DNA from: Acidobacteriaceae bacterium
Lineage (GTDB): Bacteria > Acidobacteriota > Terriglobia > Terriglobales > Acidobacteriaceae
Assembly (NCBI GenBank): GCA_025361625.1
Contig: JANYKL010000091.1
Span: forward strand, 1-46,789
Length of the DNA stretch: 46,789 nt
Direction: 5' to 3'
Shown: in pieces, positions 1 to 46,789 of the stretch
Numbering within the stretch: position 1 is the first letter of the stretch
Layout of the letters: every line of letters starts with the position of its first letter
Translations under genes and position numbers: made by a program
Notes under the pieces: generated by a model
Seen by the model: only the letters and a program-made list of their open reading frames with translations
Databases searched by the model: none
What the model was told of the DNA's origin: nothing

Positions 1-165
1 AACCGCTGAGCAAAATTACTATAAACCGTTTTCGCGAAATGAGACAGTGCGAAATTGGTTCGAGAGGTCGATTGTTAATGAAGGAGCGAAGCGGATTATG
101 GGGCGAAGGCCACGGATTCGAAAAAAACGTAACGAATCAAATCTACAAACCATCGGCAGAACATC

Positions 166-318
166 ATGATTGAAACGGCAGCGGGAATTGAAAGCTTAAA
201 CCTCAACCTGACCCGCGAAATCCACGTGCGTGCCAGCCTGAAAGACACCTACGCCGCTTTGCTCGAACAAGTCGGCCCAGGAAACGAAAGGCCCAGAAGG
301 TCAATCCATCGATGCTAG
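166..318 (+). pseudogene. Remnant of an SRPBCC / AHSA1-like protein gene (5' part only)
   Basis: An ATG at 166 opens a 50-codon frame whose first 41 residues (containing LTREIHVRASLKDTYAALLE) resemble, from memory, the start of SRPBCC (START/AHSA1-like) domain proteins, which are normally about 150 residues or longer. After GPGNE the frame goes out of register: a one-base shift near 292 restores a PEGQSI stretch of the kind expected next in this family, but either frame then runs into the 3' end of murC on the opposite strand, and the original frame stops at 318. I read it as a decayed, truncated gene whose remainder was lost at the junction with murC. The family call is from memory of the motif. 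A short functional ORF is less likely. Confidence 0.5.
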
Positions 319-1730
319 CGGCCAGCGATGGCCGATCGCTCCTCGAGTTTCTGCAAGATGGCTGCGCCTATCTGGGAAATGCTGCCTGCTCCGAGCGTCA
401 GAATCATGTCGCCCTCGTGGGCGAGATTTGCGGCGCGATCCACCGCGCTATCGAACGACGACGCGTAAGCCGCTTCTTTCTTCCCTGTTTCAGTGATACG
501 GGCGGTCATAACTTCAGACGTTATTCCGGCAATCGGTTTCTCGCTAGCGGGATAAATATCGACGACGGTCAGGGAATCTGCGTCGCTGAATGCGGTGGCA
601 AATTCATTCATCAGTTGCTGGGTGCGGCTGAAGCGGTGCGGTTGGAAAATTACATGCACATGGGCGAACCCGCACTGGCGCGCGGCGGCCAGAGTGGCGC
701 GAATTTCAGTGGGATGGTGGCCGTAATCATCGATGACGGTAACACCGGCGACCTTGCCTTTGAATTGAAAGCGGCGATCGACTCCGCGGAAGGCGCCTAG
801 GCCCGCCCGAATCTGGTCTGCGGGAATATCGAGCGCAACGCCCACTGAAATCGCAGCCGTGGCGTTGAGTATGTTGTGCACGCCGGGCACGTGTACGACG
901 AATTCCCCGAGATCTTCTTCTTTGTAGCTGACGCCGAAGAGAACCACCGGATTCGGCTCGCCCGCGCTTCTAGAATGAGCTTGCGAAGTCAAGCGAATCA
1001 GGAAGTCGGATCCCGGGCTGGTTCCGTAGGTTGTGACCCGCCGATGGACGCGTGAAAGCAACCGCTGCAGCACCGGATCGTCGTTGCAGGCGACGACCAT
1101 CCCATAAAACGGGACGCGCTCCATGAATTCAAGAAAAGTACGGCGCACGTCGCGCATATCGCGGTAGCAATCCATGTGCTCGCGATCGATGTTCGTGACC
1201 ACCGATAAAATCGGCGACAGCTTTAAGAAAGATCGGTCGCTCTCGTCGGCCTCGGCGACAAGGTATTGCGACTTACCCAGCCGCGCATTTGAACCCATGG
1301 CATCGACTCTTCCTCCAACGACCACGGTAGGATCGAGTCCGCCGGCGGCGAGTACAGCGGCGATCATTGACGTTGTCGTCGTTTTACCATGCATGCCCGC
1401 GACGGCGATTCCATATTTCAAGCGCATCAATTCGGCAAGCATTTCAGCTCGCTGAATAACGGGGATATGAAGTCGGCGCGCTTCCGCGACTTCCGCGTTG
1501 TCGACGGCCACTGCGGAGGTCGCTACTACAACGTCGGCGCCAGCTACATTCGCAATAGCGTGTCCGGCGAAGATCGAGGCGCCAAGGCTGGTGAGGCGCT
1601 GTGTAACCGCGGTGCTTCTAACATCGGACCCGGTGATCTCGTAGCCGAGATTCAGCAGCACCTCGGCGATGCCGCTCATGCCGATGCCTCCGATGCCTAC
1701 GAGATGGATGCGCTGGATTTTGGCGAACAT
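315..1730 (-). CDS. murC: UDP-N-acetylmuramate--L-alanine ligase
   Basis: MurC adds L-alanine to UDP-N-acetylmuramate using ATP, the first peptide step of cytoplasmic peptidoglycan precursor synthesis. The 471-residue product has the usual length. Residues 8-24 hold the N-terminal nucleotide-binding loop GIGGIGMSG, residues 112-120 the ATP loop GMHGKTTTT of Mur ligases, and VAEADESD follows in the central domain; the C-terminal domain contains DDYGHHPTEI. The start is the ATG just before the Rossmann loop; no clear Shine-Dalgarno sequence is visible. It lies 166 bases downstream of murG, and no murB or ftsQ follows: the next sequence is the remnant of an unrelated gene. Confidence 0.97.
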   Translation of the reverse strand: MFAKIQRIHLVGIGGIGMSGIAEVLLNLGYEITGSDVRSTAVTQRLTSLGASIFAGHAIANVAGADVVVATSAVAVDNAEVAEARRLHIPVIQRAEMLAELMRLKYGIAVAGMHGKTTTTSMIAAVLAAGGLDPTVVVGGRVDAMGSNARLGKSQYLVAEADESDRSFLKLSPILSVVTNIDREHMDCYRDMRDVRRTFLEFMERVPFYGMVVACNDDPVLQRLLSRVHRRVTTYGTSPGSDFLIRLTSQAHSRSAGEPNPVVLFGVSYKEEDLGEFVVHVPGVHNILNATAAISVGVALDIPADQIRAGLGAFRGVDRRFQFKGKVAGVTVIDDYGHHPTEIRATLAAARQCGFAHVHVIFQPHRFSRTQQLMNEFATAFSDADSLTVVDIYPASEKPIAGITSEVMTARITETGKKEAAYASSFDSAVDRAANLAHEGDMILTLGAGSISQIGAAILQKLEERSAIAGR

Positions 1731-1886
1731 AGAAAATGAACCCGAGCACTAGGCCGCGTGCTGCTTTGAACAGTTAGGTTAGCTTACGTCACTTGCGCGA
1801 ACTGGGACTCGCAGAAATAAAACTGCTATCCTGCGCGGAAAAAGAGACGTCTGCAACTTGCCGGCGCTTAGAAGTTGCACAGCTCG

Positions 1887-1907
1887 TTCGCTCCGCTCAG
1901 GATGACA
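1887..1907. repeat. Copy 1 of a GTCATCCTGAGCG-type dispersed intergenic element
   Basis: Plus strand reads TTCGCTCCGCTCAGGATGACA. This belongs to the short element often seen between genes in Acidobacteriota and other phyla (general knowledge, GTCATCCTGAGCGAAGCGAA form). It overlaps the last codons of murG, so the terminal residues LSS and the TGA stop of MurG lie inside the element. A second, diverged copy lies at 41168-41194, also just after the 3' end of a minus-strand gene. Confidence 0.6.
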
Positions 1908-3009
1908 GCGCGGAGTTGGCGTTAGCGGCGAACTTTTCATGCCGTGCCAGACGGTCGATCATTTCAGCAATTTCTTCTACCGCCTTTGGATGCGCCAGCG
2001 ATCGTGCCGCGGTGGACATGCTCTGCAATCGCGCTCCATCGGAGAGCAACGCCGCAACCGTTTCGACGAGATAGGCGGCGTCGAGATTGCTCTCTTCGAC
2101 GACGACGGCGGCGCCTGCCTGTTCGAGGGCACGAGCATTGATGTTCTGGTGATCATCGGCTGCGGCTGGGAAAGGAACGAAGATCGCAGGTTTGCCAGCC
2201 GCGGCAATCTCAGCCACGGTGCTGGCTCCAGAGCGGCAAACTAAAAGATCCGCTCGCGCGAATGTTTCCGGCATGTCGTCAATGAATTTGTGAACCTCCG
2301 CAAAAACTCCCGAGTGTTTGTAGGCGGCAAGAGCGCGATCGTAATCGCGCTGGCCAGTCTGGTGAATGATGCGAATTCCGGGAATCTTTGTGCGCAGGCC
2401 GGGAAGTGAATCGATCATTGCATCGTTGATGGCGCGGGCGCCCTGGCTTCCTCCGAAAACGAGGAGAGTGGGCGCGCTACCGGAATTTATGCGATTCACT
2501 TCTGAAATTAAAAAAAAATCCTCGCGCACGGGAACTCCCGTGACACGGCAGCGCGGAAAATAGCGGCAGGTTTCTTTGAAATGGACGGCGGCGGCGGAAA
2601 CCCAACGCGCGACCATGCGGTTTGTGAATCCGGGAACGACGTTTGGCTCGAAGGCAAGCGTCGGGAGGCCGCGGCGGATTGCAGCAACCATAGCCGGTCC
2701 GGAGGCGTAGCCACCAACACCGACAACCACTTCAGGATCGAAGGCGGTAATCATGCGCGATGCGGCCGCGATGGCGCGAGGCAAGTCGAACATCGTTTTT
2801 GCGCGCGTCATCAAACTTACGTTTTTGAGCGCCCCAACCTGAACCAGTTCCAACGGGAAACCGGCCTGCGGGACAAGCCGCGTTTCAATGCCTCGAGCCG
2901 TCCCGATAAATGAAACTTCGGCGTTGAATTGCTTTTTTAGCTGGTGAGCGATGGCGAGAGCTGGGATGACATGCCCGCCGGTGCCTCCGCCTGCAATGAT
3001 GACGCGCAT
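1897..3009 (-). CDS. murG: UDP-GlcNAc:undecaprenyl-PP-MurNAc-pentapeptide GlcNAc transferase
   Basis: MurG transfers GlcNAc to lipid I to make lipid II at the inner face of the cytoplasmic membrane. The 370-residue protein has the G-loop GGGTGGHVIPALAIA at residues 7-21, the second loop GGSQGARAIN in the C-terminal domain and the acceptor-side segment CRSGASTVAEI typical of GT28 enzymes. Length is normal for the family. The stop codon and the last residues come from a dispersed repeat (1887-1907). Upstream on the same strand lies a TolB/PHP-type gene rather than ftsW, so the murG-murC pair stands outside the usual division/cell-wall cluster. Confidence 0.97.
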   Translation of the reverse strand: MRVIIAGGGTGGHVIPALAIAHQLKKQFNAEVSFIGTARGIETRLVPQAGFPLELVQVGALKNVSLMTRAKTMFDLPRAIAAASRMITAFDPEVVVGVGGYASGPAMVAAIRRGLPTLAFEPNVVPGFTNRMVARWVSAAAVHFKETCRYFPRCRVTGVPVREDFFLISEVNRINSGSAPTLLVFGGSQGARAINDAMIDSLPGLRTKIPGIRIIHQTGQRDYDRALAAYKHSGVFAEVHKFIDDMPETFARADLLVCRSGASTVAEIAAAGKPAIFVPFPAAADDHQNINARALEQAGAAVVVEESNLDAAYLVETVAALLSDGARLQSMSTAARSLAHPKAVEEIAEMIDRLARHEKFAANANSALSS

Positions 3010-3048
3010 GAAATCAGTATCCAGGAAGCAGGAAATTATGGAAAAATT

Positions 3049-5601
3049 TTAGTGCAACATCACTGCGTACTTCCCTCTCGCTTCTTGCAGCAATGACAAC
3101 ACGGATTCTTTCTCTGCATCCGTATTCCATGAAGTGTTGGTCTTGGCGGCGGCTATAAGCCGGTCAACCCACGCTACGAAATACGCGGCGTCCGTGGCAT
3201 GGTTGAGAGGCGCACCATCCATGCTCACGTACACGGGGCTGGTCGTCGCATACGGATACAAGTCAAGGATCGGATATTTGGCGTGAGTGCTGAAGGCGCG
3301 AAGCACGCACCAGCCGCTCGTCTCCATGGAGATTGATCCGTTTACGCTGGTCGAAAAATGAGCCGTGTCGATTAAGAGGTCACGCACCACCTTCCCATTG
3401 CAGACGATTTGCAGATGATCGACGGGGACCATGGACCGCATATCGGCGCTGAATTTCACATCCGGTTTCTTGTCGGCCGATGCTTTAGCCAAGTGCACTT
3501 CGCCGCCGATGCCTTGGCCACCTAAAGAAAAGCGAAGTAGCGGGCCGTTCGTCGCAAAGGTGCGCCCCGCCTTGATTGAGTCGAGCCACGGTTCGATCTT
3601 CAACGGCCCCGACGGAACTTCGGCATAGACTCGGTTCAAGCCGACCGGCCCACGCAACGAGGCGTAGTTGCCCATGAAGTCGGTGCCCGCAGCAGTCGGC
3701 AGGCGGAAACCGCAGTTCAGAAGTTTGTACCAAACCTCGGCGGTCGACTCATGGTCGGAGAAGCCGAGTACTTCGATGTAATCAACCTTTCCAAGCGCAA
3801 CATCGGCCGGCAACTCGGAAGTAAGCGGTTCCGGCTTCGCAGGGTCGGGAACGCTGTCAAAGGGATGCACATATCCGACGAGAGCGCCCTGCGCATGCGC
3901 CATGTCGGCGACGTTTGCATTCGCTGGATAGAGACTCGCGGCGGCGGTATTGGGGTATCCGGCGTATCCGGGAAGAATGAAGTTGTTTCTAAGATGGAGG
4001 AGCCCGAGGTGCCCCCAGTAGCTGGTGTGAAATTCCTGGCTGTGCACCAAGAGATGATCGGCGGTTGAAGCCTGGTCTGGCTGAGGAGAGAAATAGGAAA
4101 TATCTGGAACGCGCTGCTCTTTGTTTACAACCAGATCTTCGACGATAGCGAGATTTTCGGCTGCGGCCTGTTCAACCAAGTGCGACGGGGTGTTGCGATA
4201 CGTCCCGGCATAGTTCATGTGGGTGTGAACGTCTCCGCTCACCCATGTCGTCTTTGCCGCCGTTTCTTTCTGAAGCGGCGTGAGGCGAACCGTCAACTGT
4301 GTTGTGCCGTCGGCCTTGACCTCAACCTTTTTCTGGACAAACTGATTTTCAAAGCCTCGCATGACATCAACGTGTACTTCTCCAACTGGGACATCGATTT
4401 CGGATGATCCAGTCGAGTCGAAGTAATGGGCCTCAAACGGGCGCTCGGCGCGAATGAAGCTATCGTCCGCTTGCATCCAGGCGTTGTCGGGAGCGTAAGC
4501 GAGTCCGTCGGAAGCGGTGATGAAGACGCGCGCCGCAGCGGGCTTGTTAAGTGCATCGACGACTTTCAAAGCAATATGGCCCATGGGCCGAAGATATTTA
4601 CGATCGTGCGCGATGACTTCAGTTTGCTCCCCTCCGGGAATTGTCTGCACCCAGAGCGAAGTGTTTCCGTTGCGATTCGAGATGAAGCAAATCTTCGAGC
4701 CGTCGGGTGACCATCGCGGGTAGGTGTTGTCAAATGCGCCATAGGAAATCGGAAATGCGTCGCCGCCGTCTGCGGGCATGACCCAAAGTTGATGCCACTG
4801 CTGCCCAATGTAGGAGGCGTAGACCATGCGCTTGCCGTCGGGAGAAAAATCGGGACGCGCCTTCCAGTTCGTTTCTTCGTAGTGAATTTCTTTGTAGCTG
4901 GCGGAAGCCGTGTCAGGTGAAGCGTCGGCCTTTACTTTCCAGAAGCCGCCGGTACCGTGAATATGTCCCCGATTTGAGACGAAGAGGATCTCAGAGCCAT
5001 CGCGCGTCCACGCAGGACTGATTTCGTGGTCGACGTGGCTGTAATAATAACGCGGCAGTGTGCTGACATTTTCGGCAGTGAGTTGGCGCGCATCGATCAG
5101 TGAGCCGTCCTCGAAGCGTCCAACAAAAATATGGAAGTGCCCCTTGTACGACGTCGAGACGAATGCCATTTTCTTGCCATCCGGGGAAAAGCGCGGCTCG
5201 ACGTTAACCGCGCCACCCGATGTCATCTCTTTGGTCTCGCCGTTGGCAGTATTCAGTGAGTAAAGTTCGACAGCGTCGCGCTGGTAGCGCGCGAAGACGA
5301 TCCAGCGCCCATCGGATGACCAGTCCGGCTGATAGTCGTAGCCAGAGCCGGAGGTAATTTGCACGGCCTTCGTGCTGGCGAGTTCCTGACGCCATAAAGA
5401 GCCCGCCATGGAGTAGACGAGGCTGCGCGAATCCGGAGACCAAGCGGCTGCGCTCGCGCCTGTGGTGAGCTGTGGAAGGTACATTTCGCGAAAGTAATAG
5501 GGGTGCGGGAGATCGATCTGCTTGAGGACGGGTAGGCGCTGGGCAAAGGACGCAATTGCGGCGGTGCAAACGAAAAGACAAAAACACGAAGCCTTGTACA
5601 A
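3049..5601 (-). CDS. Exported TolB-propeller / PHP-like (CehA/McbA-type) metallohydrolase
   Basis: 850 residues. Residues 1-21 form a signal peptide (cleavage near SFAQ). Residues about 50-330 contain repeated W/FSPDG-type blades (AWSPDS, DWSSDG, RFSPDG, DFSPDG, RWSPDG) of a TolB/PD40 beta-propeller. A carboxypeptidase-like segment spans about 340-445. From about 455 a PHP-like metal site begins with GDVHTHMNY (His459, His461), followed by further His-rich motifs (EFHTSYWGH, YVHPFD) and AAGTDFMGN, as in CehA/McbA-family hydrolases. The start is a TTG preceded by a clear GGAGG at 5609-5613, seven bases away. Location is inferred to be periplasmic or surface. The substrate is unknown; the propeller suggests binding of a polymer or peptide. 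Confidence 0.85.
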   Translation of the reverse strand: MYKASCFCLFVCTAAIASFAQRLPVLKQIDLPHPYYFREMYLPQLTTGASAAAWSPDSRSLVYSMAGSLWRQELASTKAVQITSGSGYDYQPDWSSDGRWIVFARYQRDAVELYSLNTANGETKEMTSGGAVNVEPRFSPDGKKMAFVSTSYKGHFHIFVGRFEDGSLIDARQLTAENVSTLPRYYYSHVDHEISPAWTRDGSEILFVSNRGHIHGTGGFWKVKADASPDTASASYKEIHYEETNWKARPDFSPDGKRMVYASYIGQQWHQLWVMPADGGDAFPISYGAFDNTYPRWSPDGSKICFISNRNGNTSLWVQTIPGGEQTEVIAHDRKYLRPMGHIALKVVDALNKPAAARVFITASDGLAYAPDNAWMQADDSFIRAERPFEAHYFDSTGSSEIDVPVGEVHVDVMRGFENQFVQKKVEVKADGTTQLTVRLTPLQKETAAKTTWVSGDVHTHMNYAGTYRNTPSHLVEQAAAENLAIVEDLVVNKEQRVPDISYFSPQPDQASTADHLLVHSQEFHTSYWGHLGLLHLRNNFILPGYAGYPNTAAASLYPANANVADMAHAQGALVGYVHPFDSVPDPAKPEPLTSELPADVALGKVDYIEVLGFSDHESTAEVWYKLLNCGFRLPTAAGTDFMGNYASLRGPVGLNRVYAEVPSGPLKIEPWLDSIKAGRTFATNGPLLRFSLGGQGIGGEVHLAKASADKKPDVKFSADMRSMVPVDHLQIVCNGKVVRDLLIDTAHFSTSVNGSISMETSGWCVLRAFSTHAKYPILDLYPYATTSPVYVSMDGAPLNHATDAAYFVAWVDRLIAAAKTNTSWNTDAEKESVLSLLQEARGKYAVMLH

Positions 5602-5656
5602 GTATCGTCCTCCAAAAAAACAGCGGTCACGTGCAGGCGGTCAGGCACTCACAAAT

Positions 5657-7495
5657 TTAATTGGAGTTGGCGACAATTGGCAGCACTATCTGCGATGGGT
5701 GATGAGAGTCGGTCAGAATGCGGATGCGGGCTTTCTTGCTCTCCGCACTCTCGACTTCGGATTTTCCGCTTTGCAAGTTGCGGGAAAAATTCGGATAAAA
5801 ACTTCCTGAGATTTGGACTCGAATGCGATGACCTTTCAGGAAAACGTTGCTGGTGATCAGATTTTTGAGATCAAGTTCGTAAGTCTTGAGTGGTTCAAGC
5901 CACTGGCGCCCGAGAGCAAGATCGCGATAGCTGGCGCGCAGAACGTCTAATCCGGGGTTCATGAGATTGAAAGCGGTTTCGTCCGAAGAAACATCTTCGA
6001 GTCGTACCCACAAATCGAGGTCGCGGCAATCGCATGAGACAAACATGCGAGCCTCGATGGGGCCGGTTATTTCAGTATCTTTCTCCAGTGGCTGCGAGTC
6101 GAAGGTCAATAGGTCGTCGCGTTCAATAAGCTTGCGATAGTCGTGCGCTCCCGAAGAAGCGTATTCATTCACTACGGGGTTCGCAGGGTCGGAGACGAAC
6201 TCGCTGAATGCAGGCCGCTGGTTCGTGCTCTTGTATTCCAGTTTGCCGATTCGCGCGTTGGAGCCCCCAGGAGCCAAGAAGAGGGACTTGCGATCTGCCG
6301 CAGGCGGCCAAGTATCCGCTTCCCTCCACTGGTTTGAGCCCATCACAAAATATCGCACCGGCTTTTCGCGCTCAACGCCGTTCTGCGCGCCTTTGAGGTA
6401 ATGATCCATCCACCGCAGCACGACGTCATCGTAATCGATGGTCGCCGTCGCGCCAAATTCCCGTTCACCAGATTTCGTCTTGCCGGTGTTGTCTACGCCG
6501 TGCACCCACGGCCCGAGCAACAGATGGGTTCGCTTGTCTTTTTCTTGGGACCGATCGTCCGACGAATGACTACCAGCGCGTGACTTGAGCAAGCCAGCAT
6601 AGTTCGTGGTCGCCCCTTCGGGACCATAGTTATCGTCATACCACGCCGAGAGATTCAAGACGGCGGCATGAGTTTGGCCATACTTATTCCGGAGCTCGCT
6701 CCAGTTCCACCACGGATCTTCGGCGGGATGCTTAAGCCAGTCGAAGTAGAAGGGCGCTACATCCTGCAGTTGCGGAACATTTGAAATCGGAAGCGCTCCC
6801 AGCATCTTCGGGCCTTCGACCTTCCACGCTGACAAGGACTCGTCTTCGTTGCGCGGGCCAGGGAGATTTTTCTTCACCCGAATATCCCAGGCGATGTTGT
6901 CCCAGATCCATTCCGTCCATGACATGTCCCAGGTTCCGCCGGCGAAGAAAAAATTCTGCGGCGTGGAAAAGGTCATCGCCGGTACCATCGCTTTCAAATG
7001 CGGCGGATTCTCAACCGCAGCCAGCCACTGCACAGCCCCGGGATAAGAGAGACCGAATGTTCCGACGTCGCCGTTTGACCAGGGCTGTCGCGCGGCCCAT
7101 TCGATCGTGTCATAGCCGTCGCGCCCTTCGTTTTCGTAGGGACGAAACTCACCGCCGGAATGGTAGCGCCCGCGCACATCCACGATCGCAACAGCGTATC
7201 CGCGCTCCACTGCATGAACGAATGTTTTGTATTCTTGCTGAGCTGCATCTTTGCCGTAGGGCGTTCGGTACACGAGCACAGGAAACTTCTCACCGCCTGC
7301 TGGGCACAAAATGTCGGCGCGTAATACGATCCCATCGCGCATCGGAATCCCAACATTTTTTTCGGTCGTATAACGGCCTGAAGAGGGTTTATTGGCGGGC
7401 GGTACCTCCTGGGCCACAGTTTTGAGCGCTGCCCCCCAGATAATGAACAGGCAAACTAATACACTGCAAAATCTCATTGCGAGGAAGCCTAACAT
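5657..7495 (-). CDS. CocE/NonD family exported alpha/beta hydrolase
   Basis: 612 residues, of the X-Pro dipeptidyl-peptidase (S15)/CocE class. An N-terminal hydrophobic stretch (residues 7-29, ending KTVAQ) looks like a signal peptide; Met7 at 7477 is an alternative start that would give a tidier one. The catalytic triad is visible: Ser150 in GTFGLSYPGA, Asp287 in SAWYDDNY and His332 in GPWVHGVD. The C-terminal third is the jelly-roll domain of this class (about 430-605). Members hydrolyse esters, amides or acylated amino acids; the substrate here cannot be deduced. It lies 55 bases upstream of the TolB/PHP gene on the same strand, so the two exported hydrolases may be co-transcribed. Confidence 0.9.
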   Translation of the reverse strand: MLGFLAMRFCSVLVCLFIIWGAALKTVAQEVPPANKPSSGRYTTEKNVGIPMRDGIVLRADILCPAGGEKFPVLVYRTPYGKDAAQQEYKTFVHAVERGYAVAIVDVRGRYHSGGEFRPYENEGRDGYDTIEWAARQPWSNGDVGTFGLSYPGAVQWLAAVENPPHLKAMVPAMTFSTPQNFFFAGGTWDMSWTEWIWDNIAWDIRVKKNLPGPRNEDESLSAWKVEGPKMLGALPISNVPQLQDVAPFYFDWLKHPAEDPWWNWSELRNKYGQTHAAVLNLSAWYDDNYGPEGATTNYAGLLKSRAGSHSSDDRSQEKDKRTHLLLGPWVHGVDNTGKTKSGEREFGATATIDYDDVVLRWMDHYLKGAQNGVEREKPVRYFVMGSNQWREADTWPPAADRKSLFLAPGGSNARIGKLEYKSTNQRPAFSEFVSDPANPVVNEYASSGAHDYRKLIERDDLLTFDSQPLEKDTEITGPIEARMFVSCDCRDLDLWVRLEDVSSDETAFNLMNPGLDVLRASYRDLALGRQWLEPLKTYELDLKNLITSNVFLKGHRIRVQISGSFYPNFSRNLQSGKSEVESAESKKARIRILTDSHHPSQIVLPIVANSN

Positions 7496-7519
7496 AGAGG
7501 TGGGGACGAATTCGTCAAC

Positions 7520-8827
7520 TTACTCTTGATTCACCACTGCCCTTCGATTCACATACTTTGCCCATATCCAATTCAATAAGGCCGCGCCCAAGGTTAAGCC
7601 AAGGATGATGGACTTACTCAAATCCACCTGCGTCGCCAACGCCAGGCAGATGCCGATTCCGAGAAGGGCAAATAAGGGGCCCGCCGGCAAACGGAAAGCT
7701 GCTGCTTGTGGCGAAGACCGGCGCAAGGCGAGTAGCGCGGCGCAAACGACTGCGTAGTACAACAACCGGGCGACTACGGACAGAGTTACATTCCAGGTGA
7801 AACTGCCTAACAATGCCAGTCCCCAGACCGCCACCGCATAAAACAGAATTGAAAACCACGGAGTTTGAAAGTTGGAATTCAAAGCAGCAAAAATCTGAGG
7901 GAGGTCGCCATTCTTAGCGAGCGCGAAGGTCACACGCGGCATGCCAAGCATTTTGGCGCTTAGATATCCGTAGACGGAGATCAGGGCTCCAATAGCTACC
8001 AATCCGGCTCCGCTATTGCCCATCGTCAATCTCGCTACTTCAGCCAGCGGGCGATCGGATAGGGAGACTGGCCCCAACACTCCGATGACTACCCACTGCA
8101 CAAGCGCGTAAATCACCGTGCAAGTCACTAGTCCGGCAAATAGGGCAAAGACCGCGTCGCGCCTCGGGTTCTTAACTTCGCTCATAGGCGTCACTGCGGT
8201 CTCAAAGCCACCATAAGCAAAAATCAGGAGGACCATCGCCTTCATCCAGGCAGCTGGCGGCTGAGAGGGTGTCATGCCCAATGGAGCATGGTGCAGGATG
8301 GTGACCACAGCCCCGGCGGTTATTACCATCAGCAGTGGAAGGAGTTTCGCGACGGTAAAGACATTGCTCACGATTGTTCCTTGCCGTGTGCCGAAGATAT
8401 TGACTAACGCAAGAACACCGATCAGCGACGTCAGGATGATCGCGCGAGGCCATGGTTCTTTTGCCGCCGGCCAAAACTCCGCGAGATAGATGACAAATAA
8501 GTTGGCGTTCGCCGCCGGAGCAGCAACCTGGGCGAGATACAGCATCCAGCCCACGACGATGCCGGTAAGGCGGCCGAATGCTGTTCGGGCGTAGAGATAA
8601 GGGCCTCCAGCGTTTGAGAATTGCGAAGCCACTTCGGCAAAACATGCCATGATCACGCCGATCGCGGCTCCGGCGATCAGCACCGCCACCACGCTGCGTC
8701 TTCCGAGCAGCGCCGCCACGGTGGTTGGCAAACCAAAAATACCGCTGCCTATCACGGAGTTCACTGCCAAGGCAGCCAGGCTCCAACGGCCAATTGCGCG
8801 GACAAGGCCGGTTTGGGGAAGTGTCAT
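7520..8827 (-). CDS. APC superfamily amino-acid permease
   Basis: 435 residues with about twelve hydrophobic segments. The first helix carries the APC signature VIGSGIFGLP, which binds the amino-acid carboxylate in this superfamily, and AEVASQFSNAGGPYLYARTAFG follows in helices 2-3. It should import amino acids across the cytoplasmic membrane by proton or sodium coupling; the exact substrate is not readable. It ends 24 bases before the CocE-type hydrolase begins, so hydrolase products might be imported by this permease (inference). The gene to its right is divergent, with about 246 bases between them. Confidence 0.9.
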   Translation of the reverse strand: MTLPQTGLVRAIGRWSLAALAVNSVIGSGIFGLPTTVAALLGRRSVVAVLIAGAAIGVIMACFAEVASQFSNAGGPYLYARTAFGRLTGIVVGWMLYLAQVAAPAANANLFVIYLAEFWPAAKEPWPRAIILTSLIGVLALVNIFGTRQGTIVSNVFTVAKLLPLLMVITAGAVVTILHHAPLGMTPSQPPAAWMKAMVLLIFAYGGFETAVTPMSEVKNPRRDAVFALFAGLVTCTVIYALVQWVVIGVLGPVSLSDRPLAEVARLTMGNSGAGLVAIGALISVYGYLSAKMLGMPRVTFALAKNGDLPQIFAALNSNFQTPWFSILFYAVAVWGLALLGSFTWNVTLSVVARLLYYAVVCAALLALRRSSPQAAAFRLPAGPLFALLGIGICLALATQVDLSKSIILGLTLGAALLNWIWAKYVNRRAVVNQE

Positions 8828-8962
8828 GTCGACTTGTTTGTATCACACCCTTTACGGGTCATTGCTTAGCATCTCGGGTTCGCATCTCGATGAGGAACCT
8901 GACCGTAAACCTCCTCTTATAGCCAGGTTCGCAAGCCGTGATCCGCGCAGCTTTTGACCCAA

Positions 8963-8978
8963 GGTAACTTCAATTACC
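8963..8978. promoter_or_regulatory. Inverted repeat GGTAA-N6-TTACC in the divergent intergenic region
   Basis: GGTAACTTCAATTACC is a perfect five-base inverted repeat with a six-base spacer, between the permease (leftward) and a small gene (rightward, ATG 9074). Its form suits a dimeric regulator, but no promoter elements are clear beside it and chance is possible. Confidence 0.25.
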
Positions 8979-9073
8979 GAAGCTCATGAACACGGGGAAT
9001 CTTTGCGCGCCGGTCGCCGGGTGCGATCTTGAACATGAAGAAGACGGAAGCTCGTTCGTACTGAGAGGATTTT

Positions 9074-9460
9074 ATGGATAACGAGAATAAAGAAACAATG
9101 GAGCAAGTCCGCCTTCGTATTGTCAGCGTTACCGACGACCTGCGTATGATTCAGCGCGAATTGAATTGCGCGGCCATGCAGGCTCCGACGGATCCTGAGT
9201 TGATGGAAGCCCTCGCTCACCAGCCGGAGATGGAATCGATTCAAACGTTGAAGTCCGCTGTGGACCAGATGCGGCATTTCCTCTGGTTCTATATGCAGGT
9301 TGTAACGAGCGACTCCGAGATGGGCGAGAAGTTCAGGCAGACGGTTCGCCAGGAAAGGCGTACTCCCGCCGTGCCCGATCTGCAGCGCCAGTTTAAGAAT
9401 GCCACTGATGCCATCATGGTGCGCTATATGGCCGACAGTAAATTTCGCAAGCCCAACTAG
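9074..9460 (+). CDS. Small helical protein of unknown function
   Basis: 128 residues, soluble, rich in Glu, Gln, Met and Leu, probably all-helical; no signal peptide, membrane segment or cysteine pair. The N-terminal half (QVRLRIVSVTDDLRMIQREL) has a heptad-like spacing suited to a coiled coil. The ATG at 9074 has a purine-rich GAGAGG about six bases upstream. I do not recognise a family. It is alone on this strand, divergent from the permease and convergent with pilT, from which it is separated by a hairpin terminator. Confidence 0.75.
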   Translation: MDNENKETMEQVRLRIVSVTDDLRMIQRELNCAAMQAPTDPELMEALAHQPEMESIQTLKSAVDQMRHFLWFYMQVVTSDSEMGEKFRQTVRQERRTPAVPDLQRQFKNATDAIMVRYMADSKFRKPN

Positions 9461-9530
9461 CTTTTCCTACAGACTCACTTTGTGCAGAGCTCTTGCCTGC
9501 CACGTCTTCCTTATATATGCCATAAATAGA

Positions 9531-9557
9531 AAAAAGGGCGCACCGTGGTGCGCCCTT
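9531..9557 (-). terminator. Rho-independent terminator after pilT
   Basis: An 11-bp perfect stem (9534-9544 pairing with 9547-9557, GC-rich core GGGCGCACC) with a tight loop is followed, read on the minus strand, by a run of T (complement of the A run at 9528-9535). It sits 23 bases past the pilT stop. On the plus strand no T run follows. Confidence 0.85.
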
Positions 9558-9579
9558 GCCCCAAGCGAAAATTGTTCTT

Positions 9580-10701
9580 CTACCGCCCAAAGCCCGCTGA
9601 CTGCATTGACTGCCGCGAGATGTCGGCGGTCGAAGCAATGCCCTGCATACGCAGCTTGAATTCGTCTGCATTCGAGGCGCTCTCGAGAGCGGTTTCGTAA
9701 TTAACCAGCCCGGCCTGGAACAAATCCCAGAGCGATTGGTCGAACGTCTGCATGCCGTATTGCGAAGTACCTGCGGAAATGGCTTCGCGGATGGCACGGG
9801 TCTTTTCAGGAACCAGAATACATTCCCGGATATATGAGGTGGTCACCATGACTTCGACCGCAGGCACCCGCCCTTCTGAGTCGGAACGACGAACCAGGCG
9901 CTGGCTAACGATGGCGCGCAGAACGGCGGCCAGTTGCAAGCGAATCTGCTTCTGCTCGGGCGGCGGGAAGATGGCGATAATTCGATTAATGCTTTCGACC
10001 GCGTCCAGCGTGTGCAGGGTCGAGAACACCATGTGTCCGGTTTCGGCGGCGTGCAGCGCGGTTCCAATGGTTTCGAGATCGCGCATTTCGCCGACCAGGA
10101 TGACGTCAGGATCTTGACGAAGAGAAGCTCGCAGCGCCGAGGAAAACGACGGCGTATCGACCTCGATTTCGCGCTGATTTACATATCCCTTCTTGTCCCG
10201 GTGCAAAAACTCGATAGGATCTTCGATAGTGATGATGTGTTCGGCTCGAGTGGAGTTAATGCGGTCGATCATGGCGGCCAGGGTCGTTGATTTACCGGAG
10301 CCGGTCACACCGGTTACGAGCACCAGGCCACGAGGCATTTCGCAAATCTGTTCAACAATTTTAGGCAGGAAGAGTTCGTCGAGCGCCCGAATCTTGGTCG
10401 GAATCACTCGAAGCACGAGTCCAACGTTGCCGCGCTGCTGAAATACGTTCACACGGAAGCGGCCCAGTCCGGCGACGCCGTATGCCATGTCAATTTCGGA
10501 GGTCTCTTTGAATTTCTGCTTCTGGCGCGCCGACATCATGCTGAAGGCCATATTCAACATATCTTCTGCTGAGACGCGCGGCTGATCGGTCAGCGGCACG
10601 AGGTCGCCGTCAATGCGTAGGTGCGGGTAGTTCCCTACCTTGAGATGAAGGTCGGAGCTGCGGCGCTCCATGGCAATTCGGAGCAGGTCATCGATATTCA
10701 T
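9580..10701 (-). CDS. pilT: Type IV pilus retraction ATPase
   Basis: PilT is the cytoplasmic hexameric ATPase that depolymerises type IV pili, driving twitching. From the ATG at 10701 the product is 373 residues, the usual length; GGAG lies ten bases upstream. Walker A is GVTGSGKST (131-139), Walker B is DVILVGEMRD (199-208, Glu205), the Asp-box ITIEDPIEF is at 157-165 and the His-box STLHTLDAVE starts at 227. The C-terminal TRAIREAISAG resembles the AIRNLIRE element of PilT. The frame stays open upstream to 11055, but that extension would overlap the neighbouring DinB gene and lacks family similarity. No other pilus gene is in the window. Confidence 0.95.
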   Translation of the reverse strand: MNIDDLLRIAMERRSSDLHLKVGNYPHLRIDGDLVPLTDQPRVSAEDMLNMAFSMMSARQKQKFKETSEIDMAYGVAGLGRFRVNVFQQRGNVGLVLRVIPTKIRALDELFLPKIVEQICEMPRGLVLVTGVTGSGKSTTLAAMIDRINSTRAEHIITIEDPIEFLHRDKKGYVNQREIEVDTPSFSSALRASLRQDPDVILVGEMRDLETIGTALHAAETGHMVFSTLHTLDAVESINRIIAIFPPPEQKQIRLQLAAVLRAIVSQRLVRRSDSEGRVPAVEVMVTTSYIRECILVPEKTRAIREAISAGTSQYGMQTFDQSLWDLFQAGLVNYETALESASNADEFKLRMQGIASTADISRQSMQSAGFGR

Positions 10702-10915
10702 TCGGGGTGAACTCCAGCCGTTATGATGACCGGAAGTGAGCGCTAGTACGAGATGACGGAAGTCACCTGCCGTTGAAGAGATTGCCGACGAGGGAACATC
10801 CAACCGGTCTGTCACGTTGAGGGGACGTGGCGACCGGGCGTTCTTGGGCCGGGACTTCGTCCCCGCTTCGTGCAGCAGCTCTAGCTTCGCTAAGGAGTGG
10901 CCAAATCTTGAAAGG

Positions 10916-11425
10916 TTAAGCGGCTGCCTGCATCGGCTCGTCGAAGCTTCCGCCGTAGATAGCCGGAACTTTCGATCCCATGGGACGTAGATACGTCGCC
11001 AATTCGCCGCGATGATGAATGCTGTGATTATTGAGGAAGCCGAGATAGAACGCATTCGGCAAGTTGAACATCATGAACTGAACCGGTTCGACCAGCTGTT
11101 CCGGAGTCAAGGCGCGGACACGGTCAAATCCGGCCTTAACATGCTCTCCGTACCAAGAGACGAGCTCAGCCACTGTCGTGGGCTTGTTGGCGGCAGCGCC
11201 CATCTTGAAATTCCGGTCCGCGATGCCGTTCAAAAATTGAACGTCAGTGTTGGCAAGGTGCCAGCCCAGTTCCCATGCCGATCGGGCGTTCGGATCCGGG
11301 CGGTAGTCTTTCTTCGCTTCCGGGATGGCAGCTAGAACTCGTTTAGTGGTTTCCACTTCTCGACCGAAACCATCGAGCATCATTGCGCAGTAAAAAGCGG
11401 CGAAATCGGGAGTGAGACCAGACAT
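10916..11425 (-). CDS. DinB-fold (YfiT/DinB-type) protein, putative metal-dependent enzyme
   Basis: 169 residues with the four-helix layout of the DinB/YfiT superfamily. The metal-binding triad is visible: His56 in ELGWHLANTD and His134 with His138 in NNHSIHHRGEL; HHRGE followed by YLRPMG is a classic end of this fold. Members are thiol transferases (bacillithiol, mycothiol) or have unknown activity, so the exact reaction is not assigned. An AAGGAG sequence lies about nine bases before the ATG. It stands alone between ilvE and pilT on the same strand, with 214 bases before pilT. Confidence 0.85.
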   Translation of the reverse strand: MSGLTPDFAAFYCAMMLDGFGREVETTKRVLAAIPEAKKDYRPDPNARSAWELGWHLANTDVQFLNGIADRNFKMGAAANKPTTVAELVSWYGEHVKAGFDRVRALTPEQLVEPVQFMMFNLPNAFYLGFLNNHSIHHRGELATYLRPMGSKVPAIYGGSFDEPMQAAA

Positions 11426-11565
11426 GAAAATCTCCTTTAGAGCTGTGCATCGGGCAAAAGCAGGGCGTGAACCAGGACATTTTTCCGTAGGAAACGATGG
11501 CCGTTTGTTTAAGCAAATATAATCCCCGCCGAGTTAGAGCGCAAACGGAGCCGAAAGCTCAGCTG

Positions 11566-12516
11566 CTAGACTCCGACGGGGTGTTTGGCGGCGCCAACTT
11601 GAACCGGTGTCAACCAGCCATAGCGATCTGGCTTGTCTCCGTGGACGATTCCGTAGAACTCGGATTGAAGACTCTTCGTCATGGCCCCGATAGTCCCGGC
11701 GCCAATGCTGATCCTGTCGACGGAACGGATTGGCGTGATCTCGGCGGCTGTACCGGTGAAGAAAACTTCGTCGGCGATGTAGAGCGATTCGCGCGGAATC
11801 TGTTGCTCGATGATCTTGATTCCCATGTCGCGCGCGATCTGCATCACGGAGTCGCGCGTTATGCCCGGGAGCACTGAATTGCCAAGCGGCGCGGTGTAAA
11901 GAACGCCGTTACGAACCACAAACAAGTTCTCGCCCGAGCCCTCGCTCACGAAGCCATTGACGTCAAGCGCGATGCCCTCGGCGTAGCCGTTGGTGATGGC
12001 TTCCATCTTGATGAGCTGCGAATTCATGTAGTTCGCACCTGATTTCGCCATAGCCGGCAAGGTATTTGGAGCAATTCTCGTCCACGAAGAAATGCAGACG
12101 TCGACGCCTTCGCTGGCGTCCGATCCCAGATATTTTCCCCACGGATAATTGCAGACATAAACCTCGGTCGGCGAGTTGAAAGGATTGACCCCGGCTTCTC
12201 CATAGCCACGAAGGATGATGGGGCGGATGTAGCAGGGCCACACCGCGTTGTGTTTCACCAACTCAAGCATTCCGCGAAAAATTTCGTCGCGCGTGAAAGG
12301 AACGTCGATCCGATAGATGCGCGCGGAATCGATCAGGCGCTGCATGTGCTCGGTGGCGCGGAAAATAGCTGGCCCGCCCGGCAGCGCATAGCAGCGCACG
12401 CCTTCGAACACAGAAGACCCATAGTGCACGACGTGGGACATCACATGAAGCGTCGCGTCATCCCAATTAATAAGCTTGCCGTTGTGCCAGATCTTGTCGG
12501 TTTTCTGAATCGCCAT
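11566..12516 (-). CDS. ilvE: Branched-chain amino-acid aminotransferase
   Basis: A class IV PLP aminotransferase that makes or degrades Leu, Ile and Val by exchange with glutamate. The 316-residue protein has the expected length; Lys158 in PAMAKSGANYMNS is the PLP lysine, and the EGIALDVNGFVSEGSGENLF stretch is the class IV signature. The N-terminal VHYGSSVFEGVR loop is also typical. AAGGAG precedes the ATG by about five bases. A TATAAT-like box lies about 100 bases upstream. Other ilv or leu genes are absent from the window. Confidence 0.95.
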   Translation of the reverse strand: MAIQKTDKIWHNGKLINWDDATLHVMSHVVHYGSSVFEGVRCYALPGGPAIFRATEHMQRLIDSARIYRIDVPFTRDEIFRGMLELVKHNAVWPCYIRPIILRGYGEAGVNPFNSPTEVYVCNYPWGKYLGSDASEGVDVCISSWTRIAPNTLPAMAKSGANYMNSQLIKMEAITNGYAEGIALDVNGFVSEGSGENLFVVRNGVLYTAPLGNSVLPGITRDSVMQIARDMGIKIIEQQIPRESLYIADEVFFTGTAAEITPIRSVDRISIGAGTIGAMTKSLQSEFYGIVHGDKPDRYGWLTPVQVGAAKHPVGV

Positions 12517-12617
12517 TCGAACTCCTTGGGTATGAATTCCTGGTAAGAAATCCGGGTATGAGATTCGCCCAACTGGCCTAAGGTTTCTTGCGCGATCTCT
12601 ACGACAACCCTGGCTCG

Positions 12618-12623
12618 ATTATA
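12618..12623 (-). promoter_or_regulatory. Possible -10 box (TATAAT) upstream of ilvE
   Basis: A perfect TATAAT on the minus strand, about 100 bases before the ilvE start. The hexamer 17 bases further upstream (CAAGGT) is a poor -35, so the call depends on the -10 alone. Confidence 0.35.
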
Positions 12624-12722
12624 AACGCCGCAGCACGCTGACCTTGCGTGCACTTTTCGAAATTTTGTGGCTCTGAGCAAGGAAATACAAGTAAGAATTG
12701 CCGCTCACGTCCCTCGGTGATT

Positions 12723-13175
12723 TCAGCGAGTGACAAGGACGTTGTTCGCGACGAATGCGCCTTCGCCTGCGATCATCAGGCGCATGGCGATGTGCTCAGC
12801 CTTGTAGTGGTGAGTGTGATGAAGCAGATAGGCGACTCCCATGGCACTGCCAAAGCCGATGGCCGAACCCGCAGCCTGCCCAGCCGGCCCCCTCGTCACG
12901 AACGGGCGCATGAGCGGATTTGCTTCGCGGTAGCCCTGGCTAAGTCCGCGCTGTGTGGTGATGGCATCAGCGGCCACGAGCCCGGCCAGGATGCTGGTGT
13001 CGACGCGAGTCCCAATCGTCCAGAACGGGTTGGTCGCGGCCTTGGAAGGGGAACCGCTGTTCGAGTTAGAGTTCGAGGTTGAGGTCGAGGTAAAGTTCGA
13101 GGTATTCGAGGTGAATTTTTGGTCCCGGGCCGCCAGACCTAAACTCAAGAGGAAAACTATTAGAAGAGATCGCAT
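12723..13175 (-). CDS. Exported small protein with low-complexity N-terminus, unknown function
   Basis: About 150 residues. A hydrophobic signal segment (RSLLIVFLLSLGLAA) is followed by a Ser/Asn/Thr-rich tract of hexamer-like DNA repeats (13060-13115), then a conserved-looking domain with AADAITTQRGL, REANPLMRPFV and two hydrophobic stretches around a His-rich turn (LLHHTHHYKAEH). The ANPLMRP motif recalls DUF5658-type membrane proteins, but I cannot confirm this. Two ATGs in tandem (13178, 13175) follow a GAGGCAGG; 13175 has the better spacing, and a TTG at 13196 would only add an unlikely hydrophilic lead. Confidence 0.65.
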   Translation of the reverse strand: MRSLLIVFLLSLGLAARDQKFTSNTSNFTSTSTSNSNSNSGSPSKAATNPFWTIGTRVDTSILAGLVAADAITTQRGLSQGYREANPLMRPFVTRGPAGQAAGSAIGFGSAMGVAYLLHHTHHYKAEHIAMRLMIAGEGAFVANNVLVTR

Positions 13176-13672
13176 CATCCTGCCTCGCGCTGTCAATCAC
13201 ACATTAAGCTGGATGGGATACTTTAGGACATGGCCCTAGGTGGGTAATCAGTCGCCAGATGGTAACTATTACTGCAGGAAAAAGATCAGCACTGGCATGC
13301 CTCAAAAGTGGAGATTCTGCGTTCTAAGTTCTTTATTATTCCGAGGTTTGGGCGCCGCTCTTTGCTTTTGAAGTCTTGGCAAACGCGATAAACCGATGCA
13401 GAGGCCCAAGGAAGTTTTCCGCGGCTGAAGCTATCGCCTCAGAAGCTCTCACCCATCGGTTTTCGCGAAGGTCAAGGAGTTTCATCTCGGGCGCTAGATT
13501 GGTCAAAATTCCCGGGGCTAGAGCGGGGGTCACCTGAGAAGACGCCGTCGGACCAAAAGAACAGAAATTATTATCTAAAAATTCGGCGGGGTATCTTGCA
13601 AATTTAGAATTTATCAGTAGAATTTCGGCATTGCGAAGTTGTAGTCCTCGCGCCGGGGAGAAAAGATTCCTT
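13176..13672. other. Intergenic stretch without a convincing gene
   Basis: About 500 bases between the divergent exported-protein and zinc-finger-like genes. A minus-strand frame (13336-13725) is open but has no ribosome site and overlaps the plus-strand gene; its last 49 codons (from ATG 13485, KLLDLRENRWVRASEAIASA) look somewhat protein-like and could be a remnant. The region should hold promoters for both neighbours, but I cannot place them. Confidence 0.4.
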
Positions 13673-13837
13673 ATGGCTACCGAAGCTGCACCTGTAAATT
13701 GCGCCATCTGCCAACGCCCTCTCACGCTGCTTCAACCTGAAACCTGCACAGACGACAAAGGAAACGCCGTTCACTCAGATTGTTATGTGAAGGTTCTGGC
13801 TGCGGAAAAGCCGCACTCATCGATTGTCGCGGCCTAG
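13673..13837 (+). CDS. 54-residue zinc-finger-like protein
   Basis: A small cytosolic protein with Cys10-x2-Cys13 at the start and His34-x2-Cys37 later (NCAIC and VHSDC), plus Cys25: the spacing of a small treble-clef or LIM-like zinc site. The ATG at 13673 has GGGGAG about twelve bases upstream. The body (QRPLTLLQPETCTDD) is compact with a short Ala-rich tail. Function unknown; such proteins often bind nucleic acid or a protein partner. It is the only plus-strand gene between 9.5 and 15.9 kb. Confidence 0.7.
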   Translation: MATEAAPVNCAICQRPLTLLQPETCTDDKGNAVHSDCYVKVLAAEKPHSSIVAA

Positions 13838-13884
13838 GCTGCCGGACGATCGCAACAAGGGCTCTGTGGGAACGTAGAGTCGGA

Positions 13885-15684
13885 TTAGTGTTTCGCTGGA
13901 CCGTCTAGCGTGGGTACCTCTACCGCGCCAATAGCACTTGCCTGTGCCACCGACTTCATGCCTACTTCATCCCCTCGGAAGTACCGGTTTTTAGCGGCTT
14001 TCATTTCCGGCATCGCGGTATACGGTTTCGAATAATCGTTGTTTGCGTTCCAGAAAAGGAAGCCGACGCCTCCCTTCTGCTTCGCAACTTCAATCTGCAC
14101 TTCTACATATTGCGGTGAGTAAGTCCTGGTTCTCCAGGCAAAGGCCTGCAACCACGGGCGCAGCACAACGCCGCTGTCTTTCGTGATGACCCTGAAGCGC
14201 TCCATCGACTCGCCTATGAAATGTTCGGGCGCGTCGCCCGGGTGAGCGATGCCATCCATGCCAAAGAAATGCGAAGGGTAAATCATCGGAGAAAGCACGT
14301 CGCAGTGCTTGGCCATGGCAACGATGTCTTGTCCGGTGTGCGAAAGGTCGACCGGGCGCTGCCACGCCATGATTCCGAATACATCGAGTGAAAGCAGCAC
14401 GCCGCTAGGGTGAATCTGAGCGTAGGCACGCTCGAGGAAATTCGCGATCACTTCGGAGCGCTGCATTTCGTGCGGTTTCGGCTTCGACTGATGGACTGCG
14501 ACCTCGTGCTTCTGCTGCACACCATTTTTCTTGACGTCGTCGGCCGAGGGCAGGGCGTGGACGGAAGTATCAATGACAGAGGTGACAACCGCCCCCGCCG
14601 ATGGAAGAGCCGCCTGATATGCGAAGAGCGCATCTTTCTGGTCCCCTTCCGCCGGGAAGCGAACGTAATCGAACTGAACTTCATCGACTCCCTGTTGCGA
14701 AACGAACTTCGCCAAGGCAATGTCGTAATCCTGAACCATCGGGTTGGAAGGATCCGTCCAAACCAACTTCCCATTCTCCCGCCATGGCTGCCCCGTCTTG
14801 CGCGATTTGATGGCGAGCTCTGGATGCGTCGTGACCAGGTGCTCGTCGCGGAAGATCGCAATGCGAGCGATGGCATGCATATTCTGCGAGTGCAGGAATC
14901 GGATGAGCTTCGGAAGGTCTGAAATGTAGTGCTTTTGGCCGGTAGCCAGCGGATGATCGAAGGCGATGTTGATGACGCCGTCACTATCTTTAATATCGAA
15001 AACGACGGCGTTGCCTCCAACCTCACGCCAGTGGCGGATAATGCGTTCGCCATGTTCGCTTCCGGCCATAATTCCGGTTAAATAAATAGCGCGAACTTCG
15101 AAATCTCTTGCAACCGGGACGGATTTTTCTACAATAGGCGCGTCAAGAATTCCGGGAATGATGATCTGCTCTCCTGCTTTGAGGAAAATTCCCTGTCGAT
15201 TGCGGTTGGTTTTGCGAATCGCTTCCGCCAGCTCATTCGAAGTCAAATATTTGGTGCGTTTCAGATTTTTGCGGGCGATGGATGGAATGCTTTCTCCGCG
15301 TAGGGCCGCGTAAACTTCCGATCCGGCAGGAGCTACAAGGGCGGCGGAAGGCTGAAGTGACGCCGCCTTCGCGGTATCAGCCTTCGCATTTATCAACTGA
15401 GCTTTAGCTTGATTCTGCACAGCGGCGGCGTTCGGATGAAGCAATCCGAAGCTTGCGACAGAGACCCGCAGGAAGAAGGTTACGAGACTGGAGAAAGAAA
15501 ACTTGTGGCGGTAGATAGCTTTAAGTTTATTCCTGAAAAGTTCTCGGTCAAGCCTTTTTGCCGAGGAAAAGCCAGGAGCCAGACAAGGAAGCAAGAATGG
15601 GGGCAATTTGTTCTCCGGAGGCACAAATATCTTCAATGCGATTGTCCGTTGAAGTAATCTCTTCCGCCAGTTACGTCGGGCCAA
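13885..15684 (-). CDS. Exported LysM-like / DUF4015 putative glycoside hydrolase
   Basis: 599 residues. A basic N-terminus leads to a hydrophobic segment (about 64-80), suggesting a long signal anchor; no in-frame ATG lies nearer to it. Residues about 122-180 (YAALRGESIPSIARKN to EQIIIPGI) look like a LysM-type carbohydrate-binding module. From about 190 to 580 the sequence matches the putative glycoside hydrolase domain DUF4015: RAIYLTGIMAG, NAVVFDIKDSDG, FDYVRFP, SLDVFGIMAW and GVGFLFWNANNDYS. The barrel fold implies polysaccharide cleavage in the envelope; the substrate is unknown. It is divergent from the AAA+ gene at 16 kb. A linker of low conservation (about 395-425) interrupts the barrel. 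Confidence 0.85.
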   Translation of the reverse strand: MARRNWRKRLLQRTIALKIFVPPENKLPPFLLPCLAPGFSSAKRLDRELFRNKLKAIYRHKFSFSSLVTFFLRVSVASFGLLHPNAAAVQNQAKAQLINAKADTAKAASLQPSAALVAPAGSEVYAALRGESIPSIARKNLKRTKYLTSNELAEAIRKTNRNRQGIFLKAGEQIIIPGILDAPIVEKSVPVARDFEVRAIYLTGIMAGSEHGERIIRHWREVGGNAVVFDIKDSDGVINIAFDHPLATGQKHYISDLPKLIRFLHSQNMHAIARIAIFRDEHLVTTHPELAIKSRKTGQPWRENGKLVWTDPSNPMVQDYDIALAKFVSQQGVDEVQFDYVRFPAEGDQKDALFAYQAALPSAGAVVTSVIDTSVHALPSADDVKKNGVQQKHEVAVHQSKPKPHEMQRSEVIANFLERAYAQIHPSGVLLSLDVFGIMAWQRPVDLSHTGQDIVAMAKHCDVLSPMIYPSHFFGMDGIAHPGDAPEHFIGESMERFRVITKDSGVVLRPWLQAFAWRTRTYSPQYVEVQIEVAKQKGGVGFLFWNANNDYSKPYTAMPEMKAAKNRYFRGDEVGMKSVAQASAIGAVEVPTLDGPAKH

Positions 15685-15882
15685 GCGAGGGCGCGATTAC
15701 GGGACAGGGGCATCCGGGACGACTGTCTTGACCGGAAACTTCGGCGAGTTGCTTGAAAGTTCCAGCAGTCTGCAAAGAATTGCTCCTAAGCGGTTTCGAT
15801 GGCCGAAAGGCGGGGAGCGCGCCTTGTTGCAATTTGGGCATCTAAATAGATGGAATGGCCGGAGATGTGGCTGATTTTGGGA

Positions 15883-15898
15883 TGGCGAACGGCTTGCA
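15883..15898 (+). promoter_or_regulatory. Sigma-54-type -24/-12 promoter before the AAA+ ATPase gene
   Basis: TGGCGAACGGCTTGCA has the TGGC-N7-TTGCA form of sigma-54 promoters, with exactly ten bases between the GG and GC doublets. Transcription would start near 15909-15910, about 40 to 100 bases before the possible start codons of the gene. No enhancer site or activator gene was identified nearby. Confidence 0.5.
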
Positions 15899-16006
15899 CT
15901 AGGGCATAGTGGGAGAGCGGGGTAGTTTGCTCCTGACGGACAACAAAAAATGAGCAGTATGGCCGAAAGCATGCAGTTTGGTGATAGGAAAAAAGGGCCC
16001 GACACC

Positions 16007-17161
16007 ATGAGAACGAACCTTGCAACCGTGCTGGATCCCAGCCGCCGCAGCAACGACGCTCGCGATTTTGAGACTGCTCTGCGCCGGAAAATTGTGGGCC
16101 AGGATCAGGCTATCGAAAAAGTTGCTGAAATCTACCAGATGTTTCTGGCTGGCCTGAATGCGCCGGGGCGTCCGGTGGGAAACCTGCTATTTCTCGGACC
16201 AACCGGCTCCGGCAAGACACGCGTGGTTGAAGCGGTCGCGGAGTCACTTTTCGGCGATGCGAAAGCGTGTATCAAAATCGATTGCGCGGAGTTCCAGCAC
16301 TCCCACGAAATTGCTAAGTTGATCGGTTCCCCTCCGGGATATCTGGGGCATCGCGAGACGCATCCGCTGCTCACTCAGGAAGCGCTCAACCAGTGGCATA
16401 CGGAAAAGCTCAAACTGTCGATCCTGCTCTTCGACGAAATTGAGAAAGCTTCCGACTCGCTCTGGCAGTTGCTGCTTGGCATTCTCGACAAGGCGACCCT
16501 GACTCTCGGTGACAACCGCCGCGTCGACCTCTCTAGCTGCATCATCATCATGACCTCGAACCTCGGGGCGGCTGAGATGAACGGTTTGGTGGATGGCGGG
16601 TTAGGATTCGCACCAAGGGCGGTGCAGGTAGATAACGCGCTCGACGACAAGATCAACCGCTCAGCGGTGGACGCGGCACGACGCAAGTTTGCGCCGGAAT
16701 TCATGAATCGCATCGACAAGGTTGTGGTGTTCAAGACCTTGCGTCCGGAGCACCTGCAGCAAATTCTCGAAATCGAACTGGGTATGGTTCAGCAGCGCGT
16801 TCTGATGGCTGCTGGCGCACACCAGTTCGTCTTCAACTGCACGCCTGCGGTGAAGAACTTTCTGCTTGTCGAAGGGACCGATCCGAAATACGGAGCGCGT
16901 CACCTGAAGCGTGCCATCGAACGGCATCTCGTGTTTCCTCTGGCGAACCTGGTTGCCACCGGTCAGGTGCGCCTCGGAGATTTCATCCGCGTGGACATGA
17001 TCGGCGAGAGCAAGCTGACCTTCGTCAAAGAAGCTGAGGGTGCGATGGTTCCCGTGCTTCTTGAGCGCTACGGAGCGGTCACTTCAATGCCAGCAGCTGC
17101 GGCAGCAAGGGCGGCGCGTCCGATTATTCAACGCAAGGAATTCGGAGCAGAGAACAAGTAA
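16007..17161 (+). CDS. Single-ring ClpB-D2-like AAA+ ATPase
   Basis: 384 residues. It holds one AAA+ module of the Clp/Hsp100 D2 type plus its C-terminal small domain, and lacks the N-domain, D1 ring and coiled-coil arm of ClpB/ClpA; no ClpX zinc domain either. Visible are Walker A GPTGSGKT (64-71), substrate pore loop GYLG (111-114), Walker B LLFDEIEK (Asp143, Glu144), sensor-1 TSNLG (Asn185), arginine finger in FMNRID (Arg235) and sensor-2 GARHLKRAIE (Arg298). All catalytic parts are intact, so it should hydrolyse ATP and thread proteins. No IGF/L-type ClpP loop is obvious. The start chosen has AAGGG nine bases upstream; 15950 is an alternative. A sigma-54-like promoter precedes it and a strong terminator follows. 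Confidence 0.88.
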   Translation: MRTNLATVLDPSRRSNDARDFETALRRKIVGQDQAIEKVAEIYQMFLAGLNAPGRPVGNLLFLGPTGSGKTRVVEAVAESLFGDAKACIKIDCAEFQHSHEIAKLIGSPPGYLGHRETHPLLTQEALNQWHTEKLKLSILLFDEIEKASDSLWQLLLGILDKATLTLGDNRRVDLSSCIIIMTSNLGAAEMNGLVDGGLGFAPRAVQVDNALDDKINRSAVDAARRKFAPEFMNRIDKVVVFKTLRPEHLQQILEIELGMVQQRVLMAAGAHQFVFNCTPAVKNFLLVEGTDPKYGARHLKRAIERHLVFPLANLVATGQVRLGDFIRVDMIGESKLTFVKEAEGAMVPVLLERYGAVTSMPAAAAARAARPIIQRKEFGAENK

Positions 17162-17179
17162 GATCAGTTGCTGGTAGGT

Positions 17180-17215
17180 AAAGGGACGTCGCACCCAGCG
17201 ACGTCCCTTTTTTTA
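17180..17215 (+). terminator. Rho-independent terminator after the AAA+ ATPase gene
   Basis: A 13-bp perfect stem (17180-17192 with 17198-17210, core GGGACGTCGC), a five-base loop and a T run. It begins 19 bases after the stop codon. Monocistronic transcription of the ATPase gene fits this. Confidence 0.92.
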
Positions 17216-17262
17216 TTCCAAAGCGCTTCGTTTTGACGGCCATTTTTCTCCGGGAACGCGTT

Positions 17263-20200
17263 TTATTCCAGGAGGAAAAGCGCGACGGGAAAGTCGGCGA
17301 GGGCTTCCGCCACTCTGATCTGACCGTCCACTTCCAAAACCTGGTCGGTCAGGACGTTGTGACATTTTGCTCGGCCATCATTCGGCAGGAGCACGTGAGT
17401 TTCTCCCCACACTTGCGGCGGTAGCGGCAGAAGATCGAAACCGAACGTATTTATGGCCTCAGCCACATTGGGCCGCGCATTGTGAGAATTCGCTCCAGAG
17501 GTTGATTTAAAGTTTGATGCAGTGCTCGATTCAGGTTTGGATTCAGAATTCGATTCATCGATCAGGCCGGCGACGAGGCGAGGGACGATGATCACGGCGG
17601 TAGCGTCTTTATACTTTCTCGCGAACGCAAGCACCTTGTCCGCCTTCGGGCCAGCTACGCCCAGCACTAAGTACTCTCCCTCGCGGAAAAGATCCGCGTG
17701 CTGCCGGCGGAAACATAGTGTCCTCGAGGTTAAGTGCAGCTTGATCCGGCCGTCTTCTGGAGTCTCCAGAAGCCGTCTCAGAACTTCAGAGTTCGAAGCG
17801 CCTGGCTGCGGAAGAGTTTCAAACGCTCGCTGTCGACACTCGTAATCGACGGGCCGGCGGTTGTCGGGATCGACCAGACTGAAATCCCAGATTTCGTTTC
17901 CCTGATAAATATCAGGCACTCCGGGGCAGGTTAATTTCAACAAAGTCTGCGAGAGACTATTCCACATTCCGAAGCGCGCCACCTGGCGCTGAAAGGGGAA
18001 AAAATTAGCGAGGAAACGATTCTTTGGTCCCGGCTCGATCAGCGCTTTCACGAACGAAGTGACAGCGTCTTCATAGTCAACGCTGCGATTGATCCAACTC
18101 GTATTGCTCTTGGCTTCGCGGATCGCTTTTAGCATGTAAGCTTCAATGCGGTGGCTAAAAGCCTTGAAATCTTCGCGAGGACTATTTTCGTCAAGAGCAA
18201 GCGGCCAAGCTCCAACGAGCGTCTGGTAAACAAGATATTCATCGTTCGGACGCGGCGCCGGGCGTCCGCTCAAACTGCGACGCAGACTGCGATTAATGCG
18301 ACGCCAGTCTCGCACGCGAAGACGCCACAATGCTGATAACTCCGAAAGAACATTGATACGGGCACGCACGTCTTCAGAGCGCTTCGAATCGTGGGTGCTG
18401 GTTGCGAGCATGGCGTGGGGCCAGGATGAAACGCGCCCACGATTCGCGGCGTGAAACTCGGAGACGGGAACTCCAAAGCGGTGTAGATCGCTGCCTACAT
18501 CGTTGAGAGAAACCAGCCGGTTGTAGCGGTAGAAGGCAGTGTCTTCGATGCCCTTCGCCATAACTGGACTAGTGAACTGCTGAAACTTCATGGCGAAGTC
18601 AATGACAGAACTCCTGTAAGTCGGGTTTTGCCCTTCCGCGATGCGGGTGAGAATCACATCGCCGATGAAATCAAAAATGCTGGTGTCGGCCGCTGGGCTG
18701 CGCCATTTGGCGGTGTCGACCGCCTTCTGTATGTAGCGGGCGTCGTACTCGGATAGTCCAGCCTCGCTGACATAAGTGCGATAAACCGGAAAGCTCGCGA
18801 CAATTTCGGTGAGCGCGTCGCGCAAGCTGTTGGTGGTGAAATCGCATGTCCGGCGGCGCGAGAGCGCGATGCGAGTCAGCATATTTGCCAGCACGTTGAG
18901 CTCGCTCACCAAAGCGACGCGGATAATGAGTTTGCGCGAGGTATAGGCCAATTCTTCGAAATCGATTTCATTGGCGATGAAGTTGCGATAGATGCGCTCC
19001 ATTCGCATGACCGCTGATGACTCGACGAAGAGTCCATTCACCAGGTTTGAAAAATCGTAGCCCGTCGTTCCATCCACGGCCCACTCCGGGGGTAGGCGTT
19101 CAGAGCCGGTGAGAATTTTTTCGATCAGCACCCAACGGAGAGTGCTTTCGTCGTTCGTTTTGGCTGATATTTCGGCTGATGTTTGAGTTTTTGTTTCGGC
19201 TGAAATCGACTTGACCGCCTCCGCGATGCCAGTACGCAGACGTTCAAAATATTGGACGGGGTTATAGAGGCCATCCGGATGATCGAGTCGTAATCCATCG
19301 ACCTTGCCCTCCGCAATCAGTCGAAGCACGAGCCTATGAGAGGCGTCGAACACTTCTTTTTTCTCGACCCGAATTCCGGCGAGGTCATTGATGTCGAAAA
19401 AGCGGCGATAGTTAATGTCGTCAGAGGCAACGCGCCAGTTCGCCAGCCGGAAGGCCTGGGCTTTGATAATTTCGTGCAGTTCTTCGAAGCTCGATGGATT
19501 TGCGGAATCGCCGTTGATCGATTGAATCGCGTAGTTGATGCAGTTTGCAATCTCGGGCGACCGTGCTGCGAGTTCTGACAAGCGGCGCTTGTGAATTTCT
19601 TTATCGCGATTTCTTTCGGCAATGCGCTCGCCCGTGGCTTCTTGCTGTAAGGGCAAGTGTCCGAAAGAGGTGATCAGGCTTTGCAATTCGAGTACGTCGG
19701 GGCTTGGCCCCCAGTTCTCTCCGTTCGCACTTTTAATTGCGTTCGCGCCCGCATCGCAGCGCTGCAAAATTCGCGGATACTCTTTCGGGTCGAGCGGGAA
19801 TCGATGCTCGTGAAAACTAATACCAAACTCGCCTCGTTCCTGGTTGAAATTTAGCTTCAAATCCCCGTTTTCAAGCACCACACCGTAATGATCATTCAGC
19901 ACCGGGACAAGAACTTTTCCGTGCAGCTCCTCTTTCAGCGGGTGCCAATCGATATCGAAGAATTCGGCATAGATCGAAGCTTGGCCGTTCTCGAGCACGT
20001 CCAGCCACCAGGAGTTATCGCTTCCCATAATGCCCATGTGGTTGGGCACGATATCCATGATCAAACCCATGCCGTGCCGGTGAAGGGCCGCGACGAAGAG
20101 ATTGAATTCCTCTTCGGTGCCAATCTCAGGATTGAACGAGCTGTGGTCTACGATGTCGTAACCGTGCATGCTTCCAGGCCGCGCCTTCAGGCATGGGGAC

Positions 20201-20325
20201 ACATAGCAGTGGCTGATCCCGATGTTGGAGAGGTAAGGAACGATCCCGGTCGCCTGAACAAAGGTGAAATCCTTATTCAGTTGCAGGCGATAAGTGGACA
20301 CCGGAATGCGGGAAGCGGCCTTCAT
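17263..20325 (-). CDS. treY: Maltooligosyl trehalose synthase
   Basis: TreY (GH13) rearranges the reducing-end alpha-1,4 bond of maltodextrins to alpha-1,1, giving maltooligosyl trehalose. The N-terminus STYRLQLNKDFTF and YVSPCLKARPGSMHGYDIVD are diagnostic. The catalytic triad appears as Asp in VDGLRLDHPDGL, Glu in LIEKILTGSERLP and Asp in STHDSKRSEDVRAR. At 1020 residues it is longer than many homologues; two Ser/Lys/Glu-rich inserts explain part of this (about residues 373-395 and 921-945). The start codon overlaps the treZ stop as ATGA, so translation is coupled. It is last in the glgX-treZ-treY operon. Confidence 0.96.
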   Translation of the reverse strand: MKAASRIPVSTYRLQLNKDFTFVQATGIVPYLSNIGISHCYVSPCLKARPGSMHGYDIVDHSSFNPEIGTEEEFNLFVAALHRHGMGLIMDIVPNHMGIMGSDNSWWLDVLENGQASIYAEFFDIDWHPLKEELHGKVLVPVLNDHYGVVLENGDLKLNFNQERGEFGISFHEHRFPLDPKEYPRILQRCDAGANAIKSANGENWGPSPDVLELQSLITSFGHLPLQQEATGERIAERNRDKEIHKRRLSELAARSPEIANCINYAIQSINGDSANPSSFEELHEIIKAQAFRLANWRVASDDINYRRFFDINDLAGIRVEKKEVFDASHRLVLRLIAEGKVDGLRLDHPDGLYNPVQYFERLRTGIAEAVKSISAETKTQTSAEISAKTNDESTLRWVLIEKILTGSERLPPEWAVDGTTGYDFSNLVNGLFVESSAVMRMERIYRNFIANEIDFEELAYTSRKLIIRVALVSELNVLANMLTRIALSRRRTCDFTTNSLRDALTEIVASFPVYRTYVSEAGLSEYDARYIQKAVDTAKWRSPAADTSIFDFIGDVILTRIAEGQNPTYRSSVIDFAMKFQQFTSPVMAKGIEDTAFYRYNRLVSLNDVGSDLHRFGVPVSEFHAANRGRVSSWPHAMLATSTHDSKRSEDVRARINVLSELSALWRLRVRDWRRINRSLRRSLSGRPAPRPNDEYLVYQTLVGAWPLALDENSPREDFKAFSHRIEAYMLKAIREAKSNTSWINRSVDYEDAVTSFVKALIEPGPKNRFLANFFPFQRQVARFGMWNSLSQTLLKLTCPGVPDIYQGNEIWDFSLVDPDNRRPVDYECRQRAFETLPQPGASNSEVLRRLLETPEDGRIKLHLTSRTLCFRRQHADLFREGEYLVLGVAGPKADKVLAFARKYKDATAVIIVPRLVAGLIDESNSESKPESSTASNFKSTSGANSHNARPNVAEAINTFGFDLLPLPPQVWGETHVLLPNDGRAKCHNVLTDQVLEVDGQIRVAEALADFPVALFLLE

Positions 20326-22250
20326 GACTCAAGAAACCATATCACCGACCAAGGTGGCAGTTCGCCCGACTGGAGCCAGTCATCTGTTGTCTGGAAGGTT
20401 TGATAAATAGGCGCGTGGGTCGGCAGTGCAAAGCCGGATATTGTTTTGGTCCCCATATTGGCCGCCACCGTCAGCCGCGCCCCGTTTGCAAATTTCCAGG
20501 AAGCGACGAGGCCGGAACTTCCGAGAATTCTATATTCAGCTTCCGGATTGCAACTCGACGAAAGAAGCGGAATGATTTTTTCGCGACGAAGCCTAAGAAG
20601 ATCACGATAGAAGCGGAGCCACGACTGGTTATTTTGCCGATCGAGCTCAGCCCAATTCAACCGTGACCTCGTAAACGTCGCCGCAGCGCTGGGGTCGGGG
20701 ATGCGTTCCCGGGCGGATGGGTCGGCAAAGGCTGAAAAGTGCGCAAATTCATTACGCCTTCCGGTCGTTACCGCCGCGGCAAGGTCTTTTTCAAAATCGC
20801 AGAAAAAGAGGAATGAAGTTTCCGCCGAAAATTCCTCGCCCATGAATAACATGGGCGGCGATGGAGCGATCAGCAGGACGGCGAGTGCAGCGCGAACGGC
20901 GTTTGTGTCTGCGATTTGCGTGATTCTTTCGCCAAAGGCCCGATTGCCAACCTGATCATGATTTTGCAGGAAGGAGACAAATGCTCCCGGGGGCAAATTT
21001 TTGGTGGACTCTCCCCTTACTGCGCCGTTTCTGTGAGGTGAAGCTTCACCTTGATATGCGAACCCTTCCGACAGGCAGCGCCCCAGTTGAGCGATCGGAG
21101 AGACAGCGTAATCCTTATAGTATCCGTCATCCTCGCCCGTAAGCAGCACGTGCAGCGCGTGGTGAATGTCGTCGTTCCACTGGGCGGTGTAGGCCTCTGG
21201 TTGGCACTGCTCTGTTACCTCGCTAGACAAACTCTCTGACGAACTCTCTTCTGATGATTTCGGGGCTGACCGACGGGGTTGCTTTTTCGTTTGGAGTGCG
21301 GCTGAATTGTCGTTTTCCCGGCGCAGATAACGCGACTTATTGCTGTCGTTTTCGAGGATCAGGTGAACGTGTCTCCTGGGACCGGTTGCGGCTCGTACTT
21401 TCTCCGAGATCTCCGTGAGAATGTCTGGTTTCGAGTTATCGGGGATCGCATGCACCGCGTCAAGACGAAGTCCATCGAAGTGATACTCAGTCAACCAGTA
21501 GATGGCGTTATTGATGAAGAAGTCGCGCACGGCACGGCTTTGCGGACCATCGAAGTTGATGCTGTCTCCCCAGGGAGTTTTGTGGCGAGCAGTGAAAAAT
21601 TGCTTTGCGTACAGGCCAATATAATTTCCTTCCGGGCCGAAGTGGTTGTAGACGACGTCGAGCAGCACCATGAGGCCACGCTCGTGGGCGCTCTGAACCA
21701 GCCGCTTCAAATCTTCAGGTCGACCATAGGTGCTGTCGGGAGCGAAGGGGAGAACTCCGTCATAGCCCCAGTTGCGACGGCCTGGAAAATCGGCAACCGG
21801 CATTAATTCAATCGCAGTCACGCCCAACTCGTTGAGGTAGTCGAGGCGTTCTTCTACTCCCGCGAAAGTTCCCTGCTCCGAAAATGTTCCGACGTGCAAC
21901 TCGTAGATGACGGCTTCTTCCCAAGGACGGCCGCGCCAGCTGTCATCGCGCCAGTCGAAGGACGCCGGGTTAATGATCTCGCTCGGCTCGTGCACATCGT
22001 TCGGCTGAAAGCGCGAGGCGGGGTCAGGAACCATCTGCCCGTTGTTAACACGAAAACTATATTGGTCACCGGCGGTCGCGGCGGTGATAAGTTCGAACCA
22101 TCCCTGCGTGGCTCGCTCAAGAGCAATAGTTTTTTGACGGGTCGGATCGTCAAGCGTATTCCTGAATACCAGGTCAACTTTGTCGGCGGCTGGAGCCCAC
22201 AGGGCGAAACGCACGTTTCCGTCGTCGCGGCACTCGGCGCCGAAGGGCAT
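20322..22250 (-). CDS. treZ: Maltooligosyl trehalose trehalohydrolase
   Basis: TreZ (GH13) releases trehalose from the TreY product. The N-terminal MPFGAE and APAADKVDLVF belong to the E-set domain, and the barrel has Asp in GLRLDAVHAI, Glu in HLILENDSNK and Asp in LQNHDQVGNR. From the ATG at 22250 it has 642 residues; a GTG at 22268 would add six residues but overlap glgX, while the ATG lies one base after the glgX stop. A polar insert (about residues 317-345, KSSEESSSESLSSE) enlarges one barrel loop relative to the family. The 3' end overlaps treY by four bases. Confidence 0.95.
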   Translation of the reverse strand: MPFGAECRDDGNVRFALWAPAADKVDLVFRNTLDDPTRQKTIALERATQGWFELITAATAGDQYSFRVNNGQMVPDPASRFQPNDVHEPSEIINPASFDWRDDSWRGRPWEEAVIYELHVGTFSEQGTFAGVEERLDYLNELGVTAIELMPVADFPGRRNWGYDGVLPFAPDSTYGRPEDLKRLVQSAHERGLMVLLDVVYNHFGPEGNYIGLYAKQFFTARHKTPWGDSINFDGPQSRAVRDFFINNAIYWLTEYHFDGLRLDAVHAIPDNSKPDILTEISEKVRAATGPRRHVHLILENDSNKSRYLRRENDNSAALQTKKQPRRSAPKSSEESSSESLSSEVTEQCQPEAYTAQWNDDIHHALHVLLTGEDDGYYKDYAVSPIAQLGRCLSEGFAYQGEASPHRNGAVRGESTKNLPPGAFVSFLQNHDQVGNRAFGERITQIADTNAVRAALAVLLIAPSPPMLFMGEEFSAETSFLFFCDFEKDLAAAVTTGRRNEFAHFSAFADPSARERIPDPSAAATFTRSRLNWAELDRQNNQSWLRFYRDLLRLRREKIIPLLSSSCNPEAEYRILGSSGLVASWKFANGARLTVAANMGTKTISGFALPTHAPIYQTFQTTDDWLQSGELPPWSVIWFLES

Positions 22251-22251
22251 G

Positions 22252-24453
22252 TTATGACGCCGCTTCACTCGACACTTCCCCGTTTAGATTTTCTTCTCTG
22301 TTTGCTGACTCTTTCTTCCCGTTCTTGCGACGCTCCATCAGCACCACCATCGAGCGACCCTGCAAAGGATAAGTCTGCCCTGGGTCGTACGTTTTTCCGG
22401 GGCGCAGCCCGTTATCGACTGAGGTATCCATCCATGCAATCCATCGCCCGACGGGCTGGAACGCCGGAAGTTTGAAGGGCACGTCTTCGTGATAGGCGTT
22501 CAAAAGCAAAAGAAAATTTTCGTCACTCAACTTCTTTCCGCGCTCATCGGTTTCGTCAAGACCCTGACCGGACAAGAACATGCCGAGGCAATGGAACGAC
22601 GGATCGCGCCACTCGTCTTCGGTCATCTCGTTGCCACTCGCATTCAGCCAGAGGACGTCTTTTACGGTGGCACCTTTAATCGGACGGCCCTGAAAGAAAT
22701 GGCGCCGACGGAAGATGGGATGCCGGCGACGGAGGTGAATGATGCGCTGCACGAACGCCATCAGGTCTCGATCCTGAAACTCAAGGCTCCAATTGATCCA
22801 TGTGGTCGGATTGTCCTGGCAATAGGCGTTGTTGTTTCCGTTTTGCGTCTGTCCAACAGGATCGCCGGCATAGATCATCGGGATTCCCTGGGAAAGAATT
22901 AAAGTCGCAAGCATGTTCCGTTTTTGTTTCGCGCGCAGCGCTTTTATCTCGGTGTTTTCAGTGGCACCCTCCACTCCGCAATTCCAACTCAGATTGTTAT
23001 CGGTGCCGTCGCGGTTGTGTTCGCCGTTCGCATCATTGTGCTTGTAGTTGTAGCTGACGAGGTCGGTGAGGGTGAAGCCGTCGTGCGCGGTTACGAAATT
23101 TACGCTTGCATAAGGGCGGCGTCCGCTATGCGCGTACAAGTCGCTCGATCCGGTCAGTCGATACGCGAGGTCGCCAACGACGCCATCATCGCCCTTCCAA
23201 TAAGAGCGCACAGTATCGCGATAGCGGTCGTTCCACTCCGCCCAACCGACTGGGAAATTGCCGACCTGATAGCCGCCTTCGCCAAGGTCCCAAGGCTCAG
23301 CGATCAGCTTGACCTGCGATAGCACTGGATCCTGGTGGATGATGTCGAGAAATGCTCCAAGGCGATTCACTTCGTGCAGCTCGCGGGCCAGGGTGGCGGC
23401 AAGATCGAAGCGGAAACCGTCTACGTGCATCTCGAGCACCCAATAGCGCAGGCTATCCATGATCAACTGAAGAACGCGCGGGTGCCGGACGTTCAGGGCG
23501 TTGCCGGTGCCGGTGTAATCCATGTAGTAGCGCGGATTGTCACCGATCAACCGGTAATACGTGCTGTTGTCGATTCCCTTGAAAGAAAGCGTCGGGCCGA
23601 GATGATTTCCTTCGGCCGTGTGGTTGTAGACGACGTCGAGAATGACTTCGAGACCGGCAGAGTGCAGGGTCTTTACCATCGTCTTGAATTCGCGGATCGA
23701 GTTCGTCGAAAGATACCGCGGCTCGAGTGCGAAAAATCCGATGGAGTTGTAGCCCCAATAATTGCGCAGCCCACGTTCCACCAACTGGCGATCATCGATA
23801 AAACTATGCACTGGCATGAGCTCGATCGCAGTGACGCCCAGTCGCGTCAAGTACTCAATCACGGGCGCAGTTGCGAGGCCGGCGTACGTTCCGCGCAATC
23901 GCGCTGGAACATCGGGGTGACACATGGTGAAGCCTTTAACGTGCAGCTCGTAGATGAGTGTCTCGTGCCAGGGAATATTCGGTGGCGCGTCCGCTCCCCA
24001 GGTAAAAGCAGAGTCGATCACCTTGTTCTTCGGCATTCCAGCCGCGTTGTCGCGGCGGTCGAAGGAGAGATCCTCCTGCTTGCTGCCGACGCGATATCCG
24101 AAATGCGAATCGTTCCAGTTCAGCGTTCCCTGGATCTGCTTGCCATAGGGGTCAAGAAGAAGCTTGTGGTGATTGAAGCGATGGCCCTGCTCGGGAGCGT
24201 AGGGGCCGTAGACGCGGTATCCATAGAGCTGCCCGGGACGGCCTTCGGGAAGGTAGCCGTGCCAGACCATGTCCGTATGCTCAGGCAGAGCAATGCGCTG
24301 CGTCTCGCGCTTGCCCGACAGGTCGAAAAGGCAGAGCTCTACTTTTTCTGCATGTTCAGAATAGAGGGCAAAGTTCACGCCCTCGCCATCCCACATAGCT
24401 CCGAGGGGATAAGGTCGGCCTGGCCAGACAATAGGTTGAGCTTGATCTGCCAT
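22252..24453 (-). CDS. glgX: Glycogen debranching enzyme
   Basis: GlgX (GH13) hydrolyses alpha-1,6 branches of phosphorylase-trimmed glycogen, releasing maltodextrins. The 733-residue protein has CBM48-like start [20 protein letters not shown], catalytic Asp in [12 protein letters not shown], Glu in [15 protein letters not shown] and Asp in [12 protein letters not shown]. It is first in an operon with treZ (one-base gap) and treY, so its products feed directly to trehalose synthesis, a common response to osmotic or drying stress. No Shine-Dalgarno sequence is visible; a TAAAAT lies five bases before the ATG, so a leaderless or very short-leader message is possible. An inverted pair CTACAG/CTGTAG (24553-24580) lies in the 215-base upstream region. 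Confidence 0.96.
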
Positions 24454-24668
24454 CTACTATTTTAAATCCCCAAACTGTGCTGAAGAAAGACTCTATCAAG
24501 AGGCGCGAGCCGAACCCTAACGTGGTATCCGACACAAAAACGTGGCGCCCAGCTACAGACGTTACGGATGAAGACTGTAGATCGGATATACGGGTATGCC
24601 TGTAGTAGAAGAGGAATCTACTCTTACCGGAACAATCCTTAAGCAAGGGGCCCGCGCAAGGAGTCTTC

Positions 24669-26027
24669 TTATGCCGTCAGCGAACCGATGCTGTCTAGTA
24701 TTTCTTGCGCGGCGCGATGGCCGCTCGCGATGGCTCCGTGGACGGTGCCGTTATGGCCTGTGATATCGGTGGCCTCTCCTGCGAAAAAGAGTGTGCCGTC
24801 AAGTGGCGCTCCAAGTTCCTTTTGTGCGCCGGTTGATCCGACCGCCCCATAGCTGTAGGCTCCGAGGCAAAATAAATCGCTCTGCCAATCGTGAAAGTAG
24901 GCTGCCTCCATGAGATCCGATAGTTGCGACTTAGGAAGACTCAACAACTTTGCCAACGTTTCCAGCGCTCTTTCGACTACCGAGGGTCTGTTCTGACCTT
25001 GCAGTTTCTCAGAGCAGTCGTCCGGGGCCCATCCGGTGATGATGGGTAAGTTCTCGGGCATCGCGGTCCACCAGGTAGGAAAGAATTCGTCGTCGGAAAA
25101 AATAAATTTCATGTCGGCAAGTGTCTTTTTACTTCCTGCCGGAGACATGTCTTCCCAAAAGCGTCGGCGAAAGCGCACGACGACACGGGTCACTTTGCCC
25201 ATGACCAGCGTCTCCAGGGCAGTTGACTTGTACGCTGCTAATGAAGGAACGAAAGGTACAGCCCCTTCTGTTTCGGCAGAAGCTTGCAGCACCCCGAGCG
25301 GTAGCGTGACGAGCACGCGGGCTGCAATGAAGTGCAGCGCATTTTCTTCCCTGCGAGCGTGGACGCGGACCTCTCCCGGCTTCCAATGGACGGAGCGAAC
25401 CACGGTCTGGGTCCGGATCTCAATGTTCGCTTCGCTGAGTTGCGAGCGAAAAATTTCCAGCAAATCTTCATATCCGTTCCTGGAACGGAAGGCGCGATCG
25501 CCTTGTATCTCCTCTTCGGCCTTCATGCCTTCGACAAGCCAGTGCACTCCGACGCGATCAGGGTCGGCGGCGTTGAAGCCCCGCACATAGGCGAGCGCGT
25601 GTTTTTTCGCCTCTGAAAAGTTTGGGCTGGATTTCGAATCCGGAAATGTGCGGCGCAAGTACTGCAAAAAAGATTCGTCCGGCGAACTGGCGTCCATTTT
25701 TTTTAGAATTTCATCGACGTCCGAAAAGAAGTCGCAAGGAATGAGGGCACCATTTCTGAAGCACCACGGCGTGCCCTCTACTTCTTTGATATCAATTTTT
25801 TTGGCTTCTAAGGGCTCCCAGATTTCCGGCGGCAAGCCGTGAACAAATTCCGCGCCCAGAGCGATCGGTTGTGGGAAGCTGGGATCGTGCTGCATGAGAA
25901 TGCGTCCGCCGATCCGGTCGCGGGCCTCAAGAAGAGTTACCGACAGGCCGGCGTTGGCTAAACGCACCGCAGCAGAAATCCCCGCCGCGCCCGCTCCGAT
26001 CACGATCACCTTCTGTTTTTCAGACAT
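24669..26027 (-). CDS. FAD-dependent amine oxidase family protein
   Basis: 452 residues of the flavin monoamine/polyamine oxidase family. The dinucleotide-binding loop VIGAGAAGISAAVRLANAG is at residues 9-27, followed by LLEARDRIGGRI, and the C-terminal FAD motif LFFAGEATDITGHNGTVHGA is intact. It lacks a signal peptide, so it is cytosolic. It should oxidise an amine or a related compound to an imine with FAD and oxygen; the substrate is unknown. The start codon comes right after the T run of a terminator hairpin, with no visible ribosome site, which is unusual (see 26028-26055). Confidence 0.9.
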   Translation of the reverse strand: MSEKQKVIVIGAGAAGISAAVRLANAGLSVTLLEARDRIGGRILMQHDPSFPQPIALGAEFVHGLPPEIWEPLEAKKIDIKEVEGTPWCFRNGALIPCDFFSDVDEILKKMDASSPDESFLQYLRRTFPDSKSSPNFSEAKKHALAYVRGFNAADPDRVGVHWLVEGMKAEEEIQGDRAFRSRNGYEDLLEIFRSQLSEANIEIRTQTVVRSVHWKPGEVRVHARREENALHFIAARVLVTLPLGVLQASAETEGAVPFVPSLAAYKSTALETLVMGKVTRVVVRFRRRFWEDMSPAGSKKTLADMKFIFSDDEFFPTWWTAMPENLPIITGWAPDDCSEKLQGQNRPSVVERALETLAKLLSLPKSQLSDLMEAAYFHDWQSDLFCLGAYSYGAVGSTGAQKELGAPLDGTLFFAGEATDITGHNGTVHGAIASGHRAAQEILDSIGSLTA

Positions 26028-26055
26028 AAAGAAACCGGCGGCAAATGCCGCCGGT
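26028..26055 (-). terminator. Hairpin terminator after the beta-barrel gene, abutting the next start codon
   Basis: A ten-bp perfect stem ACCGGCGGCA/TGCCGCCGGT (26034-26043 with 26046-26055) is followed on the minus strand by TTTCTTT and then directly by the ATG of the amine oxidase gene (26027). It most likely ends the outer-membrane gene message, but it could also act as a leader hairpin over the oxidase start. Confidence 0.65.
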
Positions 26056-26067
26056 CTTTTGATGCAG

Positions 26068-26091
26068 ACGCGTTATGCAACGCGTTATGCA
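26068..26091. repeat. Tandem 12-mer, two perfect copies
   Basis: ACGCGTTATGCA is repeated twice without a gap, between the outer-membrane gene stop and the hairpin. It is a local duplication with no evident function. Confidence 0.7.
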
Positions 26092-26113
26092 ATGTGACGC
26101 AGTGAATTATCTA

Positions 26114-26719
26114 CTAGAAGCGAAACTGCGGTCCGAACGTGACTCTTAGGTTATTGTGTGCGCCATTATCGAAGTAAACTTGGTCGCCAGCTTCGAGACG
26201 TATGCCGATCGGACCAGCGAAGGCTTCGACGCCCGCGGCCGGGTACACCGCGAGAACCGTCTTGCCGCGATCTAAGCCAATCGCACCAGAGAAGCCGGTT
26301 GACGCTCCGCGGTTATCGACCGTGAAATTGTCAAAGCCGACTTTACCCGTCACAAAGAACCGGACAGGCCCCGATCCTGTTTGGAATTTTGGTCCAAAGA
26401 GACCATGCAGCGTCCGCAAGCTGGAAGTCAAAGTGTTCGAGCCGCAGTTGACGGTATCGCTGGTCGTGCAAACCGTGAAGTTGCGCTTGAAGTCGTAGGC
26501 CATTTCGGCTTCGAGTTGCACATTGCGGTTGACGTTGAAACCGGCGCGAGCTCCGAGGCCCAGAAAATTTTTGACCGGCTCGCTTGCGCCAAATCTGAAG
26601 TAGTCAGCGAATACGCCGACCTCAACGTGATCAGAATGGTCGGACATTCCCTGTGCCATCACAACGGGCGCCGCGGCAAAAAATAGCGCAGTCACCATTA
26701 AACCGAGACAACGTTTCAT
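26114..26719 (-). CDS. Outer-membrane beta-barrel protein
   Basis: 201 residues from the ATG at 26719, which has AGGGAG nine bases upstream; the frame extends to 26776 without further support. The signal peptide MKRCLGLMVTALFFAAAPVV ends near MAQG. The mature part alternates hydrophobic and polar residues and ends in FGPQFRF, with the C-terminal aromatic residue needed for barrel insertion; it resembles OmpA-like eight-stranded barrels (GVFADYFRFG, LGLGARAGFNVNRNVQLE). Two Cys in the loop after NFTVC may form a disulfide. Role unknown; no OmpA-type peptidoglycan-binding domain. Confidence 0.85.
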   Translation of the reverse strand: MKRCLGLMVTALFFAAAPVVMAQGMSDHSDHVEVGVFADYFRFGASEPVKNFLGLGARAGFNVNRNVQLEAEMAYDFKRNFTVCTTSDTVNCGSNTLTSSLRTLHGLFGPKFQTGSGPVRFFVTGKVGFDNFTVDNRGASTGFSGAIGLDRGKTVLAVYPAAGVEAFAGPIGIRLEAGDQVYFDNGAHNNLRVTFGPQFRF

Positions 26720-27179
26720 ACAATTTTTCTCCCTTAAAATTGGTATCAATCGCCTCCAGGTCACGGTGTGCGTCAACGCTGACTAGGTAGGTTTGTCAAT
26801 GAGATGTGACGGCAGGTCGGTTGGTTGGCTCCTCATCTCAGGCATGTCAGAAAACAGAGAACACCTTTAAATACACTAACTTAAACGCAGCAATGTAAGC
26901 GTTGGTTGAGACAACCCGCGAGGTCGCCCGCCGTGCCAGCGTCGTCAAGGCTTGCTGTGAAAACGGCCCATGTTTCTGTGAACTGCATGATTAGAAACAG
27001 CGAAGTCGTCGCAAAGTTGCGCAGACGCGCGGGAGATTTTTGGCGATCGATTCCGGAAATTATTGATCAAAAAAGGTTTTGGTCGCAATATACCTGAACA
27101 ATTTTCGATGAAAAGCAGTCGAAGTGTTTTACTAAAAACACCTTCAGGTGCGACGCCGTACAGATCTAGAAAATAGAGT
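26720..27179. other. Intergenic region without a gene
   Basis: About 460 bases. AT-rich for the window around 26850-26900 and 27045-27110. It must contain the promoter of the outer-membrane gene (leftward). A weak plus-strand frame (26906-27097, TTG start) has no ribosome site and no recognisable protein. A small hairpin lies at 27122-27144. Confidence 0.5.
27122..27144 (-). terminator. Possible terminator after the NCS2 permease gene
   Basis: AAGTGTTTT and AAAACACCTT pair around ACTA with one bulged base, 36 bases past the permease stop. The stem is AT-rich and the following sequence is not a clean T run, so the call is weak. Confidence 0.3.
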
Positions 27180-28475
27180 CTACTCCGCTGCCAAGTATCC
27201 GTATCGAAGACAAAATAATGCGGTGAGGATCCAGATGAGGGGTGTCATCTCTCTCGCTTTTCCGGCGGCAATTTTTACTACGGTGTAAGCGATGAGGCCG
27301 AGGCTTAGCCCGGTGGCAATGCTGAATGTGAGAGGGGTCGCGAGAATTGTGATAAAGGCAGGAACCGCTTCGCTGAAGTCGCTCCAATCGATTTTTGCAA
27401 TGGATTGGGTCATGAGCGCTCCGACAAGAATTAGTGCCGGAGCAGTCGCGTAGGCTGGAATCGCCGTCGCGAGGGGCGAGCAGAAAGCCGCCGCCAGAAA
27501 AAGCGCAGCGACCGCTACGTTGCTCAATCCTGTACGCGCACCGGCGGCGACGCCCGCGCCGCTCTCGAGGTAGCTAGTGACAGTGGAGGTTCCTGTCAGC
27601 GAACCGAGGATGGTTCCGACAGCGTCAGCCAATAGAACTCTTCCGACGCGCGGTACTTTCCCATCTTTGATAAATCCGCCCTGCTCGCACACTGCAACCA
27701 AAGTCCCGACGTTGTCGAAAAGATCGACAAACAAAAAGGCAAACAGAATTTCAAGGAAGCCGAGATGCATCGCTCCGCGAAAATCAAGTTTCAGAAAGGT
27801 CGAGGATGGGTGAGGTAGAGAGAGAATAGCGGTTGGCCAGTGCGAGATTCCGCGGACGATCCCGAGAATCGTCGTCCCAACGATACCGAACAAAATTGCC
27901 CCATTGAACTTTCGGGCCATGAGAACGAGAGTTAGAACAATTCCGAAACACGCGGTTTGCAAGTCTTTATCTGCGAAGCTTCCCAGGCCGACAAAGGTGG
28001 CCGGGTTGGCGACTACTAACTTGGCGTTGCGCAGTCCGACAAACGCGATGAACATGCCAATACCCGTTGCAGTCGAATGTTTCAGGCAATCGGGCATTCC
28101 GTTGACGATCTGCTCTCGAACCCGTGTAACCGTGAGGACGAGGAAGAGAACTCCCGACAAGAAGACGACTGCAAGCGCGGTTTGCCACGGAACATGCATG
28201 CCCAGGCAAACGGCATAGGTGAAGTAGGCGTTCAGCGACATGCCGGGCGCGAGCGCGATCGGATAATTGGCATACAAGCCCATGACGAGGGTTGCCGCCG
28301 CGGCAGAAATACATGTGGCAAAGACAACACCGTCCGCAGGCATTCCTGCCCGCGCCAGAATTTGCGGGTTCACGACAATGATGTAGGCCATGGTCACGAA
28401 AGTCGTGAGGCCGCCCAGCAACTCCTTCCGGATAGAAGTCTGATTTTCGTGCAATCTGAAAAAACGGTCGATCAA
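27180..28475 (-). CDS. NCS2 family purine permease (AzgA/PbuG-like)
   Basis: 431 residues with about twelve to fourteen membrane segments. Diagnostic stretches are MAYIIVVNPQIL in the first helix, ATGIGMFIAFVGLRNAKL, and TSTVTSYLESGAGVAAGART near the substrate site. These define the AzgA-type branch of NCS2 transporters (hypoxanthine, guanine or adenine with protons), located in the cytoplasmic membrane. The precise base is not deducible. It is divergent from the pseudokinase gene, and no purine-salvage gene or purine riboswitch is visible beside it. Confidence 0.93.
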   Translation of the reverse strand: MIDRFFRLHENQTSIRKELLGGLTTFVTMAYIIVVNPQILARAGMPADGVVFATCISAAAATLVMGLYANYPIALAPGMSLNAYFTYAVCLGMHVPWQTALAVVFLSGVLFLVLTVTRVREQIVNGMPDCLKHSTATGIGMFIAFVGLRNAKLVVANPATFVGLGSFADKDLQTACFGIVLTLVLMARKFNGAILFGIVGTTILGIVRGISHWPTAILSLPHPSSTFLKLDFRGAMHLGFLEILFAFLFVDLFDNVGTLVAVCEQGGFIKDGKVPRVGRVLLADAVGTILGSLTGTSTVTSYLESGAGVAAGARTGLSNVAVAALFLAAAFCSPLATAIPAYATAPALILVGALMTQSIAKIDWSDFSEAVPAFITILATPLTFSIATGLSLGLIAYTVVKIAAGKAREMTPLIWILTALFCLRYGYLAAE

Positions 28476-28669
28476 GCTTTCCCTCGGGTCGGGCTAAAGT
28501 TCACTTCAAGGCGTTTGCAAGCGCGTTGCTGAGAATTGCCTCGCGGTCGCAGAGTACTTTGGTAATTCTCCTCGTCACTCGTGAAGGCGGTATTCTAGGG
28601 TCAAATCTCGCCTGTTACCAGTTATATAAGAGTGCCCGCGGGATGGCTGAACAGCGCAAGGAATTTGCT

Positions 28670-31105
28670 ATGGCAATAATATTCAACCGGTTCGAAGTTC
28701 AAAGCGAGTTGTCCAAGTCGGATTCGGCCACAATTTATAAGGCGCTCGACCAGGAAACGAACCAGGTAGTGGCGCTCAAGACGCAGAATCTCGCGCCGCT
28801 CGGTGACCGCGCGTCCGCGTTTGTCGATGCCCTAGTTGCCGAGGGGCTGAGCACGCGTAATCTGGCAGCACAAAATATTGTTCCCATCTATGGCGCCGGC
28901 GAAATCGACGGCCAATTTTCGGCGGCAATGGAGTATATCCAAGGCAACAGCGTAGCCACAATGCTCGCCCGCAATGAAGGGTTTTCGATCTGGGACATTC
29001 TCGATATCAGCCGTCAACTTTGCGCCGGGCTGGAGCAGGCAGCGGCAAAAGGTGTCGCACACTCTTCATTCGAACCGGCAAAAATCATGGTGCAGTGGGA
29101 TGGCATGGTCAAGATCCTGGGCTATGGCATCTCCAAAATGAGTCTGATTGGCGCCGAGTTGGGAAACGGAATGGGACGGCTGACTCCCTACTGCTCTCCG
29201 GAGCAACTTCGCGGAGAGGTTGTCGATTCCCAATCAAACCTGTTTTCTCTGGGTACGATTCTCTACGAGATGGTCGCAGGGCGCAGAGCCTTCAACGCAT
29301 CTGACACGGCCGCGCTGCTCAGCCAGATTGAAAACGACATGCCCCCGAGCCCGACGTCATTGAATCCAAAGATTCTTCCGTCCGTGAGCGCCGTGATTCT
29401 GAAAGCTTTGGCAAAGGATCCGGCTACCCGCTATCGGGACGCACGCGAACTGCTCGACGACCTCGAAAAATGCAAAGAGTCGGGCAAAAAGACAGTGGGG
29501 GAGCCTAAAACAATTACGCCGCCGGCGGGAGTCGCGGTCGACCCGGCGATGCGCACGAGCGCAGCCAATAAGTTTGTCTCTCCCGGCGGCCCGTCGGATC
29601 CCGACCTGACCAATCCTGCGCAGCAGAAGGTTTCCGTTTCTCAGGCTTCAGCTGCCCGGCCTGCAGCGCAAACGCCTGGGCGCCCTGCTGCTACGTCTCC
29701 AGCAAGCCAAGTGCAACTCAGGGCGGCGGCTGCGGCTGGCGTCGGCGCAGGCATGCCTGCAGAAACAGTCTCTACCGGAGCGAACTTTGGGGCGCGGCAG
29801 GTCACCGAATTCGAAGTGAGTTCGACCGCCTCGCCATCTCAAGTTTCGCTGCAGGAAAAGTCGCCGATCATGGTCGATCCCATGATGGCTGAGTCTGCCA
29901 CCGCAGGTTCCGCAGCGGTCCGAAGCTTCTCGGATCTTGCCGAAATGCCACCGCTCAAGGAGCCGGTTTATTCAGCTCCGGTTCCGGAACGGGTTGAGCC
30001 TTCGAATACCACGGTCACGATTTACCCGAAGAAACAAGTCAAACCGAAGATGCAACCGCGCGAAGTGGCCGGAAAGGCAATAAAAGAAATATCGACGGTG
30101 CCGCCGCGGTTGATGCTGTTCGCCATCCTCGGTGCGGTGGGGCTGATACTGGTGGTTGCAGTTGCGCTATTTCTCCACGTGCGGTCGGAAGATGATGGAT
30201 CCACAGCGGCTCCGCATCCGATTCAAGCAACATCGAGCGAGAAAGCGGTTGCGCCGGCGTTAGCGCGGCCGAGCCACACAATCCCAGTTGTGGAGGAAAA
30301 TAAGCCAACCATCAGCGTGCGCCAGCCAGAGAATCGTGCCGCGAAAAAGTCAAAGCGGACGTTTGCTCCAGCGGCCGTCGCAGTCGCCCAGGTCGGGCAA
30401 GCGCTGATCGATTCCGACCCGCAGGGAGCTCAAATTCAAATTGACGGCAACAGTGATCCTGCATGGGTAACTCCATTCAACGTTGCCGGGCTCAGCGCCG
30501 GCAAGCACATCATTTCAGCGAGCAAAGCGAGCTATTCGGCGGATATCCATACGCTCGAAGTGGTCGCGGGCGCTAAGGCCACATTGACCTTGCATCTCAC
30601 GCCCATGAACGCTGTGATCTCTGTATCGAGCAACCCCGCGGGCGCAGCCGTAACTCTGGATGGCAAGGCGACAGGAAAGTTGACCCCCACGCAATTCTCA
30701 ACCGAAAAAGGCTCCCATACCGTCGCTTTGCGCAAGAATGGATACCTGGACGAGAGCGTGACCACAGATCTGGCGGCCGGTCAGAATTTCCAGTTTGCTC
30801 CAACGCTCAAAGCCCTGGGCAATGTCGACAACATCAAGACGGTCGGGAAGATGAACAAGCTGTTCAGCCACGGTAGCGAGAGCACCGCCGGGATGGGTGC
30901 TGTAAGCATCCATACCCAACCGAAAGGCGCGCAGGTTGTTATCAACCAGCGAGTGCTGGATAAATTCTCTCCACTAGAGATCATGCTAGGGCCCGGGAAC
31001 TACGCAGTTGACATCACGTTGACCGGATTCAAGCCCCTTCACAAAGTGGTAACGGTCGAGCGCGGCAGCAAGGCAGCGATCGACGAGATTCTCGAACGGC
31101 AGTAA
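28670..31105 (+). CDS. Membrane-anchored Ser/Thr pseudokinase with three PEGA domains
   Basis: 811 residues from the ATG at 28670, with AAGGAA six bases upstream; ATG 28643 and a longer frame from 28526 are less supported. Residues about 5-270 have a protein kinase fold: Lys37 in VVALK and Glu58 in helix C remain, but the catalytic loop reads HSSFEPAKI (131-139) instead of HRDxKPxN, the metal loop reads GYG (151-153) instead of DFG, the Gly-rich loop is lost (SKSDSAT) and the helix-F Asp is Asn190. The SPE triplet (176-178) stays. About 200 residues of Ala/Pro/Ser-rich linker follow, then a membrane helix (480-503) and three PEGA domains (about 577-646, 647-722, 742-811) outside the membrane. 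It should sense or bind rather than phosphorylate. Confidence 0.9.
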   Translation: MAIIFNRFEVQSELSKSDSATIYKALDQETNQVVALKTQNLAPLGDRASAFVDALVAEGLSTRNLAAQNIVPIYGAGEIDGQFSAAMEYIQGNSVATMLARNEGFSIWDILDISRQLCAGLEQAAAKGVAHSSFEPAKIMVQWDGMVKILGYGISKMSLIGAELGNGMGRLTPYCSPEQLRGEVVDSQSNLFSLGTILYEMVAGRRAFNASDTAALLSQIENDMPPSPTSLNPKILPSVSAVILKALAKDPATRYRDARELLDDLEKCKESGKKTVGEPKTITPPAGVAVDPAMRTSAANKFVSPGGPSDPDLTNPAQQKVSVSQASAARPAAQTPGRPAATSPASQVQLRAAAAAGVGAGMPAETVSTGANFGARQVTEFEVSSTASPSQVSLQEKSPIMVDPMMAESATAGSAAVRSFSDLAEMPPLKEPVYSAPVPERVEPSNTTVTIYPKKQVKPKMQPREVAGKAIKEISTVPPRLMLFAILGAVGLILVVAVALFLHVRSEDDGSTAAPHPIQATSSEKAVAPALARPSHTIPVVEENKPTISVRQPENRAAKKSKRTFAPAAVAVAQVGQALIDSDPQGAQIQIDGNSDPAWVTPFNVAGLSAGKHIISASKASYSADIHTLEVVAGAKATLTLHLTPMNAVISVSSNPAGAAVTLDGKATGKLTPTQFSTEKGSHTVALRKNGYLDESVTTDLAAGQNFQFAPTLKALGNVDNIKTVGKMNKLFSHGSESTAGMGAVSIHTQPKGAQVVINQRVLDKFSPLEIMLGPGNYAVDITLTGFKPLHKVVTVERGSKAAIDEILERQ

Positions 31106-31205
31106 CAAAGCCCACTTCACTCTGTTGTCATTTTTTTAGACTTCAGATTTGGCTAATCTCGTCTGCCGGCACGTGCGCCGTCCATTTTTCTAAATCACTA
31201 GGTTA

Positions 31206-31221
31206 AGTGACCGCCGTCACA
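31206..31221. promoter_or_regulatory. CRP-like palindrome AGTGA-N6-TCACA
   Basis: AGTGACCGCCGTCACA matches nine of the ten conserved bases of the CRP consensus TGTGA-N6-TCACA (known from E. coli). It lies 54 bases before the start codon of the cyclic-nucleotide-binding protein gene, a position suited to activation or repression. The match is also a GTGAC-N4-GTCAC palindrome, so another dimeric regulator is possible. Confidence 0.45.
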
Positions 31222-31275
31222 TCACGGCTCTGAGCGCGGAGGCAGAATCGAACCTGCATTCAGGAGCATCAACCA

Positions 31276-31755
31276 TTGTCGTCGCAGCCACTATCAGGCA
31301 TCCCCACGGCGAAGCGATTGAGTGCTGAGCTTTTGCAGGCCATCAAGGCGATACAGTTGCCGCGCAGCTTCTTCAAGGGGGAAATCATTTTTGAGCAGGA
31401 GGCCGCAGTGATGGGTGTCTATGTGGTGGAAGCAGGCGAGGTTGGGATTTCGCTGTCAAGCAGCCATAACCAAAAGCAACTTTTGGAAGTTGCCGGGCTC
31501 GGATGCATGCTGGGGATCGGCGAAACAATGTGCGGCGCAAACTACCGAGTTACCGCCAAAGCCTTCAGCCCAGCGACGGCATCCTTTATTCCGCGAGAAA
31601 AACTGCTCAACCTCTTGAAGGAACACCCATTATTCAGCATGGAAATCATTCGCTTGCTAAGCGAAGAGTTGCATACGCTATACAACAAGTTTCGTAATAT
31701 CAGCGCTCACCCGGGCCGGCCGCGGCGTCGCGAACCCAGCCTGCATCTCAATTGA
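31276..31755 (+). CDS. Stand-alone cyclic-nucleotide-binding domain protein
   Basis: 159 residues with the cNMP-binding beta-roll of the CRP/FNR family: FFKGEIIFEQEA, GVYVVEAGEVGIS, and the phosphate-binding region GCMLGIGETMCGANYRVTAKA, then the hinge helix PLFSMEIIRLLSEELH. The usual helix-turn-helix domain is absent; only a basic tail follows. In the phosphate cassette the canonical Glu and Arg are partly altered, so cAMP or cGMP binding is uncertain. The start is TTG with AGGAG nine bases upstream. It follows the pseudokinase gene by 170 bases on the same strand; a CRP-like palindrome lies between. It may pair with another protein, not bind DNA. Confidence 0.8.
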   Translation: MSSQPLSGIPTAKRLSAELLQAIKAIQLPRSFFKGEIIFEQEAAVMGVYVVEAGEVGISLSSSHNQKQLLEVAGLGCMLGIGETMCGANYRVTAKAFSPATASFIPREKLLNLLKEHPLFSMEIIRLLSEELHTLYNKFRNISAHPGRPRRREPSLHLN

Positions 31756-31929
31756 AAGTTGAGCGCGAAGAATGTTGAGCTGCGGCCGAGTGGCGCACAT
31801 TTCGCCTTTTTGCAGCGCGTGATAGTTGGATAGTGCAACTCAGAGGTTGGAGCGAGACCCGCGCCTGGACGCGAAACGCGACAGCGAAAAGCGAGAATTG
31901 AAAGCTCATTTCGAGCCTCTTTATTAGTA

Positions 31930-33663
31930 CTAGTCGGCTTTAAAATTAATCGTGATTTCGGTCTGAATTTCAACCGGCTGCCCATCGAGATAGTAGGGCT
32001 TATAGCGCCACTGACGGATGGCCTCCATCGCAGCATGCGCAAGCAACGTGTCGCCGCGGATGACCTTGGGATTCACAACCATTCCCTCTTTATTGACCGT
32101 TGCTTCAATGCGGACCTCGCCTTGAGTATGGGTGGAGCGCGCCGCCGCTGGATATTGAGGAGCAACGCGTTTGATCAAAAGTCCTTGCGAAACGCCTTGG
32201 GACACTTTTAAGCTCGCCAGTGCTGGCTTGGGCAGACTAGCCGTCGTCGAAGCCATGAGACCGCTCAACTTATTGTCGCTTGTGGTTGCGAAAGAACTCG
32301 ACGATGGAGGTGCGATATCTTCGGTTCGTTTGCTGGGCGCAACGCTTGACTTCACATGCACCGGCGCGGCGTTTGCAATCTTCACGGCTAGATCCGAGTT
32401 TGCCGGCTGATCGGCGTCAGAGCCAGCAACGACCCTCACCGTGTTATCAGCGACTGCAGTCGAGGTCTTGGCCATAGACGTCTTGCCGCTAAGCGCAGTA
32501 CGCGCCCCGTTGCCCGGCGTAGAAGCAGGCACCGGCAACGAGCTCGCCGCCCCCGAGTTCGCGGGCTGCGGAGAAACGGGCTGCTGCTGGACAGAAGGCT
32601 GCGAGACGTTCGCTTGAGGCGCGGTGTGACGTTCTGCGGGCTGAACGATTGAGCGATCTTCCGTCGCTGTAGCTGAACTTGAATTGCCGAACTTCTGGTA
32701 CGCGGAATAACCCAAAACTGCCAGCACCAACAAGCACGCCGCGATGAGGAATTTCTTGTTTCCCTGCGAACTCTCGGATTCAACATGATCGAGCGCGAAA
32801 GTTGGAGCATGGCCGGCCACTTGCTGGTTTGCGACTGCTGGACTTCCGGCATGAACTGACTCATATGCGTCGAATTCGGGTGCGCTGTGTGCGGCATTTC
32901 GAAAAGACTGCGCCGCTCCAGTTCTTTCTTCAGCCTTTGCCGAATCGGGCTCAGGAGAAGCAACTTTCGCCGGAGCAACCGCCGCTGCGGATGTAAGGTT
33001 TGAAGCACTCACTTCGGCAACTTGCGCGGCGACTGGCTTTGGAGCTGAGATTTCAGGCGTATGCTTTTCGATTGGCGCAGCCGCCGACATAGCCGCATTG
33101 CCAACTGCGGAGATCGAAGGCGGAACGGTTAATGGCGTTGCCTCATAAGCGGGATTTTTTGACGCCCGCGGCGCGGTTTCTGCGAGCTTCTTTTCCACTG
33201 GCGTACAGTCGACCCGAGACGAAGCAGATGGTTCAGAAGTTTTTGCGGCAGTAGCTGCCGCGGTTGCGCTCGTGGGAGCGCCAGCAGCATCCTGATTCTT
33301 GCGCAGCAATCCTCGAGCTACTCGCAACGTGCCCTTCGCTTGTTCAACATTGATCGGCTTGGTGAGCACAAGGTTCGCGCCGATGCGATATGCTTTCGCG
33401 ACTCCCGCCTGCCCCTCGACCACAGCGATCGCCAGTGAGCTTTGATTCGAAGATGAGTTGCGCGCGCTCTTAAAGAGCAGCGAAGCGTTCTGCTCATTCT
33501 CGCAATCGACGACGATGGCGTCGTAGCGCTGCGCCATCAATTTTTTCACGGCGGCAAAAGGCTCGTGAACCGGTTCGATGGAGAAATCCAGTTCAGCGAA
33601 CACCTGGCTCACAACTCGCGCCACTTTTTCGTCGGGGCAGAAGAGTAATGCTTGGTAACCCAT
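31930..33663 (-). CDS. Receiver domain - membrane helix - TonB C-terminal domain fusion (copy 1)
   Basis: 577 residues. Residues 1-120 form a response-regulator receiver with phospho-acceptor-type Asp53 in DAIVVDCEN and Lys102 in LVLTKPI; the acidic pair is reduced (CPDE) and the Thr/Ser of beta-4 is not evident (VVEG). A Pro/Ala/Ser-rich linker (about 125-303) leads to one membrane helix (304-321, FLIAACLLVLAVLGYSAY). After a second linker, residues about 485-577 form a TonB C-terminal domain: RVAPQYPAAAR, GEVRIEATVNKEG and EAIRQWRYKPYYLDGQPVE. The topology is cytosolic receiver, periplasmic TonB domain. Its paralogue lies upstream (33840-35579). No ExbB/ExbD gene is in the window. Confidence 0.88.
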   Translation of the reverse strand: MGYQALLFCPDEKVARVVSQVFAELDFSIEPVHEPFAAVKKLMAQRYDAIVVDCENEQNASLLFKSARNSSSNQSSLAIAVVEGQAGVAKAYRIGANLVLTKPINVEQAKGTLRVARGLLRKNQDAAGAPTSATAAATAAKTSEPSASSRVDCTPVEKKLAETAPRASKNPAYEATPLTVPPSISAVGNAAMSAAAPIEKHTPEISAPKPVAAQVAEVSASNLTSAAAVAPAKVASPEPDSAKAEERTGAAQSFRNAAHSAPEFDAYESVHAGSPAVANQQVAGHAPTFALDHVESESSQGNKKFLIAACLLVLAVLGYSAYQKFGNSSSATATEDRSIVQPAERHTAPQANVSQPSVQQQPVSPQPANSGAASSLPVPASTPGNGARTALSGKTSMAKTSTAVADNTVRVVAGSDADQPANSDLAVKIANAAPVHVKSSVAPSKRTEDIAPPSSSSFATTSDNKLSGLMASTTASLPKPALASLKVSQGVSQGLLIKRVAPQYPAAARSTHTQGEVRIEATVNKEGMVVNPKVIRGDTLLAHAAMEAIRQWRYKPYYLDGQPVEIQTEITINFKAD

Positions 33664-33672
33664 AATAAAGTT

Positions 33673-33714
33673 ATCGTAGGTAATGGCGTGGGTAGCAGCA
33701 AGTTACGCCGGTAA
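33673..33714 (-). promoter_or_regulatory. Promoter and operator-like repeat of receiver-TonB copy 1
   Basis: On the minus strand: TTAC-CGGC-GTAA inverted repeat (33703-33714), one base, then TTGCTG (33696-33701), 17-base spacer, TACGAT (33673-33678), and nine bases to the ATG. The start of transcription would fall close to the ATG, which fits the absent ribosome site. The repeat centre lies near -42, the position of class II activator sites. Copy 2 has the same arrangement. Confidence 0.6.
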
Positions 33715-33839
33715 TTGGAGTTGTTGAAAAATGGCATTAAATCGTTTCGTCCCATTGCGATTCGGGAGCGGAGAAACGCCAGGTTCGGCTCCTCGGTTCG
33801 GCCCTTAATCCTGCAGTTAAGGGGGTGGCTTCGTCGGCT

Positions 33840-35579
33840 TTACGGTTTCGGGGCGTCGAAGACCACGACGGTCTGGAATGGCTGAGGCTTCCCTTGACGT
33901 TCCAGAGGACGATAGCGCCACTGCCTCACTGCTTCGATCGCGGCTGGGGCGAGTGTAGCGTTGCCATCCACGAGTCGCACTTCGGCGACGTTGCCATCAC
34001 TCTTTACGAAGGTCTTGAGCACGATCGAGCCCTGGGTTCCACGCGCTCGCTCTTCTGCGGAGTACTTCGGTTGCACACTGTAGAGAAGGCGCTTCTGCGC
34101 ACCCTGGGAAGAAAGAATGAGCGTTCCTTTGGCCGACCGGCTGTCAGAATAACTTTCTCGCGTAACCTCTTCTCGCGCAACGTCGACCAGTTTCGGACTT
34201 TCGGATTTTGTCACGCTGGCTTTAGCCAGACTGAGCGAGGGCACAGAGGACGGCTTTATTTCCTGACTGGCCGCAGAATCCAAAAGACTGGTGTTGTCAT
34301 CGAGTGCTGTAGCAGGCTCAGCGGAAGCAGGTAATTTAGGACTCGCGGCTGAATCGGCTGTGACGGGAGTTGCCGAAGCCGACGCGACTGCGTTCGGCTG
34401 AATCGCGGGGCGTTCAAGTGGAATCGCCGCTGGGACGTTCGCAATCTTAGTTGATTTCGACAGGTTGGATTGTGGCAAAGAGACACCAACCTTACCGAGT
34501 GCGCGATTGATCTCAGTTTGCGCCATTGCTTTAAACCCGAGCTGATAATTCCACACCGCGTAGAAGCCTCCCACAGCTAAAGCGAGCATCAGCGTGCCTA
34601 CCAGCATAACGTTCCGCCGCCTTTGAACGGGCACGTGAACATCTGACGTTTGACTGTGATCGCTACGGGCGTTTTCAGGTTTTCTGGAAGGCAACGGTTC
34701 CGCAGACAGCTTGTCGGATTTCGCTATCTCAATCTTTCTTTGCTCTGCTTCCATCTCCGTCAATTCGAGTTCCGCCAGCACAGGATCAAGGGAAGGTTTC
34801 ATTAATAAAGCCGGTCTAGTGCCGGTTACAGGACTTTGAAGCACCGACTTTGGCTCGGACAAGGCAGGTGGCTTAGGCCGTGCCTCGATTTTTTCTTCCG
34901 CCTTCGCCTCTTTTATGTATTCGGTCGTCGAGCGCGAGACGGCTGCTGCGGCCGCGGACCCCGGACTTGTCGATAAACCAGAGGACGCCAAGGCGCTCGC
35001 GGCCGGAGTGACGGTGGGCACCGGTTCGGCATAGCTTGTAAGTTGCGGGGCGGGGATGTCGCCGGCTGTTGCCGTCGAAAAGTCTAAAGGAATGCCGGGT
35101 CCCGTCATCGACGCGCCCATCGACTCACCCATCACGGAAGAGTCCCGATCTTCGTTGGTTTCGCTAGCCTGAAGATGGCCGACGCTGACAGCGACTTGTT
35201 CGGCGGCTGAAGTGTCTTTTCGCACACGACTCACCGCGGTGCGAATCGTGGTGCGAGCCTGATCCTTCGCGACAGGCTTGGTTAAAATCAGCTCTGCGCC
35301 CAATCGAAACGCGGTTGGTAAGCCCGCTCGGCCGTCAACGATGGCGATCGGAACCGGATTATTGCCAGCTTTACCGCGCCTGCAAACGTCAAAGATCAGC
35401 TTTGCTGCCGGCAAATTTTCGCAATCGACCAAAACCAGATCGAAGCTTTGAGAATTAAGTTTTTGAGCCGCGGATACCCCATCCAGCGGGCGTTCGCAAG
35501 TCACCGACATTTCTTCTAAAACGCCAGTAATCGCGCTGACCGCCTGGTCATCCGGGGATAAGAGCAAAGCATGAGCCAT
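33840..35579 (-). CDS. Receiver domain - membrane helix - TonB C-terminal domain fusion (copy 2)
   Basis: 579 residues from the ATG at 35579 (a GTG just upstream, at 35582, is also possible). The plan repeats copy 1: receiver 1-120 with Asp in FDLVLVDCEN (codon 52 from this start) and Lys in LILTKPV, disordered Ala/Pro/Glu-rich linker, RRRN then one membrane helix (about 323-344, VMLVGTLMLALAVGGFYAV), second linker, and TonB domain (about 485-579) with SVQPKYSAEERARG, VLKTFVKSDG and EAVRQWRYRPLERQGKP. The basic residues before the helix support a cytosolic receiver. Receivers of both copies share VDCEN, (A)xVxG and LTKP; linkers are unrelated. The genes are tandem, 176 bases apart, each with its own promoter. 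Confidence 0.88.
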   Translation of the reverse strand: MAHALLLSPDDQAVSAITGVLEEMSVTCERPLDGVSAAQKLNSQSFDLVLVDCENLPAAKLIFDVCRRGKAGNNPVPIAIVDGRAGLPTAFRLGAELILTKPVAKDQARTTIRTAVSRVRKDTSAAEQVAVSVGHLQASETNEDRDSSVMGESMGASMTGPGIPLDFSTATAGDIPAPQLTSYAEPVPTVTPAASALASSGLSTSPGSAAAAAVSRSTTEYIKEAKAEEKIEARPKPPALSEPKSVLQSPVTGTRPALLMKPSLDPVLAELELTEMEAEQRKIEIAKSDKLSAEPLPSRKPENARSDHSQTSDVHVPVQRRRNVMLVGTLMLALAVGGFYAVWNYQLGFKAMAQTEINRALGKVGVSLPQSNLSKSTKIANVPAAIPLERPAIQPNAVASASATPVTADSAASPKLPASAEPATALDDNTSLLDSAASQEIKPSSVPSLSLAKASVTKSESPKLVDVAREEVTRESYSDSRSAKGTLILSSQGAQKRLLYSVQPKYSAEERARGTQGSIVLKTFVKSDGNVAEVRLVDGNATLAPAAIEAVRQWRYRPLERQGKPQPFQTVVVFDAPKP

Positions 35580-35587
35580 CACTCCTC

Positions 35588-35629
35588 ATGCTAGAAACCT
35601 GCGCCGGAAGCCGCAAGTTACGGGGGTAA
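35588..35629 (-). promoter_or_regulatory. Promoter and operator-like repeat of receiver-TonB copy 2
   Basis: On the minus strand: TTAC-CCCC-GTAA (35618-35629), one base, TTGCGG (35611-35616), 17-base spacer, TAGCAT (35588-35593), eight bases to the ATG. The 17-base block 35613-35629 matches its counterpart at 33698-33714 in 15 of 17 positions, while flanking sequence does not. Confidence 0.6.
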
Positions 35630-35668
35630 GCGAGGACGCGCTCTAGAGTTTCTAAAGTCGTGTGAATC

Positions 35669-37417
35669 TTACGGTGTCTTCTGATTTTTGCTGGCCGCCG
35701 ACTGAGGGTCGGGATAAACAATCGCTCCGCGGAAGGTTGATTTGTCGGCTGCGGCATAGTCAGGGAACGGAAGATTTTGCGTATCCCGCCAATGTTGGAC
35801 CTCTTGTTCCGCGGCAGAACCCCGCTCGCGATCAAGGCCGTGGTCGCGCGATAAGTAAAGCGTTTGTGAAGGCAATGCGAAACCGCTGCCAGACTTCTCG
35901 ACGATGTCCATGATGCGCAACAGGAGATCTTCGCGGACCGCGGCGAACTCGTTGGCGTCGCGGGTGAGCACAAAGCTTGTGATCTCGACTCGTAAAGCGC
36001 TGGCGTCGAAGCCCGCGAAACGAATATTCGCGCTGTCGCTCCCCACCTTCGGGTGTTCATACAGCATTCGGCGCACTTCGGCCAGAAGATAGCGCAGTTG
36101 GTCTGCCGTCGTTTCCATTCGTATCGAAAGGGCGGGATTAAAAAATATTTTGTCGCGGCGCGCGAAATTTTCGATGTTCATGGTCGCGAGCGCGCCATTC
36201 GGGATGGAGAGCTCAGTTCGCGCATCCGTGCGCACACGAGTTGATCGCAGGCTAATGTCTTCAACCGTGCCGGTACGATCGCCAAAGCGGCAGTAATCGC
36301 CGACACGAATCACCTCGTCCGCTAATACCGAAATTCCGCCAAATAAATTCTCCAGAGTTTTTTGGGCGGCGAACGCGATGGCGATACCGCCAATGCCGAG
36401 GCCGGCGAGTACCGTGGTCAGATTGAAACCCAGGACTCCGAGTATCGCGAGGATGGCGACAATTACGATGAACGCGGTGAGCAGGCGCTCCCCGAGAACC
36501 ATCAGGGTGCCGGTGCCGATTCGTCCAGAACGGATCGCGCGCGAGCGCAACCGCTGCATGGTGACGCTCGTAGCGCGGAGCAAGAACCAGAAGAAACCGA
36601 AGCTGAAAATGACCCCGATGATGCGGTAGTAATAAAGCCGGCTTAGGAGCGGCAAACCGAGATAGCTGGCCAAAACCCGATGCGCGATCACGCTGAAACA
36701 AATCAGCAAAGGAGTTGACGCCGCCGTGCGATAAGACTGTAGTTCCGGCCGCTTCTTGTATTTAAGCCAAAGCCGGTGCGGGATCGCCAGCAGTAAAACG
36801 CAAGCCCAACCAATTGCGACTGCTACAGGGATCGAGAGAAGAAGCGCGAGCCACTGCCAGAGCGGCATCCCCAGCAAGGAATCGCGCACCAGAACCTGCG
36901 GCAGTTTGTTTTCGACCTGATGAGCCTGGACGTTGTCGTATAAATCTGGAACTCTGCCTAAAGTCTCAGAAGAGAATAGCCAGACTTTACCGGTCGGATA
37001 AACCGCCTGCACCAAAATCACAGGGACATCGGTATCGCCTACAGAGAAACTTCCGATCGTTTGACGGTCCGACGTCCCATACTCGGCGCTGCCCTCGCGG
37101 TTGGTGCTTAATCGGCGCAGGCTTCCTACAAAAGCACGGTCGAGAAGCACTTTCAATTTTTCGGCAAGGTTAACGCCCTGCGATTGCCGGCGCGTGCCGC
37201 TGATCTGCAGGTACTCGGCGGCGGTTTTGTAATCTCCGTCTTGCGCCGCCTGCAAGAATCGCAGCACGGTTTCAGAGGGAGTGTCTCTCCCCAGCGGATC
37301 GCTGCCGGAGTTGGACTCTTGCTTCGCTCCAGACTTCACTAATCCAGAGGGGGATTGGGCCGGCAGCGGGACGCGGGCCAAGCTTAGGACCAGAAATAAG
37401 AGTACGAACTTTTTCAT
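35669..37417 (-). CDS. MscS family mechanosensitive channel with extra exported N-terminal domain
   Basis: 582 residues from ATG 37417; a TTG at 37438 would add seven. A signal peptide (1-21, MKKFVLLFLVLSLARVPLP) leads a periplasmic domain of about 160 residues (SETVLRFLQAAQDGDYKTAAEYL). Membrane helices lie at about 187-213, 236-256, 265-282 and 312-331, then the pore helix (335-365) with the Gly/Ala-rich GLGIGGIAIAFAAQKTLENLF and the beta-domain DYCRFGDRTGTVEDISLRSTRV of MscS. It should open under membrane tension to release solutes after osmotic downshift. It ends just upstream of the promoter of receiver-TonB copy 2 and follows lpd on the same strand. Confidence 0.92.
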   Translation of the reverse strand: MKKFVLLFLVLSLARVPLPAQSPSGLVKSGAKQESNSGSDPLGRDTPSETVLRFLQAAQDGDYKTAAEYLQISGTRRQSQGVNLAEKLKVLLDRAFVGSLRRLSTNREGSAEYGTSDRQTIGSFSVGDTDVPVILVQAVYPTGKVWLFSSETLGRVPDLYDNVQAHQVENKLPQVLVRDSLLGMPLWQWLALLLSIPVAVAIGWACVLLLAIPHRLWLKYKKRPELQSYRTAASTPLLICFSVIAHRVLASYLGLPLLSRLYYYRIIGVIFSFGFFWFLLRATSVTMQRLRSRAIRSGRIGTGTLMVLGERLLTAFIVIVAILAILGVLGFNLTTVLAGLGIGGIAIAFAAQKTLENLFGGISVLADEVIRVGDYCRFGDRTGTVEDISLRSTRVRTDARTELSIPNGALATMNIENFARRDKIFFNPALSIRMETTADQLRYLLAEVRRMLYEHPKVGSDSANIRFAGFDASALRVEITSFVLTRDANEFAAVREDLLLRIMDIVEKSGSGFALPSQTLYLSRDHGLDRERGSAAEQEVQHWRDTQNLPFPDYAAADKSTFRGAIVYPDPQSAASKNQKTP

Positions 37418-37434
37418 GCAATGAACTTCTTCAT
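37414..37434 (-). other. Six-codon leader ORF (MKKFIA) overlapping the mscS start
   Basis: ATGAAGAAGTTCATTGC is followed by the near-copy ATGAAAAAGTTCGTACTC that begins the channel gene. The first copy is read as MKKFIA and its TGA overlaps the channel ATG (ATGA). It looks like a 17-base tandem duplication of the gene start that made a coupled mini-ORF. Function is unproven. Confidence 0.4.
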
Positions 37435-37473
37435 ACAATCACCGGCGGTGGCATCGGCGGCTTTTTCCGGCAC

Positions 37474-37497
37474 TTTTACTCGTCATTTTGCTCGTCA
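37474..37497. repeat. Tandem 12-mer, two copies with one mismatch
   Basis: TTTTACTCGTCA and TTTTGCTCGTCA are adjacent between lpd and the channel gene. Local duplication; no function seen. Confidence 0.6.
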
Positions 37498-37559
37498 CTC
37501 TCCCCAGCACTCCCGTCCACCCGAGGCTTGTTACCACGCGGGCGAAGAAGGCAAGGCGG

Positions 37560-38981
37560 CTAGCGTTTAGGACGATAAATGTCGGTGGCTTGACCGTAGA
37601 AAACTTCCGCCCCTTCCATCATTGTTTCGGAAAGCGTGGGGTGGGGGTGGATCGTCATGCCGACATCGGCCGCGAGCGCACACATTTCGATGGCGAGAAC
37701 ACCTTCGGCGATCAGTTCGCCAGCGCCCGCTCCGACGATGCCTACGCCGAGCACGCGTTCTGTTTTCGGATCGATGAGCAATTTGGTGAGACCCTCTGGC
37801 CGGTCTATCGTGATCGCGCGGCCTGATGCAGCCCAGGGAAATTTTGCGACCGTAATTTCGCGGCCTTGTTCTTTGGCCTGCGTTTCGGTGAGTCCAGCCC
37901 AGGCGATTTCAGGATCGGTGAAGACGACGGCCGGTATAGCATTGGGCTCGAACGCGACTTTGTGTCCGGCAATCGCCTCGACCGCGGTGCGACCTTCGTG
38001 CATCGCTTTGTGCGCGAGCATCGGCTCCCCAGCAACATCGCCGATGGCGTAGACGGTCGGCTCTGCGGTCTGTCGTTGACCGTTGATTTCGATAAAACCC
38101 TTTTGGTTGACTTTTACCTTTGTTTTGTCGAGCCCGGCGATTTCGGAGTTGGGCCGGCGACCGACCGACATCAGCACGCGATCGAAAACCTGCTCTTTTT
38201 CTTTAACATTCGGCCCTTCGAGGCTGACACGGATTCCGTTCTTTTCTTCTTTCAGCGATTTGACGGTGGTGTTGAGAAGAATCGCGGAGAAAAGTTTTTC
38301 GAGGCGCTTGTGAAGGGGCAAAACTAAGTCGCGATCGGCGCCGGGCAGAAGGCCGGGCAGCATTTCAACGCACGTCACTTTGGTGCCGAGCGTGGCATAG
38401 ACCGAGCCGAGTTCCAGCCCGATGTAGCCGCCGCCGATGACCAGTAGAGTCTTTGGAATTTCAGGAAGGTCAAGGGCGCCGGAAGAATCCATGAGGCGCG
38501 GGCTGTCGATCTTCAGGCTCGGAACCATGGTCGGCCGGGAACCGGTGGCGATGATGATGCGATCAAAGCTTAAGGTTTCGTCTCCGCCTGCGGTTTTTGT
38601 AACTTTTAGCGTCGTGCCGTTGACGAAGGCCGCTTTGCCTTGCACGAATTCGACTTTGCGTTGTTTGGATAGTTGTCCGAGGCCACCGGTCAGTTTCTTG
38701 ACGACACTCTCTTTCCATCCGCGCAGCTTGTTCAGATCAATCTTTGGCTCGGAAAACTCGATGCCCCAATTCTTCGCTTGTTCGGCTTCTTCAAGAAGCT
38801 TTGCGACATGCAGCAAAGCTTTTGAGGGAATGCAACCGCGATAAAGGCAGACGCCGCCGGGATTGACCTCGGGGTCAATCATGGTAACTTTCATGCCGAG
38901 ATCGGCGGCGAGAAATGCAGCGGCGTATCCGCCGGGACCGCCGCCGATTACAGCCACCCGAAGATTCGATGATTCAGCCAT
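37560..38981 (-). CDS. lpdA: Dihydrolipoyl dehydrogenase (E3)
   Basis: E3 reoxidises dihydrolipoamide on E2 using FAD and NAD. From ATG 38981 it has 473 residues; AAGGA lies upstream. The frame is open to 39095 but the extra 38 residues are not family-like. FAD loop [12 protein letters not shown] (11-22), redox pair [13 protein letters not shown] (Cys45, Cys50), NAD loop [12 protein letters not shown] and the C-terminal HPHPTLSE His-Glu pair are all present. It closes the aceE-aceF-lpd series, 234 bases after aceF. The GGVCLYRGC form is a known variant of the usual GGTCLNVGC. Confidence 0.95.
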
Positions 38982-39215
38982 TTTTTTATTGATCCTTAAT
39001 AAATAAGATTTGTTTCGGTGTGGAGCGGACACTCCGATCCGCTGCTCTTGATTACAAATTTGGTCACAAGCTCTTCGCGTTACATTGGTTTCCATTTTCG
39101 TTTTTCTGGCGTAGCGCGTCGTTGCCAGACGAAATCCTTAAGCTTCGGTCTCCAACTGCAATCAACCGTGAAGTTCAATTCAAATGCAGGCGGACAAGAG
39201 GTCGGTCCCATCCAA

Positions 39216-41057
39216 TCACCCCTGCACCGAAAGCAGGAACGGCTGCTCAAAGGCCTCGGCAATCCAGCGCAGGAATCGCGCAGCATCGGCGCCATCGATC
39301 AACCGGTGATCGTACGAGAGCGAGAGCGGAAGAATCAAGCGCGGCTCAAATTTGCTGTTCACCCACTCCGGCTCCGTGCGAGAGCGCGAGAGGCCAAGGA
39401 TTGCGACCTCGGGATGATTCACAATCGGAGAAAACCCGGTGCCGCCGATGCCTCCAAGATTGGTGATGGTGAAGGTCCCGCCTTCCATTTCATCGACGGT
39501 AATCTTTTTTTCGCGCGCTTTCTTCGAAAGCTGCGTCATTTCAACCGCTAGTTCGACAATATTTTTCTTGTCGACGTCGCGGATCACGGGCACCAGGAGG
39601 CCGCGGTCAGTATCAACCGCAACTCCGATATTGATGTACTGCTTGTAGATGATTTCTTCTTTCCCCGTATCAATGGAGGCGTTGAATTGCGGAAATACTT
39701 TCAGCGCAGAAGCGCAAACTTTGAGCGCGATCGCCGTCACCGTCATCTTGCCACCCGCCTCTTCAGCACGCGGCGAAAACTTTGAACGGAGATGCTCAAG
39801 TTCGGTTATGTCGGCGCGGTCTTGCTGCGTGACGTGTGGAATCGTATTCCATGCCTGGCGAAGATGTTCGGCGGTTTTACGTCGAACACCGCGCATCGAG
39901 ACGTGCTCGACCTTGCCCCACTTGCCGAAGTCGGGCAATTCAGGATCGACGAAACCTCCGCGCGGAGATTGCGCCGCGGCGGCAGCCTCCATCAAAGCAT
40001 TCTTGGCGGCACGCTTGACGTCGTCTTCGCTGATGCGTCCGCCGGGGCCAGAGCCTTGAATGCTGTGAATGTCGACTCCGATTTCGCGGGCCAGCCGGCG
40101 CACATGCGGAGCAGCAGGAACGGGGTCGCGATGCTCGGTGCCTGCAACTTTGCCAAGTTGAACCGGCATGCTGAAAGTTTCTTTTTCGGTGACCGGGCGA
40201 TCCGGCGGCAGCGCCTCCTGTTCGGTCTTACCTTCGGCTCGAATTGCCAATTGGAACGACAGGCGCGCGCTTTGCTGGTCGGATGTGTGCTCGACGGGCT
40301 CGTGCTTGCGAGGTGGCGTGGGGGGTTGAACTCCGCCTTCGAGCGTGAAGATGACGTCGCCTACCTTCACCTTCTGCCCTTCTTTGACTTTCACCTCACG
40401 AACCTTTCCACTCACTGAGGAAGGAACTTCGACGACAGCTTTATCAGTTTCAAGTTCCATGACGGGCTGGCCTTCGGCAACTGTTGCACCGGCCGTTATC
40501 ATGAGGCGTACGAGGTCGCCCGACTCGACGTTCTCGCCGAGTTCAGGCAGCCTGAATTCACTCGGAGTGGCCGCGGCCCGCGGCTTTCGACGTTCGGCGT
40601 GAGGAGCAGATGATTCTTGTTGCATTGCCGCAGGTTGGGCATCGGCTTCGGCAGCTGACTTTGGAGCATCCGGCTTCGCGCTGATGTCCTCGTTGGCAAC
40701 AGACTTCCGTGGAGCTGATCCGGCAGGAGTCGGCCTTTGGCGGTCCGTCTCTGAATCGGTTGCGGGCGGGGAGGAAACGGCGGCCTGAGATTTGGTTTTA
40801 GTTTTTGCTTCAGCTCCAGCACCGTTTTCGATCGTAAAGATGACCTGTCCAACTCGCAGCTTGTCGCCTTCTTTGACCCTAACTTCCTCGATTCTGCCGG
40901 TGACCGACGATGGAACCTCGACCACTGCCTTATCGGTCTCGAGTTCCATCACGGCCTGGCCTTCGGCAATGTCAGCGCCGGGATGAATCATCAAGCGGAC
41001 AAGATCTCCAGTTTCTATATTTTCGCCCAACTCGGGCAGCTTAAATTCTGTCGGCAT
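39216..41057 (-). CDS. aceF: Dihydrolipoyllysine acetyltransferase (E2 of pyruvate dehydrogenase)
   Basis: E2 forms the core of the complex and transfers acetyl groups to CoA. Its 613 residues contain two lipoyl domains (2-78 and 165-242) with lipoyl-lysine in LETDKAVVEVPS at Lys43 and Lys206, an E1/E3-binding domain (315-352, HVRRLAREIGVDIHSIQGSG) and a catalytic domain ending with the SYDHRLIDGADA active site (His, Asp). The two lipoyl domains are close copies, separated by an Ala/Ser/Lys-rich linker. It starts 157 bases after aceE, across which a dispersed repeat lies. Confidence 0.96.
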   Translation of the reverse strand: MPTEFKLPELGENIETGDLVRLMIHPGADIAEGQAVMELETDKAVVEVPSSVTGRIEEVRVKEGDKLRVGQVIFTIENGAGAEAKTKTKSQAAVSSPPATDSETDRQRPTPAGSAPRKSVANEDISAKPDAPKSAAEADAQPAAMQQESSAPHAERRKPRAAATPSEFRLPELGENVESGDLVRLMITAGATVAEGQPVMELETDKAVVEVPSSVSGKVREVKVKEGQKVKVGDVIFTLEGGVQPPTPPRKHEPVEHTSDQQSARLSFQLAIRAEGKTEQEALPPDRPVTEKETFSMPVQLGKVAGTEHRDPVPAAPHVRRLAREIGVDIHSIQGSGPGGRISEDDVKRAAKNALMEAAAAAQSPRGGFVDPELPDFGKWGKVEHVSMRGVRRKTAEHLRQAWNTIPHVTQQDRADITELEHLRSKFSPRAEEAGGKMTVTAIALKVCASALKVFPQFNASIDTGKEEIIYKQYINIGVAVDTDRGLLVPVIRDVDKKNIVELAVEMTQLSKKAREKKITVDEMEGGTFTITNLGGIGGTGFSPIVNHPEVAILGLSRSRTEPEWVNSKFEPRLILPLSLSYDHRLIDGADAARFLRWIAEAFEQPFLLSVQG

Positions 41058-41167
41058 TATTCCTTTTCTCTCTCTTCATGCTTGGATCGCCGCCTGTAAA
41101 CCTGACGCCTCAAATTTTCCGTTCTGAGGGAAGGATGTGGTGAGAGCCGATATCAGCAAGTTTCCAG

Positions 41168-41194
41168 AGATTCTTCGCTTCGTTCAAGATGACA
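41168..41194. repeat. Copy 2 of the GTCATCCTGAGCG-type dispersed element
   Basis: AGATTCTTCGCTTCGTTCAAGATGACA, 20 bases after the aceE stop. It differs from the 1887-1907 copy at a few positions, in the same orientation with respect to its gene. Confidence 0.6.
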
Positions 41195-41214
41195 ATAGGT
41201 AAGATGGCGGAGAA

Positions 41215-43956
41215 CTAGCTGGTTGCCGGATTGCTCTTTTCCGAATTGATACCCAAGTCGCGAATCGCCTTCTCGAGCAACTTCCCGTTGATTACTTCCC
41301 CGGCTTCTTTCTTATCTTCTTTCTTATCTCCCTTGCCCGGCGACTTATCTGCGGCAAGCGCGTGCAGCGTCGCAAGCACGATGTGTTTAGCATCCACCTC
41401 AAAGAAATCGCGCAGTGACGCGCGGTTCTCGCTACGGCCGAAGCCATCCGTCCCGAGCGCGACCAACTTGCCAGGAATCCATTGCGCCAAGCTTTCCGGC
41501 AGCACCTTCATATAATCCGATGCCGCAATGAAAGGACCGGATGCGTCCTTCAAGGTCTGCGTGACGTACGGAACTTTTGGCGGACTCGTCGGATGCAGCA
41601 TGTTCCAGCGCGCGCAGTCATTTGCATCGCGATAAAGTAGCTTGTAGCTGGTTACACTCCAGACATCGACTGCAACCCCGTAGTCTTTTTCAAGAATCGT
41701 TTGCGCCTTGAGAACTTCGAACATAATGGCGCCGCTGCCAAGTAATTGCGCGCGAAACTTCGCATCTTTCTTTTCGGACGTGCGATAGCGATACAGGCCT
41801 TTGAGTATCCCCTCGCGAATGCCCGGCTGGCTGGGCATTTCAGGCATGGGCAGCGGTTCATTGCCAACCGTCATGTAATAGAAGATAGACTCTCCGTCAA
41901 CATACATTCGCTTGATGCCATCCTGAACAATGATGGCGATCTCGTAAGCGAATGCCGGATCGTAGGCCATGAGATTCGGCACCGGCAGTGCCAGGACGTG
42001 GCTATGTCCATCCTGATGCTGCAACCCTTCCCCGGCCAGCGTTGTCCTTCCAGCCGTACCACCGATGAGAAAGCCACGGCAGCGCATATCGGCCGCGGCC
42101 CAGATCAGATCTCCTATCCGTTGCAGTCCAAACATCGAATAATAAATAAAGAAGGGGATGGTGTTGATGCCGTGATTGGCATAGGCGGTGCCGGCAGCGA
42201 TGAAAGAGCACATCGAACCGGCCTCGGTAATTCCTTCTTCTAATATCTGCCCGTTTTGCGCCTCCTTATAATAAAGAAGGGTCGACATATCGACCGGCTC
42301 GTAGAGTTGGCCTACGCTTGAGTAGATGCCGACCTGGCGGAAGAGCGCCTCCATTCCGAAAGTTCTCGCTTCGTCGGGAACAACGGGAACGATAAGGGGG
42401 CCGACTTCCGGGTCGCGCAAAAGCTTTGAGAGCATGCGGACGAAGACCATGGTGGTCGAGGCTTCACGGCCATCCGTGCCTTTATAGAACTCTTCGAAGA
42501 TGGCTTCCGATACGGGTTTGAGCGGAGTAGCACGAACTTTCCGCACCGGTATGTAGCCGCCGAGTTCCTTGCGGCGCTTCTGCATGTACTTGATTTCGGC
42601 GCTGTCGTCGTCGGGCCGATAGAAGGGAGCGAGGTGCAGTTCCGCGTCCGGAATCGGGATACCGAACCGCGAGCGGAAGATTTCAAGCTCCTCATCATTC
42701 AGCTTTTTCTGCTGGTGAGTGATGTTCTTTCCTTCGCCAGCCTCGCCGAGTCCGTATCCTTTAATAGTCTTGGCAAGAATGATGGTCGGGGAACCAGTAT
42801 GGTCGACAGCGGCTCGATACGCCGCATGCACTTTGATGGGGTCGTGGCCGCCGAGACGCATACGGGCCAGTTGCTCGTCGGAAAGATGCTCGACCATCTT
42901 CAGCAGTCGTGGATCGGTGCCAAAGAAGTTCTGCCGAAAGTAAGCGCCGGTCTCGACGAAATATTTCTGATATTGCCCGTCGGTAATTTCACCCATCCGC
43001 CGAATGAGCAAGCCGTCGCGATCATTCTCGATAAGCTGATCCCAATCGCCGCCCCAGATCACCTTGATTACGTTCCAACCGGCGCCGCGGAAGATCGCCT
43101 CAAGCTCTTGAATAATTTTGCCATTGCCGCGAACCGGACCATCGAGGCGCTGCAGGTTGCAGTTGACGACAAAAATTAAGTTATCAAGACGTTCACGCGA
43201 GGCTAGAGTGATTGAGCCGAGCGACTCGGGCTCATCCATTTCGCCGTCGCCAAGGAATGCCCAGACTTTTCCGCCAGTCGAAGTTTTTAGGCCGCGATTT
43301 TCAAGGTACTTGATGAAGCGCGCGTGATAAATCGCCTGGATCGGGCCGAGGCCCATCGAGACGGTTGGAAATTCCCAGAAATCGGGCATTAGCCAGGGAT
43401 GCGGATAGGATGACAGTCCGCCACCAGGTTTTAACTCGCGGCGAAAATTCTCTAGTTTTTCTTTAGGAATGCGGCCTTCGAGATAAGCGCGAGAGTAGAT
43501 TCCGGGCGCGGCGTGTCCCTGGAAGTAAACAATGTCGCGGTCTCCGGATTGAGTCGATGCCCGGAAAAAATGATTAAAGGCAACTTCGTAAAGCGTAGCC
43601 GCTGATGCGAAGGTCGAAATGTGGCCGCCGATTCCCTCCTGCAGCTTGTTGGCGCGCACAACCATGGCGAGCGCATTCCAGCGCACGAGGCTCTTGATGC
43701 GTCGCTCCATCTCCTGACTGCCTGGGAATGGTGGCTGAGCATTCGTTAGAATTGTGTTCTGGTAAGGCGTAGTTGCCGTGAAAGGAAGATTGACTCCACC
43801 GCTTCGGCGAGCGTGCAAGGCGAGTTGTTGCAGGAGGCGTCCGGCCCGTTCAGCGCCCCCTTCAGAAAGGACGTAATCCAGCGAGTCCAACCACTCCCGG
43901 GTTTCCAGAACTTCGATTCCGTTGCTCTTGTGCGTCTCGGCCACTAATGACTCCAT
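41215..43956 (-). CDS. aceE: Pyruvate dehydrogenase E1 component, homodimeric type
   Basis: E1 decarboxylates pyruvate with thiamine diphosphate and acetylates the E2 lipoyl arm. From ATG 43956 the product has 913 residues, near the 890 typical of AceE. TPP-binding motif GDGEMDEPES followed by NCNLQRLDGPVRGN is visible, as are GHAAPGIYSRAYLEGR and SYPHPWLMPDFW; the C-terminal part contains IGGTAGRTTLAGEGLQHQDG. The frame extends to 44127 without family similarity. No strong ribosome site is seen. It is the first gene of aceE-aceF-lpd and lies 188 bases after the SIS-domain gene. Confidence 0.95.
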   Translation of the reverse strand: MESLVAETHKSNGIEVLETREWLDSLDYVLSEGGAERAGRLLQQLALHARRSGGVNLPFTATTPYQNTILTNAQPPFPGSQEMERRIKSLVRWNALAMVVRANKLQEGIGGHISTFASAATLYEVAFNHFFRASTQSGDRDIVYFQGHAAPGIYSRAYLEGRIPKEKLENFRRELKPGGGLSSYPHPWLMPDFWEFPTVSMGLGPIQAIYHARFIKYLENRGLKTSTGGKVWAFLGDGEMDEPESLGSITLASRERLDNLIFVVNCNLQRLDGPVRGNGKIIQELEAIFRGAGWNVIKVIWGGDWDQLIENDRDGLLIRRMGEITDGQYQKYFVETGAYFRQNFFGTDPRLLKMVEHLSDEQLARMRLGGHDPIKVHAAYRAAVDHTGSPTIILAKTIKGYGLGEAGEGKNITHQQKKLNDEELEIFRSRFGIPIPDAELHLAPFYRPDDDSAEIKYMQKRRKELGGYIPVRKVRATPLKPVSEAIFEEFYKGTDGREASTTMVFVRMLSKLLRDPEVGPLIVPVVPDEARTFGMEALFRQVGIYSSVGQLYEPVDMSTLLYYKEAQNGQILEEGITEAGSMCSFIAAGTAYANHGINTIPFFIYYSMFGLQRIGDLIWAAADMRCRGFLIGGTAGRTTLAGEGLQHQDGHSHVLALPVPNLMAYDPAFAYEIAIIVQDGIKRMYVDGESIFYYMTVGNEPLPMPEMPSQPGIREGILKGLYRYRTSEKKDAKFRAQLLGSGAIMFEVLKAQTILEKDYGVAVDVWSVTSYKLLYRDANDCARWNMLHPTSPPKVPYVTQTLKDASGPFIAASDYMKVLPESLAQWIPGKLVALGTDGFGRSENRASLRDFFEVDAKHIVLATLHALAADKSPGKGDKKEDKKEAGEVINGKLLEKAIRDLGINSEKSNPATS

Positions 43957-44144
43957 CTGCGAACAAACGATGCTCTCATCATAAGCAATCGTGGAGAATT
44001 TTGCTGGAACCGGCTTTGGTCGCCTGCAGTCGTCGGCCTCACCTGGAACATTCTTCTCCGGCGCAGGAAACTTTGAAGCGAGCGCTTCGCTAAAAAATGG
44101 GAAGCAAGAAATGCCGGGAGCGCGCAAGACAATCCGCCCGCGCG

Positions 44145-45272
44145 CTATTCCCCGGTTACGGCCTTCACCAGATTGCGCGGGCGATCGACATCGAGGCCAC
44201 GCTTCGCGGCAACGTAGTAAGCGAAGAGTTGAAGAGGTACGATCTCCAGAATAGGCGACAACAATTCCGGAGATTTCGGAATAAAGAAGGTATGGTTCGC
44301 GATCTTCGGGATCTCGTCGTCGCCCTCGGTTGCGAGCGCGATCACAGTGGCGCCTTGTTTCTTGAAGCCTTCCATGTTGCTGACATTTTTTTCGTAACGC
44401 TTGACCGAGCCAGCATCATTTGAATCGCAAGTCACAATCATCACCAGCGGGAGCCGGAAATCGATTAAGGCATTAGGGCCGTGTTTCGCCTCGCCCGTCG
44501 GATAACCCTCGGCGTGAATGTACGACACTTCTTTCAGCTTTAACGCTCCATCCATGGCTATGGGGTAGTGAATGGCACGCCCGAGAAACATGAAGTCATC
44601 GACTCGGTAGTAGAGCTCAGCCAATTTTTCCACTTGGTCGGCGGCTGCGAGGATGGCCTCTGTTTTTTGCGGAAGGCCTCGCAACTCTCCTATATACCGC
44701 TTCGCTGATTCGGCCGAAGTCGTCTTCTTGATTTCGCCAAGATAGAGAGCGAATAAGAACAGACAAGCCATCTGCGCGGTGAAAGCTTTTGTAGAGGCGA
44801 TGCTCACTTCAGGACCGGCATGTGTGTAAATGAAGCCGTCAGCTTCGCGGGCAATCGTCGAGCCTTCGACATTTGAAATTGCGATGGTACGCGAACCCTT
44901 ATTGCGGGCCTCGCGCTGGGCTGCCGTCGTGTCGGCAGTTTCCCCGGACTGAGTGATAAAAATGCTCAGCTCGCCACGTCCGATCATGGGATTGCGATAT
45001 TCGAACTCGCTTGCATAATCAATCTCAACCGGGACGGCAGCCAGTTCCTGCATCATGAACTGCCCGGTCATTCCAGCGTGCCGACTCGTTCCTGAAGCCA
45101 CGATATTAATTCGCCTAAGCGCGCGCAATTCTTCCGGTGCAATCCGCACCTCATCCAGCCGAACCAGGCCATCGGACGGGGAAATACGCGGTTCAATCGT
45201 CCGTCGCAGCGCTTCGGGCTGTTCAAAGATCTCTCGAATCAGATGATGCGGGAATTTACGCGGCTCAGCCAT
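44145..45272 (-). CDS. Stand-alone GlmS-type SIS protein, probable glucosamine-6-phosphate deaminase (NagB-II)
   Basis: 375 residues covering the two SIS domains of GlmS without its N-terminal glutaminase domain. Sugar-phosphate loops are SGTSRHAGM, TQSGETADT and STKAF; the catalytic Glu/His region KEVSYIHAEGYPTGEAKHGP and the terminal DRPRNLVKAVTGE with the GlmS-type Lys are intact. Without a glutaminase it cannot use glutamine, and its place 33 bases after nagA suggests the catabolic direction, as in NagB-II proteins (deamination of glucosamine-6-phosphate to fructose-6-phosphate and ammonia). An ammonia-dependent synthase or a specialised isomerase cannot be excluded. ATG 45275 is an alternative start. 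Confidence 0.8.
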   Translation of the reverse strand: MAEPRKFPHHLIREIFEQPEALRRTIEPRISPSDGLVRLDEVRIAPEELRALRRINIVASGTSRHAGMTGQFMMQELAAVPVEIDYASEFEYRNPMIGRGELSIFITQSGETADTTAAQREARNKGSRTIAISNVEGSTIAREADGFIYTHAGPEVSIASTKAFTAQMACLFLFALYLGEIKKTTSAESAKRYIGELRGLPQKTEAILAAADQVEKLAELYYRVDDFMFLGRAIHYPIAMDGALKLKEVSYIHAEGYPTGEAKHGPNALIDFRLPLVMIVTCDSNDAGSVKRYEKNVSNMEGFKKQGATVIALATEGDDEIPKIANHTFFIPKSPELLSPILEIVPLQLFAYYVAAKRGLDVDRPRNLVKAVTGE

Positions 45273-45305
45273 CATTACTCTTTTCCAAAATTTTTTCTTC
45301 TCAGT

Positions 45306-46514
45306 TTAGACTGTCGCCTCAACGCCGCCGATAAAGGTTCGCAAAACTTTCCCGTCCTGGCTTAACACTACAAAATCGGCGTCCGCTCCAGCAACAAGCT
45401 GTCCCTTGTTTTTAAGCTGCGCCGTCCGCGCCGGATTGCGACTGGCCGCCATCACGGCGGCTGCGAGTTCCCAGTTCGCAAATTCCGCCAGATTCCGCAC
45501 GGCGCGATCCATGGTGAGCACGCTCCCCGCAAGTTTGCCGCCCGCCGTACACCTGTCGCCCCTGACATCAACTTCGAACGTTCCCAGGCGATAGCGGCCG
45601 TCAGGCTTTCCCGTAGCCGAAATCGCATCGGTGATCAGGACTGTGTTGTCAGGCCCTTTTGCCTCTGCAAAAAGCTTGACTATGCTGGGATCAACATGCA
45701 CGCCATCAGCAATCACATCCGCGCTCAGGCGAGAATCCGTGAGCACAGCACCCAGAATTCCGGGGGCGCGATGATCGAGCGGACGCATCGCGTTAAACGT
45801 ATGGGTTGCGTGACGTGCTCCCGCCTCGATGCCTCGCACGGTCGCTGCAAAATCTGCGTCTGAGTGGCCGAGGCTGATGCAGACACCGCGCCGCGTGGCC
45901 TCGGCAATAACCGGGAGCGCGCCTTCAAGTTCGGGGGCGATGGTCATCATGCGAATGCGACCGCGCGCAGCTTGCCAGAATTTTTCGAAGGTTGAGAGAC
46001 TTGGCGGAAGAAGATTTTCCGGCGGATGCACTCCGCGGCGGACATGACTGATAAATGGACCTTCGAGGTGAATTCCAACCGGCGCTGCCACTACCCGATC
46101 ACTTCGGCTACGATCGCCTGAACGGTCGAGCGCTTTGCCATCCGCATTTTGCTTTTCGGCTTCTTCAATCGCGGAAGCCAGCCGGTCGAGTGCGTGAAGG
46201 GTTCGGTCGAGGGCAGCGGTAACCGTGGTTGGAAAGTAGCTGGTTACTCCATGACGAGCGAGCATCAGTCCGATTGCGGGCAGCGCTGCAGTATTGTCAT
46301 CCATCACGTCATAACCGGAGCTGCCATGAATATGCAGATCGATATAGCCCGGAGCAATAATCGCGTCTCCAAAATCAACCACGGAACTTGCGCTGGGTTC
46401 GTTCCGCTCATCGCGCGACGAAACCTCTACGATGCGGCCTTGCTCGACCAAGAGCAATGGTTTCGAGAAGATTTCAGGAGCCGACAATACTTTCGCAGCG
46501 GAGAATGCGAGCAT
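45306..46514 (-). CDS. nagA: N-acetylglucosamine-6-phosphate deacetylase
   Basis: NagA removes acetate from GlcNAc-6-phosphate, feeding the SIS deaminase beside it. The 402-residue amidohydrolase has the metal and substrate motifs YIDLHIHG (His61, His63), HLEGPF (Glu151), SLGHSDAD (His217), THTFNAM (His238) and ITDAISATG (Asp296). A polar insert at about 118-141 (EEAEKQNADGKALDRSGDRS) lies between helices and is longer than in many relatives. The two genes form an operon for amino-sugar use, perhaps for recycled cell-wall GlcNAc or chitin products. No GlcNAc transporter or kinase is in view. Confidence 0.95.
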   Translation of the reverse strand: MLAFSAAKVLSAPEIFSKPLLLVEQGRIVEVSSRDERNEPSASSVVDFGDAIIAPGYIDLHIHGSSGYDVMDDNTAALPAIGLMLARHGVTSYFPTTVTAALDRTLHALDRLASAIEEAEKQNADGKALDRSGDRSRSDRVVAAPVGIHLEGPFISHVRRGVHPPENLLPPSLSTFEKFWQAARGRIRMMTIAPELEGALPVIAEATRRGVCISLGHSDADFAATVRGIEAGARHATHTFNAMRPLDHRAPGILGAVLTDSRLSADVIADGVHVDPSIVKLFAEAKGPDNTVLITDAISATGKPDGRYRLGTFEVDVRGDRCTAGGKLAGSVLTMDRAVRNLAEFANWELAAAVMAASRNPARTAQLKNKGQLVAGADADFVVLSQDGKVLRTFIGGVEATV

Positions 46515-46715
46515 AAGTTAGTCAGAAATTCGCGACAAAAAACAGCAAGGGACGGTAAAGATTGTAGCAGTCCACACAGATCAGGCTGCGGGGTGAACCG
46601 GGCCGATCCAAGCCGGCGAATGTCTGAGCCGGAGAGTTTGAAAACTGCGATCAAGGCAGCGAGATCGAAAGGCATTCCACGAAACGCGACCGAAATAGTC
46701 AGCACAACAGAATGC

Positions 46716-46721
46716 TATACT
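46716..46721 (+). promoter_or_regulatory. Possible -10 box for the tRNA gene
   Basis: TATACT, about 52 bases before the tRNA 5' end; the region 17 bases upstream shows no good -35 hexamer, so it is weak. Confidence 0.3.
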
Positions 46722-46773
46722 GGTCGAGTTCGAGCCGATGCGGTGGTCGCACGGCCCGCAATCCATCACCAGT

Positions 46774-46789
46774 CGGGGAGTGGCTCAGC
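46774..46789 (+). tRNA. 5' end of a tRNA gene (possibly tRNA-Pro), cut by the window edge
   Basis: CGGGGAG-TG-GCTC-AGC matches a seven-base acceptor strand, T8, position 9, the four-base D-stem strand and A14-G15. The rest lies outside the window, so the anticodon is unknown; C at position 1 is typical of tRNA-Pro (and initiator tRNA). Confidence 0.6.

Follow-up and report, generated by a model that had tools for sequence, protein, structure and literature searches.

TonB is usually viewed as a motor-driven rod whose cytosolic part is almost nil; TonB C-terminal domains bind by strand addition, and the spacing SxxxH is used to recognise the TonB motor motif. This motif, in the N-terminal helix, is named SHLS in the part of PMC12204202 that deals with it. 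GltG (PglI), a proposed envelope-spanning coupler in the gliding machinery of Myxococcus xanthus, matches both FHA and TonB_C, interacted with AglR in a two-hybrid assay and is encoded with the glt genes; it is bitopic, with a cytosolic FHA-type signalling domain and a TonB-like C-terminus (sections of PMC3169522). SjdR of Anabaena, formerly annotated as TonB1, consists of a cytosolic part, a central helix and a periplasmic part, with GltJ-like similarity; septal peptidoglycan is altered in its mutant, and no receiver features in the sections of PMC8262864 that describe it. Aspartate-less receivers (ALRs) keep the receiver fold although their phosphorylation site is broken, and sections of PMC4395418 place Acidobacteria among the groups richest in ALRs per genome and report that ALRs are enriched with rarer outputs. 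In the open-licence literature, judged mostly from listings, we recognised no description of a receiver joined through a transmembrane (TM) helix to a TonB C-terminal domain (TonB_C); the words 'kinase', 'receiver' and 'acidobacter' are absent from the main text of PMC12204202, and 'tonb' from the main text of PMC4395418 and from PMC4558063.

Two such proteins are encoded in tandem on the minus strand of the window (the whole 46,789-nucleotide stretch analysed, from an Acidobacteriaceae bacterium). P_A (31930..33663, 577 amino acids) comprises a pseudo-receiver (residues 1–128), a disordered linker, a TM helix (304–325), a second disordered linker and TonB_C (about 496–575). P_B (33840..35579, 579 amino acids) has a pseudo-receiver (1–136), a linker, a TM helix (321–345), a linker and TonB_C (about 498–576); it starts at ATG 35579, with AGGAG 5′ of it, where the ORF listing had put the start at GTG 35582. 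This architecture had been proposed by a sequence-only reading of the DNA, and was confirmed by Pfam and AlphaFold2 for both proteins and by Foldseek for P_A. The Pfam search bore out that reading for TonB_C, which matched above the curated cut-off (E 2.2e-18 in P_A, 1.6e-13 in P_B), but less well for the receiver, as the Response_reg (PF00072) matches fell below the gathering cut-off of 30.2 (P_A, E 2.6e-4, 21.6 bits; P_B, E 1.9e-3, 18.8 bits). A genome-wide receiver search scored them at 25.1 and 22.7 bits, respectively; of its 71 matches six were below the cut-off, these two included.

The predicted structures were confident at both ends of each protein. In P_A the pLDDT was 90–96 for the block of residues 1–120 and 87–96 for the C-terminal domain from 491 on; the corresponding blocks of P_B gave 88–97 and 84–97. 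As pTM was 0.34–0.35, the placement of the domains relative to each other is undefined in these models. With the P_A model, Foldseek matched a receiver (7c1j, TM 0.81 on target) and TonB C-terminal domains (6i97_D, TM 0.85, rmsd 1.2; 1u07_A; 2gsk_B), and comparison with the receiver 1ny5_A gave Z 18.0 and rmsd 1.9 over 129. The (βα)5 receiver fold is thus seen in P_A by structure matches, and in P_B by the secondary structure of its model. A P_A receiver profile matched 22 sequences of solved structures at E ≤ 0.01 (best 1.3e-5), one of them a designed protein and the rest CheY and further response regulators. The VIA alignment of P_A covered mainly residues 1–130 and was uninformative for TonB_C.

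A single hydrophobic stretch past residue 110 was found in 73 of the 74 ORFs having a stop. The basic motif preceding the helix suggests that the receiver is cytosolic and TonB_C periplasmic. With this topology, both proteins have the GltG-type order of cytosolic domain, TM helix and TonB_C, and share with SjdR a cytosolic part, a central helix and a periplasmic part. Unlike GltG, they carry a receiver in place of the FHA domain (Pfam found no FHA up to E 1), and the window contig, checked for a GltG-type gene context by MotA_ExbB only, had no match. They resemble TonB energy transducers in TonB_C sequence and predicted fold and in their long low-complexity linker, but differ in having an N-terminal receiver and an internal helix that lacks the SxxxH pattern.

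The receivers have lost part of the phosphorylation site. Residue equivalences were set by aligning P_A and P_B to seven canonical receivers from the same genome. In the P_A pseudo-receiver (33289..33663, minus strand), C9-P10 stands in place of the Mg-binding acidic pair at the end of β1, and A80 in place of the switch Thr/Ser; in that of P_B (35205..35579, minus strand), the equivalents are Ser-Pro and Ala. The phospho-acceptor Asp and the conserved Lys are kept in both (D53 and K102 in P_A, Asp52 and Lys101 in P_B), as the sequence-only reading had noted. That reading also recognised the degeneracy, although it took only the second acidic residue to be weakened, whereas both are lost. Among 72 aligned P_A rows, C9 is present in 72, P10 in 70, D53 in 70, A80 in 70 and K102 in 72. 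A receiver fold whose phosphorylation site is broken is also the mark of ALRs, but in P_A and P_B it is the acidic pair that is lost and the Asp that is kept.

Could these nevertheless be classical response regulators, in which phosphorylation of Asp53 switches outer-membrane energy coupling? The near-invariance of D53 and K102 speaks for this, and also counts against a pure docking role, because a docking domain would not require them. Since Asp11 (65/72 rows) and Glu12 (66/72) lie directly C-terminal to the lost pair, P_A-type receivers may have a shifted metal site using these acids. Nevertheless, replacement of the acidic pair and the switch residue demoted this explanation, and a Pfam scan of 23 window ORFs (of 63 ORFs of ≥120 amino acids) found no linked histidine kinase. 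We consider it very unlikely. The receivers are degenerate and probably unphosphorylated, and the other option in the sequence-only reading, partner binding by an unphosphorylated receiver, is favoured.

The energy-coupling part of that proposal fared no better. None of 73 P_A and none of 23 P_B helix segments contained SxxxH, and the window contig (C145), searched for a linked exbB, which supports rather than strictly defines a TonB transducer, had no MotA_ExbB match, the three in the genome being on C151, C159 and C185. (A count of any His in wider helix segments gave 27/72 for P_A and 2/22 for P_B, and was too coarse, so the SxxxH test was used instead.) An energised TonB variant would have to use some other helix motif to engage ExbB/ExbD or a different motor, with the pseudo-receiver merely regulating assembly. 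In favour of it, sequence and predicted fold both point to an intact TonB_C, and the genome has 13 Plug matches besides its MotA_ExbB matches; against it, the helix of P_A and P_B is internal rather than N-terminal. The absence of SxxxH is not decisive, because of the six other TonB_C proteins of this genome that were resolved (ten tried), four have the pattern (L001, L017, L025 and L026) and two lack it (L002 and L004), and L002 is the product of the only TonB gene adjoining ExbB in the genome. On balance an energised variant seems improbable, if less so than a phosphorylated regulator, and we return to docking without such drive.

Conservation in P_A is highest in the receiver: mean pairwise identity over the 72 rows is 83% there, 65% in TonB_C and 20% in the middle. 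Median receiver dN/dS is 0.059 for P_A (104 of 120 pairs, 16 sequences) and 0.038 for P_B (155 of 171 pairs, 19 sequences); a corresponding TonB_C value was set aside because its codons had been cut without gaps. Selection on the end domains, with divergent linkers, was therefore rightly proposed, but the pair itself is not constant, as many loci have P_A without P_B. P_A receiver relatives were confirmed at 98 loci (80 retained), and a P_B-type receiver ORF lies upstream of P_A in 22 of the 64 loci having at least 2 kb upstream, so the architecture did not arise by chance. A phylum-wide spread of P_A was rejected: a profile scan of 396 genomes, scoring at most 11 candidates in each, gave matches at E ≤ 1e-20 in six, all the host's own genome or from the same family, and matches of P_A strength (E < 1e-70) in only two of these (the host's own and G006).

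Within the P_A receiver, mean top-residue frequency is 1.00 in β5, 0.96 in α5 and 0.95 in α4, compared with 0.82 in α1 and 0.69 in β2; the loci were retrieved with patterns in α2 and α4, which biases the conservation of both elements. The α4-β5-α5 face might be the docking surface, judged from residue frequency rather than exposure; this argument is soft because β1 (0.97) and α3 (0.95) are equally conserved.

The gene neighbourhood offers a second degenerate signalling domain. Convergent with P_A, and syntenic with it in many loci, is a gene for a Ser/Thr pseudokinase with three PEGA domains by Pfam (28526..31105, plus strand; by reading, the true start probably lies more internally), in which HRD is replaced by HSS and DFG by GYG, the Lys is retained, and a hydrophobic stretch separates kinase from PEGA, by reading. 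Of the 18 readable kinases in the genome, the only two without HRD/DFG are those fused to PEGA or TonB_C; thus degenerate cytosolic domains recur. A small cyclic-nucleotide-binding-domain protein (31276..31755, plus strand; Pfam) is encoded between the pseudokinase and P_A. Recurrent neighbours are the upstream, co-directional gene for an MscS-type mechanosensitive channel (35669..37438, minus strand; Pfam), an LpdA-like dihydrolipoamide dehydrogenase gene (37560..39095, minus strand; named by sequence reading) and, adjoining the latter, a 2-oxoacid dehydrogenase acyltransferase gene (39216–41057). Operon signals did not stand out: 2 promoter-like sites were counted where shuffles gave 3.2, and 8 terminator-like sites where they gave 11.1.

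P_A and P_B are members of a group of proteins, so far little described, that link the cell interior to the envelope. Acidobacteriota also encode PilZ-, kinase-, GGDEF-, zinc-ribbon- and receiver-kinase-TonB_C proteins. The last (L183, L186, L191, L198, L200 and L203, from other families) resemble P_A and P_B in their N-terminal receiver, hydrophobic stretch (with additional ones in L186 and L203) and C-terminal TonB_C, but differ by having a Ser/Thr kinase that retains HRD and DFG and by the absence of the phospho-Asp from their receivers. Receivers like those of P_A and P_B but without TonB_C are common in the host's family, and include similarly degenerate ones with PilZ outputs, such as L021 of this genome (Pfam); as such receivers exist, receiver–receiver contacts are plausible. 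They would suit an outside-in sensor: events in the periplasm or at the outer membrane would be detected by TonB_C and passed on through the pseudo-receiver to an effector in the cytosol, for example one of the related receiver-PilZ proteins. No receiver-PilZ gene was found among the 23 scanned window ORFs, and we regard this direction of signalling as unlikely, though the least unlikely of the three alternatives.

The explanation we prefer, at roughly even odds, is that P_A and P_B are unphosphorylated, single-pass inner-membrane docking tethers that link a cytosolic partner to the envelope and are not driven by ExbB/ExbD. The degenerate receiver would serve in the cytosol as a docking or dimerisation module, independent of phosphorylation, while TonB_C, on its long flexible periplasmic linker, would reach a partner in the outer membrane or the periplasm by strand addition. 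In this way the proteins would couple the cytosolic partner's position or state to the outer envelope without motor drive, in a tether layout analogous to the FHA-TM-TonB_C of Myxococcus GltG, and the pseudokinase-TM-PEGA protein would be a possible functional neighbour.

More tentatively, Acidobacteriota may possess a modular inside-to-envelope system, in which cytosolic receiver, kinase, PilZ, GGDEF or zinc-ribbon domains, often catalytically dead, are combined with periplasmic TonB_C and/or PEGA and mechanically tie cytosolic state to outer-membrane partners; P_A and P_B with the pseudokinase-PEGA protein could then represent, in split form, the receiver-kinase-TonB_C proteins of other families. 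With a strongly conserved signalling-type domain opposite TonB_C, the cytosol would be able to influence or sense the outer membrane directly, and the near-invariant pseudo-receiver provides a clear handle for identifying the partner.

The minus-strand genes at 31930-33663 (P_A, 577 aa) and 33840-35579 (P_B, 579 aa counted from the ATG at 35579, which is preceded by AGGAG) encode proteins with the layout proposed in the sequence-only reading: a receiver, a membrane helix and TonB_C. Pfam placed TonB_C at both C-termini far over its cut-off and Response_reg at both N-termini under its cut-off. AlphaFold2, from alignments of 38 (P_A) and 26 (P_B) sequences, modelled in each a confident receiver fold and C-terminal domain, plus a hydrophobic helix. 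The long linkers were disordered, with the relative placement of the domains undefined (pTM 0.34 for P_A, 0.35 for P_B); the P_B model also contained a helix at 266-288, and its membrane helix extended to 363. In a Foldseek search with P_A, the model matched receivers and TonB C-terminal domains, among them the FoxA-bound 6i97_D. Because a basic motif precedes the helix (GGSKK in the consensus, QRRR in P_B), the positive-inside rule would place the receiver in the cytosol.

In an alignment with seven strong receivers from their own genome, both proteins retained the phospho-Asp and Lys, while the acidic pair was replaced by Cys-Pro (P_A) or Ser-Pro (P_B) and the switch Thr/Ser by Ala. Across 72 P_A rows (the window and 71 of 80 loci), Cys9 and Lys102 were invariant (72/72) and Ala80 and Asp53 were each present in 70/72. 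Mg-dependent phosphorylation of receivers normally relies on the acidic pair and, since this is gone, is unlikely here. Of the two modes envisaged from sequence, phosphorylation control thus loses its footing with the pair and the switch, and unphosphorylated partner binding is retained: our best reading is that P_A and P_B are unphosphorylated docking tethers. As Asp11 (65/72) and Glu12 (66/72) directly follow the lost pair in P_A, its receiver may have a shifted metal site.

Despite these losses, conservation within P_A is highest in the receiver (mean pairwise identity 83%, with 65% for TonB_C and 20% for the middle; 72 rows). Its median dN/dS was 0.059 in P_A and 0.038 in P_B (median dS 1.25 and 1.14), for sequences from the P_B-bearing clade. 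The alpha4-beta5-alpha5 side was strongly conserved, and beta1 and alpha3 equally so, in loci retrieved with search patterns situated in alpha2 and alpha4.

The main rivals to a docking tether are outside-in sensing and an energised variant. The latter is opposed by the lack of SxxxH, the motor pattern of TonB energy transducers, which was found in 0/73 P_A and 0/23 P_B helix segments but in four of the six other own-genome TonB_C proteins resolved by script (10 tried). However, SxxxH is also missing from L002, a TonB_C protein adjoining ExbB, so P_A and P_B may still have a motor link.

A related-locus search for P_A confirmed 98 loci, of which 80 were kept, all with acidobacterial record titles. 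TonB_C lay within the receiver ORF in 73; four of the other seven were cut by a contig end, two had TonB_C just downstream in another frame, and one had a PEGA end. In many loci lpd, mscS, an optional P_B and P_A stand in this order, followed on the convergent strand by the cNMP protein, also optional, and kinase-PEGA. Of the 64 loci that extend 2 kb or more upstream of P_A, 22 carry a P_B-type receiver ORF there. The cNMP protein, a lone cyclic-nucleotide-binding domain protein (31276-31755, plus strand), had relatives in 19/80 P_A loci, 17 of them also with P_B. Near P_A in several genera lies a ~700-aa HEMGH protein (L063:10716-12845, L065:6386-8563, L072:5397-7514, L077:9385-11430), for which a Pfam match at 0.001 was not found; its sequence makes it a metallopeptidase-like candidate.

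At E <= 1e-20 the P_A profile matched 6/396 phylum genomes, all own or same family and two at P_A strength. A looser five-receiver profile (E <= 1e-5) matched 89/100 family genomes, its matches mixing receiver-TonB, receiver-PilZ and perhaps other receivers. All 20 genes hand-picked from these had a receiver, with TonB_C in eight and absent in 12; several receiver-TonB orthogroups therefore seem present in the family.

The pseudokinase-PEGA gene (28526-31105, plus strand) adjoins P_A and is syntenic with it. Its HRD reads HSS and its DFG reads GYG. With its orthologs (L059, L060, L062, L071, L096, L111, L118, L123, L135 and L148), the DFG Asp was gone in 11/11 sequences and the HRD Asp in 10/10 readable ones; both the catalytic and the Mg-binding Asp are thus lost. 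An own-genome kinase search gave 20 matches, corresponding to 18 proteins (two matches were one protein and one was an 85-aa fragment), and 16 had HRD and DFG, the exceptions being this gene and L018, a kinase-TonB_C protein. In the PEGA-ended locus (L119:2338-4140), the P_A half (pseudo-receiver and helix) is joined to a PEGA region resembling that of the pseudokinase neighbour; this may reflect genuine gene fusion, rearrangement or an assembly error.

The own genome had 16 TonB_C matches, P_A and P_B included. L019 (also listed as L006) is its third receiver-type fusion, with a receiver that rests on alignment and was not detected by Pfam; L028:205-1104 is PilZ-TonB_C, and the TonB_C of L018 was borderline at the Pfam cut-off and above that of NCBIfam. 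Each has a hydrophobic stretch between its two domains. In the phylum sample TonB_C occurred in 24/24 genomes, among the matches listed. Forty long ORFs were fetched and 20, chosen by eye, were Pfam-scanned: six were receiver-kinase-TonB_C, from four other families, one was kinase-TonB_C without a Pfam receiver, two were kinase-PEGA-TonB_C, five kinase-TonB_C and four TonB_C alone. One GGDEF-TonB_C (L205:121-1482) and one zinc-ribbon-TonB_C (L178:171-1547), the latter reminiscent of GltJ, each had a hydrophobic stretch in between. The phospho-Asp was lost in the six receiver-kinase-TonB_C receivers, whereas P_A and P_B keep it. HRD and DFG were intact in the kinases of these six and of the fetched ORF L192; of the five kinase-TonB_C proteins, four lacked both and L212 was not clearly readable, and of the two with PEGA, L211 was intact and L208 lacked HRD.

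According to PMC3169522, Myxococcus GltG has the same layout as P_A and P_B but with FHA in place of the receiver, and interacts with AglR in a two-hybrid assay. The arrangement of cytosolic signalling domain, helix and TonB_C is thus already known, and no description of receiver or receiver-kinase versions was found in the open-licence literature searched. Going by that literature, we therefore class the receiver version represented by P_A and P_B as a new variant of the GltG-type layout.
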